Shown in pieces: positions 1-64,000 of a stretch of DNA of 64,000 bases. A model generated the notes under the pieces. That model worked only from the letters and a program-made list of their open reading frames with translations. It was not told the origin of the DNA and ran no database searches. Origin of the DNA: Sulfuriroseicoccus oceanibius (GTDB taxonomy: Bacteria > Verrucomicrobiota > Verrucomicrobiia > Verrucomicrobiales > SLCJ01); contig NZ_CP066776.1 of assembly GCF_010681825.2 (NCBI RefSeq), positions 2,666,001 through 2,730,000 on the forward strand. The letters are read 5' to 3'. Positions within the stretch are counted from its first letter, which is position 1, and the number at the start of each line of letters is the position of its first letter. A program made the position numbers and the translations under genes.

Positions 1-1
1 A

Positions 2-502
2 CTTCAGAAAGCGCTCGGACGCGCCGCCGGTGACGACCGCATCTTCCACAGCCTCCTGCGCCACCTCTCGACTGCCGGCATCGAACGCACCGGCGTCAAC
101 GTCCACCGCGCCGGCTACACGCCGCAGCTCCCGCCCGCTATCCAACCGATCGCGGAGAAAATCCTCCAGCAACTCGACACCGATCCGATCAACCCACCGA
201 CCAAAAAGGAGCTCGCAACAGCCCCTAACGAGATCAAAGCTCTCAGCTTCCTCATCCGTCAGGGCAACGTGATCGAACTGGACGACAAATGCGTCATCTC
301 CACCGCAGGCTACGCACAGATCAAACAAGCTGTCGTTGCATTTATCGAAGCCCAGGGCCCGGCCCGTGCCGCCGACTTAAAAACCGCCGCCGGCACCACC
401 CGCAAGATCATGATGCCCGCCCTCGAACGCCTCGACGCCGACGGCATCACCGCCCGCGACGGCGACTTCCGCCACCTCAAAGCCCCACAGCCCACGGCCT
501 AA
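2..502 (+). CDS. selB: Selenocysteine-specific elongation factor SelB, C-terminal part (5' end outside window)
   Basis: The reading frame is open from the left edge, so only the last 166 residues are visible. They contain the end of SelB: tandem winged-helix domains that bind the SECIS hairpin of selenoprotein mRNAs. The final repeat has the family pattern of a short helix, a GTTRK turn, then ALERLDADGITAR and a closing RHL strand. In the family the N-terminal GTPase part delivers Sec-tRNA to the ribosome; that part is off the window. The ATG at 269 lies inside the conserved domain and is not a plausible start. Together with mnmH at 25.7 kb it shows that this organism uses selenium. Identification rests on the winged-helix pattern only, since the GTPase domain cannot be seen. 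Confidence 0.85.
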   Translation, partial: LQKALGRAAGDDRIFHSLLRHLSTAGIERTGVNVHRAGYTPQLPPAIQPIAEKILQQLDTDPINPPTKKELATAPNEIKALSFLIRQGNVIELDDKCVISTAGYAQIKQAVVAFIEAQGPARAADLKTAAGTTRKIMMPALERLDADGITARDGDFRHLKAPQPTA

Positions 503-961
503 ACACCGCTCCGTTGTTATCGCGATCGCCCAGACCGGAATAGAGAAAAGGATAAGGATAACGAATCACGCCCACTCATCGCACCGACGCCCCCTCCCCC
601 GGCGCGGCCCGTTTGGGAGCGCAGTGAGCATCACTGCTTTCGATTACAGACGCAGTCGGGAGTAATGGCAAACAAGACCACAAAAAGCCACGAAAACCAA
701 CGGCGATGGAGCAACCTCACTCTTGAGGTTGACCGTGCGGTGTCCCCCCCCCTAGATAAAGATAAGGAATTCTGCCCACACACCACGGCATCCCCTTCCC
801 ACGAACGGCGATGGACCAACCTCACTCTTGAGGTTGACCGTGCAGCACCCGCACACCATCAACGAACCGATGTACCTACCACCCCGCCCCCCCCATCGCA
901 GAGCGATGACTTACCGGTTAACCTGCGGTTTCAACCGCAGGAACCATCACAACCACTGCAC
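503..961. repeat. Gene-free stretch with tandem 38-bp palindromic repeats and a 20-bp hairpin
   Basis: No convincing gene lies here; the open frames are short, proline/arginine-rich and cross the repeats. Two nearly identical 38-bp copies lie at 701-738 and 806-843. Each centres on AACCTCACTCTTGAGGTT. A hairpin at 922-941 (CCTGCGGTT, loop TC, AACCGCAGG) recurs at 40782-40801 and, with altered but still paired arms, at 51746-51765. A short purine tract with the motif gataaggata occurs at 551-560 and a related one near 757-768. These are intergenic repeats of the REP type, function unknown. Confidence 0.7.
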
Positions 962-1000
962 AAAAAAGCCGGCTGCCGTGATCTCGCACAACAACCGGCT
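962..1000 (-). terminator. Rho-independent terminator of the HTH protein gene
   Basis: Read on the minus strand, a 6-bp stem (AGCCGG paired with CCGGCT, at 1000-995 and 972-967) is followed by a run of six T. It begins 24 bases after the stop codon at 1024. The loop is long (22 nt), so it may be a moderate terminator. Confidence 0.6.
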
Positions 1001-1023
1001 CAAAAATGTATTCCAACTAATGC

Positions 1024-1476
1024 TTACTTAAGAAGCTTGGCGAAATCGGAAAGCTTGAGGGTCACCTGGGCTTCTTGACCACGCTCGATGTAGATTGGCA
1101 CTTCGGTACCTTCCTTCACAATCTTAGCAGGAGCAGCGCCCTCATTGATCTCAAATCCTTCGAGACCGATCCACTCAAAGCGCACTTTGAAGTTGTCATC
1201 GAACGAAGGCTTAAACTGCACATTCAATCCATTCGCATTGAGAATATTCTGCAACTTACGACCTGCAGCAATCTGCTCGTCGACGGTCAGTGGACCACCA
1301 GTGCTGGAAGCAGCACCGCCGCCTGCACTGTTACGGGTCAAACCCAACTTGCGCTTGGTGGTTGCTACGGTAGCAATCGAAACACCGTGACGTTCAGCAA
1401 TTTCAGCACCGGTTCCATTGCCTGCTTTCAAGTCAGCAACCAATGCTTCTTTTTGTTCTGGAGTAAGTCTAGCCAT
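1024..1476 (-). CDS. Helix-turn-helix protein of unknown function
   Basis: This 150-residue protein starts with a clear helix-turn-helix of the resolvase/transposase type in residues 1-48 (LTPEQKEALVADLKAG, then EIAERHGVSIATVATTKRKLG). A Gly/Ala/Ser-rich linker of about 15 residues follows. The C-terminal region of about 85 residues has alternating charged and hydrophobic stretches and is not one I recognise. It is a single gene with its own terminator downstream, and a second terminator separates it from sucB upstream. The likely role is a small DNA-binding regulator or nucleoid protein, inferred from the HTH only. No transposase catalytic residues are visible. Confidence 0.75.
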   Translation of the reverse strand: MARLTPEQKEALVADLKAGNGTGAEIAERHGVSIATVATTKRKLGLTRNSAGGGAASSTGGPLTVDEQIAAGRKLQNILNANGLNVQFKPSFDDNFKVRFEWIGLEGFEINEGAAPAKIVKEGTEVPIYIERGQEAQVTLKLSDFAKLLK

Positions 1477-1557
1477 GCCGCACGAATAGCCATAGCACGT
1501 TTAGAGTCAAGCAAAACAAACCATATCAACGTATAAAAACACCAACCCAAGACTACA

Positions 1558-1593
1558 AAAAAGCCGTGTAACAATATCTGTCACACGGCTTTT
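1558..1593 (-). terminator. Rho-independent terminator downstream of sucB (possibly bidirectional)
   Basis: A stem of about 11 bp (AAAAGCCGTGT with ACACGGCTTTT) with a 13-nt loop has A/T tracts on both sides. It lies 26 bases past the sucB stop and closes the sucAB operon. Confidence 0.85.
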
Positions 1594-1618
1594 GTTTTAG
1601 ATTAAACTCAATCGACTA

Positions 1619-2791
<1,173 letters not shown>

Positions 2792-2859
2792 GATATCTAA
2801 ATAGTTGATTGGATAAATTTGGAATGTCAGCCCGGGCGCTCACCCGGACTTCGTACTCA

Positions 2860-5619
2860 TCAGACAGTAAACGCTTCCTCGATGAGCTTCGCCTGAGCGC
2901 GCTTATGCGCGACCTTGGCACCCTCTGCAGGGCTCGCACTGGCCTCACGACCGCTGTAACCGATGCGCTCGCCGCAGACCTCTTCCAAATCATCGCGAAC
3001 AAACATCCAGGCTCCCATGTTCTTCGGCTCTTCCTGGCACCAAACAAAGCGCTTCGCTTTGGTAAATGCCTTGAGCTCTTCCGCCATCAACTCGTGATGG
3101 AACGGACTGATCTGCTCCAAGCGTACGATCGCCGTATTGGTGATCCCTTGCTCTTCTCGGTAAGCCTCAAGCTCGTAGTACACCTTGCCGGTGCAGAAAA
3201 CGACACGCTCCACGGCCGACGGCTTCACCGTGGTGTCACCAAGCACCTCGCGGAACGAGGTACCAGCGGCCATCTCCTCCAATGTGGACACGCACTTCGG
3301 ATGGCGCAGCAAGCTCTTAGGCGTCATCAACACCAACGGCTTGCGGAACTCGCGGCGCACCTGGCGACGCAATAAATGGAAGTACTGTGCAGGGGTAGTC
3401 ACATTGCACACCTGCATGTTGTTCTCAGCACAAAGCTGGAGGAATCGCTCGAGACGCGCGCTCGAGTGCTCCGGCCCCATGCCCTCATAGCCGTGAGGCA
3501 AAAGCATCACAATGCTAGACTGCTGCTGCCACTTGCTCTCCGCACTGGAGATGAACTGGTCGATCATCACCTGGGCACCGTTGGAGAAATCACCAAACTG
3601 AGCTTCCCACATGATCAACAACTGCGGCGCTCCCAACGAGTATCCGTAGTCAAATCCAAGCACCGCGGCTTCGGACAACAACGAGTTATAGACGCAGAAC
3701 AACTCCTGTCCTTCCTCGAGGTTGGAGAGCGGCGTATAACGCTCACGTGTGTTCGCATCGTAAAGCACCGCATGGCGCTGGCTGAAGGTACCACGTCGGC
3801 AGTCCTGACCCGAGATCCGCACGCCATTGCCCTCAACGAGCAATCCGGCCCACGCCAAAGACTCGGCAAACGCCCAGTCGATATTTTCCCCGGACTCAAG
3901 TGCCGCGCGGCGCGCCGGAATGAAGCGCTTCTCAAGCGTCTTGTTCAGCTTGAAGCCTTCAGGCACCGTCGTCAGCTTGGCACCGAGCTCCTTGAGCTTC
4001 TCGATTTCCACCCCGGTATCCACTGCATCGAAGTTGAACGGCGGCGGCGGAGATGCCGTGGTCGAGCCCGAGAATGCGTTGATCTTCCCTTGCTCGGAAA
4101 GCTTCTTCATCTGGTCGAACTCATCTTCCAGACGCTGCAGGAAATCATTCTGGATTGCATCCGCTTCCGCCTGCGTAAGACGCCCGGCTTCAAGCATCTC
4201 CTTGCGGAACAAATTGGCAACCGTCGCGTGCTTCTGAATCTTCGCCACAAACTTCGGCTGCGTGATCGCCGCCTGGTCCGCTTCGTTGTGACCCTGACGG
4301 CGGTAACACACCATGTCGATCACCACGTCACAACCAAACTTCTGGCGGAACTCAAGCGCAAGCAAGGTCACAAACATCACGTCCAGCGGCTTGTCGCCAT
4401 TGACGTGGAAAACCGGTGCCTCAATCATCTTCGCCACGTCGGTGCAGTACTGCGACGAGCGCGCATCTTCCGGCGATGTGGTGAATCCGATCTGGTTGTT
4501 GATCACCAAGTGCAAGCTGCCCCCGGTGCGGTAACCAGGCAGCTGCGAGAAGTTCAGCACCTCGGCCACCGTCCCCTGACCAGCAAATGCCGCATCACCG
4601 TGAATCAACACAGGCAACACACGCGAGCGGGTCTTGGCGTCGCCGATCAAGCGCTGACGCGCACGCGCCTTGCCCTCGACCACGGCATTGACCGCTTCGA
4701 GGTGACTCGGGTTGGCTGCGAGAGACAAACGAACGTCGTGCCCTTTCGAGTTCGGACGCACACCCTCGAAGCCGAGGTGGTATTTCACGTCGCCGTCACC
4801 CGCCACCACGCTCGGCATGTATTCCGGCGTGAACTCATAAAGGATGGTCTTGAGTGGCTTCTGCAGGAAGTTGGCCAGGACGTTCAATCGTCCACGGTGA
4901 GCCATCCCCATCTCGATCTCATCCACTCCGAACTCACCGGCCGCATCGTGCAGCGAGTTGAGTACGACCATCGCCGATTCGCCACCCTCAAGCGAGAATC
5001 GCTTTTCCCCGAGGAACTTGCGCCCGAGGAATGTTTCCACGCTCTCGGATTCCACCAACCAGCGCAGCACATTGCGGATCTGGTCGTCGCTTGGTTTGAA
5101 CTCGAAGCGGTTCTCGATCTGCTCGCGCAACCAGTGACGCTTCTCACGGTCCTGGATGTGCATGAACTCAAATCCGATCCCCTGACAGTAGATCTCTTCA
5201 AGGTTGCGGCGCAGTTCGCGCAGCGTCATGCGCTCGCCATCACGGAAGTACTGAGTCGCCACTTCGCGGTCCAAGTCGCTCTCGGACAAGTCGAACTCTT
5301 CCAAGCTCAATGCACGGATCGCGTTCGGAGCCTCATCGTCGAGTGGATTCAACCAAGCCTGCATGTGGCCAATTGCGCGGTATCCATACACCATCGCAAA
5401 GAGCTTGGTCCGCAAGCGAACCTCGGCATCTACCGCCCCCTCGTCGCTCAGCGCCACCGCAGCCGCCGCGCGTTCCTGTTTCGTCTGGGCAGTACCCAGC
5501 TCGAATCCTTCAAAAAACGCTGACCAAGACGGGTCAACTGAGCGTGGATCGTTTTTCCACGCATCGTATTGCTGTTCTAGCAAGTCGGCATTGAGCCGCG
5601 GCGACACATTTGACTTCAT
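2860..5619 (-). CDS. sucA: 2-oxoglutarate dehydrogenase E1 (thiamine diphosphate-dependent)
   Basis: The length of 919 residues fits the family. E1o decarboxylates 2-oxoglutarate and succinylates the lipoyl arm of SucB. Visible hallmarks are the short N-terminal E2-binding segment (YDAWKNDPRSVDPSWSAFF), GMAHRGRLNVL, HGDAAFAGQG, VINNQIGFTT and YRRQGHNEAD of the ThDP/Mg site, and a C-terminal transketolase-like domain with VMLLPHGYEGMGPEHSSAR. It is the first gene of a sucA-sucB operon; no dihydrolipoamide dehydrogenase gene follows. The start at 5619 gives the expected N-terminus. Confidence 0.97.
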   Translation of the reverse strand: MKSNVSPRLNADLLEQQYDAWKNDPRSVDPSWSAFFEGFELGTAQTKQERAAAAVALSDEGAVDAEVRLRTKLFAMVYGYRAIGHMQAWLNPLDDEAPNAIRALSLEEFDLSESDLDREVATQYFRDGERMTLRELRRNLEEIYCQGIGFEFMHIQDREKRHWLREQIENRFEFKPSDDQIRNVLRWLVESESVETFLGRKFLGEKRFSLEGGESAMVVLNSLHDAAGEFGVDEIEMGMAHRGRLNVLANFLQKPLKTILYEFTPEYMPSVVAGDGDVKYHLGFEGVRPNSKGHDVRLSLAANPSHLEAVNAVVEGKARARQRLIGDAKTRSRVLPVLIHGDAAFAGQGTVAEVLNFSQLPGYRTGGSLHLVINNQIGFTTSPEDARSSQYCTDVAKMIEAPVFHVNGDKPLDVMFVTLLALEFRQKFGCDVVIDMVCYRRQGHNEADQAAITQPKFVAKIQKHATVANLFRKEMLEAGRLTQAEADAIQNDFLQRLEDEFDQMKKLSEQGKINAFSGSTTASPPPPFNFDAVDTGVEIEKLKELGAKLTTVPEGFKLNKTLEKRFIPARRAALESGENIDWAFAESLAWAGLLVEGNGVRISGQDCRRGTFSQRHAVLYDANTRERYTPLSNLEEGQELFCVYNSLLSEAAVLGFDYGYSLGAPQLLIMWEAQFGDFSNGAQVMIDQFISSAESKWQQQSSIVMLLPHGYEGMGPEHSSARLERFLQLCAENNMQVCNVTTPAQYFHLLRRQVRREFRKPLVLMTPKSLLRHPKCVSTLEEMAAGTSFREVLGDTTVKPSAVERVVFCTGKVYYELEAYREEQGITNTAIVRLEQISPFHHELMAEELKAFTKAKRFVWCQEEPKNMGAWMFVRDDLEEVCGERIGYSGREASASPAEGAKVAHKRAQAKLIEEAFTV

Positions 5620-6026
5620 GGGGTAATTACCTGGATAGAGAGAGATTGGTCGAAAATGAAATGGCGACTACGATGCACGTTCAGATCTCTATGAAAAGAA
5701 AACATTGTCCATTTTTCGACAATTTTTTCAGCAATCCAAACCAATCCGACAGGCGCCCCAAATTCCCCATTGATTCGGCGCTTCCCCAGCTCACGCTCCC
5801 CGCCCCGCACCGGACGATTTCAACTGGAAATTAAGCCAAACGCTCCGGCTTGGATGGCCATCCTTCCAGCCGAACCCCACAGCGTGGCACAGCGCTCACA
5901 AAAGAGTCGCTACAGAGGCGAATCGGTTCTTGTCATTGACTGTGGACGTCTCCACTTTTGGCATGCCATCGCCAGAAGATGCGCTAAGGTCGCACCTCGC
6001 TAACTTACACACCTACTTTCCGCCCT
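5620..6026. other. Divergent intergenic region between sucA and the ABC exporter operon
   Basis: This is about 400 bp with no supportable gene. The part next to sucA (about 5630-5745) is clearly AT-richer than the surroundings, with A/T tracts near 5710-5735, so it probably holds the sucAB promoter. The right half should hold the promoter of the rightward ABC operon. I could not assign -35/-10 boxes with confidence. Confidence 0.5.
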
Positions 6027-6965
6027 ATGATCATTGATGTACGCAATGTTTCCCGCCAGTACTACTCCCGCACTGCGGTCGACAACATTTCGTTCTCTGT
6101 GAAACCCGGCGAGGTCGTCGGCTTCCTCGGCCCGAATGGCGCCGGCAAGTCCACCACCATGCGCATGCTCACCGGCTACCTGCCGCCCACCCGGGGCAGC
6201 ATCCAGGTCGCCGGTCACGACGTTCTCACCGACTCCATCGCCGCCCGCCGCGAAATCGGATACATGCCGGAAAACGTTCCGCTCTACACCGACATGCGCA
6301 TCAAGGAATACCTGCGCTTCCGAGGCCGGCTCAAGGGCCTCTCCGGAAAAGACCTGCGCGTCCGTGTCGGCGACGTGATGGAACAATGCGGGCTCACTCA
6401 CGTTCGGCGCAAGATGATCGGCACCCTCTCCCGCGGCTACCGCCAGCGCGTGGGCCTCGCCGACTCCCTCATCCACCAGCCCAAACTCCTCATCCTCGAC
6501 GAACCGACCAACGGCCTCGACCCAAACCAAATCCGCCAGGTCCGCGATCTCATCAAGTCGCTGAGCGAACGCCACACCGTCCTGCTCTCTACTCACATCC
6601 TTTCAGAAGTCGAAGCCGTCTGTGACCGCGTCGTCATTATCAATGAAGGGAAAATCAAAGCTGACGACACCCCGGACAACCTCGTTTCCAATCTGCGCCG
6701 CGCCGGCACCGTTTTCCTCGAGATCAAAGCAGACCCCGCAAAAGCAGAAGAACTGCTGCGCCAGGTCCCAGCGGTGAAGCAAGTCACGCTCCAAAACTCA
6801 GCCGATGGCTGGCACTGGTTCGTGATCCGCGCGGAATCCGGCACCGACACCCGCCAAAACATCGCCCGCCTTTGCTCCGCTCAAGGATGGGACCTGCGCG
6901 AACTCGGCCGCAAATCAGCCAACCTGGAAGACGTCTTCGTCGAACTGACCCAGCGTCAGTTCTAA
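6027..6965 (+). CDS. ABC transporter ATP-binding protein (GldA-like)
   Basis: A 312-residue ATPase of the ABC-2 exporter class. Visible are Walker A GPNGAGKST, the Q-loop region, a signature LSRGYRQRVGLADSL, and Walker B LLILDEPTNGLDP followed by an H-loop STHILSE. The roughly 90 residues after the ATPase domain match the C-terminal tail common in this class. It heads a tight four-gene run on the plus strand with a permease, a GldG-like protein and a DUF4340 protein. That set is the GldA/GldF/GldG arrangement. In Bacteroidota it serves gliding, but outside that phylum its substrate is unknown. Confidence 0.92.
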   Translation: MIIDVRNVSRQYYSRTAVDNISFSVKPGEVVGFLGPNGAGKSTTMRMLTGYLPPTRGSIQVAGHDVLTDSIAARREIGYMPENVPLYTDMRIKEYLRFRGRLKGLSGKDLRVRVGDVMEQCGLTHVRRKMIGTLSRGYRQRVGLADSLIHQPKLLILDEPTNGLDPNQIRQVRDLIKSLSERHTVLLSTHILSEVEAVCDRVVIINEGKIKADDTPDNLVSNLRRAGTVFLEIKADPAKAEELLRQVPAVKQVTLQNSADGWHWFVIRAESGTDTRQNIARLCSAQGWDLRELGRKSANLEDVFVELTQRQF

Positions 6966-7015
6966 TTCCGGCGCATCCCCAAGACTCCGATTTATCACCC
7001 CACGACTGTCTCGTT

Positions 7016-7771
7016 ATGACATTCCCCACTCTCCTCCGCAAAGAACTGCGCGGATTCTTCCTCTCGCCCGTCGCATTCATCGTGCTCGCCATGATGATGC
7101 TGGTTCAGGGCGTTTCGTTCATCTTCGCGCTCAAACCACTGCTCACCGCCCCACAAAGCCAGAGTCTGGTCGCCACCCAGTTCACCAGCGCGCTGTTCTG
7201 GATCCCGCTCTTTGTGCTCTTCCCGCTGATCACAATGCGCCTCTTCTCCGAGGAGCAGAAAATGGGCACGCTCGAGATGCTGCTGACCGCCCCCGTTCGT
7301 CTGGGTGAAGTCGTGCTCGCCAAGTTCTTCGCCTGCTTGATCTTCTACCTCGTGCTGTGGGCTCCATCGCTCAGCCACTACGTGCTACTCGAATGGATCG
7401 GCGGTGTCTCCAACGCCTATCCGAAGTTCAGCCTCGGTGGCGCGTTCACCATGCTCGTGCTACTCGGCGCCATGAACATCAGCATCGGCTGCCTGGCATC
7501 TTCACTGACCACCAACCAGATCGTCGCCGGCATTCTCACCTTCGCCTTGATCGTGATGCTCTTCCTTCTCGGCCACCTGCCGAGCGGAAGCCTCGGCGGC
7601 CTGACCCAGCCGGTGCAGGAGTTCTTCGAGTACATCAATTCGGACCTCCACATGCGCCGCTTCACCTCGGGCAATTTCGATAGCCGCCCGATCTTCTTCT
7701 ACCTCTCGGCAACCGTGGTTCTGCTCGTGACCACCACCGTCACACTCAACGCCCGCCGCTGGAAGAGCTAA
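7016..7771 (+). CDS. ABC-2 family permease (GldF-like)
   Basis: A 251-residue membrane protein with about six hydrophobic segments and the ABC-2 hallmark of an N-terminal LLRKELRGFFLSPVAF followed by a TM helix. A conserved RLFSEEQKMGTLEMLLTAPV loop follows the second helix. The frame is open upstream to 6872, but the ATG at 7016 is chosen because it gives the family N-terminus and lies 50 bp after the ATPase stop. It should form the membrane channel for the ATPase at 6027. The next gene, the GldG-like protein, is separated by only 52 bp. Confidence 0.9.
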   Translation: MTFPTLLRKELRGFFLSPVAFIVLAMMMLVQGVSFIFALKPLLTAPQSQSLVATQFTSALFWIPLFVLFPLITMRLFSEEQKMGTLEMLLTAPVRLGEVVLAKFFACLIFYLVLWAPSLSHYVLLEWIGGVSNAYPKFSLGGAFTMLVLLGAMNISIGCLASSLTTNQIVAGILTFALIVMLFLLGHLPSGSLGGLTQPVQEFFEYINSDLHMRRFTSGNFDSRPIFFYLSATVVLLVTTTVTLNARRWKS

Positions 7772-7823
7772 GCTCCGCACCACGCAGCCCCACCCCATTT
7801 TCCCTCCACCCACTTTCCATCTT

Positions 7824-9356
7824 ATGTCGTCAACCGACCCTAAGAACGACCAAGCACCAGCCGATGCCAAAGCCAAGGAGCCCAAGCAAGGCGCCAAGGC
7901 CACCCGCATGCGCTCGGCCGCCCACGCAGCCAACACATCGGTACAGATCGGACTACTCGTCGTCATCTTCCTCGTTGCCAACTTCGGCGCCGCCAAGTGG
8001 TTCATCAAAAAGGACCTCTCCCCGAACGAGCAGAACACCCTCTCGGAGACCACACGCAACGTGATCGACCAGATCGATGCCGATACCCGCATCATCACCG
8101 CGTTCTCCCAAAACAGCCCGGACTTCCAACGCGTCGTCGAGCTGACCGAACTCTACGACGACGAAGCCGGCACCCGCGTGAGCTCGGAGGTGCTCGACCC
8201 GGTGCGCAACCCAACCCGCTCACGTGAAATCAGCGCCAAGTTCAACCACGAGTTCACCGGTAACGCGGTTCTCATCATCCAAGGCGACACCATGCGCGAA
8301 ATCCCGGAGGACGAGCTCTTCCACCTTGAGCGCAACCGTCAGGGCGAATGGGTTCGCGGTGCCTTCGGAGGCGAGGACGCCATCACCTCAACACTACTCG
8401 AGCTCGAAAGCGAACAGCGCCGTGTGCTCTACATCATCACTGGCAAGGGCCCATGGCCACGCACCCCGAAGGGCTCTGGTGCCGACACGCTCGCCACTCT
8501 CATCGCCAAACGCCAGGGTGTCGAGGTTCGCGAACTCAGCCTGACGGACATCACAGAAATCCCAGCCGATGCCAGTGCCGTCGTCGTCGCCAACGCGAAG
8601 TACGACTTCAATGGCGCCGAGATCCGCATGCTCCACCGCTTCTTCGAAGAGCGCAAAGGCGGCATCATCACACTGCTCAACCCGGAAGCATCGCTGCCAA
8701 ACTACTACGCCTTCCTGCGCCTCTACGGGATCGATCCAGTGCCACAGGTCGCCGTCACCCGCGCCAGCCAACTCGGCGGCAACGACGCCACCATCTTTGA
8801 AGTACCTGTCGATTTCGTCGCCGGACCGGAACTGACCGACCCATTCCTCAACATCGACGCCACCTTCCCCGGCCGTTCGTCGCACCTCATCGTCGACGAA
8901 GCCAATGACGAGCTCTTCCGCCGCAAGATCTCGGTCGCCAAGGTCGCCATCAGCAAGCCGGAGTTCTGGGGTGAAAGCACCCCCGCCGCAACTCCAGCCA
9001 CGTTCGACGCCGCAACCGACACTGACGGACCACTCACGCTGGCAGCGATCGTAGAAAAGCGCAGCGTGGAGGACAAAAAGCTCGGCGTCCGTTCAGCCCG
9101 CATGGCCGTGATCGCCAACCCACACCTGCTCGACCCAACCACCCTCACCCAGGAAAATGTCGATTTCCTTTTCTCCGCCATCAGTTGGTCCATGGGGCAG
9201 TCGTCCATGATCGGCATCACCCCGGCCCAGCCAAGCATCTTCAAACTGACTCTCAAGGAAGGCAGCCAAGGCACACTGACCTGGGTCATCTGCGCCCTGA
9301 TGCCTGCGATCACATTGATCATCGCCTACCTCGTCTGGCAGCGCCGCCGCGCCTAA
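7824..9356 (+). CDS. GldG-like ABC transporter auxiliary protein
   Basis: 510 residues with a single TM helix near residues 40-55, a large extracytoplasmic region, and a second TM helix at the very C-terminus (TWVICALMPAITLIIAYLVW) followed by Arg residues. The extracytoplasmic part has the features of the GldG/ABC_transp_aux family: DLSPNEQNTLSETT after the first helix, then a Rossmann-like segment RRVLYIITGKGPWP. It sits between the permease and a DUF4340 gene, 39 bp before the latter. In the family it partners the GldF permease; its biochemical role is not established. Confidence 0.88.
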   Translation: MSSTDPKNDQAPADAKAKEPKQGAKATRMRSAAHAANTSVQIGLLVVIFLVANFGAAKWFIKKDLSPNEQNTLSETTRNVIDQIDADTRIITAFSQNSPDFQRVVELTELYDDEAGTRVSSEVLDPVRNPTRSREISAKFNHEFTGNAVLIIQGDTMREIPEDELFHLERNRQGEWVRGAFGGEDAITSTLLELESEQRRVLYIITGKGPWPRTPKGSGADTLATLIAKRQGVEVRELSLTDITEIPADASAVVVANAKYDFNGAEIRMLHRFFEERKGGIITLLNPEASLPNYYAFLRLYGIDPVPQVAVTRASQLGGNDATIFEVPVDFVAGPELTDPFLNIDATFPGRSSHLIVDEANDELFRRKISVAKVAISKPEFWGESTPAATPATFDAATDTDGPLTLAAIVEKRSVEDKKLGVRSARMAVIANPHLLDPTTLTQENVDFLFSAISWSMGQSSMIGITPAQPSIFKLTLKEGSQGTLTWVICALMPAITLIIAYLVWQRRRA

Positions 9357-9395
9357 CCCCAGCCCCGGACTTCTCAAAGCCCATCTGTCATCGTC

Positions 9396-11264
9396 ATGCG
9401 ACTCGGCTCCAGCCTCTTGCTCATCATCATTGCCGCCACATCACTGTGGTTTGCCCGGGATGCGTTCACCCCACCGGACCCACAAGCCACCCCACCGGCA
9501 ACGAGCGAACCCTTGGTGAGCTTTTCACCATCCGAGGTCGGGCAAATCACCATCACCCGCCAAAACGAAACCGCCACCATCTCGCGCGATCCGCAAGGAC
9601 GCTGGCGCATGGACGCCCCGGTCAATGACCGTGTCGACTTCCAACACATCCTCGCCCTGCTCGTATCGCTCAACGGCATGGTGATTGAGGATCAGTTCAC
9701 ACTCGACCAAACACCGGCCACTCCCGATCAGGAGCCTGCAAACGCCGAAGAATTCCGCCTCGCGGACTCTGCCGTCGATCTCACCCTCAGTGGCCGCGAC
9801 GGCAAAGAGATCGCCCAACTCCGTATCGGAGGAATCACGCCGCTGTCCGTCGATCAGATCCCAACCACCTACGTCCAACGTCTGGACTCCGACTACGACG
9901 ACACCATCTTCGTCGTCGGCGGCAACGTGCGCATCATCGTCGACCGCCCATTCGACGCCTGGCGCGACCACCGTCCGCTCTTCCTCGCCCACCCACCTGT
10001 CAGCATCACCATTTCGGAGGGCCAGCGCCGCATCGAACTCACTCGCGAATCCCCACAGGACGAGTGGCACATGGACAGCCCGCTCAACACACGAGCCGAT
10101 CAAGAAGCCATCGCCACCCTACTGGCCTCGCTGTCGGAACCGATCGCCACGGAGATCCTTCGCGAAGCACCGGCTCCCCCAAGCGGTAACAACACATCTC
10201 CTCCCTCCATCACCATCGAGCTCGCGCAATCCGAAGCCAACGCCCCGAAACCGGAGCCAATCACACTCACCCTCAGCCCACACCCAACCGGCGACAGCGA
10301 CTCGCGGTTGTTGCGCTCAAATGACCGCGACGTCTCGCTCGTCGTGCCATCCCCTACCGCCACTGCGTTCAAACTCGACGCCACCCGCTATCGCTCGCGC
10401 CAACTCGTCGACTTGGACCCAACTGAAGTTTATAAGGTCATCGCGCGTGACCCAGCCTCACCTGCCCACACCTCTGTCCTGCGCCGCCGCGGACGCGAAT
10501 GGGAAGTGATGCTGCGCAACGAATGGACCCGAGCCAACGACAAGCTCGTCTTCGACACCATCACCGCGCTCAACGAAACGCAGATCACTCATTTCTCCGA
10601 CGACGCAGGCACCGACCTGGAAGCCTACGGACTGGACGCCCCGGTTCTCCAAGCCGCGTTCTTCCCTCTCGACGACCAAAACCCACTGCGCATCAACCTC
10701 GGCACCAAGAACGGAAAGACCTTCGCCAAGATCGACGGCAAGCCATTCATCTACGAAGTCCCGGATGCCACCCGTTTCCAGATCCCTGTCATCCCGGGCA
10801 GCTGGCAATCGCTTTCGCTCTTTGACTTCTCGTCGCTCGACATCCGCTTGGTCAACATCCGCCAAAAAGGCTGGCCCGATCTGGCACTCCGCTACGCGTT
10901 CATGGACGGCCAATGGTACGGCCTGCTCGGCGAAGAGGACGTAACCGCCATGATCAACGTGGCCGCCGCCCACCAAATGGGCACCACTCTCGAGCGCATG
11001 CGCGCCGTGCGTTGGTCGGTTGCACCTAACGCAGAGGTTTATCAAATGCTCAACGACCCGGTCCTCAGCGTCACTACCCGCATCGTCCCAACCGACGTCG
11101 ACGGCACGGAGTTCCCTGCCCAGCAGTACAGCCTCGACCTGGCTCCAATGAGCGAAAATTCACCATACTGGTACGGCCGCATCAACCGCAGCCGCGACGT
11201 CTTCCTCATCGACGCCGCCACCATCGCCGACCTCCTCCCCCAGTCACTGCTCTCTCCCCAGTAG
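9396..11264 (+). CDS. DUF4340 domain protein, last gene of the ABC exporter operon
   Basis: 622 residues with an N-terminal TM or signal-anchor (LLLIIIAATSLWFARDAF) and a long repetitive extracytoplasmic part. The repeat-like units look like ITITRQNETATISRDPQGRWRMDAPVNDRVD and related WHMDSPLNTRAD segments; this pattern of a sequence value followed by 'xW.m..P....D' is typical of DUF4340. Such proteins usually follow gldG-type genes. It is probably a periplasm-facing subunit of the exporter, and its function is unknown. Confidence 0.85.
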   Translation: MRLGSSLLLIIIAATSLWFARDAFTPPDPQATPPATSEPLVSFSPSEVGQITITRQNETATISRDPQGRWRMDAPVNDRVDFQHILALLVSLNGMVIEDQFTLDQTPATPDQEPANAEEFRLADSAVDLTLSGRDGKEIAQLRIGGITPLSVDQIPTTYVQRLDSDYDDTIFVVGGNVRIIVDRPFDAWRDHRPLFLAHPPVSITISEGQRRIELTRESPQDEWHMDSPLNTRADQEAIATLLASLSEPIATEILREAPAPPSGNNTSPPSITIELAQSEANAPKPEPITLTLSPHPTGDSDSRLLRSNDRDVSLVVPSPTATAFKLDATRYRSRQLVDLDPTEVYKVIARDPASPAHTSVLRRRGREWEVMLRNEWTRANDKLVFDTITALNETQITHFSDDAGTDLEAYGLDAPVLQAAFFPLDDQNPLRINLGTKNGKTFAKIDGKPFIYEVPDATRFQIPVIPGSWQSLSLFDFSSLDIRLVNIRQKGWPDLALRYAFMDGQWYGLLGEEDVTAMINVAAAHQMGTTLERMRAVRWSVAPNAEVYQMLNDPVLSVTTRIVPTDVDGTEFPAQQYSLDLAPMSENSPYWYGRINRSRDVFLIDAATIADLLPQSLLSPQ

Positions 11265-11450
11265 CCCGGATCCGCACCCCGCGTTCAGACTGGAACGCCA
11301 CCGCCAACTGGAACGCCAAGCCTCGCCTTGGCAAACCGCACCACCCGCGCGCAGCGCGCTCACTCCCCCACCACCAACTCCGCGCCGCGCCTCTGGAACG
11401 CCAAGCTCCAGCTTGGCCACCACTCCATCCGCGCGCAGCGCGCACCCCAC

Positions 11451-11490
11451 AAAAAAGGGCTCCCGCACGTAGATCACGCACAGGAGCCCT
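11451..11490 (-). terminator. Terminator of the aminopeptidase P gene
   Basis: On the minus strand an 8-bp stem (AGGGCTCC with GGAGCCCT) is followed by six T. It lies 14 bases beyond the stop at 11504. It also separates the convergent DUF4340 gene. Confidence 0.75.
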
Positions 11491-11503
11491 CATTAGGTAG
11501 AAC

Positions 11504-12796
11504 TTACTTCGCCATCGCTGCCTCGATATCATCGGCGGCAATTGGCATCTCAGGCATCAGGTTCACCGTCGCGTCCGCACCCACGTAGTACGTGTTCTCC
11601 AGACGGATGCCGATGTTCTCCTCACGGATATAAACACCCGGCTCGATGGTGAACACATTACCCACTTCCACAGGCACGCCCGGCACGTTCACATCGTGCA
11701 CATCGAGCCCCAGATGATGGGACGTTCCGTGCATGAAGTACTTACGCACCAGAGTAAACGGCGCCTCCTGAGCGTCCACATCCTCTTGAGTGAACAATCC
11801 AAGCCCAATCAGCTCTTTTTCCATCAGGCCCAGCACCTGCTCTTGATAATCCTTGAGCAAAATCCCCGGACGCAAGATCTCCACGCAACGTTCGAGCACG
11901 CGCAGCACCGCATCGTACACCGCGCGCTGACGCTCGGTGAACTTACCGCTCACCGGAATGGTGCGCGTGCTGTCAGATGTGTACGGTCCGAACGAAGCAC
12001 CGCAGTCCATCAGCAAAAGATCCCCCTCACGGCAAACCGCAGCACTCTCCAGATAGTGCAACACACAAGCATTGGCACCGGTAGCAACAATCGGCTGATA
12101 GGCGAATGAACCGCCCGAGCGCACGAACTCATACGCCCACTCCGCTTCGACTTCGACTTCCTTAATCCCTGGCTTCACCGCGGCCAACACACGGTCGAAT
12201 CCGCGCTTGGTAATCTCGCAGGCCTCTTTGATCACTGCCAGTTCCTCGCCCTCCTTGACCATACGCAGACGCGTCAGCAATGGCGACAAGCGACGGTACT
12301 GGTGCAATGGGAAGTTCTTCTGGCACTGGGCAATGAAGCGATCGTTGCGCGTTTCCACGCTACCTTCGGCGCGGATGTGCTCATTGGTCACCAAGTACAC
12401 ATTCTCGCTTTCGGCCATCAGCTGATTGAGCTTGCCCTCGAAGGCAGACGTCCAACCCACACTCTGAATCCCGGATGCCAAGGTCGCTTGCTCTTTGGTC
12501 AACTTGTCGCCTTCCCAAATCGCGATGTGCTCGTTGGTCTCACGCACAAACAACCACTCACGGTCCGCCTCGTTCGCCGCATCGGGGCACAGAATGAGCA
12601 CGCTCTCCTCCTGGTCGACCCCACTCAGATAATAGAAATCCGCATTCTGTTTGAATGGCAGGGTTCCGTCCGCGTTGGTTGGCATCACATCGTTCGAGTG
12701 AACAATGACAATGCTGTTTTCAGGCAGCATTTCGCGCAGCTTGGCGCGGTTCTTGGTAAAGAGAGAAGATGGTGCGGGAGTGTATCGATATGCCAT
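11504..12796 (-). CDS. pepP: Xaa-Pro aminopeptidase (aminopeptidase P, M24 family)
   Basis: 430 residues. Aminopeptidase P removes the N-terminal residue in front of proline, using two metal ions in a pita-bread fold. The N-terminal creatinase-like domain has FKQNADFYYLSGVDQEESVL. The catalytic domain shows the metal ligands in order: DCGASFGPYTSDSTR (two Asp), HGTSHHLGLDVHD (His), FTIEPGVYI (Glu) and GIRLENTYYV (Glu). It is transcribed leftward, and the gap to the PDZ protein upstream is only 37 bp, so it could share that transcript. Confidence 0.95.
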   Translation of the reverse strand: MAYRYTPAPSSLFTKNRAKLREMLPENSIVIVHSNDVMPTNADGTLPFKQNADFYYLSGVDQEESVLILCPDAANEADREWLFVRETNEHIAIWEGDKLTKEQATLASGIQSVGWTSAFEGKLNQLMAESENVYLVTNEHIRAEGSVETRNDRFIAQCQKNFPLHQYRRLSPLLTRLRMVKEGEELAVIKEACEITKRGFDRVLAAVKPGIKEVEVEAEWAYEFVRSGGSFAYQPIVATGANACVLHYLESAAVCREGDLLLMDCGASFGPYTSDSTRTIPVSGKFTERQRAVYDAVLRVLERCVEILRPGILLKDYQEQVLGLMEKELIGLGLFTQEDVDAQEAPFTLVRKYFMHGTSHHLGLDVHDVNVPGVPVEVGNVFTIEPGVYIREENIGIRLENTYYVGADATVNLMPEMPIAADDIEAAMAK

Positions 12797-12833
12797 AATT
12801 TGATAGAGTTTCTTCTAGAATTTCTCCGCGCCA

Positions 12834-13862
12834 CTATTCCTCGTCATCGTTGGTGCCGCCAGTCCGAATTCGATCAATCGAGGCCCGCACGGTCGCCATT
12901 GGAAGCGCATAAGTCGTTACCCGGTCGGCCCGTGCGATCAACACGGCAAGGGCCTCTCCATCCAGAGTCAGCACCGCACCACCCATCGCCGTAGGTGGCA
13001 GCGGCAAGTCGGTTTGAATCACCTGCGAGAAGCCCGACTTACGGTACGAGGTGCGCCCACTCATCTGCTGGTTGCGGTCAAACTTGTCCAAGGTCTCGGA
13101 TGGTGACGCCAGCTCAGCTTCGACAACGAGTTGCTCGTCGCCTCGCTCCACGGTCACATTCACTTTGTCCCCTGGATCGTGCTCCGACAGGATCTTACCC
13201 AACGACTCCAACGTAGTTACCGGCGAATCCCCCACCATCACCAAAACATCATCCTTCTTCAGGCCCGCCTTCACCATCGGCCCGTCGGGCACCATGTCGG
13301 TCACCTTCACGCCCACCGGTTCTTTTCCGTCTTTCACCTCTTCACCGAGGAAAGCCAGTGTCCCGCCGCGCGTCTCAATCGACCGTGGGTTCGCGGAGAC
13401 CAACGCCACCCGCATCCAGCCGATGCGCGGTGTGGATCCCACTACCACCGTACCGATTGGCAATTCGCCTTCCACCGGCGTCGCAGGCTCCAATGCCTCC
13501 GCATGCTCACCGGTCAGCTTCAGCAACGCCAGATCGTTATCATCATCGATCCCCACTACCTCAACCTCCATCTTCCGCCGCCGCGCATTGCTGGCATAAA
13601 TCCCATCCTTGCCCTTGAGCTCGGAGGCTTTGGTCACCGCAAATCCCGGCTCGACCACCGTCGCCAGCGCAAACGGCCGACGCTCAACATGCAAAGTCAC
13701 CGTGCTCTTCTTTGAAACCTCCGACGCCGTATCAAAGGCCTTCACGGTTTCGCGTCCGTTGGTTCGGTCCTCCACCTCCAACAACGCATTCGCCGAAACC
13801 GGCACCACCGTGGCCAGCGCCAGCAATCCAGCACCCATCATCCATTGACTACATGTTCTCAT
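12834..13862 (-). CDS. PDZ-containing pseudo-protease of the trypsin-like fold
   Basis: 342 residues with an N-terminal signal peptide. The fold looks like an S1C (DegP/HtrA) protease, but the catalytic residues are gone. The place of TAAHVV is TKASEL (residues 77-82), so the His is lost. The Asp region DNDLALLKL (108-116) remains. The NSGGPL motif is replaced by AMGGAV (292-297), so the Ser is lost. A PDZ-like region (about 160-255) lies between the Asp strand and the last barrel strands, which resume at QVIQTDLP. It abuts the true S1C gene, with its start (13862) overlapping the stop of that gene. This suggests co-expression and perhaps a regulatory or binding role. The inactivity is read from the sequence; the role is inferred. 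Confidence 0.8.
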   Translation of the reverse strand: MRTCSQWMMGAGLLALATVVPVSANALLEVEDRTNGRETVKAFDTASEVSKKSTVTLHVERRPFALATVVEPGFAVTKASELKGKDGIYASNARRRKMEVEVVGIDDDNDLALLKLTGEHAEALEPATPVEGELPIGTVVVGSTPRIGWMRVALVSANPRSIETRGGTLAFLGEEVKDGKEPVGVKVTDMVPDGPMVKAGLKKDDVLVMVGDSPVTTLESLGKILSEHDPGDKVNVTVERGDEQLVVEAELASPSETLDKFDRNQQMSGRTSYRKSGFSQVIQTDLPLPPTAMGGAVLTLDGEALAVLIARADRVTTYALPMATVRASIDRIRTGGTNDDEE

Positions 13863-15004
13863 TATTCGCCCTCCTTTGATTCATTCTTCTCTTCCTCCGC
13901 CGCATCCGGCTTCTCATCCGTCGTATTGTCACCATCCGCCCCCGCAGGCGGAGCCGGAGCTTCCTGCGGACGGCTCATCAACCGCACCCAGACCTCCGCC
14001 TCATCGCCACCCTCACGCTTCACACGCAACATCACCCGCTCTCCCACATAGCGCCCGGCCAACGCCTCGCGCACTTCCCCCACGGTCGTCACGTCATTGC
14101 CATCGACACTCAAAATCACATCGCCCGCCAGCAAGCCGGAATGGGCGGCCGGAGCATCGGCCGCGACCTCACGCACCTGCAGCCCATCAGCTTCCTCCAA
14201 CACCACCCCAAGCAATCCACCTCCCAGCTCCCTGCGGATCACCGCACCACTGCGGTACAGCTCGTCATTGTCGATCAACACACTCACCGGCACGTGCATA
14301 CTGAACTCCACGTTCATTCCGACCCGGCTGTTGATTCCGATCAACCGCCCGTACAGATCAAACAACGGACCACCGGAGTCCCCGCCAATCAGCACGCAAT
14401 CACTCTGCACCGTCGTCGGCTCCATCATCACCACGCGCCCCATCCGCACCACCGGACCACGCTTCTCATCCCAGCCCCCACTGTGGCCCATGGCAAACAC
14501 CCAATCCCCGACCTTCAGCTTCGAATAGTCACCCAATGGAGCCGCCTGAAACTTTACCCCATCCGGGTTGATAATCCGCGCCATCCCCGCGTCGGTCCGT
14601 TCATCCACCCCCAACGCCTCGCCGTCGTACTTCGTACCGTCGGGCATGACGATCTTCAGCGCGGTTCCAGGAGTCGCCACCACGTGGGCCGCCGTCAGGA
14701 TCAAGCCGGACTCTGAAACAACCGTCCCGCTGCCTGATCCACCACCCGCCTGGATGCACACCAACGAGCCCTTCACCCTTGCCATCGCCGTCTGCAGCTC
14801 TTTTGAATACTCTTTGAAGAACGCCTCATCAGCAGGCCGCTCCACCGATATCACCTTGGCCGTCTGCTCCGCCGCTTCAGGAAGCCCGGCAACCACCAAC
14901 GGTGGAGCCTCTTCCAACAACGGATCTTTCGGACGCTCGCCCTCGCCAACCACCGCGCCAGCCGCGGCTGCCATCCCCAATAAAAAAATACTCCAGGTCT
15001 TCAT
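13862..15004 (-). CDS. S1C-family serine protease (DegP/HtrA-like) with PDZ domain
   Basis: 380 residues, exported: the start at 15004 gives MKTWSIFLLGMAAAAGAVVG, a signal peptide. An upstream in-frame ATG at 15067 is less likely. The catalytic triad is visible: His107 in TAAHVV, Asp138 in TDAGMARI, Ser210 in GGDSGGPLFD. A PDZ domain occupies about residues 262-350 (VLEEADGLQVREVAADAPA, then LAGDVILSVDGNDV). The C-terminus is a low-complexity acidic tail. HtrA-type proteins degrade or refold damaged envelope proteins. Its stop overlaps the start of the pseudo-protease, so the two form a translationally linked pair. Confidence 0.92.
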   Translation of the reverse strand: MKTWSIFLLGMAAAAGAVVGEGERPKDPLLEEAPPLVVAGLPEAAEQTAKVISVERPADEAFFKEYSKELQTAMARVKGSLVCIQAGGGSGSGTVVSESGLILTAAHVVATPGTALKIVMPDGTKYDGEALGVDERTDAGMARIINPDGVKFQAAPLGDYSKLKVGDWVFAMGHSGGWDEKRGPVVRMGRVVMMEPTTVQSDCVLIGGDSGGPLFDLYGRLIGINSRVGMNVEFSMHVPVSVLIDNDELYRSGAVIRRELGGGLLGVVLEEADGLQVREVAADAPAAHSGLLAGDVILSVDGNDVTTVGEVREALAGRYVGERVMLRVKREGGDEAEVWVRLMSRPQEAPAPPAGADGDNTTDEKPDAAEEEKNESKEGE

Positions 15005-15337
15005 AGTGTCATGCACGCCGTCACAGCGACCGTGCGCCCACCGATCGTTCACAATTCCGTCGGGCAATCAAGAGCCATCAAGCACCGAAGAGGCACACCG
15101 ACACGCCCACGGCAAATCGATGAAAAACGGACCACCACCTCTTTAAGCCCTCCTGCGGTGCTCCACCCGGTCGAAACCACGAACCAAGAACCAGTGAAAA
15201 TCACCCATTCGCCCATGCATAACAGCCCAGCCGCAGCAGCTGAGAAAGGCACCACAACAGCCCTCAAACCACCAGCGTAGAGAAGAATAAAAAATCCACT
15301 TTCATCTTCGATGATCCCGCATAACGTCTGGCTTAGC
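15005..15337. other. Divergent intergenic region between the S1C protease gene and carA
   Basis: 333 bp with no supportable gene. It must hold the promoters of the leftward protease operon and of rightward carA. An AT-richer tract lies just upstream of carA (about 15285-15310). I see no pyrimidine-operator or attenuator hairpin that I could defend. Confidence 0.4.
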
Positions 15338-16537
15338 ATGTCACAGTCCCATCCCGCCATTCTCGCACTAGAAGACGGCACCTTCTTTGAAGGTGAAGCC
15401 TACGGAGCCCTCGACACCGTTCACGTCGGTGAAATTTGCTTCAACACATCGATGACCGGCTACCAGGAGGTCCTCACGGACCCGAGTTACCGCGGGCAGA
15501 TCGTCAGCATGACGTACACCCAGATCGGCAACTACGGCTGCAACCCTGCCGACTTCGAGAGCAACGAACCACACGTTCGCGGCTTCGTGATCGAGGAACT
15601 GTGCAAGCAGCCATCCAACTTCCGCTCGGTCGAATCGCTCGACGCATTCCTCAAGCGCCACGACATCCCGGGCATCCAGGGAGTCGACACCCGCGCCCTG
15701 ACCAAAAAGCTGCGCACCGCCGGTGCCATGCGCGCCGTGATCGCTACCAAGGCAATGACCGCCGAGGAAGCCGTTGAGCTCGCCAAGAACTCACCAGGCA
15801 TGGAAGGCATGGACTACGTCAAAGAAGTCACCACGCCTGACATCTACAAGTGGGATCCGGAAAACAAAGAGTCCCGCGAATGGACCATCCCGAACCCATC
15901 GCTCGACGACGAACGTGCCGCCAAGCTCGAAGAGGACGACAACCAGGTCTTCCAGTCGCTCGCTCCTGTGCGCCACCACATCGTCGCTTACGATTTCGGC
16001 ATCAAGCGCAACATCCTGCGCCGCCTCCGTCAGGCAGGCTTCGCCGTCACCGTCGTCCCTGCCACCACCAAGGCGGAAGACGTGCTCGCGCTCAACCCGG
16101 ACGGCGTCTTCCTTTCCAACGGCCCTGGCGATCCGGCCGCTCTCGACTACGTCCACACCGAAGTGGCCAAGCTCATCGACGAGAAGCCAATCTTCGCCAT
16201 CTGCCTCGGTCACCAGATCATTTCCCACGCAGTCGGCGGCAAGACCTTCAAACTCAAGTTCGGTCACCGCGGCGGCAACCAGCCGGTCAAAGACCTGCGC
16301 ACCGGAAAGATCTCCATCACCTCACAGAACCACGGCTTCGCTGTCGACGGCGACTCGCTGCCTGACAACGTCGAAGTGACCCACGTCAACCTCAACGACG
16401 AAACCGTCGAGGGCCTGCGCCTCAAGGACAAACCTGTCTTCTCCGTGCAGTACCACCCTGAAGCAGCTCCTGGTCCAAATGATGCGAGCTACTTCTTCGA
16501 TGAGTTCGCTGCACTGATCGACTCGACAAAAGGTTAA
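15338..16537 (+). CDS. carA: Carbamoyl-phosphate synthase, small (glutaminase) subunit
   Basis: 400 residues counting from the ATG at 15338; an in-frame ATG at 15311 would add nine residues not typical of the family. CarA hydrolyses glutamine and passes ammonia to CarB for arginine and pyrimidine synthesis. The N-terminal domain shows [17 protein letters not shown] and [15 protein letters not shown]. The class I glutamine amidotransferase domain has the nucleophile in AICLGHQ, the oxyanion FLSNGPGDP, and the His/Glu in [11 protein letters not shown]. No carB gene is adjacent; the FHA gene follows 91 bp later. Confidence 0.96.
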
Positions 16538-16628
16538 GTGCCGAAAGTAGTCTTGATTGGTTGAACAATTTGGCGTTAAGACTGCGTTTGCGTCTTGCGC
16601 CAATCAACCCAACTACCGCACTCAGACC

Positions 16629-17153
16629 ATGTCCACTCTTCACATCAAGCTTGCCGACGGCACCGACGAACGCATCACCCTGACCAAGGAGATCACTACC
16701 GTCGGTCGCGACCGGCAAAATGATGTGGTGATCAACGACGAATCGGTTTCGACCTTCCACGCGGAGATCCGTTTGGAAGACGGCGTGCACATCCTGCGCG
16801 ACGCCGGATCCACCAACGGGATCCGCGTCAATGGCGACCGGGTGAGCGAAGCCCAGCTCAACGATGGCGACCTGTTGCGCTTTGGTAGCGTGGCGGGATC
16901 GTACGTGGGCACCAAGGTGGCCGCGGTCAGCTCGGCTCCTGCTCCACCCGCAGCCACATCGGCTCCGGACAAGGTGCGCGAAGTTTCTGGCAACCGCCCA
17001 ACGAACGAATCCATCGTCGGCACACCAGTGGCAGGATTTGGCAGCAGCAAGACGAGCGACGCCCTGACCTCCCAGCAAAAAGCACTGATCGGCTTCGGAT
17101 CGTTGGGCATTCTCGCCTGCCTCGCCGCCATCGTGATGAGCATCGGCATGTAG
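16629..17153 (+). CDS. FHA-domain protein with C-terminal membrane anchor
   Basis: 174 residues from the ATG at 16629. The FHA domain (residues 4-90), which binds phospho-threonine peptides, is well preserved: TTVGRDRQNDVVI (Gly26-Arg27), then SVSTFHAEI (Ser41, His44), and GSTNGIRVNG (Asn63). A linker rich in Ala, Pro, Ser and Thr follows, then one hydrophobic C-terminal segment (SLGILACLAAIVMSIGM), so this is a tail-anchored type. No kinase gene is next to it. It could localise a phosphorylated partner at the membrane, which is inference. Confidence 0.88.
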   Translation: MSTLHIKLADGTDERITLTKEITTVGRDRQNDVVINDESVSTFHAEIRLEDGVHILRDAGSTNGIRVNGDRVSEAQLNDGDLLRFGSVAGSYVGTKVAAVSSAPAPPAATSAPDKVREVSGNRPTNESIVGTPVAGFGSSKTSDALTSQQKALIGFGSLGILACLAAIVMSIGM

Positions 17154-17183
17154 AGCGGCGGACGGAAGGCATTTCAAGGGTGA

Positions 17184-18599
<1,416 letters not shown>

Positions 18600-18607
18600 T
18601 CACCAAC

Positions 18608-18652
18608 GGGGTGTCGCCGAGCCAAGCACTCCGGCGGCACCCCTTTTTTTTT
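18608..18652 (+). terminator. Strong rho-independent terminator between purA and uppS
   Basis: A 12-bp stem with one mismatch (GGGGTGTCGCCG with CGGCGGCACCCC) and a 12-nt loop is followed by nine T. It begins nine bases past the purA stop. The T-run ends seven bases before the uppS ATG, so uppS expression would need read-through or a promoter inside purA. Confidence 0.9.
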
Positions 18653-18658
18653 ACCTCC

Positions 18659-19378
18659 ATGGCAACGCCCCCCGCACAGCCAAAGATCCCGAAACACGTC
18701 GCCATCATTATGGACGGCAACGGACGCTGGGCCCGTGAACGCGGACTCCCTCGCGCAGCTGGCCACAAGGCCGGTGCGGAAGCCGTTCGTGAGACCATTC
18801 AAGGCTGCCGCGATCTGGGGGTCGAGTTCCTCACTCTCTACGCATTCTCCTCGGAAAACTGGGACCGCCCAAAATCCGAGGTCAGCGCGTTGATGAAGCT
18901 GCTCGAGAAGTTCCTCAAGGACAAAGCAGACGAGCTCATGGAGTGGGATGTGCGCTTGCAAGCCATCGGCCGCCTCCACGACTTGCCGGACTCCTGCCAG
19001 CGCCAGCTCCACCAAACCATCGAGCGCACCGCTAACAACAAAGGACTCACACTCATCCTCGCCCTCTCCTACGGCGGACGCGAAGAAATCATCGACGGTG
19101 TGAAGTCCGTCATCAAAGCGGTGCAAGCCGGCCATATCGACGACGCGATGATCACATCGGAGTCGTTCTCACAGCACCTCTACACCCGCTATTTCCCGGA
19201 TCCGGATTTGCTCATCCGCACCAGTGGCGAGATGCGCCTTTCCAACTTCCTGCTGTGGCAGGTCTCGTACGCCGAGTTTGTCGTCCTCCAAAAGTGCTGG
19301 CCGGACTTCCGCGCCGGCGACCTCCGCGACGCCGTGGCCGAGTTCGGTCGCCGCCATCGCCGCTACGGCAAGGTCTAG
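18659..19378 (+). CDS. uppS: Isoprenyl transferase (undecaprenyl diphosphate synthase)
   Basis: 239 residues. UppS condenses isopentenyl units into the C55 carrier lipid for peptidoglycan. The cis-prenyltransferase signature is complete: VAIIMDGNGRWARERG (Asp19), GHKAGAEAVRETI, TLYAFSSENWDRP, LALSYGGREEI, and DLLIRTSGEMRLSNFLLWQVSYAE. The ATG at 18659 is chosen because it gives the normal short N-terminus. It pairs functionally with uppP at 43.0 kb. Confidence 0.96.
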   Translation: MATPPAQPKIPKHVAIIMDGNGRWARERGLPRAAGHKAGAEAVRETIQGCRDLGVEFLTLYAFSSENWDRPKSEVSALMKLLEKFLKDKADELMEWDVRLQAIGRLHDLPDSCQRQLHQTIERTANNKGLTLILALSYGGREEIIDGVKSVIKAVQAGHIDDAMITSESFSQHLYTRYFPDPDLLIRTSGEMRLSNFLLWQVSYAEFVVLQKCWPDFRAGDLRDAVAEFGRRHRRYGKV

Positions 19379-19475
19379 CCCGGCGAAATCGCCGGATACC
19401 CAAGCCCCCACGGTCGCTGCTAGCGGGCCACCGTGTGGAACGCACGTCTCATCCCACGACCAGCGCGAACGACCA

Positions 19476-20876
19476 CTAACGCGCGAACTCACCCTCGATC
19501 ACGTCGAGATAACCAGAGATCCTATCGTCCCTCTCGCTAGATGGAGCCCGCAGCTCGTCGAGCACATCAAAGAACGGCTTGAATGGATCACCGCTGGTCG
19601 ATCCCGGCGTCACCACCTCCATCCAGTTGAGGACGTCCGCAATCGACGCCAGACGCTTGGCCAGCAGCTCACCGGAGCGCTCGAGCGCCACAATCTCCGC
19701 CACCCGCTTGGCCTGCTCTTTGCTCCGGATCTTGCGCTCCATCAAACCGGTCACCCTGTCGATCAACTCGCGCACCAATGAGCGGTATGCCGGGTGGATA
19801 TCCGCCTGCAACGAAATCAAGCGCGTCCGCATGCTGTTGAGCGCGGTCAACCGGGCTTGATCCTCTTCGATTACGCCGATTTCCTGCAATGGAACGTCGC
19901 GCGTCTCATTCCCATTCTCCCCCTCGACCACGTACACCAAACGCAGCGCCGAGCGGATCCTGCGGGTGCTCTCCTCCGGGCTCACATGGTCCATCGCATC
20001 CGGGCTCGCCATGCCGGCCACCTCGAGCGCCCACCACTTCTCCAAATTGGACGGCCCCATCGCCAGGTTCTGAAAGTGCCGCTCGATCATCTCCATCGCA
20101 CTCAACTCGGCAAACGGCAAATCACGCAGCATCTGCGCAAACCTCGTCGTCCCATTGATTTGATTGAGCAAAGTCAGCACCAGCGCCCCGGTACTCGCAT
20201 CGTAAATCCGCTGCCCCACCTGGGTCAGCTCGGACGGATCTTTCTCCAACAGTTGCTCAACCGACATCAGAGTCTCACCCTGCATCATCGCTTTGAACAA
20301 CTCGGTGCGCTGGCGGTCCGCTCGGAAAGCCATGGCCTCGACCACTCCCCGCCACAGCCACTCGGGCAAAACATCCCCCTCGTGCACCTCGTCGGGACGC
20401 GCCCGGCGCAGCCCTTGCTCAAGGATCAACGATTGCACCAGTACATCACGCAGCCGTCGTTCCGAGTACGCTTTCCCCGGCTTGGTAAAAACGGTCAGCA
20501 GATAGCTATGGCCATCCACAACTTCCACGCGCAGTACCGCCCCGCCGTCTGAGCCATCGGCAGGCAGTGAACGCACCACAATCCGCAGCCCCCACTTGCT
20601 CCCTTTTTGGCCAATCAGCCTGAGGAAGTCCTCGCGCACGTCCTCCGCAAAAGCCGCCACCTCCGCCCGCCGCGGACCGTCATCACCATGCACAATGAAC
20701 TGCCCCGAACTCGAGACCGTCATGGTTTGATCGGCCGCCACACCATCAGCCACCTCAATGCGCACATCGGACGCCGCCTCATCTGCCAGACCCGACGCCC
20801 CCGCCGCCAACCACAACGCGGCACAAGCACTGCCCGTGCGCACCACTCCACTCCATGCCTTGATACTGGTCATCAT
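19476..20876 (-). CDS. Exported protein of unknown function
   Basis: 466 residues from the ATG at 20876, which gives a signal peptide (TGSACAALWLAAGASGLADE). I do not recognise the mature domain. It contains MSVEQLLEKDPSELTQVGQRIYDAS and a C-terminal region, probably helical, rich in Arg, Glu and Leu (LERSGELLAKRLASIADVLNWMEVV). A middle segment mentions ELFKAMMQGETLMS. An HExxH-type motif was sought and not found. It lies 16 bp downstream of the anchored protein at 20893-21546, so they probably form an operon. Confidence 0.75.
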   Translation of the reverse strand: MMTSIKAWSGVVRTGSACAALWLAAGASGLADEAASDVRIEVADGVAADQTMTVSSSGQFIVHGDDGPRRAEVAAFAEDVREDFLRLIGQKGSKWGLRIVVRSLPADGSDGGAVLRVEVVDGHSYLLTVFTKPGKAYSERRLRDVLVQSLILEQGLRRARPDEVHEGDVLPEWLWRGVVEAMAFRADRQRTELFKAMMQGETLMSVEQLLEKDPSELTQVGQRIYDASTGALVLTLLNQINGTTRFAQMLRDLPFAELSAMEMIERHFQNLAMGPSNLEKWWALEVAGMASPDAMDHVSPEESTRRIRSALRLVYVVEGENGNETRDVPLQEIGVIEEDQARLTALNSMRTRLISLQADIHPAYRSLVRELIDRVTGLMERKIRSKEQAKRVAEIVALERSGELLAKRLASIADVLNWMEVVTPGSTSGDPFKPFFDVLDELRAPSSERDDRISGYLDVIEGEFAR

Positions 20877-20892
20877 CAGGTGCTGCCGTCTA

Positions 20893-21546
20893 TTAGAGCG
20901 TCTGCGGAACCAACACGAGCTGCCCGTCTTCCACACGGATATCATCAATCCGCTCGATCATCCCGAGCTCGCTGCTCATCGCATTGACCAATGAGTCCAG
21001 CGCAGGCTTTACCAGACCGACCGTCCCTCTCCCGGCCGGCAACTCAAGCTGCCCGAAACGCACGGCCTGATATCCGATCTTCCGGTTATCCCCTTCAAAA
21101 TCCACAGACACATGCACCGCAACGGTGCGCTGCATACCGCGGATCGTCCGGTCAAAAATCACTTCCATCAGCCCGGGCTTGAGGCGCACTGCCACTCCAT
21201 TGAATTCGGCGGCATCGGCCAGCGCTCCGGTCTGCTCAAAGTCCACCCGGCGTGCCACATAAGCATTGAGCTCGCTCTCTGTGATGACCTGCTCCACACC
21301 TCCCGCATTCTCCAGCCGATACATCAAATTCGTTACCTCGCCCGCTGGAACCTCCCCCGAAACATACCCCTCGACGTCCGCCAAATCCTCAGGCTGCATC
21401 ATCAAATACGCAGCATAGCCAAGCATCGCAGTGATCACCAACATCCCGAGAATCACAAAATTACCCAACGCACCGCCCGAGCGGACCTTGATCTTCTTCT
21501 GCGACTTCTTTTCTTGGATTGGGGGATAGGGTCGAAGCGTTGCCAT
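20893..21546 (-). CDS. Membrane-anchored protein of unknown function
   Basis: 217 residues. A basic N-terminus (KKSQKKIKVRSG) leads into one TM helix at about residues 27-47 (ALGNFVILGMLVITAMLGYAAYL as the core). The remainder faces the periplasm. A segment ITESELNAYVARRVDFEQTG resembles the start of proteins with an 'ITesELNayL' motif that often precede lipid-binding-like beta-sheet domains. That likeness is weak. It is the first of two leftward genes with 19476-20876. Confidence 0.75.
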   Translation of the reverse strand: MATLRPYPPIQEKKSQKKIKVRSGGALGNFVILGMLVITAMLGYAAYLMMQPEDLADVEGYVSGEVPAGEVTNLMYRLENAGGVEQVITESELNAYVARRVDFEQTGALADAAEFNGVAVRLKPGLMEVIFDRTIRGMQRTVAVHVSVDFEGDNRKIGYQAVRFGQLELPAGRGTVGLVKPALDSLVNAMSSELGMIERIDDIRVEDGQLVLVPQTL

Positions 21547-21772
21547 AAACTCGGGAAAAGTTGCCGGACTCTACATCATTTACCCCTCATCCTCATACGA
21601 AAATCCCGTCAGATCACCATAGCCCCTCAGGTACGGACAATTACCTAACGCCTTCCCTTGACCCCTCGTCTCGAACGGAGCATCGTTTCGCACCTGTCAC
21701 ACGTAATCGATTTCACCCAATAGCACCCCCATTGCCTGCGTCTCTGCGCCCGTGGATCCATCGTCTTTCATC

Positions 21773-22408
21773 ATGACCGCCCACCGCAAATCAACCACCC
21801 GCCGAACCATTACCTTGCTAGCAGCCGCCGCATTGGGCGTGCTCGCATCGTGCCAGGTCGCCCCAACGCGACTCGAAGGAGAAACCCTCTACCTCCACGA
21901 CATCGCCCCAGCCAACACGGGCTACGTGCCTACCAGCCGTAACTCCGCCATCGACACCGTATCCTACTGGGACGGCGACAGCGCATCCGGCTCACCTTCC
22001 ATCCGTATCAACCTGGCGGAACAAAAAGCCTACTTCTACAAAGGCTCGACTCTCGTCGGTATCTCGATGATCTCCAGCGGACGCGAAGGCTACAACACAC
22101 CACGCGGACGCTTCAAAATCACCCAGAAAAACGCCGACCACCGCTCAAACCTCTACGGCGAAATCTACGACAGCAGCGGCAACGTCATCAACAACGACGC
22201 CGACTCACGCGTCGACAAAGTCCCACGCGGCGGACGGTTCGTCGGTGCCCCAATGCCATACTTCATGCGCATCCACGGAGGTGTGGGGATGCACGCAGGC
22301 TACCTGCCCGGCTACGCAGCATCCCACGGCTGCATCCGCATGCCCGAGCACATGGCGGAATCGTTCTTCAAAAACGTCAGCACCGGCACCCCAGTCACCG
22401 TCGAATAA
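21773..22408 (+). CDS. L,D-transpeptidase (YkuD family), predicted lipoprotein
   Basis: 211 residues from the ATG at 21773. Residues 1-27 form a lipoprotein signal with lipobox LASC (Cys27). The YkuD domain shows IRINLAEQKAYFYKGSTLVG, GRFKITQK, and the catalytic HGGVGM followed by SHGCIRMP with the active Cys. Such enzymes form 3-3 cross-links in peptidoglycan or attach lipoproteins to it. The rhodanese gene follows after only 9 bp, so they are co-transcribed; a shared function is not evident. Confidence 0.92.
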   Translation: MTAHRKSTTRRTITLLAAAALGVLASCQVAPTRLEGETLYLHDIAPANTGYVPTSRNSAIDTVSYWDGDSASGSPSIRINLAEQKAYFYKGSTLVGISMISSGREGYNTPRGRFKITQKNADHRSNLYGEIYDSSGNVINNDADSRVDKVPRGGRFVGAPMPYFMRIHGGVGMHAGYLPGYAASHGCIRMPEHMAESFFKNVSTGTPVTVE

Positions 22409-22417
22409 GCATTCACC

Positions 22418-22765
22418 ATGACCACCAGCAACGAACCCATCTCGTTCCAGATCGATTGCGAATCCCTGCGCGACCTGCTCACCCAACCCAAGCCACCGCG
22501 CCTCATCGACTGCCGAGAAGCCGATGAGCTCGCCGTTTGCGCCATCGAGGGTGCCCAGCACTGCCCGCTGAGCACGTGGATGGCACATTGGGAGCAATGG
22601 TTCACCAACCAAAGCGACCACGTTGTCATCTTCTGCCACCACGGCGTCCGCTCGATGCGCGCCACCGCATTCCTGCGCGACAAAGGCTTCTCTAACGTCC
22701 AGTCGCTCGACGGAGGAATCGACGCCTGGGCCACCGTCATCGACCACTCGATGAAGCGCTACTAA
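22418..22765 (+). CDS. Rhodanese-like single-domain protein
   Basis: 115 residues with one rhodanese domain: LIDCREADELAVC near the N-terminus and the active-site loop FCHHGVRSM (Cys73). The loop CHHGVRS is the usual form for sulfurtransferase activity. In the family these proteins carry persulfide sulfur. It is the second gene after the L,D-transpeptidase, and a strong terminator follows at 22784. Confidence 0.9.
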   Translation: MTTSNEPISFQIDCESLRDLLTQPKPPRLIDCREADELAVCAIEGAQHCPLSTWMAHWEQWFTNQSDHVVIFCHHGVRSMRATAFLRDKGFSNVQSLDGGIDAWATVIDHSMKRY

Positions 22766-22783
22766 CGCGCCCTCTCAGTTTCC

Positions 22784-22831
22784 TCCGCCCGCCCCCGGAT
22801 CAACCAATGGGGGGCGGGCGGATTTTTTTTT
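22784..22831 (+). terminator. Strong rho-independent terminator after the rhodanese gene
   Basis: A 13-bp GC-rich stem (TCCGCCCGCCCCC with its complement) is followed by nine T. It lies 19 bases after the stop at 22765. Confidence 0.93.
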
Positions 22832-22957
22832 ACGCGGAGATCTCGCCACCGTTCCGTTACAATCTCCATTAATCCCTGCAATTGCCCGCCAGCCGCAAGT
22901 CGACCACGCTGCCAATCAGCAACCGCACATGCCCCGCGGAACACCTCATCATTCTCT

Positions 22958-23242
22958 ATGGCCAACCAAAAATCAGCCCCTGAAGACAACCCCACCGGCT
23001 GTCTCGGCAAAATCTTCGCACTCATCGGCGCCGCCATCAGCGGACTCTACCTTTTGAACCCAACTCTGGGCTGGGTCGAACTCATCCCCGATAACATCCC
23101 TGGCGTCGGTAACCTCGACGAAGCCTTCTTCACCGGACTCCTTATCCTCTCACTCGCCAAACTCGGCGTCCGACTCCCCTGGCTGAACCGGAACCGCCCA
23201 CCATCGAAAGAGACACCAGTGACAGTCGACGAGGATAAATAA
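22958..23242 (+). CDS. Small membrane protein with a DUF1232-like segment
   Basis: 94 residues. A hydrophobic stretch (IFALIGAAISGLYLLNPTLGW) precedes VELIPDNIPGVGNLDEAFFTGLLILSLAKLGV, which resembles the DUF1232 (YkvA) motif 'DliPDfIPvlG.lDDa..l'. The protein ends in a charged tail. It would span the membrane twice. Function unknown; the DUF1232 likeness is by eye and moderate. Confidence 0.75.
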   Translation: MANQKSAPEDNPTGCLGKIFALIGAAISGLYLLNPTLGWVELIPDNIPGVGNLDEAFFTGLLILSLAKLGVRLPWLNRNRPPSKETPVTVDEDK

Positions 23243-23506
23243 CCGGTCATCGAACCCGCAGAATTTGTCACACAAAGACTCCACAGCGCATAGAGCTTTT
23301 TCAAGGCAGCGGCGCCCCCCTCCTTGACCGATTCGAGAATCCGCGACCCACGGCCCCCGCGTACAAGCGAACACACGCAGCACGCAAAGCCTGCCCCCCC
23401 CACGGTGAGGATACCGTCAATCCACCCCACACCCGTACCGGACCGCAGTTCTCCAGTACGGCCACCAACCCCATCGAGCGCAGCGAGCCATCCCCCCCCT
23501 CCTCAC
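23243..23506. repeat. Gene-free stretch with a genome-wide intergenic repeat
   Basis: No gene is visible. The part at about 23428-23488 resembles the repeat at 27829-27885 and 28916-28972 (GACCG..GTCTCCAGT.CGGCCACCA..CCC and GAGCGCAGCGAGC). The IS110 element appears to have inserted at or next to this repeat. Confidence 0.5.
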
Positions 23507-23559
23507 AGGAGGACGGACCGCTCCGGCTCCCGGAATGGGGGCTGGGGTGAATCCTCGCC

Positions 23560-23791
23560 CTCCTTGGTTGGTCAATTTGAGCTATTCCTAGCTCCATCGG
23601 TTTCATACGAAACCGGAGGTTGATCAAGGTGGGGGTGGCCACCCCCACCTCGATCGCTGAAACAGTCACTCCGTTCCTCCTCGAGTCCTTGAACTCGTCT
23701 TTCAGCAAGGAGGCCTGTTTCCCTCAAATCCATCTGCAGTTCGTAGAGTTGCAAGAGCCCGAGAGCTCGTAGATCCAAGGTTGAAATACAG
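23560..23791 (+). ncRNA. Candidate structured (bridge-type) RNA in the left end of the IS110 element
   Basis: The non-coding leader of the transposase has several hairpins. One pairs CGGTTTC with GAAACCG (23598-23615) over a 4-nt loop. A 24-bp perfect palindrome lies at 23627-23650, extended by GATC/GATC to 23622-23655. Another pairs CGAGT with ACTCG (23682-23697). IS110 elements are known to express a bridge RNA from this end that guides recombination through donor- and target-pairing loops. That this leader is such an RNA is inference; I could not fold it or assign the loops. Confidence 0.4.
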
Positions 23792-24742
23792 ATGAACACT
23801 CAGAACAAACACTATATCGGCGTCGATGTCAGCAAAGATAAACTCGACTTTTATCACCCCAAAACAAAGCGCTCCTGGACCGTTCCCAACACTCCATCAA
23901 AGGTAAAATCGGAGCTCCTCAAGCTATCCAAACAACAGGACGAAATCCACATCATCTGTGAGCCTACCGGTGGCTATGAAAAGTGCCTCCTCGCTCAAGC
24001 ATTGGAGCTAAACATTCCCATCAGCCTGGTTAATCCAAAGCGAGCACGAGCATTTGCCGAGGCCATGGGAATCTCAGCGAAAACTGACGCGATGGATGCC
24101 ACGGTCTTGTCTCGCTTCGGAGAGTCGATCACCCCGGCATCCCGCGTAAAACCTACAGCTCTGCAGGAGAAGATGTCAGCGATCGCCAGGATTAAGGATC
24201 GTTTCACCCGCCAAGCTGCAGCTCAGAAAACGGCCCTTCAAAAGGTCACCGACAGCTTTGTGAAGAAGGAGCTCAAGACCCAAATCCAAAGCCTTGAGCG
24301 AGCGATTGCTCGTTGCCAAAAGCAACTCGACACACTCATTGCGAAAGACGCCGTGCTGCGTGAGAAGAAGCGCAAAATCGAGTCGATCAAAGGACTTGGT
24401 CTGGCTGCATCCACGGTCTTCTTGTCTGAAATGCCAGAACTGGGCGCAATCACCGACAACCAGGCTTCGGCTTTAGTTGGAGTTGCGCCATTCAACAAAG
24501 ACACCGGCACTCATAGCGGCAAGAGGCACGTCCGCGGAGGAAGGCATTTACTCCGGCGCAGCCTCTACATGCCTGCTCTATGCGCCACGAACCACAACCC
24601 GATTTTGAAGGAATTTTATGGCCGTCTGATCGCCAAAGGAAAACCTCATCATGTCGCCATCACCGCCGTGATCCGAAAGCTTGTCAGACTCGTAAACCGC
24701 CTTCTTTCCGACCCCAATTTCGAGCCGATAAAACAAAATTAG
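23792..24742 (+). CDS. IS110-family transposase
   Basis: 316 residues, full length for the family and apparently intact. The N-terminal DEDD RuvC-like domain shows Asp12 (GVDVSKDKLD), Glu57 (CEPTGGYEK), and Asp99 and Asp102 (KTDAMDAT). A coiled-coil-like central stretch (about 150-195) leads to the C-terminal Tnp domain with GLGLAASTVF and the nucleophilic Ser242 in HSGKRHVRGGR. All catalytic residues are present, so the element could be active. Base composition is slightly less GC-rich than flanking core genes. Confidence 0.95.
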   Translation: MNTQNKHYIGVDVSKDKLDFYHPKTKRSWTVPNTPSKVKSELLKLSKQQDEIHIICEPTGGYEKCLLAQALELNIPISLVNPKRARAFAEAMGISAKTDAMDATVLSRFGESITPASRVKPTALQEKMSAIARIKDRFTRQAAAQKTALQKVTDSFVKKELKTQIQSLERAIARCQKQLDTLIAKDAVLREKKRKIESIKGLGLAASTVFLSEMPELGAITDNQASALVGVAPFNKDTGTHSGKRHVRGGRHLLRRSLYMPALCATNHNPILKEFYGRLIAKGKPHHVAITAVIRKLVRLVNRLLSDPNFEPIKQN

Positions 24743-24968
24743 AAACAGAGTTGCTGAAAGGAGGACGGACCAAAGCACAGGGCTTCAGCCCTGTGATCAC
24801 CGCATCCCTCCCACATGCATCCTGAATAGATGCTGGAAATCGCCGCCCCCCCCCCATCAATCGCGGCATCAGTCGAGACTCCGCAAACCCGCACTGAAAA
24901 CTTCGAACTGAACGCTAGCAAACTCCCATCCCCCTTGCACTCCGCCTACATCACGGCAAATTAGCTTC
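24743..24968. other. Intergenic region between IS110 and the RidA gene
   Basis: A hairpin at about 24776-24795 (CACAGGGC, TTCA, GCCCTGTG) lies just outside the element and lacks a T-run. At 24892-24924 lies a segment starting CACTGAAAACTT that recurs upstream of the deaminase gene at 32599-32632. Confidence 0.55.
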
Positions 24969-25451
24969 ATGTCCGAAGCTATTACCGACACCATCGCCGA
25001 GCGCATCGCCGCTCTGGGTTACACCCTGCCTGAAGCCCCGGCCCCTGCCGGCTCCTATGTCAACTGCGTCCGCAGTGGCAACCTGCTCCACCTCGCCGGC
25101 GGCATCTCCATCGATGGAGACCGCAAATTCCTCGGCAAGGTCGGCGTCGACGTCACCCTCGAAGAGGCGCAGGAAGCCGCCCGCATCTGCATCCTCAACC
25201 GCCTCGCCGTCGTCAAAGCCGAGGTCGGATCACTCGACAAGATCACCCGCATCGTCGCCCTCGGCGGGTTCGTCAACTCACCTGCCGACTTCTACGACCA
25301 CCCGAAAGTCATCAACGGAGCCTCCGACCTCCTGCTCGAAATCTTCGGCGAAAAAGGCAAACACAGCCGCACCGCTCTCGGCGCAGCCGCCCTGCCTCTC
25401 AATGTCGCTGTCGAAATCAACGCCGTCATCGAAGTCGAGCCAGAGGCGTAA
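24969..25451 (+). CDS. RidA/YjgF-family protein
   Basis: 160 residues. The N-terminal part has ERIAALGYTLPEAPAPAGSYVNCVRSGNLLHLAGG, the pattern of the longer RidA subfamily (about 150 residues, chorismate-mutase-like fold). A central ITRIVALGGFVNS and C-terminal KGKHSRTALGAAALPLNVAVEINAV complete it; the Arg in HSRTA matches the imine-binding Arg of RidA. Canonical RidA deaminates reactive 2-aminoacrylate; members of this subfamily are not well characterised. It is a single gene between repeats. Confidence 0.9.
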   Translation: MSEAITDTIAERIAALGYTLPEAPAPAGSYVNCVRSGNLLHLAGGISIDGDRKFLGKVGVDVTLEEAQEAARICILNRLAVVKAEVGSLDKITRIVALGGFVNSPADFYDHPKVINGASDLLLEIFGEKGKHSRTALGAAALPLNVAVEINAVIEVEPEA

Positions 25452-25476
25452 AGCTCTTCTAGACAAGACCATGATC

Positions 25477-25574
25477 CAGCGCTTCGCAGCATCCTAGCGA
25501 AGCGCTGATTTCCCCGCAGGGGAAACGCAAACCAGCCCAGGGTGAAAGGAGCCTCCGGCGGCGTCACCCTGGGT
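25477..25574. repeat. Triple-hairpin intergenic repeat (copy 1 of the CCCAGGGTGA family)
   Basis: Three consecutive stems follow the RidA gene: an 11-bp stem CAGCGCTTCGC/GCGAAGCGCTG (25477-25507), TTTCCCC/GGGGAAA (25510-25526), and CCCAGGGTGA/TCACCCTGGG (25536-25574). The last two recur at 30640-30709 and, reversed, at 32430-32500. Related forms lie at 44889 and 56162. The first stem could also act as an unstable terminator, but no T-run follows. Confidence 0.7.
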
Positions 25575-25706
25575 TTCATCAGCACCAAAATCAGGCCAAG
25601 CCTGCGACGCAACCGAAGCCCACAGCTTTCCCGACGGCCGTTCCGAACGCGGAGCCACACCAACGTCCCAATCTCCAATCACTAGTTCCCAGTAACTACT
25701 CCGCCC

Positions 25707-26777
25707 ATGACTCCCCACAAACGCATCGATGCCTCTGACATCAGCCACCTCAGCCCGGCGGCCGATGAGATCATTGACGTGCGTTCGCCTGCGGAGTTCG
25801 CGGAAGACCACGTGCCTGGCGCCATCAACCTGCCGGTGCTCAGCGATGCCGAGCGCAAGGAGGTCGGCACCATCTACAAACAGGTGTCCCCATTTGAAGC
25901 CAAGCGCACCGGCGCAGCACTCATCACCGCCAACATTTCCCGCCATCTGTCAGCCCATTTCGCTGACAAACCGCGCGACTACAAACCCGTCGTCTACTGC
26001 TGGCGCGGCGGCCAGCGGTCCCAAAGTCTCGTCACGATTCTCCAAGCCATCGGCTGGTACGTGCGCATCGTCGACGGTGGATACAAAGCCTACCGCGCCA
26101 CTGTCATGGAGGCCAACAAGAGTATCCCACCCACCTTGCGTTTCGTGGTCGTGGGCGGCCTCACAGGGTCAGGTAAAACCAAGCTACTCCACACCATGGA
26201 GCGTGCCGGTGCCCAAGTGCTCGACCTCGAAGGTCTCGCCCACCACCGGGGCTCGCTGCTCGGCGACTACCCGGACGGCCAACCCCACCAGAAGTCCTTC
26301 GAATCCCGCATCGCCGCGGCGCTCCAATCGTTCTCCCCGGACCACCCGGTTTTCGTCGAATCTGAAAGCTCGCGCATCGGCAAGATCCACGTTCCCGACG
26401 GGCTGTGGGAACAACTCAAAGCCTCGCCTCGCATCGAGCTCGAAGCCTCAGTCGATACCCGCACGTCCATCACCATGGACGAATACCGTGACTTCCTCGA
26501 CGATCCCGAGCCGCTCATCACCAAGCTCAGCTACCTCCGCCGCATCCGCGGCAACGACATGGTAGACCAGTGGATCACCGCCGCCCGCAACTCCGACTGG
26601 ATCCCACTGGTCCGCTCGCTGCTCGTCGACCACTACGACCCCAGCTACTCGCACGCCCAAAAAACAAACTACCGCGATCCAGTAGCCCGCGTCAGCCTGG
26701 CCGACCACACCGCCCCAGCCTTCGAGTCCGCCGCCCGGCAAATGATCGCCCTCGGCGAAGAACACGTCGCCAAGTAA
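25707..26777 (+). CDS. mnmH: tRNA 2-selenouridine synthase
   Basis: 356 residues, family length. MnmH (SelU) replaces sulfur by selenium at the wobble uridine of certain tRNAs using selenophosphate, through a geranylated intermediate. The rhodanese domain has the diagnostic active loop YCWRGGQRSQS (Cys98), and a P-loop GLTGSGKT (151-158) opens the second domain. Known partner SelD is not in this window, but SelB at the left edge shows the pathway is present. It is a single gene flanked by repeats. Confidence 0.95.
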   Translation: MTPHKRIDASDISHLSPAADEIIDVRSPAEFAEDHVPGAINLPVLSDAERKEVGTIYKQVSPFEAKRTGAALITANISRHLSAHFADKPRDYKPVVYCWRGGQRSQSLVTILQAIGWYVRIVDGGYKAYRATVMEANKSIPPTLRFVVVGGLTGSGKTKLLHTMERAGAQVLDLEGLAHHRGSLLGDYPDGQPHQKSFESRIAAALQSFSPDHPVFVESESSRIGKIHVPDGLWEQLKASPRIELEASVDTRTSITMDEYRDFLDDPEPLITKLSYLRRIRGNDMVDQWITAARNSDWIPLVRSLLVDHYDPSYSHAQKTNYRDPVARVSLADHTAPAFESAARQMIALGEEHVAK

Positions 26778-27018
26778 GGCTCACGCAGAGACCACGCTAT
26801 CGCTATGGCGCAAAGGATGAATAGCGCAGCGAGCTAGTCCCCAGATGCTTAGGATGAGCTAGTCCGCAGATCGCTCCGATTCCACAGATTGTTTTTTGAA
26901 CCACAGGGGACTCAGAGAGCGCGGAGTTAGGCCTTAAGAGGGCCGTCCCACGAAACGAACAGCAGATCATCGGAGTTTCGATTTTCCCGGCGCCACCTCC
27001 AAACAAGGCTCGCCTCAT
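26778..27018. repeat. Intergenic repeat block
   Basis: No gene. It contains GCGCAGCGAGCTAGTCC.CAGATGC and TTTTTTGAACCACAG, shared with the blocks at 27890-27960 and 28836-29045. Confidence 0.5.
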
Positions 27019-27729
27019 TCAACGACCTGGGATCAGCATTGCTTCAAGTTCAGCAAGGTCTCCCCTGTAAACATTCAAATCGACCTGCCCCTCGATTCCC
27101 CTCACTCGCCCTCGATCGGTGTATTGCCAAAACACCCACGCATCCGATGCCCAATCCGGCTCACCGTTTGTCGACCGCAACCAAAAGTGCTCCACGTCGA
27201 TACCAGTAAGGTAATCATCATAAAATCCGCGCACTGTGTAGATGATGGGATCCACCCCGTAATACTCCCGCAAACGTCCCCGCATCACCTCCAGCTGCTC
27301 GAAGAACTCATCGTCTTTCATGACGGCTGATTCGCGACTGAATTCCAAATCAATCACAGGAGGAAGCGCGTCATTCAGCCGAGGAACAGTGGCGATGAAA
27401 TTCATCGCCTGATCCGCGCCTGAGCTCGTTGTTCTGAAGAAATGGTACGCACCTACTTTCAAGCCAGCACCCTGTGCTCCATCCCAATTGGAACGAAACC
27501 TTGGATCTTGCCAATCTGCGCCTTCCGTCGCCTTGATGAACACGAAATCGATACCTTCTGATCCAACCGAATCCCACCTCACTTCACCATTATGATGTGA
27601 AACATCGATCCCCCTCACTGGATACCGGCTCACCGACGGGGCATTCGGCACCCACCACCCGCGCCAATAGGCAACAAGGCCGACCACCACTAACATATAG
27701 GTCAGCCAGCGTATCTTCCCCCATTTCAT
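27019..27729 (-). CDS. Glycoside hydrolase family 25 lysozyme, membrane-anchored or exported
   Basis: 236 residues. An N-terminal hydrophobic segment (MLVVVGLVAYWRGWW) acts as signal anchor. The GH25 domain shows GIDVSHHNGEVRWDSV, IDFVFIKATEGADWQDPRF, VGAYHFFR and the catalytic PVIDLEF, where Asp/Glu cleave peptidoglycan. The segment YTVRGFYDDYL and a C-terminal VFWQYTDRGRVRGIEGQVDLNVY are also typical. It is a single leftward gene. Its role could be cell-wall remodelling or attack on other bacteria. Confidence 0.93.
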   Translation of the reverse strand: MKWGKIRWLTYMLVVVGLVAYWRGWWVPNAPSVSRYPVRGIDVSHHNGEVRWDSVGSEGIDFVFIKATEGADWQDPRFRSNWDGAQGAGLKVGAYHFFRTTSSGADQAMNFIATVPRLNDALPPVIDLEFSRESAVMKDDEFFEQLEVMRGRLREYYGVDPIIYTVRGFYDDYLTGIDVEHFWLRSTNGEPDWASDAWVFWQYTDRGRVRGIEGQVDLNVYRGDLAELEAMLIPGR

Positions 27730-28306
27730 CCGTTAAGCTATAAGCTGACACACGGTAACTCAGTCAAGCCTACGGTTTGCGCCCAGCTAGCCAAACATGG
27801 CAAAAAGCGGTTCAGCATGTTCATCGCCTCTCGGACCGCCGGTCTCCAGTCCGGCCACCACACCCATCCGAGCGCAGCGAGCTGATCCGCAGATGCATAG
27901 GATGAGCTATCCGCAGATTACTCCGATTCCGCAGATGGTTTTTTGAACCACAGTGGACTCAGAGATCACAGAGGAAGATCTTAAGTGCGCCGCCGCCCGA
28001 GAAGAAACACCGGAGCGTCGACGTCCCCGTCGACCGCCATCACGGAGCGCAGCGACCACTTCTCTCTCCTGCAAGGCGATCGCAAACCGGCCCGGGCCAA
28101 AGTGTACCTCCAGCAACCGCCCCCCTGGCTTTCCCCCCAAAAAACAGAAACTCTGTGTTTTCTGCGCCCTCTGTGGTGACACCTTCCCTACCGGCTCCGC
28201 CTTCAATCGAAAGCGGTGATCCTCACCGCACTCCCAAAATCCGCCGATAGAGAAAACCTCTGCGTCTTAGCAATCGCGTGATCACCCAAGCTCCCCGTGA
28301 GTTTGC
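27730..28306. repeat. Long intergenic repeat, copy A
   Basis: No gene. The part at about 27828-28243 is repeated at 28914-29285 with scattered changes. It includes the GACCGCCGGTCTCCAGTCCGG hairpin region, CCGCAGATTACTCCGAT, GAACCACAGTGGACTCAGAGA, GAAGAAACACCGGAGCG and TTCAATCGAAAGCGGTGATC. The short open frames across it are shadows. Confidence 0.7.
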
Positions 28307-28738
28307 TCAAATCCGTGGGAATCCTGGTTGCTCGAATGGAAAATCCTGGATCCATCCGCAGACACAGCTCCCCGTCCGCACCCGCGGACACAACAGAGCA
28401 ATCCCTTCAATCACCACAGGAAAGAGAGCCACCGCCCACGCCCAGCCGCCCATGGCATTCCTAGAATAGTGCCAGGGAGTCGTCTTCACACCGGTTGCCA
28501 CAATTCCTATCAACATAAACACCAAAGCAACCACCACGAACCAGATCGACCACCCAACCAACCGCTCCATCATCCGACCAAACTTTCCCCTGCGCACCTT
28601 GTAATGAGCTGCCTGCAACGAACGGCCACAGCAGGGACACACCTCAGGCAGTCCATGCGGCACTTTCTTCGAGGGCCCAACATCACGCCAAATCCTCCCG
28701 GAAACATCCATGGACTCGATCATCTTCAACCGCTTCAT
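28307..28738 (-). CDS. Hypothetical membrane protein with zinc-ribbon-like N-terminus
   Basis: 143 residues. CPCCGRSLQAAH (residues 34-45) looks like half of a zinc ribbon, and a second Cys pair (SCVCG) lies near the C-terminus. Two TM helices occupy about residues 64-85 (SIWFVVVALVFMLIGIVATG) and 98-115. I do not recognise the family. The gene sits exactly between two roughly 400-bp direct repeats, which would allow deletion or gain by recombination. An alternative start is the ATG at 28723. Confidence 0.65.
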   Translation of the reverse strand: MKRLKMIESMDVSGRIWRDVGPSKKVPHGLPEVCPCCGRSLQAAHYKVRRGKFGRMMERLVGWSIWFVVVALVFMLIGIVATGVKTTPWHYSRNAMGGWAWAVALFPVVIEGIALLCPRVRTGSCVCGWIQDFPFEQPGFPRI

Positions 28739-29404
28739 CGAGCTAGATCAAAGCAGCTCTACCACATCCCCTCCATTACAAAACCAGCCATGGTGTGGAA
28801 TTCACAGCCCCCGACTTCAAGGATGCCCACCTCCTGCTAGTCCGCGGATGCAAAGGACGAGCTATCCGCAGATGGTTGGTTTGAACCACAGAGGACTCAG
28901 CGAGCGCAGAGACCTCTCGGACCGCCGGTCTCCAGTCCGGCCACCACTCCCCTCCGAGCGCAGCGAGCTAGTCTGCAGATGCATAGGATGAGCTATCCGC
29001 AGATTACTCCGATTTCGCAGATGGTTTTTTGAACCACAGTGGACTCAGAGAGACCCCTTCAGTGCGCCGCAGCACGAGAAGAAACACCGGAGCGTCGACG
29101 TCCCCGTCGACCACCATCACGGAGCGCGGCGACCACCTCTCCAGAATCGCAAACCAGCCTGGGGCAAAGAGAACACACAGCAAAAAAACACCTCTGTGTT
29201 CTCTGTGCCCTCTGTGGTGACAACATCACCTACCGGCTCCGCCTTCAATCGAAAGCGGTGATCCTCACCGCACTCCCAAAATCCGCGGGATCGGCTTTAT
29301 TCAAGGACTCAAAAAACTCTGCGTCTTAGCGACTTAGAGAGGTCTCTGCGTGAGATCCAATTCCGCATCCTCCCGCTGATTTCACATTCCAGCTTTCCAT
29401 TTCC
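28739..29404. repeat. Long intergenic repeat, copy B
   Basis: No gene. The part 28914-29285 is the second copy of the repeat at 27828-28243; 28836-28912 is an additional partial copy of its first half. Differences include small deletions in the middle. Confidence 0.7.
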
Positions 29405-29878
29405 CTACCCCGCCGGCTCCTTTGGCACCAGCAGCACGCGCTCGACACCGCGCTTCTCGAACTCATCCCAGTAGCGCTTTTCGCGTTGCTGGCGCAGGCG
29501 CTGACGATCCGCATCCCCCAACGCCAACCATTGCTGCTCGGTCATGTCGCGGGCGATATCGCGGTCCGTCATCCGTGCGACCAAGTCCTCCCAGAACGTC
29601 CGCTCGGCCATGTCATCGATGCATTCCTTGAAGAACGATTCCTCCTCATAGTCGCGGTTCGGGAGCCACGCCTTGGCAGCTTCATCATAGTACGCCAAAT
29701 CACCACAGCCCATCTTGTCCGCCTGCGCCATCAGCTCGTCGGACACAGATTCGAAGGCACGATGCCAGCCATCCCGCCCGGGACGGTTGTGGTACTGCAA
29801 CGTGTAGGTTGCCAGGTTCACCATCTCGAGAAGGGTGCGGAACTGTCGTTCACTGATCTTGACCTCAGCCATGCCCAC
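29405..29878 (-). CDS. Hypothetical soluble protein
   Basis: 157 residues, mostly helical by composition and acidic, without signal or TM. It begins EVKISERQFRTLLEMVNLATYTLQYHNRP and has AERTFWEDLVARMTDRDIARDM near the centre. No catalytic motif is seen. The start may be the ATG at 29872 instead. It lies divergently from the DUF5069-like gene, 135 bp away. Confidence 0.7.
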   Translation of the reverse strand: MGMAEVKISERQFRTLLEMVNLATYTLQYHNRPGRDGWHRAFESVSDELMAQADKMGCGDLAYYDEAAKAWLPNRDYEEESFFKECIDDMAERTFWEDLVARMTDRDIARDMTEQQWLALGDADRQRLRQQREKRYWDEFEKRGVERVLLVPKEPAG

Positions 29879-30013
29879 TGATGCCCCTTCCTGCCCGTAT
29901 CCGCCAATGATTTCTCACCGGCTTTGATTGACCTTTGAGGGCCTGCGGCTTACCAACAATCCGACGATCCATCGGCGCCCGCCGCCGCATCACACGATCC
30001 TTTTTTCCAAACT

Positions 30014-30550
30014 ATGAGCCACCAACACTACACCTGGGACCAGACCTTCCGCGAGTTGTTCGAACGTTCACTCGAGCGCTACAACAGCGGCGACACCAAC
30101 CTCGACAACTACTACACCACTGACGACTTGTTGTTCCTCGCCGCCATCGGCTGCAAGCCGCGCGAGTTCTTCGACTTCGTCGAGGACTACGGCGACGCCC
30201 AGACACCGTCGATCGAAACCGCAATCCTCATCGCCGCCGTGCGCCGCGACTACTTCCTCACCATCCAGCACGGCCAGGCCAGCACCGAGGAAATGAAGCC
30301 CAACGAACTACCAGGACGCAACGAGGAACTCGCCGGCCACCCATGGCTGCCGCGTATCATTCAAAAAGCACGCAACAAACTGCGCGGCGAAAACGATCCC
30401 GACATCATGTACGGCTGCGGCGGCGACCGACGCTTCCTCACCCAGTACGACATCCATCCAGCCGACTTCCTGCGCGTCGTCTGGGCCGCCGGCGACAACG
30501 ACCAACGCATCATCGACTACGTCAACCAGCGCTCCGCCGGCAAAGGGTAA
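30014..30550 (+). CDS. DUF5069-like protein
   Basis: 178 residues. The C-terminal half (WLPRIIQKARNKLRGENDPDIMYGCGGDRRFL, then DFLRVVWAAGDNDQRIIDYV) follows the DUF5069 pattern of 'lprii.KAR..l.G', a 'gcggD..fl' motif and an ending with D..v..wv. The N-terminal part (LDNYYTTDDLLFLAAIGCKPREFFDFVEDY) is not part of that pattern as I know it. Function unknown. Leaderless cytosolic protein. Confidence 0.7.
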   Translation: MSHQHYTWDQTFRELFERSLERYNSGDTNLDNYYTTDDLLFLAAIGCKPREFFDFVEDYGDAQTPSIETAILIAAVRRDYFLTIQHGQASTEEMKPNELPGRNEELAGHPWLPRIIQKARNKLRGENDPDIMYGCGGDRRFLTQYDIHPADFLRVVWAAGDNDQRIIDYVNQRSAGKG

Positions 30551-30835
30551 CGGAGTAGCGGGTAGCCATTAAGGATGGGCTTTCAATGCAGCCCATTCCT
30601 TAATTCAACACGAGGCGCCCCCAACTTCCGCAAAGCCGCGAATTCTTCCCCGAGGGGGAAACGCAAACCAGCCCAGGGTGAACGGAGCCTCAAGCGACGC
30701 CACCCTGGGAAGATAAAAATCAGACACAACCGGCCAAGCGAGCGGCATCACCACCACGTATCAAGATCCCGCAGGCCGCCCCTTCCTCTCCGCCACACCA
30801 ACCTCGACCCAAACCGCTAACACCCCAGCCCCCCC
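30551..30835. repeat. Intergenic region with copy 2 of the CCCAGGGTGA hairpin repeat
   Basis: Stems TTCCCC/GGGGAA (about 30646-30660) and CCCAGGGTG/CACCCTGGG (30672-30709), in the same order and orientation as at 25510-25574. No gene is seen. Confidence 0.65.
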
Positions 30836-32338
30836 ATGCGCCACATCCTCACCGCCATCGCCAGCCTCGCCCTCGCGTGGCCGTGCCATGGTGCCGAGCC
30901 CTACGATGTGCTGCGCATTCTAGCCAACTGGGAGTGGGAGCTGGTGGATATCGACGATCCGAGGGATGCGGATTTGCTGGTGTTTCCGAGAAATTTGGAG
31001 AACGCCATCCCTATCGAAGACGCTCTGGATCAGCTGGCGCTTAAGCACGACGAGATCGACAGCAGACTCAATGCCGAACGAGACGGGCAAGTGAGTTTCG
31101 ATTGGATCGTCGCCCTTCACTTCCCCCTCTCATCTCCGGATGACCTGAAGAATCCAAAGTTGGTTCGGTTTCTGGAACTCGAGGCTTCACTCCTCGCGAC
31201 CGCTGACTCACTGCTCGCCGGTCGCCCATGGTCGCTACCGCCCTCAGAGGAAATGCGCGACTGCGACTGGCGCGGCCTCACTCAAGTCATCACATCCACT
31301 CAAAGAGCCTTTTCTGCCGACTTGGTAAAAGGGCGTACAGAAGCGGCACTCCATCACATCCAACGTCTGCAATTACTCAAATCCCGCTTGGATCAACTTG
31401 AAGCACCCGATCTCATGGTTCTCATCGACTCGATGCTGGCTTCAAAAGGGATGAGCAGCACGACTTGCTATCTTCTCGAACGGCTTGAGCCCACCAACGC
31501 CAATAGAGCGGCAATCATCGAACTACGAAAACTCAACAAGAGCTCAAAAGTAGCCCGGAAAAACGTGCGTCGATCACTTCAAGGAGAGCACTTGTTTTTC
31601 AGAGCATCCGTAAACGAACTCAAGCAATCCAAAGACCCTTGGCTGGACATTTCATGGATCGGGCAAAAAGAGGGCTCCACATCTCCCCTGCTCGCAGACG
31701 CCCCCTTGATCAAAAGCCTGAGAGGCTTGAGTGCCAGCTTCTCCTTCCAGCCCAATCGCACAATTCGGCAAGCTGCTGGTCACCATCGGCAATGGATCGC
31801 GCAGTGGCACCTTCCCTGGGAGAAAATCAGAGAAGCAGAATCCAGGCTCCCCGAGACCGAGCCGCTTTCACCTGACCGGTTGTTGATAGAAATCATCAAC
31901 GGAAACGGCTGCGGCGACGCATTGACTTACATCTTAACAGCCCAACGCTTCCCCCTCGTAAGGAACGTCCTGTCTACCAATTCTAGCCGCGACCTCACCC
32001 AGCTGGCGCTCGCCATCCGCCTTTACCAGGCAGACAACGACAAAGCGCTGCCGGATTCCCTGGAAAAGCTCGTCCCTGACTACCTCGCCCAACTCCCCGT
32101 TGATCCCTTTGCCAGCCGCCCCTATCGATTCAGAGTCGTTGGCGATGATTTCGTTCTGTGGGGCGTTGGCCCAGACTGTGTCGATCAAGGAGCAGTGCTC
32201 GACATGACTCCGATCACGCATTTGTTAATAGACCATCAATCCGGAGAGAGTAAACCTGTGCGAGCCCCGATAAACTTCGACAACGACATCACCCTCCGCC
32301 TCCCTATCCTGCCGAAGCCTTATCCCGCGGGCGAGTAA
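30836..32338 (+). CDS. Exported protein of unknown function with pilin-like C-terminus
   Basis: 500 residues with a signal peptide (MRHILTAIASLALAWPCHG). Most of the protein is not one I recognise. Near the C-terminus is LTQLALAIRLYQADNDKALPDSLEKLVPDYLAQLPVDPFASRPYRFRVV. Its pattern of a residue run followed by 'LP.sL..LvPdYL..lP.DPF' is often seen at the end of large secreted proteins of Planctomycetota and Verrucomicrobiota and resembles the mature part of type II secretion pseudopilins. Its codon use is less GC-rich than that of flanking genes. Confidence 0.75.
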   Translation: MRHILTAIASLALAWPCHGAEPYDVLRILANWEWELVDIDDPRDADLLVFPRNLENAIPIEDALDQLALKHDEIDSRLNAERDGQVSFDWIVALHFPLSSPDDLKNPKLVRFLELEASLLATADSLLAGRPWSLPPSEEMRDCDWRGLTQVITSTQRAFSADLVKGRTEAALHHIQRLQLLKSRLDQLEAPDLMVLIDSMLASKGMSSTTCYLLERLEPTNANRAAIIELRKLNKSSKVARKNVRRSLQGEHLFFRASVNELKQSKDPWLDISWIGQKEGSTSPLLADAPLIKSLRGLSASFSFQPNRTIRQAAGHHRQWIAQWHLPWEKIREAESRLPETEPLSPDRLLIEIINGNGCGDALTYILTAQRFPLVRNVLSTNSSRDLTQLALAIRLYQADNDKALPDSLEKLVPDYLAQLPVDPFASRPYRFRVVGDDFVLWGVGPDCVDQGAVLDMTPITHLLIDHQSGESKPVRAPINFDNDITLRLPILPKPYPAGE

Positions 32339-32638
32339 TCTTCCCCGTGTACCCCCGCCGTAAGATCGGCTTTCGGGCAAATTTCACATCTTCGTCAAAA
32401 CCACACGCTCGGCCGGTGATTGGGGATCCCCCTCAGTCCCAAGGTGACGTCGCCTGAAGCTCCTTTCACCTTGGGCTAGTTTGCTCTTCCCCTTCTGGGA
32501 AAAAACAAGAACTAGACGACAGCGAAGCTATCGTGTTCATCATGTAAATCCTGTCTCCAAAAGCCCGCCCCCACCGGCATCCAGCAGCGAGCACCTCTCA
32601 CTGAAAACTTTCAACTGAACACTAGCAAACTTCTCCCC
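32339..32638. repeat. Intergenic region with inverted copy 3 of the hairpin repeat
   Basis: The stem at 32438-32475 reads CCCAAGGTGA with TCACCTTGGG, so both arms differ from copies 1 and 2 at matching positions. The CCAGCCCAGGG part is in reverse orientation here. A 33-bp segment at 32599-32632 repeats that at 24892-24924. No gene is seen. Confidence 0.65.
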
Positions 32639-33076
32639 ATGCCTCGCATTCAGATTCCCGAATACGCCATGGCCCTGGCTGACATGGCCTGCCTGCGCTC
32701 CGAAGATCCGTACCGTCAGGTCGGTGCGGCGGCGCTCGATTTTGAAAACCGCGTGATTGGCACGGCCTACAATGGATTGGCTCCCAAGTTCGACGCCCCC
32801 GAGGGGTTCTGGGACGACCGCGACCAGCGCCGCAAGTACATGATCCACGCCGAGGTGAACCTGTGCTCGCTCTTCAAGCGCGGCGAGGCGCGGTTGGTGG
32901 CGGTCACGGCCAAGCCGTGCACGTCGTGCATGCAGATGCTCTGCGCCTATGGCGTGAAGGAGATCTACTACCGCGACGACTACCCAGCCTCCGAGGCCGA
33001 CCATCTCGCTGAGTTGTATGGTATCAAATTGCAACAGGTCACCGACTACCCGCGTGCGACGGAGCCTCAGGGATAA
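32639..33076 (+). CDS. dCMP deaminase-family protein
   Basis: 145 residues. The zinc-dependent cytidine/deoxycytidylate deaminase motifs are complete: His70-Ala-Glu72 in MIHAEVN, and PCTSCMQM with Cys94 and Cys97. The N-terminus (MALADMACLRSEDPYRQVGAAAL) matches dCMP deaminases. dCMP deaminase makes dUMP for thymidylate synthesis. Substrate cannot be settled from sequence alone, since ComE-type proteins look alike. It is a single gene. Confidence 0.88.
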   Translation: MPRIQIPEYAMALADMACLRSEDPYRQVGAAALDFENRVIGTAYNGLAPKFDAPEGFWDDRDQRRKYMIHAEVNLCSLFKRGEARLVAVTAKPCTSCMQMLCAYGVKEIYYRDDYPASEADHLAELYGIKLQQVTDYPRATEPQG

Positions 33077-33486
33077 ATCGATGAGATCTCACGCAGAGCC
33101 CCAAAGCACCCAAAGAGCCTAATTCTGCGGCGTCGCCGGTAGATTGAGTGGCCGGATTGAAGGCCTGTGCGCCGTAGGGGGACTGGCACTCAGGAGCTCC
33201 CCTTCAGAGATCCTAAAAGACTTACAGGACATGTTAATGCACCTCCGCAGACCTCCCCTTTGGGTCTTCGGGCCTTTGCGTGAGCCCATTCCTAATTCAG
33301 TGGGCGGCTCTACCTTTCACCCATAGGTCCCATCGGCCACATAAGACCTACGGATGATGCGCCGCAGCGCCCCCCGTAACGAGAGCGCATAGCAACACTT
33401 GCACATTGCACCGATCGACCGTAGGCTCCCGCCCCGTGCGGAGGTGTCCCAAACCCAACCGCCGCACAGAACTCAAGCGCAGACCC
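33077..33486. other. Intergenic stretch without recognisable gene
   Basis: 410 bp of non-coding character. It starts with the motif GATCTCACGCAGAGCCCCAAAG, common in the repeat blocks of this window. The short open frames have no family likeness. The promoter of the IIA gene should lie near its right end. Confidence 0.5.
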
Positions 33487-33951
33487 ATGCAGTTGGCCAG
33501 CATTCTCACCGAGCAACACATCGTCCCCGACATGAAGTCGGAGGATCACTGGTCCGCCATCGCGGAGCTCGTGAACTACCTCGATTCCCAGAACCTGCTC
33601 GCCCAGGAGTCCGCTCCGGATGTGCTGGCAGCACTGGAAGAACGCGAACGCATGACCTCCACCGGCATTGGCTCCGGAGTTGCGATCCCACACGCGTTCT
33701 CCGAAAAGATCGACCACATCATCCCGGTTTTCGGGCGCTCCAAGACCGGCATCGACTTTGAAGCGGTGGACAACTGCCCGGTGAAGTTCGTCATTCTCTT
33801 CATCGTGCCGAAGGCGGAGTACCACATGCACCTGCAAACGCTGGCCGCCATTGCGAAAATGTTCAACAACTGCACGATCCGCAAAGATCTGATTGAAGCG
33901 CCGGATTCCGCGGCGATTTTGGAGATCCTCTCGCGCAAAGCCAGCCGCTGA
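33487..33951 (+). CDS. PTS IIA-type protein (PtsN/fructose class)
   Basis: 154 residues from the ATG at 33487. The EIIA domain shows ERERMTSTGIGSGVAIPHAF with the phosphorylatable His69, and VKFVILFIVPKAEYHMHLQTLAAIAKMF. PtsN-type proteins act in regulation (nitrogen or potassium control) rather than sugar uptake. No EIIB/EIIC genes are nearby, which fits a regulatory role. argS follows 84 bp downstream on the same strand. Confidence 0.9.
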   Translation: MQLASILTEQHIVPDMKSEDHWSAIAELVNYLDSQNLLAQESAPDVLAALEERERMTSTGIGSGVAIPHAFSEKIDHIIPVFGRSKTGIDFEAVDNCPVKFVILFIVPKAEYHMHLQTLAAIAKMFNNCTIRKDLIEAPDSAAILEILSRKASR

Positions 33952-34035
33952 TCATCGGCACTAGCAGCCATCAAAACACTTTTACCGGGAGCATGATTGC
34001 TCCTGTTTTCATTTCAGCCCATACCACCGATCGCC

Positions 34036-35793
34036 ATGCCAACGCTTCCCGCCCAACTTTCCGCAGACTTGGCCACCGCTCTGAACCAAGCCGGCATCGA
34101 ATTGCCGGAAGGAGTGAGCGCCGACGTCACCGCCGCCCAGGACACCCGCTTCGGAGACTACCAGACCAACATCGCCATGGTGTTGGCCAAGTCCCAGCGC
34201 ACCAACCCGCGCGCACTGGCCACCTCGATCGTGGAAAACTTCCCTGCCGAATCGATCTCGGAAACCCCACAGATCGCCGGCCCGGGCTTCATTAACTTCA
34301 AGGTCAAGCCTGAGGCATTCGCCTCGCTGGTGACGGACATCGCACGCGACACCGACGGCCGCTGCGGTATGGAAAAGGTCGCCAACCCGAAAACCATCGT
34401 GCTCGACTTCTCCGCCCCGAACGTCGCCAAGCCAATGCACGTCGGCCACATCCGCTCGACCATCATCGGCGACACCCTGGCCCGCGTCGCCCGTTTCGCC
34501 GGCCACAATGTGATCACCGACAACCACATCGGCGACTGGGGCACTCAGTTCGGCATGATCATCTACGGATGGAAGAACATCCTCGATCAAGATGCCCTCG
34601 CCGCCGACCCGATCGCCGAGTTGTTGCGCGTTTACAAAACCATCAACGACCAGTGCAAAGCTGACGAATCCGTCCGCGACGCCTGCAAACTCGAACTCGT
34701 CGCCCTCCAAGCCGGCGACGAAGCCAACCTCGAGATCTGGCAAAAGTGCGTCGAACTCTCGAAGCAGGGCCTGCAGGGCATCTACGACAAGCTCGACGTT
34801 CACTTCGACCACTGGCTCGGTGAGTCCGCCTACAACGACCGCCTCGGCCCACTGGTCGAGCGCTTGATTGATGAGAAAATCGCCGAGGAATCGGATGGCG
34901 CGATCTGTGTCTTCTTCCCGGACAACAAAGCGCTCGAAGAAAAGCCATGCCTCATCCGCAAGGGCGACGGCGGGTTCCTCTACGCCACCACGGACCTGGC
35001 CACCATCGACTTCCGCGTCGAAGAATGGAAGGCCGACGAGATCTGGTACGTGGTGGGCGCCCCACAACAGCTGCACTTCCAGCAGATCTTCGAAGTGGCC
35101 GCCAAGATGGGCCACAAAACCAACATGGAGCACATCGCCCACGGCTCGATCCTCGGGTCGGACCGCAAGCTCATGCGCACCCGCTCGGGCGACAACGTCC
35201 AGCTCACCGACGTGCTGACCGAAGCGGTCGAGCGCTCGCGTGCCATCATCGAAGAGAAGAACCCATCACTCACCGACGACGAGAAGGAGACCATTTCCGA
35301 GATCGTTGGCATCGGGTCGGTCAAGTTCGCGGAGCTCAGCCAGCACCGCATGACCGACTACATCTTCTCGTGGGACAAGATGCTCGCGCTGACCGGTGAC
35401 ACCGCACCGTACCTGCAGTACTCGTTCGTGCGCATCCAGTCGATCTTCCGCAAACTGGCTGAAAACGAAGGTCTCGACCAAGCCGGCATCGACACATTGC
35501 TCGCCAACGCCACCGTTGCCCTCAGCGAGGACGGAGAACTCACCCTCGCCCGCCAGCTCGGACGCTTCGCCGAGATCGTGCCAATGGTGCTCGACGGCCA
35601 CCGCCCGAACCTGCTCTGCAGCTACCTGCTCGAACTCGCCCGCGCATTCCACTCGTTCTTCGAGGCCTGCCCGGTGCTCAAAGCAACCGACACCGCAACC
35701 CGTGACTCGCGCCTGGTGCTGGCCCACGCCACCGCCCGCACGCTCGAGACCGGCCTCGGTCTCCTCGGCATCCGCGTTCCGGAGAAAATGTAA
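34036..35793 (+). CDS. argS: Arginyl-tRNA synthetase
   Basis: 585 residues from the ATG at 34036. A class I synthetase that charges tRNA-Arg. The HIGH motif appears as PMHVGHIRST after FSAPNVAK. The KMSKS position is SDRKLMRTRSGDNV. The C-terminal anticodon-binding domain includes YLQYSFVRIQSIFRK and RLVLAHATARTLETGLGLLGI, ending in PEKM. An in-frame ATG at 33997 would add 13 residues not seen in the family. Confidence 0.96.
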   Translation: MPTLPAQLSADLATALNQAGIELPEGVSADVTAAQDTRFGDYQTNIAMVLAKSQRTNPRALATSIVENFPAESISETPQIAGPGFINFKVKPEAFASLVTDIARDTDGRCGMEKVANPKTIVLDFSAPNVAKPMHVGHIRSTIIGDTLARVARFAGHNVITDNHIGDWGTQFGMIIYGWKNILDQDALAADPIAELLRVYKTINDQCKADESVRDACKLELVALQAGDEANLEIWQKCVELSKQGLQGIYDKLDVHFDHWLGESAYNDRLGPLVERLIDEKIAEESDGAICVFFPDNKALEEKPCLIRKGDGGFLYATTDLATIDFRVEEWKADEIWYVVGAPQQLHFQQIFEVAAKMGHKTNMEHIAHGSILGSDRKLMRTRSGDNVQLTDVLTEAVERSRAIIEEKNPSLTDDEKETISEIVGIGSVKFAELSQHRMTDYIFSWDKMLALTGDTAPYLQYSFVRIQSIFRKLAENEGLDQAGIDTLLANATVALSEDGELTLARQLGRFAEIVPMVLDGHRPNLLCSYLLELARAFHSFFEACPVLKATDTATRDSRLVLAHATARTLETGLGLLGIRVPEKM

Positions 35794-35826
35794 GAAGTTT
35801 CCTAGTCTGCTAGTTGGCAGTTTTCA

Positions 35827-35872
35827 GTGGCCGTGGTGCGGAAGATTTCCCGCGCTACGGCCACATTTTTTT
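35827..35872 (+). terminator. Terminator downstream of argS
   Basis: An imperfect hairpin with outer arms GTGGCCGT/ACGGCCAC, followed by seven T, 33 bases past the argS stop. Confidence 0.8.
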
Positions 35873-35935
35873 GAGCTCCCAATAGGTGCTCTCTATAGCT
35901 CCCATTGGCCCTATCCGTCCTATGCGGAAGCCGCC

Positions 35936-36895
35936 CTACGCCGTAAACGCATACACGCAGTATGCCGCGTAGCCTACCAGCAGCACCACGCCCTCGATCC
36001 GGGAGAGGCGCTTGGCGGTGATCATCATTGGGAAGATCAAAAGCGTGACACCCGCCATGACGTAGAGGTTGGTCGGGTTCATGCTCTGGGTCTCGATCGG
36101 ATGCACGGAGGCCGTCGCGCCCATAATGAGCAATGTGTTGAAAATGTTGGATCCCACAGCATTGCCGACCATGATGTCGCCCTGCTTCTTGAGCGCGGAA
36201 ACCACGGCGGTGGCAAGCTCTGGCAACGACGTACCGAATGCGATCAAGGTCAGACCAATGACCGCCTCGGAGACACCCATGCGCAACGCCAGCGACTGCG
36301 CGTTCTCCACCAGAAGCTTGGAGCCCAGCACCATCGCCGCGATACCCACCAGCACGAGAGCCACCAGCTTCCAAGTCGCGTGAGTCGCCTCGGTCGGCAC
36401 GGAGTCCTCGAATTCTTCGAGTTCTGCCCCCTCGACCATGTGCCGCTTGCTCATCATCACCGAATTGACCACGTACACGATGATTCCACCGAACAACACA
36501 AAGCCCTCCCAGCGTGCCAGTTGACCGTCGCTGAGGAACGCGATGAACAACGCAGTGGACAGCAACAGAATCGGCATCTCGCGTTTCACTACCTGGCCAT
36601 GCACCACCAGCGGCGTGATCACCACCCCAACGCCGATGATCAGGGCGAGGTTACAAATGTTCGAGCCCACAATGTTGCCCACCGAGATATCCGGCGCACC
36701 GTCGAAGGCAGCCTGCAACGACACCAGAAGCTCCGGCGCGCTGGTGCCGAACGCGACCACCGTCAGGCCGACGACCAAAGGCGACATGCCGATCTTCACC
36801 GCCAGCTCGGCGGCACCTGCCACCAGCCATTCCGCGCCATAGTAGAGCAACGCGAGTCCGGCGATCACAAAAACGATTTCAAGAGTAAGGTCCAT
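35936..36895 (-). CDS. Na+/Ca2+ exchanger family protein (YrbG-like)
   Basis: 319 residues, about ten TM helices in two inverted halves. Each half carries an alpha-repeat motif: GLTVVAFGTSAPELLVSL near the N-terminus and GLTLIAFGTSLPELATAV in the second half, each followed by VGNIVGSNICN or VGNAVGSNIFN. These Glu residues bind the cation. The central loop is rich in acidic residues (VEGAELEEFED). It exchanges cations across the inner membrane. The ATG at 36895 is chosen for the TM topology. Confidence 0.93.
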   Translation of the reverse strand: MDLTLEIVFVIAGLALLYYGAEWLVAGAAELAVKIGMSPLVVGLTVVAFGTSAPELLVSLQAAFDGAPDISVGNIVGSNICNLALIIGVGVVITPLVVHGQVVKREMPILLLSTALFIAFLSDGQLARWEGFVLFGGIIVYVVNSVMMSKRHMVEGAELEEFEDSVPTEATHATWKLVALVLVGIAAMVLGSKLLVENAQSLALRMGVSEAVIGLTLIAFGTSLPELATAVVSALKKQGDIMVGNAVGSNIFNTLLIMGATASVHPIETQSMNPTNLYVMAGVTLLIFPMMITAKRLSRIEGVVLLVGYAAYCVYAFTA

Positions 36896-36926
36896 GGTTT
36901 GGGTCGGTTTGGTGTGAAAGTGTCGG

Positions 36927-37616
36927 TCAACTGCGCTTCGACATCGGCAGCGCGTGCAACAAAAGCCAGCGGGTGGAGGCCACCGGCCCGCGCAAATCAA
37001 GCAATGGCGCCACATCGAGCACACTCTGCGCTAACTCAAGGTCGCTAGAATCAGCGAAGACCTTTGCGTCCGCCACCGATTTCTTGGCAATCACGACAGC
37101 GCGCAGATCGGTTGCCAGCGTCACAAAAAATACGAACAAGCCCACCGCACAAGCCGCAGCAATCAGCCACAAGGCTGCCGTGGGCTGCAACCGTCTGGCA
37201 AACAGGAACAACAAACCGAGCACAAACCCAAACCCCGGAAGCGCCGAACTCCACCGCAAGGCCTGCCGCCTCCGCCTCCACGATCCCGGGGACTTGCGCG
37301 CCACCTCGGCACGCGCCGCCTGCAACGCCGCCAGCGCCAGGGCACCAGGGCTGGCCGACTCAATCAACCGCGGCGAAAGCACGACGTGCTCCTTTTCATC
37401 GTCGTAGCTGCTCCATCCTTTGAACCATCCCTCGATCACCCCGACTTTCATCAAGCCTGCATCATTGAGCAGGGCACGACAAACCAGTCTCGCCGAACTC
37501 TTGCCGCCACGCGCAGGCTCACTCAGTGCCGCGTCGAAACGCGATCTCGCCATCCCGCCCAGCCCAACGGTCACGGCGAGATACACGAGCAGCAGAACGA
37601 CAGCGAGTATGATCAT
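36927..37616 (-). CDS. YugP-like (zinc peptidase 2 family) protein lacking the HEXXH motif
   Basis: 229 residues. The layout fits the YugP membrane zinc-metallopeptidase family: an N-terminal TM helix, SARLVCRALLNDAGL followed by VGVIEGWFKGWSSYDDEKEHVVLSPRLI, then a helix AALAAL.. and two TM helices. At the place of AAHEAGHA the sequence is AALQAARAEV (residues 96-105), so all three zinc/catalytic residues (H98, E99, H102 in the alignment) are missing. It is probably not a protease; a structural or regulatory role is inferred. It is 32 bp upstream of the exchanger gene, so likely co-transcribed with it. Confidence 0.65.
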   Translation of the reverse strand: MIILAVVLLLVYLAVTVGLGGMARSRFDAALSEPARGGKSSARLVCRALLNDAGLMKVGVIEGWFKGWSSYDDEKEHVVLSPRLIESASPGALALAALQAARAEVARKSPGSWRRRRQALRWSSALPGFGFVLGLLFLFARRLQPTAALWLIAAACAVGLFVFFVTLATDLRAVVIAKKSVADAKVFADSSDLELAQSVLDVAPLLDLRGPVASTRWLLLHALPMSKRS

Positions 37617-37692
37617 CGCCGCACCATGGAAGCAGAGCCCCGCAGAAGCAAGGATGGACCACCCCGATCTCCCCGGGCCACCCGAAACAAAA

Positions 37693-37730
37693 AACAAGCG
37701 GCGCCTCCCGTGTCGGAAGACGCCGCGCTG
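37693..37730 (-). terminator. Terminator of the Sel1-repeat gene
   Basis: On the minus strand, arms GCGGCGTCTTCC and GGGAGGCGCCGC pair with some G-U pairs, followed by a T-rich run. It is 31 bases beyond the stop at 37761. Confidence 0.7.
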
Positions 37731-37760
37731 AATCGATCAATGAACCACAAGGGTTCTCGG

Positions 37761-39221
37761 TTATTGGTCCTCGCCGCCCTTCATTGAGCCACCGAGCTTC
37801 TGCAACTCAGGCACCAGCGCCCGACCTGCCTCTCTTTGCTCGGGCGTCAGTTGCGCCTCGACCCGCTGAATCAGCTCCTGACCATCACGACGCGATGCCG
37901 CACCGATCAAGAAGTGCGCGTAGGCACGGGCCGGATCCGCTTTCACACCACGACCATCAATCAACATCGCCCCCAAGCGGGAATGCGCATCGGTCACGCC
38001 ACGGGCAATCGCCTGCTTGTAAAACTCCACCGCCCGCTGCGGCTGGACCGCCACACCTTCGCCCGACTCGTGCATCACTCCGAGGAAATACATTGCCTCG
38101 CCAGATCCCGCACCAGCCGCCTGACTGAACCACGCGGCAGCTGCCACAAAGTCACGCACCATCACGCCAACGCCTTCACGATAGCGAGCTCCCATCTCGA
38201 CTTGCGCCGGGATCACACCATTCACCGCCGCGGCATAGATCAACTCTGAGGCACGTCGCTGGTCTTTCTTGGTGGCAATTCCTTCGTCATAAAATGCCGC
38301 CAGGTCGTAAAGCGCCGCCGGATCCCCTAGATCAGCCGCTTTGCGCACCATTTCAAATGCACCCTTCCGCCCCTCGTCATCGGTCGCTTTTGCCATCTGA
38401 TAACGGGCGACTTGGCGCATGCTGTGCGCGTCGTTCAACTCGGCGCCCTTCTGGAACCACTTGTAGGCTTCCTCGGGCGACTTCTCCATGCCGTAGCCAG
38501 ACAAAGCAGCCACCGCCAACCGTCGGCATGCCACGCCGCTGCCAGCGTCGACCGCTTGTTTGTAAAGCTCGATCACTTTGGCGGAGTCTTCCTCCACCCC
38601 CAGCCCCTGACGGTAAACCGCCGCCAGAGCGAGCATCGCTTCCACCGATCCGGAGTCGACTCCACGCTCAAACAACGCCCGCGCTTTCGCCACGTCTTTC
38701 TCCACGCCACGTCCCTCGGCGTACATGCCGCCCAGCAGCACCGGTGCCTCGGTCGAGCCCTTGGCATCGGCGTCATTGAGTAACTTGAGGATGCGCTCGT
38801 AGTCCGGACCGCTGGATCCAGGACGCTTGCCAGCAAACTCCACCTTGGCCAACGCCACCATTCCCTCGACATCACCCTTCGCTACCGCCTTCTCCAACCA
38901 CTGCACGCCGTCGTTAAGCACCTGCGCACTTTCACCAAACTGCACCAGCAAACTGCCGAGACGCGACATAGCCCGCACATTCCCCTGCTCCGCCGCTTTC
39001 AAATACCAATCCGCAGCTTCGTTCGGCGAGGCGTCCACGCCATCACCAGTGAGGTAACGTTCACCCACCTCAAACTGCGCCGCAGCATCACCGCCCTCCA
39101 CTTTCTTCAGCAGATCGTCCATCGAGTCCTTGGCCAATGCACCACCGCTCAACATCACCAACGCGGCACATCCTGCCATCACGCGGCCCAAGCCGCCAAA
39201 CATATCCTGATTCCTAATCAT
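37761..39221 (-). CDS. Sel1-like tetratricopeptide repeat protein, exported
   Basis: 486 residues from the ATG at 39221 (39257 is an alternative). A signal peptide (MAGCAALVMLSGGALA) precedes about ten Sel1 repeats of 36 residues, with the typical ending 'A..wy.kAAeqGn..A...LG.ly..G.Gv'. Clear examples are AADWYLKAAEQGNVRAMSRLG and AVEFYKQAIARGVTDAHSRLG. Such repeats mediate protein-protein binding, often in the periplasm. No catalytic domain is visible. Confidence 0.93.
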   Translation of the reverse strand: MIRNQDMFGGLGRVMAGCAALVMLSGGALAKDSMDDLLKKVEGGDAAAQFEVGERYLTGDGVDASPNEAADWYLKAAEQGNVRAMSRLGSLLVQFGESAQVLNDGVQWLEKAVAKGDVEGMVALAKVEFAGKRPGSSGPDYERILKLLNDADAKGSTEAPVLLGGMYAEGRGVEKDVAKARALFERGVDSGSVEAMLALAAVYRQGLGVEEDSAKVIELYKQAVDAGSGVACRRLAVAALSGYGMEKSPEEAYKWFQKGAELNDAHSMRQVARYQMAKATDDEGRKGAFEMVRKAADLGDPAALYDLAAFYDEGIATKKDQRRASELIYAAAVNGVIPAQVEMGARYREGVGVMVRDFVAAAAWFSQAAGAGSGEAMYFLGVMHESGEGVAVQPQRAVEFYKQAIARGVTDAHSRLGAMLIDGRGVKADPARAYAHFLIGAASRRDGQELIQRVEAQLTPEQREAGRALVPELQKLGGSMKGGEDQ

Positions 39222-39506
39222 GCCGGAACCATCTGACATCCACCCGCCGCCGTCCATAGGAATCTACGCACAGTCCCGTCATCTACCACCACGCCTCCAC
39301 TGCGGCACGGAGCCCAATCCACGCCAACAATTCAATAAGGCAAAATCCGGAGATCCCGCTGCGGATTGCCACCAAGGGGCAATGCATCACAGCCGACACT
39401 TGCATCCAAGCCAATCCAAGGGAACCTTGGGCCGACCACCTCAACGGTCTGACCTGGCTTGCAGAGACCATCCGCGGCCAGACAAACAAACAACTCATCT
39501 ATCACC

Positions 39507-40538
<1,032 letters not shown>

Positions 40539-40575
40539 CGCCTGCCTCAGATTTTGATCGCAAGATCAAGCACAG

Positions 40576-40616
40576 TCGGCGCCTCCGGATCACCCTCCGG
40601 AGGCGCCGATTTTTGT
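40576..40616 (+). terminator. Strong terminator after fba
   Basis: A 13-bp stem, TCGGCGCCTCCGG with its complement, an 8-nt loop and a T-rich tail. It lies 37 bases past the stop at 40538. Confidence 0.93.
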
Positions 40617-40986
40617 TTTATCAAACCGGCACCGGCCACAGATGGACGCAGATTCCCACAGATAGGGTCAAGGCAACGCTTTGCGGTCTGGGCCACAGAT
40701 GGGCGCAGATCTTCACAGATGCGCTCAAGGCAACAATTTGCGGTCTCCCCCCCCGTCGCAATGCGACGCGTTACCGGCTAGCCTGCGGTTTCAACCGCAG
40801 GTCTTCCGACCAACATCATACCTCGTCCCGCAGGGACGGTTTACCAGCGCCGCAGACCAACCGCAACGAGGTGAGGTATTCCACTATCTGTCTCGCCCCA
40901 TCACCCACTCAGGTGGGAATCCCCCCCCAATCCTGAAATCTGTGGGAGATATCACCCCACGCCTCGCCAGCCCGGGCTCCCTTCGC
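40617..40986. repeat. Intergenic repeat mosaic
   Basis: No gene. It holds two copies of a CCACAGATGG.CGCAGAT unit (about 40636-40740), the 20-bp hairpin at 40782-40801, and then a second hairpin CGTCCC/GGGACG (about 40822-40836). The last two recur in the same order at 51746-51800. Confidence 0.75.
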
Positions 40987-41385
40987 CTACCCGATAAAGA
41001 ACTTCAGGTCGCGCACCACCTGGGCACCCAGCTTCTGCTGCAATCGCTGCAACAACTGCGGCTTCAATTCCCGCTCCAGCGTGAACTTCACCGTCGGCTG
41101 GATCACACGCACTTTCAAAATCCCCGCGCGCAAACTATCGGGAAACGACTGCTGCGCCAAAAACGGTCCGGCCACCTCTGCCCAGGCTCCCTTCACCTCC
41201 TCCTCGTCCATTTGGTCGGAGAGGTTCATCTTCTGCATCACCACCCGCACGAGGTCACCGGCGGGGCGCAGATTGGTCTCGATCGAGCGCGGCTCGGCAT
41301 ACCCCCGCCACTCGGAGAGTGCCTTCGCCCGCACTTCCTTTGCTTTCCACTTTTTGTCCCACTTCGGTTTCATAGCCACGGTCAT
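40987..41385 (-). CDS. DciA-like (DUF721) protein
   Basis: 132 residues. The C-terminal part has the DUF721 pattern: VKGAWAEVAGPFLAQQSFPDSLRAGILKVRVIQPTVKFTLERELKPQLLQRL, where a 'W..vvG..la..s.p..l..g.L.V.v' core is followed by helices. DciA helps load the replicative helicase DnaB in bacteria lacking DnaC. The N-terminal 45 residues are basic. Identification by pattern; the helicase role is known of the family, not shown here. Confidence 0.82.
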   Translation of the reverse strand: MTVAMKPKWDKKWKAKEVRAKALSEWRGYAEPRSIETNLRPAGDLVRVVMQKMNLSDQMDEEEVKGAWAEVAGPFLAQQSFPDSLRAGILKVRVIQPTVKFTLERELKPQLLQRLQQKLGAQVVRDLKFFIG

Positions 41386-41409
41386 TGAGTCACCGATCCG
41401 TCAGCGCAC

Positions 41410-41435
41410 GCAAGCGGATTTTCACGTCCGCTTGC
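41410..41435. terminator. Perfect 9-bp hairpin between the ferredoxin and DUF721 genes
   Basis: GCAAGCGGA pairs with TCCGCTTGC over an 8-nt loop. It lies between the ferredoxin gene (stop 41516) and the DUF721 gene (start 41385), both leftward. On the minus strand there is no T-run, so termination is only a possibility. Confidence 0.35.
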
Positions 41436-41515
41436 TCCCGACACAAAAAATCCACCGCCGGCAGCGGGACCGCGTCCCGGCGCCAACGATGGAAAATCTG
41501 GGTCAGCAATGATGC

Positions 41516-41749
41516 TTACTCACCGTCGTCGCCGATGGCTTCGACCGGGCAACCTTCCATTGCCTCGACGCAGAGCTCGCGCTCCTCGTCATTTTCCGGC
41601 TGCTTGTAGACGAACGAATGCCCGCCGTCATCGTTACGGGTGAAGTTGTTCGGGGCGGTCTCGCGGCAGAGGTCGCAGTCGATGCACTGGTCGTCGACGT
41701 AGAATTCTCCGGCCACGTTGTCTTCGTAACGGTCTTCTTTTTCAGCCAT
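41516..41749 (-). CDS. Ferredoxin with a single [4Fe-4S] cluster
   Basis: 77 residues from the ATG at 41749. Cluster ligands appear as CIDCDLC (Cys22, 25, 28) and Cys67 in GCPVEAI; an extra Cys at 60 may form a disulfide. The protein is very acidic. Small single-cluster ferredoxins are electron carriers. The frame is open upstream to 41881, but those residues are not family-like. The DUF721 gene lies downstream at 131 bp. Confidence 0.92.
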   Translation of the reverse strand: MAEKEDRYEDNVAGEFYVDDQCIDCDLCRETAPNNFTRNDDGGHSFVYKQPENDEERELCVEAMEGCPVEAIGDDGE

Positions 41750-41914
41750 GGTATGTGGGATAAGTGTTGGACTCACCGCAGGCGAAGCGCCTGGCGGCTC
41801 GCTCGAAATGACTGTAATTGCGCCCCTAGGCTTCGCAAACGCTTTTTCATACTGGCGGGAGGATCCGGCTGCCGTCACCACGAGATCGGCAAAGTCCTGC
41901 CGCCCGAGCGCCGG

Positions 41915-42978
<1,064 letters not shown>

Positions 42979-43017
42979 TCCGCCTCCCCACCCTCCGCAC
43001 TCAGCAATCCCCCAATC

Positions 43018-43842
43018 ATGGAACTCATCCACGCCATCATCCTCGGCATCATCCAAGGCCTCACCGAATTCCTCCCCGTCTCGTCCTCCGGCCACCTCGT
43101 GCTCGCCGAAGAATGGCTCAACACATCTCTAGGCGAAGAAAGCAACCTGCAGCTCGCCTTCAACGTGGTCGTCCACTTCGGCACCGCGCTTTCGGTCATC
43201 GTCTATTTCCACAAGCGCCTCCTCGCTTTGTTCTTTTCGCTCTTCGACAAGCGCAAGAAAGAGGAGCACCGCATGATCTTCTTCCTCTTCCTTGGCACGC
43301 TGCCTGCAGTGATTCTCGTTCTGCTCGACAAGTCGCTATTCGGCGGCCAACTGGATGAGATCCTCACCAGCTTCCCGCTGGCAGGCGCGATGCTCCTGCT
43401 CACCGGTGTGATTTTGCAGATCCCACAGCGACTCAAGCCACGCGAAGGCGTCGTCACCGGCAAGCGCTCGGTGATCGTCGGCATCGCTCAGGCCTTTGCC
43501 ATCCTGCCCGGCATCTCGCGCTCCGGCTCGACCATCGTGGCCGCCATTACCTCCGGCATCCGCGCCGACCGCGCGGCCGAGTTCTCGTTCCTGCTCGCCA
43601 TTCCCGCCATCATGGGCGGCATGGTCTTCAGCTTGAAAGACCTCAGCAACCTGCCATCCGACCAGCTGGTCAATTTCGCCATCGGCGGCGTCGCCTCCTT
43701 CCTCTCAGGGCTTTTCGCCGTGTACCTTGTGTTGGCCGCCGTTCGCAAAGGAAAACTAGGCTATTTTGGGTACTACTGCTTCGCTATGGGGGCCGCCGCG
43801 CTGATTTGGTATTTTACCTACGGCAACTCTGTGGCAGCTTAA
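43018..43842 (+). CDS. uppP: Undecaprenyl-diphosphatase (BacA/UppP)
   Basis: 274 residues, about eight TM helices. UppP dephosphorylates undecaprenyl diphosphate to recycle the carrier lipid of peptidoglycan synthesis, giving bacitracin tolerance when abundant. The active site is visible as QGLTEFLPVSSSGHLVL and PGISRSGSTI. It follows the P-II gene closely and may share a transcript with the M23 peptidase gene 60 bp downstream. Confidence 0.96.
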   Translation: MELIHAIILGIIQGLTEFLPVSSSGHLVLAEEWLNTSLGEESNLQLAFNVVVHFGTALSVIVYFHKRLLALFFSLFDKRKKEEHRMIFFLFLGTLPAVILVLLDKSLFGGQLDEILTSFPLAGAMLLLTGVILQIPQRLKPREGVVTGKRSVIVGIAQAFAILPGISRSGSTIVAAITSGIRADRAAEFSFLLAIPAIMGGMVFSLKDLSNLPSDQLVNFAIGGVASFLSGLFAVYLVLAAVRKGKLGYFGYYCFAMGAAALIWYFTYGNSVAA

Positions 43843-43902
43843 TGGGATACCCATGGGCGGGCGCGCAGTCGTACCTCCCTTGTTGATCGATCCCAGTTCC
43901 GC

Positions 43903-44589
43903 ATGCCCACGCCAGCCATCAGGCCCCTGCCCAGCCACCAATCCGTGACCCTCCGGGCGTGGCTCGTCGTGCTCTGTGGCGCACTGTGCGCCCTGCTGGC
44001 ATCTCCAACCATCGCTCAGGCGGAAGAAAATATCGTCCGCCTCCCCCTCGCCGATGGCTTTGACTATCCCGTTGGCCCACCGGACGCCAAAGGTTACCGC
44101 AAAGCCCGTGGATTCTGGCCCAACGGTCACCTCGGCGACGACTGGAACGGCGTCGGTGGTGGCAATACCGACCTCGGCGACCCTGTCTATTCCATCGGCG
44201 TAGGCTACGTCGTCCTCTCTGGCGACATGCGCAAAGGCTGGGGCAACACCGTCATTATCCGCCACGCCTACCAGGACCCCCCATCCGGGCGCATCAAGGT
44301 GGTCGACTCGTTCTATACCCACCTCGACAAAATCATGGTCAAGAAAGGCCAACACGTCGAACGCGGACAGAAAATCGGCACCATCGGGACCAACCGCGGC
44401 ATGTACCTGGCCCACCTCCATTTCGAAGTGCGCAAGAACATCTACGTTGGCATGCACCGCACCAAGTACAAGCGCGACTTCTCCATCTACTGGGACCCTA
44501 CCGACTTCATCAAAAAACACCGCAGCCTCCCCAAACGCTTCAACAAGAAGGTGAAGGTGAAGATCAATACCTTCCAGCCATACAAGTAG
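43903..44589 (+). CDS. M23-family peptidoglycan endopeptidase, exported
   Basis: 228 residues with an N-terminal hydrophobic export signal (about residues 18-44). The M23 (LytM) zinc site is visible: HLGDDWN (His and Asp) and LAHLHFEVR (His-x-His), with GWGNTVIIRH and GQKIGTIG between. M23 enzymes cut peptide cross-links of peptidoglycan or activate amidases. Its place after uppP fits cell-envelope work. Confidence 0.88.
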   Translation: MPTPAIRPLPSHQSVTLRAWLVVLCGALCALLASPTIAQAEENIVRLPLADGFDYPVGPPDAKGYRKARGFWPNGHLGDDWNGVGGGNTDLGDPVYSIGVGYVVLSGDMRKGWGNTVIIRHAYQDPPSGRIKVVDSFYTHLDKIMVKKGQHVERGQKIGTIGTNRGMYLAHLHFEVRKNIYVGMHRTKYKRDFSIYWDPTDFIKKHRSLPKRFNKKVKVKINTFQPYK

Positions 44590-45293
44590 CGGGTAGGAAG
44601 TAGAGAGGGGCCGCACGCGCGTCCCGCAAAGGTGGTAGCGCACACCGCCGTTCCCCCACCCTGTCAGAGTGGATCTGTTGTCCAGACTCCCTCTATTCCC
44701 AAGGCTAAAGCCATTGGGCTTCGCCCCCGGTTCCTTTCAGGAACATCTCGGCACGCGCGCACCGATCCGTCCGATCCGTCCGATCCGTCCGATCCGTCCG
44801 ATCCGTCCGATCCGTCGTTCTGCCGCTCTGCCGTTCTGCCGATCCGCCGCTGAACTCAGCACCTCGCCGACGGCGAGATTCATAGCAGCCTGGGGTCAGC
44901 GAGCCTCAAGCGAGCGCCACCCCAGGTGCCTCGACAAAAAAACGATGGCCGAGCCTGCAACGCCATCAGGACGATCGAAGTGCCCGACGGCCACAATGCA
45001 TGCGCCGGAGCACCATCCCAATATCAAGCTGGCCTCACCACCAACCAAGGGACTGCGTCCCCAGGCTCATATAACGAGTCGCCTTCAGCGACAATCAGGC
45101 ACGGCACGATATGAGTTCAGTAGTCAGGGCGCCGCACTCCACGAGGAGGAATGGCATGTGCCCCCTCACTGGAGAGAGCGAAGCCACGGGCGATTGGGAT
45201 ATCGATACCGATACCGACGGCGTAATCCTCGGTTTCGAGATATCGCCCCTCCTTGACACCCCCCGCCCCTCTGAGTGAGGGTGCGGCCACTCC
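44590..45293. repeat. Gene-free region with a 9-bp tandem repeat and a hairpin repeat
   Basis: About 700 bp without a supportable gene. A tandem array of six perfect CCGATCCGT units lies at 44762-44815. A hairpin repeat related to the CCCAGGGTGA family is at 44889-44926 (CCTGGGGT/ACCCCAGG). Near 45196-45246 the motif GATATCG recurs. The long open frame across the tandem repeat is low complexity and I do not call it. Confidence 0.65.
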
Positions 45294-47210
45294 ATGTCAG
45301 CACTCACCAAATTCCGCATCGCCTCACTCGTCGCACTGATCTTCTTCGGCGCCTGGTTGATCTTCGGGCCGGATCCGGTGGAGGCCGGCATCGCCGCAGC
45401 GGAAGCAGCCGGCAAAAAGGTAAAGGTCGAGCACTACATCGCCAGCGGACTGTGGCAAGGCGCACTCATCGGCGGGGGCATCGCCTTGCTCGCCTTGGTC
45501 GCCTCCCCGTGGCTCTGTCGCCCGGCCCAACCGATCAACGACAGCAAACCTTCCCTCCCGCGCTCGCAAAAACGCTTCACCATCGCCGTAGGCGTCCTCA
45601 CCATCGCCATCACCGCGGCCACCAACTACCAGCGCTTGAGCCAAAGCCTGTGGGACGACGAAGCCAAGGCGATGCGCATGTTCATCGTCGGCAAGCTCTA
45701 CCAGCATTCCAAAACCAACGAATGGAAGTTCAAAGAAGCCACTTGGAGCGACACATTCTTCAACTACCGCCTTCCCAACAACCACATCCTCTTCAGCGCG
45801 GCGGCCAAGCTCAGCCACAGCGGCCATAACGTGAAGCCCACCGAGCCCGACGCCATGTACTTCAGCGAGTGGCGCTTACGCCTCCCGTCGTTTCTTGCGG
45901 GGCTCGGATCCATCGCACTGGTCGGCGCGCTACTCACCACGCTGGGCTTCCAGCGCGCGGCGGTTTTTGCCATGCCGCTCACCGCATTGCACCCGTGGTT
46001 CCTGCGCTATCTGGTAGAGGCCCGCGGCTATGCCATGGTGATTTTCTTCACCCTGCTCGCCACGCTTTTCCTGGTCCGTGCGCTGCAATGCGGGCGCTGG
46101 CGTTGGTGGCTGGCGTTCTCCGCGGCCACATTCTGTTTGTTGTGGACCTATCCGGTCGCGCTCTACACCGCGGTCACGCTCTTCGGCACGGGGGCACTGG
46201 TCCTGTGGTTCTCCCCCCGCTTCCGCGGCACCCGTCTGGCCATGACCGGCCGCCTCGTCTCCGCCGGGCTCCTGATGAGCGCGTTCATCATCTTCGTCAT
46301 GTCACCCACGCTGCCTCAGTTGCAAAACTACCTGGCTGAAGACCGCGACCTGCAGACCCTCAACCCACGCCTCACAGCCGACAGCATCTCGCTTTTCTTC
46401 ACCGGCACCCACTGGCGCCTATGGGATTCTGGCAACCCATTGTCCGTCGCGTTAAAAGATGACATCAACGACAGCCTGGCCGCCTTCCTCGTCGTTGCGA
46501 TCCCCGTGGCGCTGGCCCTGCTAGCCGGCATCGTGCGCCTCGCGCTCAAGCGCACCCACGCCTGGTTGTTGCTTCCCGTTTTCCTGATCCCACCCGCCGC
46601 ATTCCTGGCACAGGCCGCGGTTCAACAAACCGCATTCTACCCGTGGTACATCATCGGCACCATTCCCATCGTGCCAATGCTCATCGCTCTGGGTGCCGAC
46701 TACGCAGCCCGTCCACTGGGCAACCGCCGCGCGGGCGGACTCGTCGCCATTGGCTCGGCCCTGCTTGTGATCTGGGCGTTCAGCTCACTCACTTCGGCAC
46801 AGCGCAACGTCACCCGCAACCACCCGATCGAGCCCACACGCGATGCCTTCGAACTCTACCGCAGCGAGGTGACCAACCCATTCCACCCGGATATCGACCA
46901 GGTCATCACCATCGGGTTCCACCAGGAAAACAACACCTACGACCCGAAACTCCACCGCCTCGACGACCCGCAACAACAACACCGCATCCACGACCTCATC
47001 GCCGAAGCCCGCGAAACCGGCAAACCGCTCTACGTCGATTTCGGTCAGGAAGCCTACGCCCGGCTCCACTTCGATGAGATCTTCTCCCTCCTCGACGACC
47101 CGCAAACTTTCGAACTCGTCGCAGAACTTCCCGGTCTGGAATTGCAGAACACACGTAAAGTGATGCGACTGCTACCTACTCAGCGCCACGCACCACCAGC
47201 CGCCCCATAA
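45294..47210 (+). CDS. Glycosyltransferase family 39-like membrane protein
   Basis: 638 residues with about twelve TM helices. The first periplasmic loop has LWDDEAKAMRMF, an acidic pair as in the GT-C catalytic loop (lipid-linked sugar donors such as ArnT/PMT). The next helices include RLRLPSFLAGLGSIALVGAL and LTALHPWFLRYLVEARGYAMVIFFTLLATLFL, typical of the dolichyl-phosphate mannosyltransferase-like group. Substrate is unknown. It is 86 bp upstream of the ABC ATPase gene on the same strand. Confidence 0.85.
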   Translation: MSALTKFRIASLVALIFFGAWLIFGPDPVEAGIAAAEAAGKKVKVEHYIASGLWQGALIGGGIALLALVASPWLCRPAQPINDSKPSLPRSQKRFTIAVGVLTIAITAATNYQRLSQSLWDDEAKAMRMFIVGKLYQHSKTNEWKFKEATWSDTFFNYRLPNNHILFSAAAKLSHSGHNVKPTEPDAMYFSEWRLRLPSFLAGLGSIALVGALLTTLGFQRAAVFAMPLTALHPWFLRYLVEARGYAMVIFFTLLATLFLVRALQCGRWRWWLAFSAATFCLLWTYPVALYTAVTLFGTGALVLWFSPRFRGTRLAMTGRLVSAGLLMSAFIIFVMSPTLPQLQNYLAEDRDLQTLNPRLTADSISLFFTGTHWRLWDSGNPLSVALKDDINDSLAAFLVVAIPVALALLAGIVRLALKRTHAWLLLPVFLIPPAAFLAQAAVQQTAFYPWYIIGTIPIVPMLIALGADYAARPLGNRRAGGLVAIGSALLVIWAFSSLTSAQRNVTRNHPIEPTRDAFELYRSEVTNPFHPDIDQVITIGFHQENNTYDPKLHRLDDPQQQHRIHDLIAEARETGKPLYVDFGQEAYARLHFDEIFSLLDDPQTFELVAELPGLELQNTRKVMRLLPTQRHAPPAAP

Positions 47211-47296
47211 CAAAATCCGGCGGATATCTTTTCCTGCGGCGGCGATCTTGCTATACCCAACAACGCAAACATCCGAGGTTCACATCTCCGCCGTCC

Positions 47297-48406
47297 ATGA
47301 TCCACGTCTCCATCCGCGACCTCAAAAAAAGCTTCGGCAATACCTACGTGCTCAACGGCATCAACCTCGATATCGTGCCGGGGGAATTGTTCTTCCTGCT
47401 CGGCCCGTCCGGCTGCGGGAAAACCACGCTGTTGCGCTCCATTGCCGGCTTTTACGAGCCCGACGCCGGAAGCATCCATTTCAACCACAAGGACGTCACC
47501 AAAGTGCCCGCGCACAAGCGCAACACGGCGATGATGTTCCAAAGCTACGCGCTGTGGCCGCACATGAACGTGGCGCACAACGTGGCCTTCGGCTTGGAAG
47601 AGCGCAAGCTGCCCAAATCCGAGATCGAAGAACGCGTGCTCGAAGCCCTGCGCATCGTCCGCATGCAGGACCTCGCCACCCGCAAGATCCACGAACTCTC
47701 CGGCGGCCAGCAACAACGCGTCGCTCTGGCCCGCTCGCTGGTCGTTCGCCCGCAGTGTCTGCTGCTCGACGAACCACTCTCCAACCTCGATGCCGGCCTC
47801 CGCATGGACATGCGCAACGAGATCCGCCGCATCTGCAAGGAGTTCGAGTTCACCGCGATCTACGTCACCCACGACAAAAAGGAAGCCATCGCCGTGGCCG
47901 ACCGCATGGCTATTATCGAGCACGGCCAGGTCGCCCAAGTCGGCACGCCCAAGGAAATCTACCGCCGCCCGGTCAGCTCAAGCGTCGCCTCGTTCATCGG
48001 CGAAACCAACTTCCTCACCGGCTACATCGAATACACCTACGGTGACACCGCGCTGGTCTCCACCCCAGGCGGTGACTTCGAAGGCCGCATCAGCGAAATG
48101 GGCTGGACCCCGGAACGCGGCGAACAAGCCACCGTCGCCATCCGCCCCGAAGCCTTCGTCCTGCGTGATGATCCTTCGTTTAAAAACACACTCCCGGTGA
48201 ACATCACCTCGTCGATGTACCTCGGCGAAATCGCCCAGTACCAACTGCGCTCGAAAACCGGCGACATCATCCGCGTGTCGGAACTCAACCCACACGAACT
48301 GCGCACCGCCAGCCAGGAGTTTCTCTACGCACACGCCGAACCAAACGACGTCGTGATCCTGCGCAACCGCAGCGTTCAACCTCACCCACCCGTCAGCGCG
48401 TCATGA
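47297..48406 (+). CDS. ABC transporter ATP-binding protein (iron/polyamine/sugar importer class)
   Basis: 369 residues. Walker A GPSGCGKTT, signature LSGGQQQRVALARSL, Walker B LLLDEPLSNLD and the H-loop TYVTHDKKEA-type YVTHDK are present. A C-terminal TOBE-like regulatory domain follows (about 245-360), as in FbpC/PotA/MalK. The next gene, a solute-binding protein, overlaps its stop by 4 bp. No permease gene is found in the window, so the channel must be encoded elsewhere. Confidence 0.92.
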   Translation: MIHVSIRDLKKSFGNTYVLNGINLDIVPGELFFLLGPSGCGKTTLLRSIAGFYEPDAGSIHFNHKDVTKVPAHKRNTAMMFQSYALWPHMNVAHNVAFGLEERKLPKSEIEERVLEALRIVRMQDLATRKIHELSGGQQQRVALARSLVVRPQCLLLDEPLSNLDAGLRMDMRNEIRRICKEFEFTAIYVTHDKKEAIAVADRMAIIEHGQVAQVGTPKEIYRRPVSSSVASFIGETNFLTGYIEYTYGDTALVSTPGGDFEGRISEMGWTPERGEQATVAIRPEAFVLRDDPSFKNTLPVNITSSMYLGEIAQYQLRSKTGDIIRVSELNPHELRTASQEFLYAHAEPNDVVILRNRSVQPHPPVSAS

Positions 48407-49914
48407 CCCGCTCGCCACTCACCACACGGATTATCGCGGTTGGGGTGGCGCTCATCGTCACGTTGCTCACGCCATTTGTGCTGCGCCCGAAGTCGTCGGG
48501 CAACCAGGACAGCGCGGACGAAACTCTCGTCATCATCAGCCCGCACAACGCGACCATCCGCGATGAGTTCGACCGCGCATTCCGTAAGTGGGCCGAAGCC
48601 AACCTGGGCAAAAAAGTCTACATCGACTGGCGCACTCCCGGCGGTACATCGGAAATCCGCCGCGTGCTGGAGAGCGAGTTCGAGTACGCCAGCGAATCCG
48701 GCCGCCGCGGCATCGGAATCGACCTCATGTTCGGCGGTGGCGCCTACGACTTCAAACGCCAGGCAGCCGCCGGCCACCTCGCCCCGTCCCAAGCCATCCA
48801 GCGTGAGTTGGAACTCCTGCTCAGCGGCATCATCCCCCACAGCTTCACCGGCGAAACCTTCTACGATCCACACGGACTCTGGATCGGCACATGCATCTCT
48901 TCGTTCGGAATCGTCTACAACAGCGACTCACTCGCCGCACTCGGTATCGAATCCCCGCCAAAATCGTGGGACGATTTGGCGGACCCTCGCTATTTCGGGA
49001 AAATCGCCCTGGCGGACCCAACCAAATCAGGCTCCGCCAACAAAGCCTTCGAATCTCTGATCCAACAAAAGATCCAGGAGGAAACCGCCAAGGTCAGCCC
49101 CGACGCCGTCCACCCCGAGCGCGACCGCCAGGAAGCCATCAAGCGCGGCTGGGCCAACGCCCTCAACCTCATCCAACGCATCGGTGCCAACGCCCGCTAC
49201 TACACCGACAGCGCCTCGAAAATTCCACTCGACGTCGCACAGGGCAACGCAGCCGCCGGCATGTGCATCGACTTCTACGGCCGCACGCTCGCCGAACAAC
49301 TCACCACCCTCGACGGCTCGTCACGCGTCCATTTCATCACCCCACGCAATGGCACGTCCGCCAGCGTCGACCCCGTCGCCATCCTCCGAGGCGCCCCGAA
49401 CCCGGAGCTCGCCGAAGCCTTCATTGAGTTCTGCCTCAGCAAACCTGGCCAGCGGCTGTGGAATGGAAAAGTCGGCAGCCCGGACGGCCCCACCGAGAAC
49501 GCGCTGCGCCGCCTCCCGATCCGCCGCGACCTCTACACCGAAAAGGAACTCGAGCACTTCACCGATCCCGAGGCCCTGCCCTACGAGGCCACCGCCGGTT
49601 TCAACTACGACCCCGCCCTCACCGGTAATGCCTTCTCGTCCATCGCCGTCATCATCAAAGCGATGTGCATCGACTCCCACGACGAGCTCAAGGAAGCGAT
49701 GACCGCCATCCAACGCAATGGCAAGCCCAACCAGGCTACCGAGGCGCTCTTCGACGTCTCGATCACCAGTTACTCCAACGCGGTGGGCGGCATCAGCGAA
49801 ACCCTCGCCGACGACAACAAGATCCACACGTCGAAGCTCAGCCGTAACCTAGTAAAACGCTTCCGCGAGAACTACCGCCGCGCCGCCGCATTGGCCCGCA
49901 GATCAACCCGCTGA
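48403..49914 (+). CDS. Extracellular solute-binding protein (Fe3+/phosphonate-like class)
   Basis: 503 residues, longer than the usual 330-370. An N-terminal signal or anchor (IIAVGVALIVTLLTPFVL) precedes the binding lobes: VIISPHNATIRDEFDRAFRKWAE, then IGTCISSFGIVYNSDSLAALG and PKSWDDLADPRYFGKIALADPTKSGSANK. These match AfuA/FbpA-type proteins. C-terminal residues beyond about 370 are extra. It overlaps the ATPase gene by 4 bp, so they are translationally coupled. Ligand not identifiable. Confidence 0.88.
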   Translation: MTRSPLTTRIIAVGVALIVTLLTPFVLRPKSSGNQDSADETLVIISPHNATIRDEFDRAFRKWAEANLGKKVYIDWRTPGGTSEIRRVLESEFEYASESGRRGIGIDLMFGGGAYDFKRQAAAGHLAPSQAIQRELELLLSGIIPHSFTGETFYDPHGLWIGTCISSFGIVYNSDSLAALGIESPPKSWDDLADPRYFGKIALADPTKSGSANKAFESLIQQKIQEETAKVSPDAVHPERDRQEAIKRGWANALNLIQRIGANARYYTDSASKIPLDVAQGNAAAGMCIDFYGRTLAEQLTTLDGSSRVHFITPRNGTSASVDPVAILRGAPNPELAEAFIEFCLSKPGQRLWNGKVGSPDGPTENALRRLPIRRDLYTEKELEHFTDPEALPYEATAGFNYDPALTGNAFSSIAVIIKAMCIDSHDELKEAMTAIQRNGKPNQATEALFDVSITSYSNAVGGISETLADDNKIHTSKLSRNLVKRFRENYRRAAALARRSTR

Positions 49915-50114
49915 CCACAGCAAAAATGATCTATTGGGGAACGCACGCCATCGCTTGATTTTCGTTACGGTTCGGTTGAGGTTTCCCATCACGCGAGTGG
50001 TAGGGAACACCCACCCAGCCTACTCAAACCACCACCGGGCTACCGTTAGCAATGGATCAGCTAGCCAGCGCGGGTTCTCTGTATCTCAATCAAACGACCA
50101 ACCCCAACCTCTTT

Positions 50115-51329
50115 ATGAAAGACATCCTGATCATCGGCGCCGGCGGAGTCGGCAGCGTCGTCACCCACAAGTGCGCCATGGCCGGCAGCTTCGGCAAAAT
50201 CACCTTGGCCAGCCGCACGGTTGAGAAGTGCGATGCCATCGCCGCCAGCGTCAAAGAACGCACCGGCGTGGAAGTCGCCACCGCCCAGGTCGACGCCGAC
50301 AACGTGGAAGCCACCGTTGCTCTGATCAACGAGGTGAAGCCATTCCTCGTCATCAACGTCGCCCTGCCATATCAGGACCTCCCGATCATGGACGCCTGCC
50401 TCGAAGCCGGCGTGCATTACATGGACACCGCCAACTACGAACCACCAAACGAAGCCAAGTTCGAGTACCACTGGCAGTGGGCCTACCAGGAGAAATTCGA
50501 AAAAGCCGGCCTCTGCGCACTGCTCGGTTCGGGCTTCGATCCAGGCGTGACCAATGTCTTCACCGCCTGGGCTCTCAAGCACCACTTCGACGAAATCCAC
50601 TACCTCGACATCGTCGACGTCAATGGAGGCGACCACGGCAAGGCATTCGCCACCAACTTCAACCCGGAAATCAACATCCGCGAAGTCACCGCAGATTGCC
50701 GTCACTGGCAGGGTGGCAAGTTTGTCGAAACCCCGGCCATGTCGCGCAGCATGCAGTTCACCTGCCCAGAAGGCGTCGGCACCTACGACATCTACCGCAT
50801 GTACCACGAGGAGCTGGAATCGATCACCAAACACATCCCGACCATCCGCAAGGCGCAGTTCTGGATGAGCTTCTCGCAGAACTACCTCAAGCACCTCGAA
50901 GTGCTGCAGAACGTCGGCATGACCTCGATCCAGCCAGTCGAATACAATGGCCAGGAGATCATCCCGCTGCAGTTCCTCAAAGCAGTGCTGCCAGACCCAG
51001 GCGACCTCGGCAAGACCACCCAGGGCAAAACCTGCATCGGCTGCATCGTGCGCGGCGTGAAAGACGGCCAGGACAAAGCCATCTACGTCTACAACATCTG
51101 CGACCACGAAAAGTGCTTCGAGGAAGTCGGCTCCCAGGCCATCTCCTACACCACCGGAGTCCCAACCATGATCGGCGCAAAAATGCTCACCGAAGGTGAC
51201 TGGCTCAAGCCAGGCGTCTGGAACATGGAGCAAAACGATCCGGATGCCTTCATGGACCAGCTCAACCTCCACGGCCTGCCATGGACCGTCGTCGAGCTCC
51301 CAGTCGGTGAAACCGGCTTCGAAGACTAA
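50115..51329 (+). CDS. Carboxynorspermidine synthase (saccharopine dehydrogenase family)
   Basis: 404 residues from the ATG at 50115. It begins with a Rossmann motif ILIIGAGGVGSVV and has NVALPYQDLPIMDACLEAGVHYMDTANYE, then LLGSGFDPGVTNVFTAWALKH. The length and these motifs match carboxyspermidine/carboxynorspermidine dehydrogenase (CASDH), which condenses aspartate semialdehyde with a diamine in an alternative polyamine route. Its partner decarboxylase (NspC) is not adjacent; a terminator follows at once. A saccharopine dehydrogenase role is the main alternative. Confidence 0.85.
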   Translation: MKDILIIGAGGVGSVVTHKCAMAGSFGKITLASRTVEKCDAIAASVKERTGVEVATAQVDADNVEATVALINEVKPFLVINVALPYQDLPIMDACLEAGVHYMDTANYEPPNEAKFEYHWQWAYQEKFEKAGLCALLGSGFDPGVTNVFTAWALKHHFDEIHYLDIVDVNGGDHGKAFATNFNPEINIREVTADCRHWQGGKFVETPAMSRSMQFTCPEGVGTYDIYRMYHEELESITKHIPTIRKAQFWMSFSQNYLKHLEVLQNVGMTSIQPVEYNGQEIIPLQFLKAVLPDPGDLGKTTQGKTCIGCIVRGVKDGQDKAIYVYNICDHEKCFEEVGSQAISYTTGVPTMIGAKMLTEGDWLKPGVWNMEQNDPDAFMDQLNLHGLPWTVVELPVGETGFED

Positions 51330-51360
51330 GCTCAAACCAGAGCAACTGTTCAAAATTCAC

Positions 51361-51398
51361 CAGCCCCGGTCGCACACCCGCGACCGGGGCTGATTTTG
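51361..51398 (+). terminator. Strong terminator after the carboxynorspermidine synthase gene
   Basis: A 13-bp perfect stem (CAGCCCCGGTCGC and complement), 6-nt loop, then TTTTG. It lies 31 bases past the stop. Confidence 0.92.
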
Positions 51399-51910
51399 TA
51401 TAAACGCGACCAGCCGGGCTGATGACGGAGTCCACCGGTGAATCGTTTTTGGGGAACCGCAGATTTCGCAGAAGACCGCAGATTCTCCGCCCCCCCTGAT
51501 CTGGCTCGTTCTCAATGCAGAGAGGACTCGCTGTCGGTATCGCCATCCCAATCGGAATTCCCACAACCATCAGCGCCCCACTCGTTATCTTTATCCTTAT
51601 CGGGCTCCTTATCGATGCAGGGAGAATCGGGATAACGAAGAAGATAAAGATAAGGAGCTGATATCCAGCCGCCATCCGGCGTGGTCTTCCCCCCCCTCCA
51701 GATCACCCCGCCGCAACCGTCGCGAAGCGACGCCCTACCGGCTAGCCGGAGGTTGCAACCTCCGGTCCACCATCCTACTCAAGCCTCGTCCCGACGGGAC
51801 GGTTTACCACCGCTCAGCCCCGCCCACAGATCAACTCAGGCACATCCGCCCCCCGTACAGGACGCCCCCAAATCCCACCAATCCCGAGATCGGTGGAAAA
51901 ACGGCCGCGC
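51399..51910. repeat. Intergenic repeat mosaic
   Basis: No gene. A purine/pyrimidine inverted repeat around 51583-51660 (GTTATCTTTATCCTTATC on one side, GATAAAGATAAGGAG on the other) is followed by a perfect 20-bp palindrome at 51746-51765 and a second hairpin CGTCCC/GGGACG near 51787. The last two parallel 40782-40836. Confidence 0.7.
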
Positions 51911-53086
51911 TCACAACCGCCCGATGTTGCGCTCGTTCATCGTGCGCACATTGCGCCGCGCCACTGCAAGACTCATGTCCAACTGCCGCTCGAGAATCTC
52001 CGCCATGTTCTGGCATCCGGTGAAACGATCCACCCCATGGTACTCATTGAGCCCCTCAACCAACTCCTGCACTTTGTTATAGCTTGAGCACGGCGCATAG
52101 CGCATGCAGTCAATAATGTGGCGCACACGCGCCGCCACCGCGCGATAACGCCGCGCAATCAACACACGCTCCTCAACCTGGTACTGACGCACCGTTGCCG
52201 GGTTGATGTACTGTGCGCAAAGATCCACCACCGGCTGGTTGTTGTCATAGCGATGCGGACAATAAACGTTCAGTTGCCCCTCATAGCACTGCTGGTCAAA
52301 GTCGATCGAACGCACACGGTACTGCTCCCCCTCGAAGTCCGGCGTGATGTCCACCACGTAGTTGTAGCATCGCATATCGCCCAACAAGCGCACAAAGCAG
52401 CGCTCGTTGAACTTGATGAACTCCTTGGCAATCCGCACCTTGTTCAGGCTCTTGCGCTTGAAATAGTTCTCAATGAACTGATCGCCCGGCACCCCGGCGA
52501 TGTGTTCTTCAAAAAGTGTGTTCTCCCGCACCAAATAGGTGATTCGGTTCGGCGAAAGCAAATGCTCAAGCTCCAGACCGTAGATCCGCGAGGTATCCGC
52601 CTGCTTCACGTAGAAGTGATCATAGTTGTCGTTGAATCGGTTGACGATGCGGATCCGGAATGGATGCGAGTTGCCAAACTCACAATAATCAATCCGCTCG
52701 ACCGCCAGGTTCTCGATCACCGAGATATCCCCTTCCGTCTTCATCTTGGCGTAAGCCCGCGTCAGCTTCTCATTGAGCTCACGCATGATCACCGGCTCGT
52801 ACGCCACCACACGCCAGAGGGTATCGTTGCCGTCCTCGTCCTCCAGTGGGTAGGCATTGTTGAACTGCATCAAGCTGTCGTACGTAAGCTCGATATCCGT
52901 CGCCCGATGGTACTTGCGCAGGTAGTCGTGCAACTTCTCGTGCACCGGATAAATCGTCTTCTTCTGCTGGACGAATGTCTTCGCACGCTGGGTCTGCGGT
53001 GTCGGCGCCCCGTCTGAAGATCCGGCCAACTGCACCATCCCGCCAAGCAGGCCCGAATTCGGTCTCGATCGCTCGCTCATAATCAA
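51911..53086 (-). CDS. Protein of unknown function with a kinase-like residue pattern
   Basis: 391 residues (or from 53080). I do not recognise the family. In order it shows a lysine after a strand (FYVKQAD, K161), an acidic helix residue (GLELEHLL, E172/E174), a segment GDMRCYNYVVDI (D237, N242) and RSIDFDQQ (D262/D264). This spacing resembles the VAIK Lys, alphaC Glu, catalytic-loop D..N and DFG Asp of protein-kinase-like folds such as HipA or aminoglycoside kinases. No glycine-rich loop is obvious. Kinase function is inference. The gene is leftward, 74 bp downstream of pssA. Confidence 0.6.
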   Translation of the reverse strand: MIMSERSRPNSGLLGGMVQLAGSSDGAPTPQTQRAKTFVQQKKTIYPVHEKLHDYLRKYHRATDIELTYDSLMQFNNAYPLEDEDGNDTLWRVVAYEPVIMRELNEKLTRAYAKMKTEGDISVIENLAVERIDYCEFGNSHPFRIRIVNRFNDNYDHFYVKQADTSRIYGLELEHLLSPNRITYLVRENTLFEEHIAGVPGDQFIENYFKRKSLNKVRIAKEFIKFNERCFVRLLGDMRCYNYVVDITPDFEGEQYRVRSIDFDQQCYEGQLNVYCPHRYDNNQPVVDLCAQYINPATVRQYQVEERVLIARRYRAVAARVRHIIDCMRYAPCSSYNKVQELVEGLNEYHGVDRFTGCQNMAEILERQLDMSLAVARRNVRTMNERNIGRL

Positions 53087-53160
53087 AAATCTCTAGTGTG
53101 CTTCCTCCAGAGGAAATCCGCGCCGGATCCGTGACATCTGCCTCCCGTTCACATTCGGTG

Positions 53161-54018
53161 TTAATCGTTCTCCAACGGCTCCTCGATCCCGCGCCGCCAG
53201 CGGTTGGACAACCACGGACGCACCACCCCGTACAGTACGTAAAACACACACGCCACCGCCGGTGCCACATAGTAAAACTTCACCATCAGCACCAAAACCA
53301 TCGTCACCACCACAATCAGCATCAACGAACTGCGCGAGGTCAGGCTGATGTTCTTGAAGCTCGGGTAGCGCAGACGGCTCATCATCATCAGAGACAACAG
53401 CACCATCAACACCGGCAACGCATAGCGCCAGTTGCCCAACTGCATCTCGCCCTCGCTCACCCACATCATGAAAATCGTCAGCGACGCCACAGTCGCAGCC
53501 GCCATCGGTACCGGCAGCCCCACAAAGTCCTTCGACTTGTCATCCCCCTTCTCCTCCGCCTTTTCCTCTACCTCAGCAGGCTTCGCCTCACGCGCACCCG
53601 CCGCAGCCACCGAAAACGCCATGCAGTTGAAACGCGCCAATCGCATCGCACCGCACAGCAGGAACAAAAACGCGATCATCCACCCCGCCTGCGACGGCAT
53701 GTCGATCAACACCACATTGAACACCAACAACGCAGGCGCCACACCAAACGACACCACGTCCGCAATCGAATCAAACTCCTGCCCAAACGGCGACTCCTTC
53801 CCTCCCAGTCGCGCCAACCGCCCGTCGAGCAAATCAAACAAACACGCCCCGAAAATCAGCCAGATCGCCGTCTGGTACTGCTGATTGGCCAACGCCACAT
53901 CGCCCGGCGCCAGCGTCATTCCTTCAAAAATCGTCAGCACTGCCATAAACCCGCAAAACAAATTGCCGGCAGTCATCAAGTTCGGGAGAAAATAGATCTT
54001 AGGTTCGTGTGGGGACAT
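53161..54018 (-). CDS. pssA: CDP-diacylglycerol-serine O-phosphatidyltransferase
   Basis: 285 residues from the ATG at 54018 (an upstream ATG at 54078 would add 20 residues without family likeness). PssA makes phosphatidylserine, the precursor of phosphatidylethanolamine. The CDP-alcohol phosphotransferase motif DGRLARLGGKESPFGQEFDS contains the required D-G-x2-A-R...G-x3-D-x3-D pattern. About eight TM helices. A charged loop (KPAEVEEKAEEKGDDKSKD) splits the second half. Confidence 0.93.
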   Translation of the reverse strand: MSPHEPKIYFLPNLMTAGNLFCGFMAVLTIFEGMTLAPGDVALANQQYQTAIWLIFGACLFDLLDGRLARLGGKESPFGQEFDSIADVVSFGVAPALLVFNVVLIDMPSQAGWMIAFLFLLCGAMRLARFNCMAFSVAAAGAREAKPAEVEEKAEEKGDDKSKDFVGLPVPMAAATVASLTIFMMWVSEGEMQLGNWRYALPVLMVLLSLMMMSRLRYPSFKNISLTSRSSLMLIVVVTMVLVLMVKFYYVAPAVACVFYVLYGVVRPWLSNRWRRGIEEPLEND

Positions 54019-54681
54019 GGGAATCAAGGGATCGGACAATAATCCTAACTCTGCCGAACGGTAGGTCGGATGCGCCAACTCGCCAATGATAATACCATTT
54101 GAACGGTCAAATTGGCGGAATGGCGGAGAGCTTTTTCGAGTGAGGCAAGGCGCGAACAGCGATGCTAGCGGGCTACCTGAGCTGTGAGCAACGCCGCATC
54201 ACTCAAAAAGATCCCGCCAAGATCACTTTCTTCATGTCTGATCCTACTCACTCTATCCCCATCGGTTCCGACAAGGTGACCGTTTAAATGGTATAATATC
54301 GCCCGCCCACCAGCCACCAATTCCCCGTTCTCCCCCCCATCGGCACCCAATCCACGCCACAGATGGGCACAGATCCTCACAGATGCCTCTGGGCTCCCCC
54401 CGTTCGTCGCTCGTCCCAAAGCCCAACATTTCCAAGATCTGTGGGAGAACTGTTGATGGAACCGGTCCACCATCGACGGCGCGGACACCGTCACTCAACT
54501 CTCCCATCATTCGCAGCGGCGGAGCTCTCACACAAACACACCAACCACGAACTCATCCCCCGCCTGCTGCGCGCCTGCACCCAGCAGGCGCGCAGCCCCC
54601 TCTAAACGGAGGCAATCCTCAGTCACTCAATGGAATCGGGATTACCCCCAAAAACCATTTTCAGAGCTACTCAACAAAAGC
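54019..54681. repeat. Repeat mosaic with MITE-like element and CACAGATGGGCACAGAT units
   Basis: No gene. The MITE-like element (54090-54296) is followed by a CACAGATGGGCACAGAT unit at 54357-54388, and by a 130-bp repeat (54437-54580) that recurs at 55447-55530 (partial) and 56345-56500. Confidence 0.7.
54090..54296. mobile_element. MITE-like element, about 205 bp, full copy
   Basis: Imperfect 18-bp terminal inverted repeats (ATACCATTTGAACGGTCA at 54092-54109, and its complement with one mismatch at 54277-54294). An inner inverted repeat (about GGCGGAGAGCTTTTTCGAG with CTCAAAAAGATCCCGCC) suggests that it folds into a long hairpin. It has no coding capacity. The right part recurs at 55242-55372. 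The source of transposase is not in the window. Confidence 0.65.
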
Positions 54682-55113
54682 TCACTTCAATTTCCATTGG
54701 TCATCTTCCCATACCAGCCTGTAGCTGACCCCCTGATACGCACCACTTTCAAGATTAGCCCCTAGGCTCGCAATCCACTCGTTGGTGTATCCTTCATCGA
54801 ATTTCAATCGGAAGCTAATACTCTCCTCGTCGAGAGGATCGCTGTCGTCAGTGCTCCTTTCGAGACACTCCTTCCTCTTCCTGTCCGGCATATTCTTTGA
54901 GAGGTACTTGGCCGCCGTCGCGATATCACCCGATTCCTTGGCAAGGTAGTACGTCACCAAAACATCTTTGGGAGTTTTAGGGTCTGGGCTGATCTCGGAA
55001 ACGATCACCTTGCTCCGACCTGCCTTCAACTCAGGCGCTGGACTCTCTGCACACACTTCAGCCAACGGGAGGATTGCGCATAACAACGCTATGACATTGC
55101 TTTTCATCTTCAT
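54682..55113 (-). CDS. Exported protein of unknown function
   Basis: 143 residues from the ATG at 55113, with a signal peptide (MKMKSNVIALLCAILPLAEVCAE, about 22 residues). The segment DVLVTYYLAKESGDIATAAKYLSKN and an ending SYRLVWEDDQWKLK resemble DUF4878-type small NTF2-like proteins. The likeness is weak. It lies in the repeat-rich zone before the cassette array; no attC-like site follows it. Confidence 0.65.
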   Translation of the reverse strand: MKMKSNVIALLCAILPLAEVCAESPAPELKAGRSKVIVSEISPDPKTPKDVLVTYYLAKESGDIATAAKYLSKNMPDRKRKECLERSTDDSDPLDEESISFRLKFDEGYTNEWIASLGANLESGAYQGVSYRLVWEDDQWKLK

Positions 55114-55505
55114 GGCGACTGCGGTAACCCCATGGGAGAAACAACGCAACCGCTTTAGTTTCAGAAACTGTTAGATCCCCCGTGGCAAGTTCTTTCGCTA
55201 CTCATACCAGAGGGCTACGCAAACTCGAACGCCCCCCCCCTCAGCGGGCTACCTGAGCTGTAAGCAACGCAGCATCACTCAAAAAGATCCCGCCAAGATC
55301 ACTTTCTTCATCCCTGATCCTACTCATTCAATCCCCATCGGTTCCGACAAGGTGACAGTTCAAATGGTATTACCGCCACAGATGGGCACAGATCTTCACA
55401 GATGCATCAGATCTGCCCGTTCATCCACCGTCCCACCTCCCACCCTTTCCGAGATCTGTGCGAGACCTCGGCCGGCACCGAGCACGATCGAAGGCGCGGA
55501 CACCG
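55114..55505. repeat. Repeat mosaic with truncated MITE-like copy
   Basis: The right 131 bp of the MITE-like element (55242-55372) are followed by the same CACAGATGGGCACAGAT unit (55376-55408) and a partial copy of the 130-bp repeat (55447-55530). No gene is seen. Confidence 0.7.
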
Positions 55506-56015
55506 TCACTCCTGGTCCCCGCCTGGCGCTGCGCCGCCCTGCTCACTGTGCTCGTTCACGACCGGTGCATCGCCCGCTCCCAAAACGACAATCTTCGTCC
55601 GCTCCTCATTGGGAAACTCCGCCCGAATTGCACGCACCGTAGCCTCAATCACTTCCTCAATCGTGAATGGGTAATGCTCAGGCCGCTTGGCTTTACTCGC
55701 ATCGATTCCAATCGCAGTAATTTTTCCACTCTCCGCCTGCTCAATCAACTCGACCGACAACCCGTAACGCGAGATCAAATTCAGATCACCTCCCGACGCG
55801 GGGATCACCGTTGGACTCGCGAACAACGCCACCCAAAACTCCGCCGACGAACTGTTCAAAATCTTCGGTGTCTCGATGATTTGAATCTTTGTGTCGGCAG
55901 CACTCCCGAGAAAACACATCGGCTGCGAAATCGACGTCAGCGTGGGCGACGTCGCCTCAGCCGCCAATGGAGCGAGCGCAACTAAAAGCCCTATGATCTG
56001 AGGAATGCGTTTCAT
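55506..56015 (-). CDS. Exported protein of unknown function
   Basis: 169 residues with a signal peptide (MKRIPQIIGLLVALAPLAAEA). The mature part contains IGIDASKAKRPEHYPFTIEEVIEATVRAIRAEFP and ends IVVLGAGDAPVVN. I do not recognise a family. The last about 15 residues run into a repeat, so the true C-terminus may have been altered by repeat insertion. No attC-like site follows. Confidence 0.6.
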   Translation of the reverse strand: MKRIPQIIGLLVALAPLAAEATSPTLTSISQPMCFLGSAADTKIQIIETPKILNSSSAEFWVALFASPTVIPASGGDLNLISRYGLSVELIEQAESGKITAIGIDASKAKRPEHYPFTIEEVIEATVRAIRAEFPNEERTKIVVLGAGDAPVVNEHSEQGGAAPGGDQE

Positions 56016-56553
56016 CTTTTTCCCTGGCTATGGATGGAAAACACCACCCCAAAAAAACTAACAATAAGAGAAATTTCAGCGCAATACAGAACTCAGCCCG
56101 AATGCCACTAACTTCCGCCTCAGCGTCGTCAATTCCGCGCTGAAAGCGCGTCTCATACCAGCCAGGGGTCAGCGAGCCTCAGGCGAGCGTCACCCCAGGT
56201 AAATACGCCCACCAATCCCCGGCCGAGCGTGCGACACCGCCAAGGCGCAGCACCCTCCCCGAGGGCCGCTCCCGACACGACCTGGCACCTTAAGTTAGTG
56301 CCGGTCAGGACTCCCCCCCCGAAGCCCACCGTCCCGAAGCCCACCGTTTCCGAACTCCGTGTGAGAACTGTTGATAGAACCGGCCAGCACCGCGCGCCAT
56401 CGACGATGCGGACACCGTCACTCCACTCTCCCATCATCCGCAGCGGCGGAGCTCTCACACAAACACATCGACCACAAGCTCATCCCCCGCCTGCAAGAAC
56501 CCTACAACATCCCAATTCCTCACGAATCGTTCGTGAAGTGCTACCGTGGCACG
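56016..56553. repeat. Repeat mosaic left of the cassette array
   Basis: A hairpin repeat at 56162-56200 (related to 44889-44926) and the third copy of the 130-bp repeat (56345-56500) fill this region. No gene and no attC-like site is seen next to the stop of the gene at 56554. Confidence 0.65.
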
Positions 56554-56991
56554 TCACTCTTGAAGCTGCGCCCGTTCTTTTGCGGCGGCTCGAAGGATGG
56601 CAGACCCGATGAAACCGATGAGAAGCGCTGGAATCAGGCCATAGATCCCGAGCCAGTAAAGCGGCTTCACAATGTATGAGTGCGGATCAAAATCTTGGTA
56701 GACAACCATCGAAGTTGCCGAACCTGCGATCACTCCGACCAAGAATATCGCCAACGCGAATAATGCTCCGGCCCAGAACTTGGTGAGACCTGATCGAAGG
56801 GGAAATCCGACGACCTCAATGACCAAAATCATCGCCGCGTAACCCGTCAAAATCTGAGGAAGCCAAGAGACAGCAAACTCACCTGTGGAACGCGGCCCGA
56901 CGATAGGCACGCAGACCAGCGCAAGACCAATGACCGAAATTGCGAGTGCCGCATAGACGGCCTTGCGAAACGCTCTTCGTGTAACGGTCAT
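56554..56991 (-). CDS. Membrane protein of unknown function (last gene of the cassette array)
   Basis: 145 residues with four hydrophobic segments (for example YAALAISVIGLALVCVPIVG, then FWAGALFALAIFLVGVIAG). No known family. Its start lies 9 bp from the attC at 57001-57056, as expected for a cassette gene. No attC follows its own stop, so it is either the truncated distal end of the array or a non-cassette gene caught next to it. Confidence 0.7.
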   Translation of the reverse strand: MTVTRRAFRKAVYAALAISVIGLALVCVPIVGPRSTGEFAVSWLPQILTGYAAMILVIEVVGFPLRSGLTKFWAGALFALAIFLVGVIAGSATSMVVYQDFDPHSYIVKPLYWLGIYGLIPALLIGFIGSAILRAAAKERAQLQE

Positions 56992-57000
56992 TTTGGGGGA

Positions 57001-57056
57001 GAACGTCCGAGGTGACTCACGCGCAGTAGCGCGTTGAGTCCACCGGATTGTTCGGC
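57001..57056 (-). other. attC site 1 (short, 56 bp)
   Basis: On the minus strand it starts GCCGAAC and ends GTTC. The arms AGTCACCTCGG and CCGGTGGACT pair, with single unpaired bases on one strand, around an inner stem CGCGC/GCGCG. Unpaired (extrahelical) bases on one arm are the hallmark of integron attC recombination sites. It lies between the porin gene and the gene at 56554. Confidence 0.7.
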
Positions 57057-57080
57057 TCTATAATGCGGGCAGGCGATGGA

Positions 57081-58292
57081 TTAAAAACTGAGACGGGCTC
57101 TAAGACCGCCGAGAACGAGAAGATCGTCAGACGGATTGAGTGCCGGATCAATCAAAACCTGAACCGACGGCGTCAGCGAGAAATGGGAAGAAACATCCCA
57201 GCGGAAAAACAATTCGGCCGCGGTTTGGTCTCCAAGAGTGTCGTTCGAAAGGCTCTCCCATCCCAAAGCCCCTCCAAACTCGCCAATGCCACTTTCAGGA
57301 CGGTAGAGCATGCCGGCGAGGATGGTTGCATCCGCACGAGAGGCCTCACCATCGGCCCAACCCACCCTGGCAAACGGCATCCATCCGCAGTCGAGCATCC
57401 AATTGTATGAAAGTGCCAGTCCCCAGCCATCGTCGTTCCCAAGTCCCGTCCGCTCGTCCGCATGCCAGAGGGTAAGATGAGCGGCCCTGTCGAGTCGCCT
57501 GGCCCTGTCCGGAGACCAACTCACATAGACTTGCTTGAAGAACTCCCAGCCATCGACAAGAAAATCGAAATCTTGGGCCGAGCCGTTGGCGTCATGAATG
57601 GAGGCCCCTACAACCCAGTCACTGCCAATCTTGAAACCAGCTCCGGCGCCAAAACCTAGGTCCGGATAAGGAATCGTAGAATTCACCAGCAGGGAGGCAT
57701 TCTGGAATCTATGCCACTGGCCGGAGTATCCCGAGATATCAACAAAATCTAGGCTGTCCAGACGGCCCACCACGAAGCCAAACCGCCCGTCGCACAGGAA
57801 CTGCTCCCAGTAAAGGGGAGCGAGAAACCATCCTGCTTCGGAAAAGCTTGCCCCGGTGACGCCAAGATATCCCAAGTTGGCACCCAGGGCTCCGGGCACT
57901 ACATCGCCACCCAGTTTGTCGCGGCTCTCTACCTTCCATACGAGGGATCCAGTGTCCTGCGTTCCCCGCCCGAGCAGCTCCCATTTCCCATAGATTCGAA
58001 ATACGCCACTGAAAGCATCGTCGTTGCCCGTCAGGGTTCCACCGGCCTTCTGGTAAAGGGTGGTGTAGTCCAGGCTAAAGTCAAAGCCTGAGCGTTCGCG
58101 CATTTGTTCCTTAAAAGTATACCAAGGGGTAAAAAGGTTCGCTTCCGGAGCTCCGTCATCGCGCTGCAGATCTGAACCAATGCTGGATGGACCTCCAATA
58201 AAATCCTCTTCAGATGACGGCATTGGCTCACTCTGGCCTGAGGCAATTGCCACGACAGACCAGACGAATACGAATATCTTTCTTGCGATCAT
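57081..58292 (-). CDS. OprB-family carbohydrate-selective porin
   Basis: 403 residues with a signal peptide (about 20 residues). The mature part has the alternating pattern of an outer-membrane beta-barrel and family segments GFDFSLDYTTLYQKAGGTLTG and GKWELLGRGTQDTGSLVW. It ends in GLRARLSF with the C-terminal Phe needed for barrel assembly. OprB proteins allow passive uptake of sugars or other solutes. It follows the amidase gene by 9 bp and is followed by attC site 1, so both may travel in one cassette. Confidence 0.88.
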   Translation of the reverse strand: MIARKIFVFVWSVVAIASGQSEPMPSSEEDFIGGPSSIGSDLQRDDGAPEANLFTPWYTFKEQMRERSGFDFSLDYTTLYQKAGGTLTGNDDAFSGVFRIYGKWELLGRGTQDTGSLVWKVESRDKLGGDVVPGALGANLGYLGVTGASFSEAGWFLAPLYWEQFLCDGRFGFVVGRLDSLDFVDISGYSGQWHRFQNASLLVNSTIPYPDLGFGAGAGFKIGSDWVVGASIHDANGSAQDFDFLVDGWEFFKQVYVSWSPDRARRLDRAAHLTLWHADERTGLGNDDGWGLALSYNWMLDCGWMPFARVGWADGEASRADATILAGMLYRPESGIGEFGGALGWESLSNDTLGDQTAAELFFRWDVSSHFSLTPSVQVLIDPALNPSDDLLVLGGLRARLSF

Positions 58293-58301
58293 GGAGGGAA
58301 T

Positions 58302-59837
58302 TCAAACTGGAATATATTTCACGGAGTAAGGTGCCCACTTCTCTTTCCAAGGGCGCGCCTGCTCCAGTTCGAAGGCAAGCTCGTAGAGCATCCTGTCTCC
58401 GCCGAGAGACGCCTGGAACATTGTTCCCACCGGCAATCCGGAGACACCGCACCAATAGAGCGGGACCGACATTGCAGGGATGCCCGCCACATTCGTCGGA
58501 GCTGTGAACGCCATTCTTTCTTGCAGGAATTCAAGGAGTGCGTCGTTGACCTTGTCTACCGGGCGCAGTTCCTCTTTGCCTACCGAAACCACTGGCATCA
58601 CAGGCGACATCAGGACATCGATCTTCTGGAACAGGGCACCATACATTCCGGGCACCTTGTCGAGGTAGGCAAGGCCCTTCCTTTCCTGCTCGGCAGGAAT
58701 GGTCGCTCCATAGGCGATCAGGGAGGCCGTCCACGGATCAAGCAAGCCGGATTCGGCCGCCGGACGTCCACTGAGCCCGGACGCCATTTCGGCAAAGACA
58801 CCGAATCGCCGAAGAAACGCCCCGTTGTAGTTCTGGAAGAACTCTTCGGTATCGAGCGGCATGTCGACTTCAACAACCTCGTGTCCCAATCCTTCGAGCA
58901 ACTTCACGGAACTTTCCATCGCGGCCACGACCCCTGCCTCGGATTTCATTCCATTGCTCATATGAGTCGCGACGCCGATCCTGAGTCGGCGCTTTGACGG
59001 TCCCTCGACCAATCCGACGGGCTCGAATATTCTACCTGACTTGTCCTCGGTTTCGTTGAAGAGAGCAGCGCTGTCCCTTACAGTGCGGCTGATGGCCTGG
59101 TTGGTTTTGAATGGATTGTGTCCGCCATCGGCCTCTCCCGAGAGCATGCGCCCCCGGCTCGGTTTCATGCCAAACACGCCATTGGCGGATGCCGGAAGCC
59201 TATTGGATCCGCCACCATCGGTTCCGTGAACCAATGGCAGAATGCCCGCCGCAACGGCTGCGGCAGCACCACCACTCGAGCCCAAAGTGGACTTGGATAA
59301 ATCCCATGGATTGCGGGTCGGACCAAATGCGGTGTTGTTGGTAACGACGCCAAGCTGGGCGAACTCCGGGACATTGGTCATGCCGATGATGTTCATCCCT
59401 GCAGCCTCGACTCCGTCGATATAAGCAACATTCTTCTTGGGGACGTTTGTCAGCCACAACCTTGAACCGTCTGTACGACGCACGCCTCCGACATCGATCA
59501 TGTCCTTGATCAATATTGGAACGCCCGCAAAAGTGCTGTCGAGCGGTATGGTCTCCGCCCTTGCCCTCGCCCGGTCGAAAGTCCGAGTGGTGATCGCATT
59601 GATGATTGGCTCAACCGCCTCAATGCGACGGATGACAACCTCCACTAGTTCCTTGACGCTAATCTCCCTCTTCTTAACCAGTTGTGCCAAACCCAGGGCA
59701 TCGAAATCAACCAATTCGTCGATTTGGCGCAAGCGGGGCGAGACAACGCCTTCTCCACGAGAGTAGAGGGGCGCGGCTATGGATCCAAGCAAGCCTCCAG
59801 CAATAGTATTCAAGAATTCTCTTCGATCTATTTTCAT
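58302..59837 (-). CDS. Amidase signature family enzyme, Tat-exported
   Basis: 511 residues from the ATG at 59837. The N-terminus has a twin-arginine signal (DRREFLNTIAGGLLGS). The amidase signature shows the catalytic Lys in ILIKDMIDVGG, the cis-Ser in TLGSSGGAAAAVA and the nucleophilic Ser in GTDGGGSNRLPAS. These enzymes hydrolyse amides, aryl-acyl amides or amino-acid amides; the substrate is not evident. The partner porin gene follows by 9 bp. It lies between attC sites 2 and 1. Confidence 0.9.
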   Translation of the reverse strand: MKIDRREFLNTIAGGLLGSIAAPLYSRGEGVVSPRLRQIDELVDFDALGLAQLVKKREISVKELVEVVIRRIEAVEPIINAITTRTFDRARARAETIPLDSTFAGVPILIKDMIDVGGVRRTDGSRLWLTNVPKKNVAYIDGVEAAGMNIIGMTNVPEFAQLGVVTNNTAFGPTRNPWDLSKSTLGSSGGAAAAVAAGILPLVHGTDGGGSNRLPASANGVFGMKPSRGRMLSGEADGGHNPFKTNQAISRTVRDSAALFNETEDKSGRIFEPVGLVEGPSKRRLRIGVATHMSNGMKSEAGVVAAMESSVKLLEGLGHEVVEVDMPLDTEEFFQNYNGAFLRRFGVFAEMASGLSGRPAAESGLLDPWTASLIAYGATIPAEQERKGLAYLDKVPGMYGALFQKIDVLMSPVMPVVSVGKEELRPVDKVNDALLEFLQERMAFTAPTNVAGIPAMSVPLYWCGVSGLPVGTMFQASLGGDRMLYELAFELEQARPWKEKWAPYSVKYIPV

Positions 59838-59869
59838 TATATCGACATCGTTTGTAAGCAATTTTAAAA

Positions 59870-59974
59870 CCGAACGTAAAAGGCCAGACAACCGCGCCTA
59901 GCAACGATGAAAGCCTACAGATCTTGCGGACAACATCCAGCGTTATCGCGGTTGGCTGCGCCGTCTTGTTCGCC
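59870..59974 (-). other. attC site 2 (long class)
   Basis: On the minus strand: GGCGAACAAGACGGCGCAGCC at the 5' side and GGCCTTTTACGTTCGGT at the 3' side. AACCGCG and CGCGGTT pair in the middle. The same site with small changes occurs at 61101, 62216 and 62806. Confidence 0.85.
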
Positions 59975-59980
59975 AGAGTT

Positions 59981-60415
59981 TTAGTTTGTAGTGGGGATTG
60001 AATCGATCCAAGCCTGGATGGCTATGGGAGTCCGTGACGAAACGAGCAAAGCAGTCAGGAAGGTCACGCACGATACTGAGAATCCCCAGAGCTGCCGTCT
60101 CGAAAATCGGCGCGATCCAATGAACACGGAAATCCACGCGCACAGAACAGCCAGAGTCGCAAACGCACCAAGGTAAAAGGATGCAGCAGGGAGAAATGGG
60201 GAAGTAGTGAATCGAAAGACATCTCCTCCTCCCTGCCAGGTTGTAGTAAGCATGAATGCGTCCCAGCAGATCGAGTTGAGGACCAGATAGTGTGCCGCGA
60301 GTATCGGAACGAATGCTTCACTCATCGGCTTTGAGCGGGAAAAGGCCAACGCCAATGAAGCGAACCCAACAAGCAGGATCAAGAGGAGTTGGGGGAATGT
60401 CCACGTAACAGGCAT
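59981..60415 (-). CDS. Cassette gene: membrane protein of unknown function
   Basis: 144 residues with four hydrophobic segments (QLLLILLVGFASLALAFS; FYLGAFATLAVLCAWISVFIG and others). No family recognised. Its stop is 7 bp from attC site 2, and its start follows attC site 3, the normal single-gene cassette arrangement. Confidence 0.75.
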   Translation of the reverse strand: MPVTWTFPQLLLILLVGFASLALAFSRSKPMSEAFVPILAAHYLVLNSICWDAFMLTTTWQGGGDVFRFTTSPFLPAASFYLGAFATLAVLCAWISVFIGSRRFSRRQLWGFSVSCVTFLTALLVSSRTPIAIQAWIDSIPTTN

Positions 60416-60421
60416 TTTTGA

Positions 60422-60486
60422 GGCGAACGTTGAGGCCAGCTAGCCCGGCACCGGGGGCGATCTCGACTTTGGTTTAAGGGTTAAAG
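60422..60486 (-). other. attC-like site 3 (short, degenerate)
   Basis: The left end carries the expected GCGAACGTT box, and a small inner hairpin CCCGG/CCGGG is present at about 60444-60456. The opposite box is GTTAAAG (60480-60486) or GTTTAAG, which differs from the others. A decayed or divergent attC is the best reading. Confidence 0.45.
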
Positions 60487-61095
60487 TTACTTCTTAACTT
60501 TAGACTTCGGGACGGGTGTCGGGTCAGATGCGGCGGCTTGTTCTCCTTCTTCTTTCGGAGCCTCTCCATCTACGCTGACTATGCGAGCGTCTACAAAGTA
60601 ATCAAACCCAAACGAGTCATAAGGACAACATACAAACTTCAATTTTGAGGTATTGCTTAAATTCTTGATACCCTGATTAGGTTCTGAGGCACGGAATAGG
60701 TAATGAAATACGGGACCTTGCTTTGGTCCACCTTGATATAGGAGAGCTTCTTCAATTTCACCATCAAGGCTAGTCTCAACAATTAGATATTCATCATAAA
60801 CACCTTCTGTCCCATCAATATTCTCAGGTATGCGGTACGTTGACTTGTAAGTGTAAACGATCTTCGTCCCAGCTACAGGTTCAAACAACCTCAACAGTAA
60901 CTCTTCATTCCAAGGTTCAAGTTGTTCAATCAGAGCAATATTAATCTTTGATTCGCTAAACACCCCCTCTTGCTGGAACACCCTGTCTTCATAGAGGGGC
61001 CACGCCTCATCGGGATGATTGACTTCATCGCTAGAGTTCTTGCAGCCAGAAACCGAAAGCAGTCCAATTACTGCCAATATGGCGATAATTCGCAT
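60487..61095 (-). CDS. Cassette gene: predicted lipoprotein of unknown function
   Basis: 202 residues with a lipoprotein signal ending in lipobox VSGC (Cys18). The mature part is acidic and includes TYKSTYRIPENIDGTEGVYDEYLIVET; it ends with a Pro/Lys-rich tail. No family recognised. It is markedly AT-richer than the core genes, which fits recent acquisition. Its start lies 5 bp from attC site 4. Confidence 0.75.
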   Translation of the reverse strand: MRIIAILAVIGLLSVSGCKNSSDEVNHPDEAWPLYEDRVFQQEGVFSESKINIALIEQLEPWNEELLLRLFEPVAGTKIVYTYKSTYRIPENIDGTEGVYDEYLIVETSLDGEIEEALLYQGGPKQGPVFHYLFRASEPNQGIKNLSNTSKLKFVCCPYDSFGFDYFVDARIVSVDGEAPKEEGEQAAASDPTPVPKSKVKK

Positions 61096-61100
61096 TTTTG

Positions 61101-61206
61101 GGAGAACGTAAAAGGCCAGACAACCGCGCCTGGCAACTGTGAAAGTCTAGTGGTCTTGCAAACAAGATCCAGGGTTATCGCGGTTGGCTGCGCCGTCTTG
61201 TTCGGC
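61101..61206 (-). other. attC site 4 (long class)
   Basis: Ends GCCGAAC / GTTCTCC on the minus strand, with the same AACCGCG/CGCGGTT core as site 2. The stop of the gene at 61147-61623 lies inside it. Confidence 0.85.
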
Positions 61207-61623
61207 TGATTTCTTACGCTTAAGCTCCCTCCAAATGATCTCATCGAGAACGTACACCTTGCCGTTTTTAATCTTTCGATCCGGAATGCCATCTCCATTA
61301 AGATCGCTAATGAACCACGTCGGCTCATCCACATAATTAGATATCGTTATTTCAGCTTCTCTTTCAGATTTCAATTCCAACATACGAGGTGTGCTTCCAC
61401 CTGATTCAAGTTGGAGTGCAGTGAGCCCCCCATCGATATTGGATACAATCATTGTGCGTGGATTCGCTCCAGCCTGACGTATGACCACAGCTCGATCCGT
61501 CTCGAGCACTAAGACATCTTTTGGAAGTTCGGTTGCCTTCGTCAGAACTCTACCTGCCGGTGTGTCAGGTGAATGACAAGCTGACAGAAATATGGTTATC
61601 AATGTGATTATCAGCGGTCGCAT
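61147..61623 (-). CDS. Cassette gene: predicted lipoprotein, reading into its attC
   Basis: 158 residues. Signal with lipobox LSAC (Cys16). A calcium-loop-like motif DLNGDGIPD lies near residue 108. The last about 20 residues (SAEQDGAANRDNPG...) are encoded by attC site 4, so the gene ends inside its recombination site, a feature known from integron cassettes. No family recognised. Confidence 0.75.
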   Translation of the reverse strand: MRPLIITLITIFLSACHSPDTPAGRVLTKATELPKDVLVLETDRAVVIRQAGANPRTMIVSNIDGGLTALQLESGGSTPRMLELKSEREAEITISNYVDEPTWFISDLNGDGIPDRKIKNGKVYVLDEIIWRELKRKKSAEQDGAANRDNPGSCLQDH

Positions 61624-61628
61624 TTTTT

Positions 61629-61756
61629 GCCGAACGTCGAAGTGGTGGCACCCGCTACCGGGAGCGCCAGTCCGACAAAGGGTAAAGGGTTCTCATCCCG
61701 GTTCAATCTCCGACTCGCGGCGGGGTAGCGGGTTGTCCACCCACGCCTTGTTCGCT
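61629..61756 (-). other. attC site 5 (second long class, 128 bp)
   Basis: On the minus strand it runs from AGCGAAC to GTTCGGC. The arms GGTAGCGGG and CCCGCTACC pair, with extra bases on one side. Its sequence differs from the AACCGCG class but shares the end boxes and GCCTTG with site 8. Confidence 0.75.
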
Positions 61757-62209
61757 GTTGGGTTTCGTGAGGCTTGCGAGGTAGGAAGCGAAGTCTTCAG
61801 ACATCTGAAAATCGGTGATCTTATCGAAATCCTTCTCTTCGAAACCCCGAAGGCCCAGCACATACTCGGCCTCAGATGCACGGAGATCATCCTCAAAGAG
61901 CACGAACGATCGGTACATATTGATGCTGAACTCGGTGTAGGTCTCCGTGCAGATCCGGCCACAAGTCCTGCATCGATACCGGCGCCTTGAGTCACCCTGA
62001 CGCTGGATGCCCTCGTCGATCGCATCAAAACCATTCCGAATCACCTCCTGAATCAGAATCTCGGAATCCCAGAGCAATGTGGGAGCGATTCCGTAGTCCT
62101 CGAAATTGAAGCTGACTATCTTCTGGAATCCGGGGACACCGCATCGGCATTCCTGCTTCACGGCAGCCACAACGTCGCTATTGAACTGGTCGGGTGTTAG
62201 TGGCTCCAT
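61703..62209 (-). CDS. Cassette gene: Cys-rich protein of unknown function
   Basis: 168 residues from the ATG at 62209. Two Cys groups, CRCG near residue 20 and CRTCGRICTETY at about 101-112, look like parts of a zinc ribbon. No family recognised. The upstream extension to 62284 would run through attC site 6 and is not used. Its stop lies inside attC site 5. Confidence 0.7.
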   Translation of the reverse strand: MEPLTPDQFNSDVVAAVKQECRCGVPGFQKIVSFNFEDYGIAPTLLWDSEILIQEVIRNGFDAIDEGIQRQGDSRRRYRCRTCGRICTETYTEFSINMYRSFVLFEDDLRASEAEYVLGLRGFEEKDFDKITDFQMSEDFASYLASLTKPNSEQGVGGQPATPPRVGD

Positions 62210-62215
62210 TTTCTT

Positions 62216-62322
62216 CAGCGAACGTAAAAGGCCAGACAACCGCGCCTGGCAACGGCGATAGCCTACAGATCTTGTGAAGAACATTCAGCGTTATCGCGGT
62301 TGGCTGCGCCGTCTTGTTAGCT
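62216..62322 (-). other. attC site 6 (long class)
   Basis: Same core as sites 2, 4 and 7. Its right box reads AGCTAAC on the minus strand (62322-62316), where the stop codon of the next gene overlaps it. Confidence 0.85.
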
Positions 62323-62799
62323 TGTTGGGTTGGGGGTGTCGAGCCTAAGGCCTCCGACTTTCGGATAAACGTCTGGCGAAACGGCGGGGCCGCTGCGACC
62401 AGAGAAATCTGATGGCTCGAGCGAGTCAAGATACTCAAGACATGCGGGCAAAAAGAGATCAATCACCTCTCCCAATTCGATGAATCTGCATCTCCAGAAC
62501 AGAATCTTGCTTGATGAGGTATTGCTTTTTGAATCGACCGCTACGCAAAAAAGATCGAACGGATATTCATCAGCGAGATCTAATGGCATTAAGCTCCAAT
62601 CTCCTTTGTGATCCATTTCGACGTCGATGATGAGCTTTCGGTCGTCCACGATTCCAGAGACGCTAGCATGGGCATGTCGTCCTCTATGTATCGGCTCCAT
62701 CCCTCGCCTCTTTCCGAACGAATGAACCTTGTCTCGGTATGGCTGCATCTGAGCAAGATACCTTTGCTCCTTCTCTAAGATGCGATCTGGATCATCCAT
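62317..62799 (-). CDS. Cassette gene: soluble protein of unknown function
   Basis: 160 residues, no signal or TM. It contains DRKLIIDVEMDHKGDWSLMPLD and KILFWRCRFIELGEVIDLFL. Not recognised. Its stop overlaps the attC 6 end box and its start is 7 bp from attC 7, so the cassette is tightly packed. Confidence 0.7.
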   Translation of the reverse strand: MDDPDRILEKEQRYLAQMQPYRDKVHSFGKRRGMEPIHRGRHAHASVSGIVDDRKLIIDVEMDHKGDWSLMPLDLADEYPFDLFCVAVDSKSNTSSSKILFWRCRFIELGEVIDLFLPACLEYLDSLEPSDFSGRSGPAVSPDVYPKVGGLRLDTPNPTS

Positions 62800-62805
62800 T
62801 TCTTG

Positions 62806-62911
62806 AGCTAACGTTTAAGGCCAGACAACCGCGCCTGGCAACGATGAAAGCCTACAGATCTTGCGAACAACATCCAGCGTTATCGCGGTTGGCTGCGCCG
62901 ACTTGTTCGGC
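62806..62911 (-). other. attC site 7 (long class)
   Basis: Left box GAGCTAACG, right box GTTCGGC on the plus strand, with the same AACCGCG core; one base differs in GCCGACTTG against GCCGTCTTG of the other copies. Confidence 0.85.
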
Positions 62912-62921
62912 TTGTAAGTTT

Positions 62922-63272
62922 TCAGGTGTGGGTGCTGCCCACAAAGGCAACCTTGTCGCTAGCATCAAACGCCACCAACAGAAATTGTGGGCCAAATCCA
63001 TCAATGCAGTAAGCACGAATGCTGTGGCCCTTCATGACCTCCTCGGATAGCACCTCCGCAACCCAACCTGGCCGATCACTACCGGCGCTGAAATCATACA
63101 TTGGGAGACCTAGAATCGAGTCAACTTCATCGACCGGCATTCCTGGCTCAATTAGTCTCCACGATTCGATCAGCCGTTCTCGAGTAGTCTCGTAGGGGTT
63201 GAAGTGCCAACCTCCAATCCATCCCAATGCTACGCAACAAATTGCCAGTAGAAGGGGAAGGGTAAGTTTCAT
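62922..63272 (-). CDS. Cassette gene: small exported or anchored protein (SmpA/OmlA-like pattern)
   Basis: 116 residues with an N-terminal hydrophobic segment (LPLLLAICCVALGWIGGW). The segment IEPGMPVDEVDSILGLPM resembles the 'l.pGMs..eV..iLG.P' motif of BamE/SmpA-type small domains; the likeness is modest. Stop is 11 bp from attC 7, start 6 bp from attC 8. Confidence 0.7.
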   Translation of the reverse strand: MKLTLPLLLAICCVALGWIGGWHFNPYETTRERLIESWRLIEPGMPVDEVDSILGLPMYDFSAGSDRPGWVAEVLSEEVMKGHSIRAYCIDGFGPQFLLVAFDASDKVAFVGSTHT

Positions 63273-63277
63273 TTTTT

Positions 63278-63402
63278 GCCGAACGTCGAAGTCCTCTCAC
63301 ACCTGCACGAGGGCGAGGCTTCGACAGTGGGTTGATGGTTGAATGATCATGACGGATTGAACTCGCAGCGGGGCAGGTGTTGAGAGCGACGCCTTGTTCG
63401 AC
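63278..63402 (-). other. attC site 8 (second long class, 125 bp)
   Basis: On the minus strand from GTCGAAC to GTTCGGC. Shares GACGTTCGGC and CAAGGCGTCG-like ends with site 5. The inner arms pair over part of the length. Confidence 0.75.
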
Positions 63403-63999
63403 TTATTGATTCGTGTTCATCAGGCGGAACCGAATGGAAAACTCCTCGCAAAACGCCCACAGGCCTCTCTCATCAGCTTCCAGCACCAACTTCACCGTAG
63501 AGGTGCCATCATGCCCCTGTTCTTTCAGGGCAGTCAGAATCTCGCTCGGATTGCTCTTAATTGATCGCTCAAGATCCACTACGGTCTTCGCGTGCCAGTC
63601 TGCCTGCATCAGCACATCGGAGCCAGTGCCGTCCGACATCATCCCTCCGCCAATTGACATGTAGATTGCTCCATCATCCATTTTGAGGGACGTATTCACG
63701 TGGGCGTCTCTGAGTAACTTAACATCCTCGCTCGTCGGATTATGGGCGATGTCGATCACACCCTTGAGCCGGTAGCGCTCGATAGTGTCTGGCCAGTTCT
63801 TGTGAATAATCTCTACGACCTCTCGATTCGACCAGTTCCCGTGTGGATAAACCTGAATCTCGTAAAGACTAGAGGTCGTCACAAGGGCGAATAATACTGG
63901 TCCAGTCCGCTCTGCGAATCCATCGCCCTCAATGCTGGTCCCCAAGTGCAAATGATACACTCCCCAATCGTTGAGCATGTCATCCTGCTTGCCAGCTTT
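63403..63999 (-). CDS. Cassette gene: protein of unknown function (5' end outside window)
   Basis: The frame remains open to the right edge, so the start is probably beyond it; an internal ATG at 63978 gives 191 residues. It contains DWGVYHLHLGTSIEG and ADERGLWAFCEEFSIRFRL. Not recognised. Its stop directly abuts attC site 8, as in other cassettes. Confidence 0.65.
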   Translation of the reverse strand, partial: KAGKQDDMLNDWGVYHLHLGTSIEGDGFAERTGPVLFALVTTSSLYEIQVYPHGNWSNREVVEIIHKNWPDTIERYRLKGVIDIAHNPTSEDVKLLRDAHVNTSLKMDDGAIYMSIGGGMMSDGTGSDVLMQADWHAKTVVDLERSIKSNPSEILTALKEQGHDGTSTVKLVLEADERGLWAFCEEFSIRFRLMNTNQ

Positions 64000-64000
64000 C

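Follow-up and report, generated by a model that had tools for sequence, protein, structure and literature searches.

HtrA proteases have been studied as homo-oligomers in which each subunit both senses and cuts, and it is therefore difficult to tell the L3 signal of the sending subunit apart from the LD loop of its receiving neighbour. The sensor loop of canonical HtrAs, L3, comes after the strand GIVSA. An arginine in L3 of HtrA1 switches on the next subunit, and this arginine acts as an activating element in the HtrA family studied. Pairs of live and dead HtrAs have arisen several times; in MamE/MamO the live HtrA, MamE, depends on a dead HtrA-like partner, and MamE-dependent proteolysis needs MamO but not catalysis by MamO (PMC4794232). 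MamO keeps its catalytic residues in place and possesses a transporter domain as well as a metal-binding protease domain. Plant Deg7 likewise combines live and dead HtrA protease domains, of which the dead one mediates trimerisation (PMC3473262), but does so in one polypeptide throughout (PD-PDZ-PDZ-PDia-PDZ-PDZ) and with no PDZ inside a protease domain. Two different HtrA subunits also assemble in plant Deg5/Deg8, where Deg5, which has no PDZ, forms heterohexamers with Deg8 (PMC9319218, PMC3473262), although both are listed as potentially active proteases and the domain order of Deg8 is normal. A PDZ embedded in a serine protease domain is found in Prc, CtpA and CtpB of family S41, where it regulates the protease (PMC6686036); the protease fold and catalytic apparatus of these enzymes are unrelated to those of the HtrAs.

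The pair of genes described here lies on the minus strand of a 64,000-nucleotide window, the whole stretch of Sulfuriroseicoccus oceanibius DNA that was analysed, and all coordinates below refer to that window and strand. The upstream gene (13862-15004, start codon ATG at 15004) encodes a live HtrA-type serine protease of 380 amino acids, with a signal-peptide-like N-terminus followed by a trypsin domain (Pfam Trypsin_2 at residues 91-224, 5.5e-26) and a single C-terminal PDZ (PDZ_2 at 264-334; 14003-14215). An earlier note on this DNA had read its triad as intact, and His107 in the motif TAAHV (14684-14686), Asp138 (14591-14593) and Ser210 in GGDSGGP (14375-14377) are all in place, with the same residue found at each position in 123 of 123 distinct live partners. 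The AlphaFold2 (AF2) model of the protein (pLDDT 82) has the normal domain order and matches HhoA/DegP with a VIA Z-score of about 26. Between its strands 168-173 and 185-195 lies an LD-like loop (residues 173-184; 14453-14488) that is conserved in the family; in the alignment of live partners, two glycine columns and an arginine column of the LD region are invariant (123/123). The live protein thus has both the trypsin fold with a His-Asp-Ser triad and the C-terminal PDZ of MEROPS S1C. Against the NCBIfam model degP_htrA_DO it scores 144 bits, which is below the curated subfamily cut-off of 416, and by its sequence it is a divergent HtrA and not DegP, DegQ or DegS.

The downstream gene (12834-13862) overlaps the live gene by one base in the sequence TAATG at 13862, such that its start lies inside the stop codon of the live gene. 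Its product is a pseudoprotease of 342 amino acids that has the whole HtrA fold, lacks the catalytic His and Ser, and carries a PDZ in the loop between strands beta9 and beta10, which is L3. Pfam recognises only the N-terminal half of Trypsin_2 (residues 69-145), followed by PDZ_2 at 172-250 (6.8e-15; 13113-13349), a block that is modelled mostly with pLDDT over 90. The first part of the fold, supported by the Trypsin_2 match and by AF2 strands, spans residues 62-162 (13377-13679) and runs to the strand ending at the L3 arginine. The final barrel strands occupy residues 278-321 (12900-13031), where the model has strands at 278-284, 296-299, 303-311 and 317-321, so that the PDZ is placed between barrel strands 150-162 and 278-284. 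Comparison with DegQ by phmmer gave the same arrangement: residues 95-137 correspond to the first protease half, 184-253 to PDZ1, and 268-308, which lie behind the PDZ, to the half containing QTD...SGG (residues 162-202 of the DegQ construct). The AF2 model, built from an alignment of 63 sequences, has a mean pLDDT of 86.1 and a pTM of 0.79. Superposition with VIA-align 2 matched it to AlgW over the protease-domain residues alone (53-281; Z 25.6, 188 residues, 1.8 A) and to 168 of the 169 residues of the DegS-deltaPDZ chain 2qgr at 2.1 A. The aligned residues are spread over positions 35-341 of the model, so that no part of the trypsin fold is missing on either side of the PDZ, and the profile, phmmer and superposition results together identify the second protein as a complete HtrA barrel with an inserted PDZ. 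The earlier note had placed a PDZ between the Asp-bearing part and the final strands of a gene that overlaps its neighbour and lacks His and Ser, and had proposed structure prediction of 12834-13862 as a check; on all of these points its reading is borne out, as the prediction returned a complete trypsin fold with the PDZ in an order that is not that of HtrA. The barrel is the one found in DegS, DegP, DegQ and AlgW of S1C (Z about 25), with which the dead partner shares the L3 arginine and the live partner the normal domain order. In contrast to these canonical HtrAs, the dead partner has no His or Ser of the triad, and its PDZ is inside L3 rather than C-terminal. The dead protein does not belong to S41 either: its barrel is of the HtrA/trypsin type, and its match to the prc model (17.7 bits) covers only the PDZ, residues 172-251. 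A frameshift or chance as the source of the domain order was excluded, given that the same collinear arrangement recurs in more than 120 homologues and that close relatives show a dN/dS of about 0.16 for the dead gene and 0.11 for the live gene.

Whereas the triad is intact in all 123 distinct live partners, it is absent from 128 of 128 distinct dead partners. The motif TxAHV is replaced by TKASE in the window (residues 77-81; 13620-13634), in which Ser80 takes the position of the catalytic His; this residue is Ser in 125 of 126 dead partners and Thr in the remaining one, and Lys78 is found in 123 of 126. The position of the catalytic Asp is kept (Asp110, 13533-13535; Asp in 123/126). At the position of the catalytic Ser, TAMGGA stands for GNSGGP and Met293 (12984-12986) for the nucleophile, a position at which the 128 dead partners have M (91), C (16), V (11), I (5), A (3), L (1) and S (1). 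The single Ser occurs in L044:2090-3265, within the sequence RESGGPV, and the His position of that protein is still Ser. Dead partners also share the motif NIARxDR, which includes Arg311 to Arg314 (12921-12932) and in which Arg311 is present in 125 and Arg314 in all of 128 sequences. The fixed pattern of replacement and the nearly or fully invariant Lys78, Arg311 and Arg314 indicate that the dead site is fixed and not decayed. Loss of the triad is what might be expected if the dead gene were a functionless duplicate undergoing decay, an explanation we consider scarcely credible as it is refuted by the low dN/dS, the collinear architecture across the order, the invariant residues and the existence of fusions with the live gene. 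It could also be supposed that the dead partner has acquired chemistry or binding of its own at a pseudo-site formed by Lys78, Ser80, Asp110, Arg311 and Arg314, much as MamO binds metal (PMC4794232), for the change from His to Ser and the invariant Arg314 look selected rather than decayed. Such an activity would not, however, require adjacency to the live gene or fusion with it, no matching active-site motif was found, and His284 is not kept in the window, and we judge this explanation to be very improbable.

A first assignment of the insertion site to loop LD was dropped when the DegP/HtrA1 numbering, which rests on the G+7 arginine, placed it in L3. Arg160 (13383-13385) is the equivalent of the L3 sensor arginine (R187 of DegP, R302 of HtrA1). 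All 12 canonical HtrAs that were checked, with DegP, DegQ and DegS of E. coli among them, have an arginine at G+7, which is invariant in their alignment; it is present in 127 of 127 dead partners, with the PDZ directly behind it, and hhalign places Arg160 in the column of the invariant Arg213 of DegP (precursor numbering). The columns of the LD loop, several of which are fully invariant in the live partner, are variable in the dead partner. Of the HtrA switch, the dead protein has thus retained the half that sends and lost the half that receives, together with the catalytic site. Because the insertion point, which the earlier note had not recognised, is L3, immediately behind the L3 arginine, regulation of the live subunit would be a more specific role for the dead partner than plain recruitment, although the conservation of Arg160 could instead be structural.

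Depending on the alignment register, the live partner may have lost an L3 arginine of its own or kept it. If G189 is the equivalent of G180 of DegP, the live partners have 13-15 residues from this glycine to the Asp of QTD versus 21-26 in canonical HtrAs, and L3 is truncated and without arginine, a register favoured by the strand positions in the AF2 model of the live protein. HMMER and hhalign choose the other register, in which G183 matches G180 and R190 matches R187; position 190 is R in 88 and K in 34 of the 123 live partners. With a truncated L3 the pair could be a split allosteric protease with sensing and catalysis assigned to different proteins, in which the catalytic subunit has lost L3, the dead subunit has the L3 arginine and a built-in PDZ, and only the mixed complex responds to substrate. 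We put this forward tentatively, as a version that is rather doubtful at present.

Several features of the gene pair suggest that the two proteins act together. Of 160 dead ORFs from a profile search, 152 directly follow a live ORF that lies on their strand, most commonly with a 4-nt overlap. The other 8 comprise ORFs at contig ends (L023/L128, L166), over-extended ORFs in which the live gene is nested inside the call (L062/L135), a fusion (L063), and L100/L146, which are one genome (G024) that has the live gene at a separate locus, L201. The pair therefore resembles MamE/MamO in having a live HtrA and a dead HtrA partner at the same locus, but the dead protein, unlike MamO, has other residues in place of His and Ser and carries a PDZ within its fold, and the NCBIfam MamE/MamO models placed the proteins outside those families (best scores of 76, 34 and 32 bits against a cut-off of 800). 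Although the partners, unlike the domains of Deg7, are mostly encoded by separate genes, 12 genes are fused, 11 in the order live-dead (L047, L055-L060, L063, L196, L197, L204) and one, L195, in the order dead-live. The reversed fusion (L195:1569-3440) is from a genome of another family of the phylum. On a quick tree of the dead domain with SH-aLRT support, the fused state required at least 5 changes. In one genus of family f2, the L048/L156/L161 clade and L130, the separate live partner is only 226-302 amino acids long and has no detected PDZ, so in at least 3 lineages the dead partner holds the only PDZ of the pair. The mirror-tree correlation of 0.95 is expected for linked genes. Genomes with a match of the live type below about 1e-52 also have a match of the dead type. 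Seven genomes of 2.2-2.7 Mb from genus g3 (G001, G029, G037, G049, G059, G069 and G072) have neither gene while other members of the genus have the pair, which suggests joint loss of both genes. Many genomes possess a second, longer pair type beside the first (L036, L037, L038, L039, L054 and similar loci), with two PDZ-like regions in the live protein and a dead protein of 400-500 amino acids that has Cys or Val at the Ser position; here the pair was apparently duplicated as a pair. In L118:3156-4847, from a Limisphaerales MAG, an ORF of 563 amino acids has a stretch resembling endonuclease/exonuclease/phosphatase proteins, a domain recognised by eye, in front of the live partner, and the usual dead partner is located downstream of this ORF.

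The dead protein might serve only as a scaffold, whose PDZ and barrel contacts help assembly or the delivery of substrate without any allosteric signal through L3. That proximity matters most is suggested by the occurrence of fusions in both orders; in plant Deg7, trimerisation is mediated by the dead domain (PMC3473262), and Deg5 and Deg8 form mixed hexamers (PMC9319218). A scaffold does not explain why the PDZ is placed in L3 beside an arginine present in 127 of 127 sequences, or why decay affected the LD columns and spared L3, and we regard this explanation as unlikely, if the most credible of the competing roles. In the reading that we prefer, the dead subunit controls the live one. The suggestion of the earlier note that a dead partner may regulate the live protease or recruit substrates for it fits this reading and is supported indirectly by adjacency, fusions, co-occurrence, live partners without a PDZ, the conserved pseudo-site and the published pairs.

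The survey of relatives which the earlier note had envisaged found homologues in 155 of the 190 genomes sampled from the order (E <= 1e-5) and showed the pair to be conserved. In a stricter profile search (E <= 1e-25), 37 of 388 genomes of the phylum had matches, all of them from the same order and one other family (f44). A contig scan with a single protein as query returned no relative, and with an alignment-based pattern from the main subfamily as query it returned 65 loci from GTDB species genomes. These loci are all from Verrucomicrobiota and include Prosthecobacter MAGs as well as the cultured Brevifollis gellanilyticus. Two MAGs titled Akkermansia muciniphila (L144, L148) have a pair that nests among sequences of Verrucomicrobiaceae/Prosthecobacter, and their titles are probably wrong. 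A search of plasmids gave no match, and mobile spread of the pair was rejected for that reason. To judge from this distribution, the pair is an ancient, conserved unit. Downstream of the pair in the window is a gene for a PepP-like Xaa-Pro aminopeptidase (11504-12796), which neighbours the pair in some relatives; apart from the window, 20 of the 65 named loci have a same-strand PepP homologue behind the pair, and other clades have metF. PepP was rejected as a third member of the unit, since the presence of metF at this place in another clade indicates synteny, which may hint at peptide breakdown after the protease.

In the mechanism that we propose, the products of both genes would be exported and would divide the labour within a single HtrA complex, the upstream protein being the catalyst; export of both is suggested by signal-peptide-like N-termini in a crude check. 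The pseudoprotease may have kept its HtrA barrel in order to sit beside a live subunit, as subunits do in HtrA trimers. Binding of a ligand, either a peptide or the C-terminus of a protein, to the inserted PDZ would move loop L3, and this movement would, through Arg160, order the LD loop and the oxyanion site of the live subunit next to it. In this way the dead subunit would act as a substrate sensor and an activator in trans, and it might recruit substrate too. As the PDZ sits in the loop that HtrAs use to switch on the neighbouring subunit, the live protease probably has a built-in switch in its dead copy. We think it probable, though by no means assured, that the two proteins form a mixed complex, with the dead subunit sensing by way of its PDZ, controlling the live subunit and activating it in trans. 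Physical association of the two proteins is the best supported of these proposed steps, and the natural fusions are the only physical hint of a mixed trimeric assembly. Activation, as opposed to inhibition or plain scaffolding, is the least certain step. A live partner with a PDZ of its own, as most have, might act alone, and the L3 model leaves the fixed residues Lys78, Ser80, Arg311 and Arg314 unexplained.

The dead subunit could conversely be a safety catch that keeps the live protease inactive for as long as the inserted PDZ has no ligand. An embedded PDZ can inhibit as well as stimulate, as seen when CtpA and CtpB are compared with Prc (PMC6686036), and translational coupling would keep the ratio of the two subunits constant. 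In the HtrA family studied, however, the conserved L3 arginine serves activation, and MamO promotes the activity of MamE (PMC4794232), which makes inhibition quite unlikely.

In a literature search that covered few subscription journals, no paper turned up that describes these Verrucomicrobiota pairs or a trypsin fold with an internal PDZ. Pairs of live and dead HtrAs are already known; the inserted PDZ appears to be new. The locus presents a pseudoprotease pair whose maintenance extends over an order and is not confined to one specialised pathway, and it displays a PDZ inserted in a trypsin fold. A natural separation of the sender, namely the L3 arginine and the PDZ, from the catalyst would make the inter-subunit mechanism of HtrA proteases directly testable.
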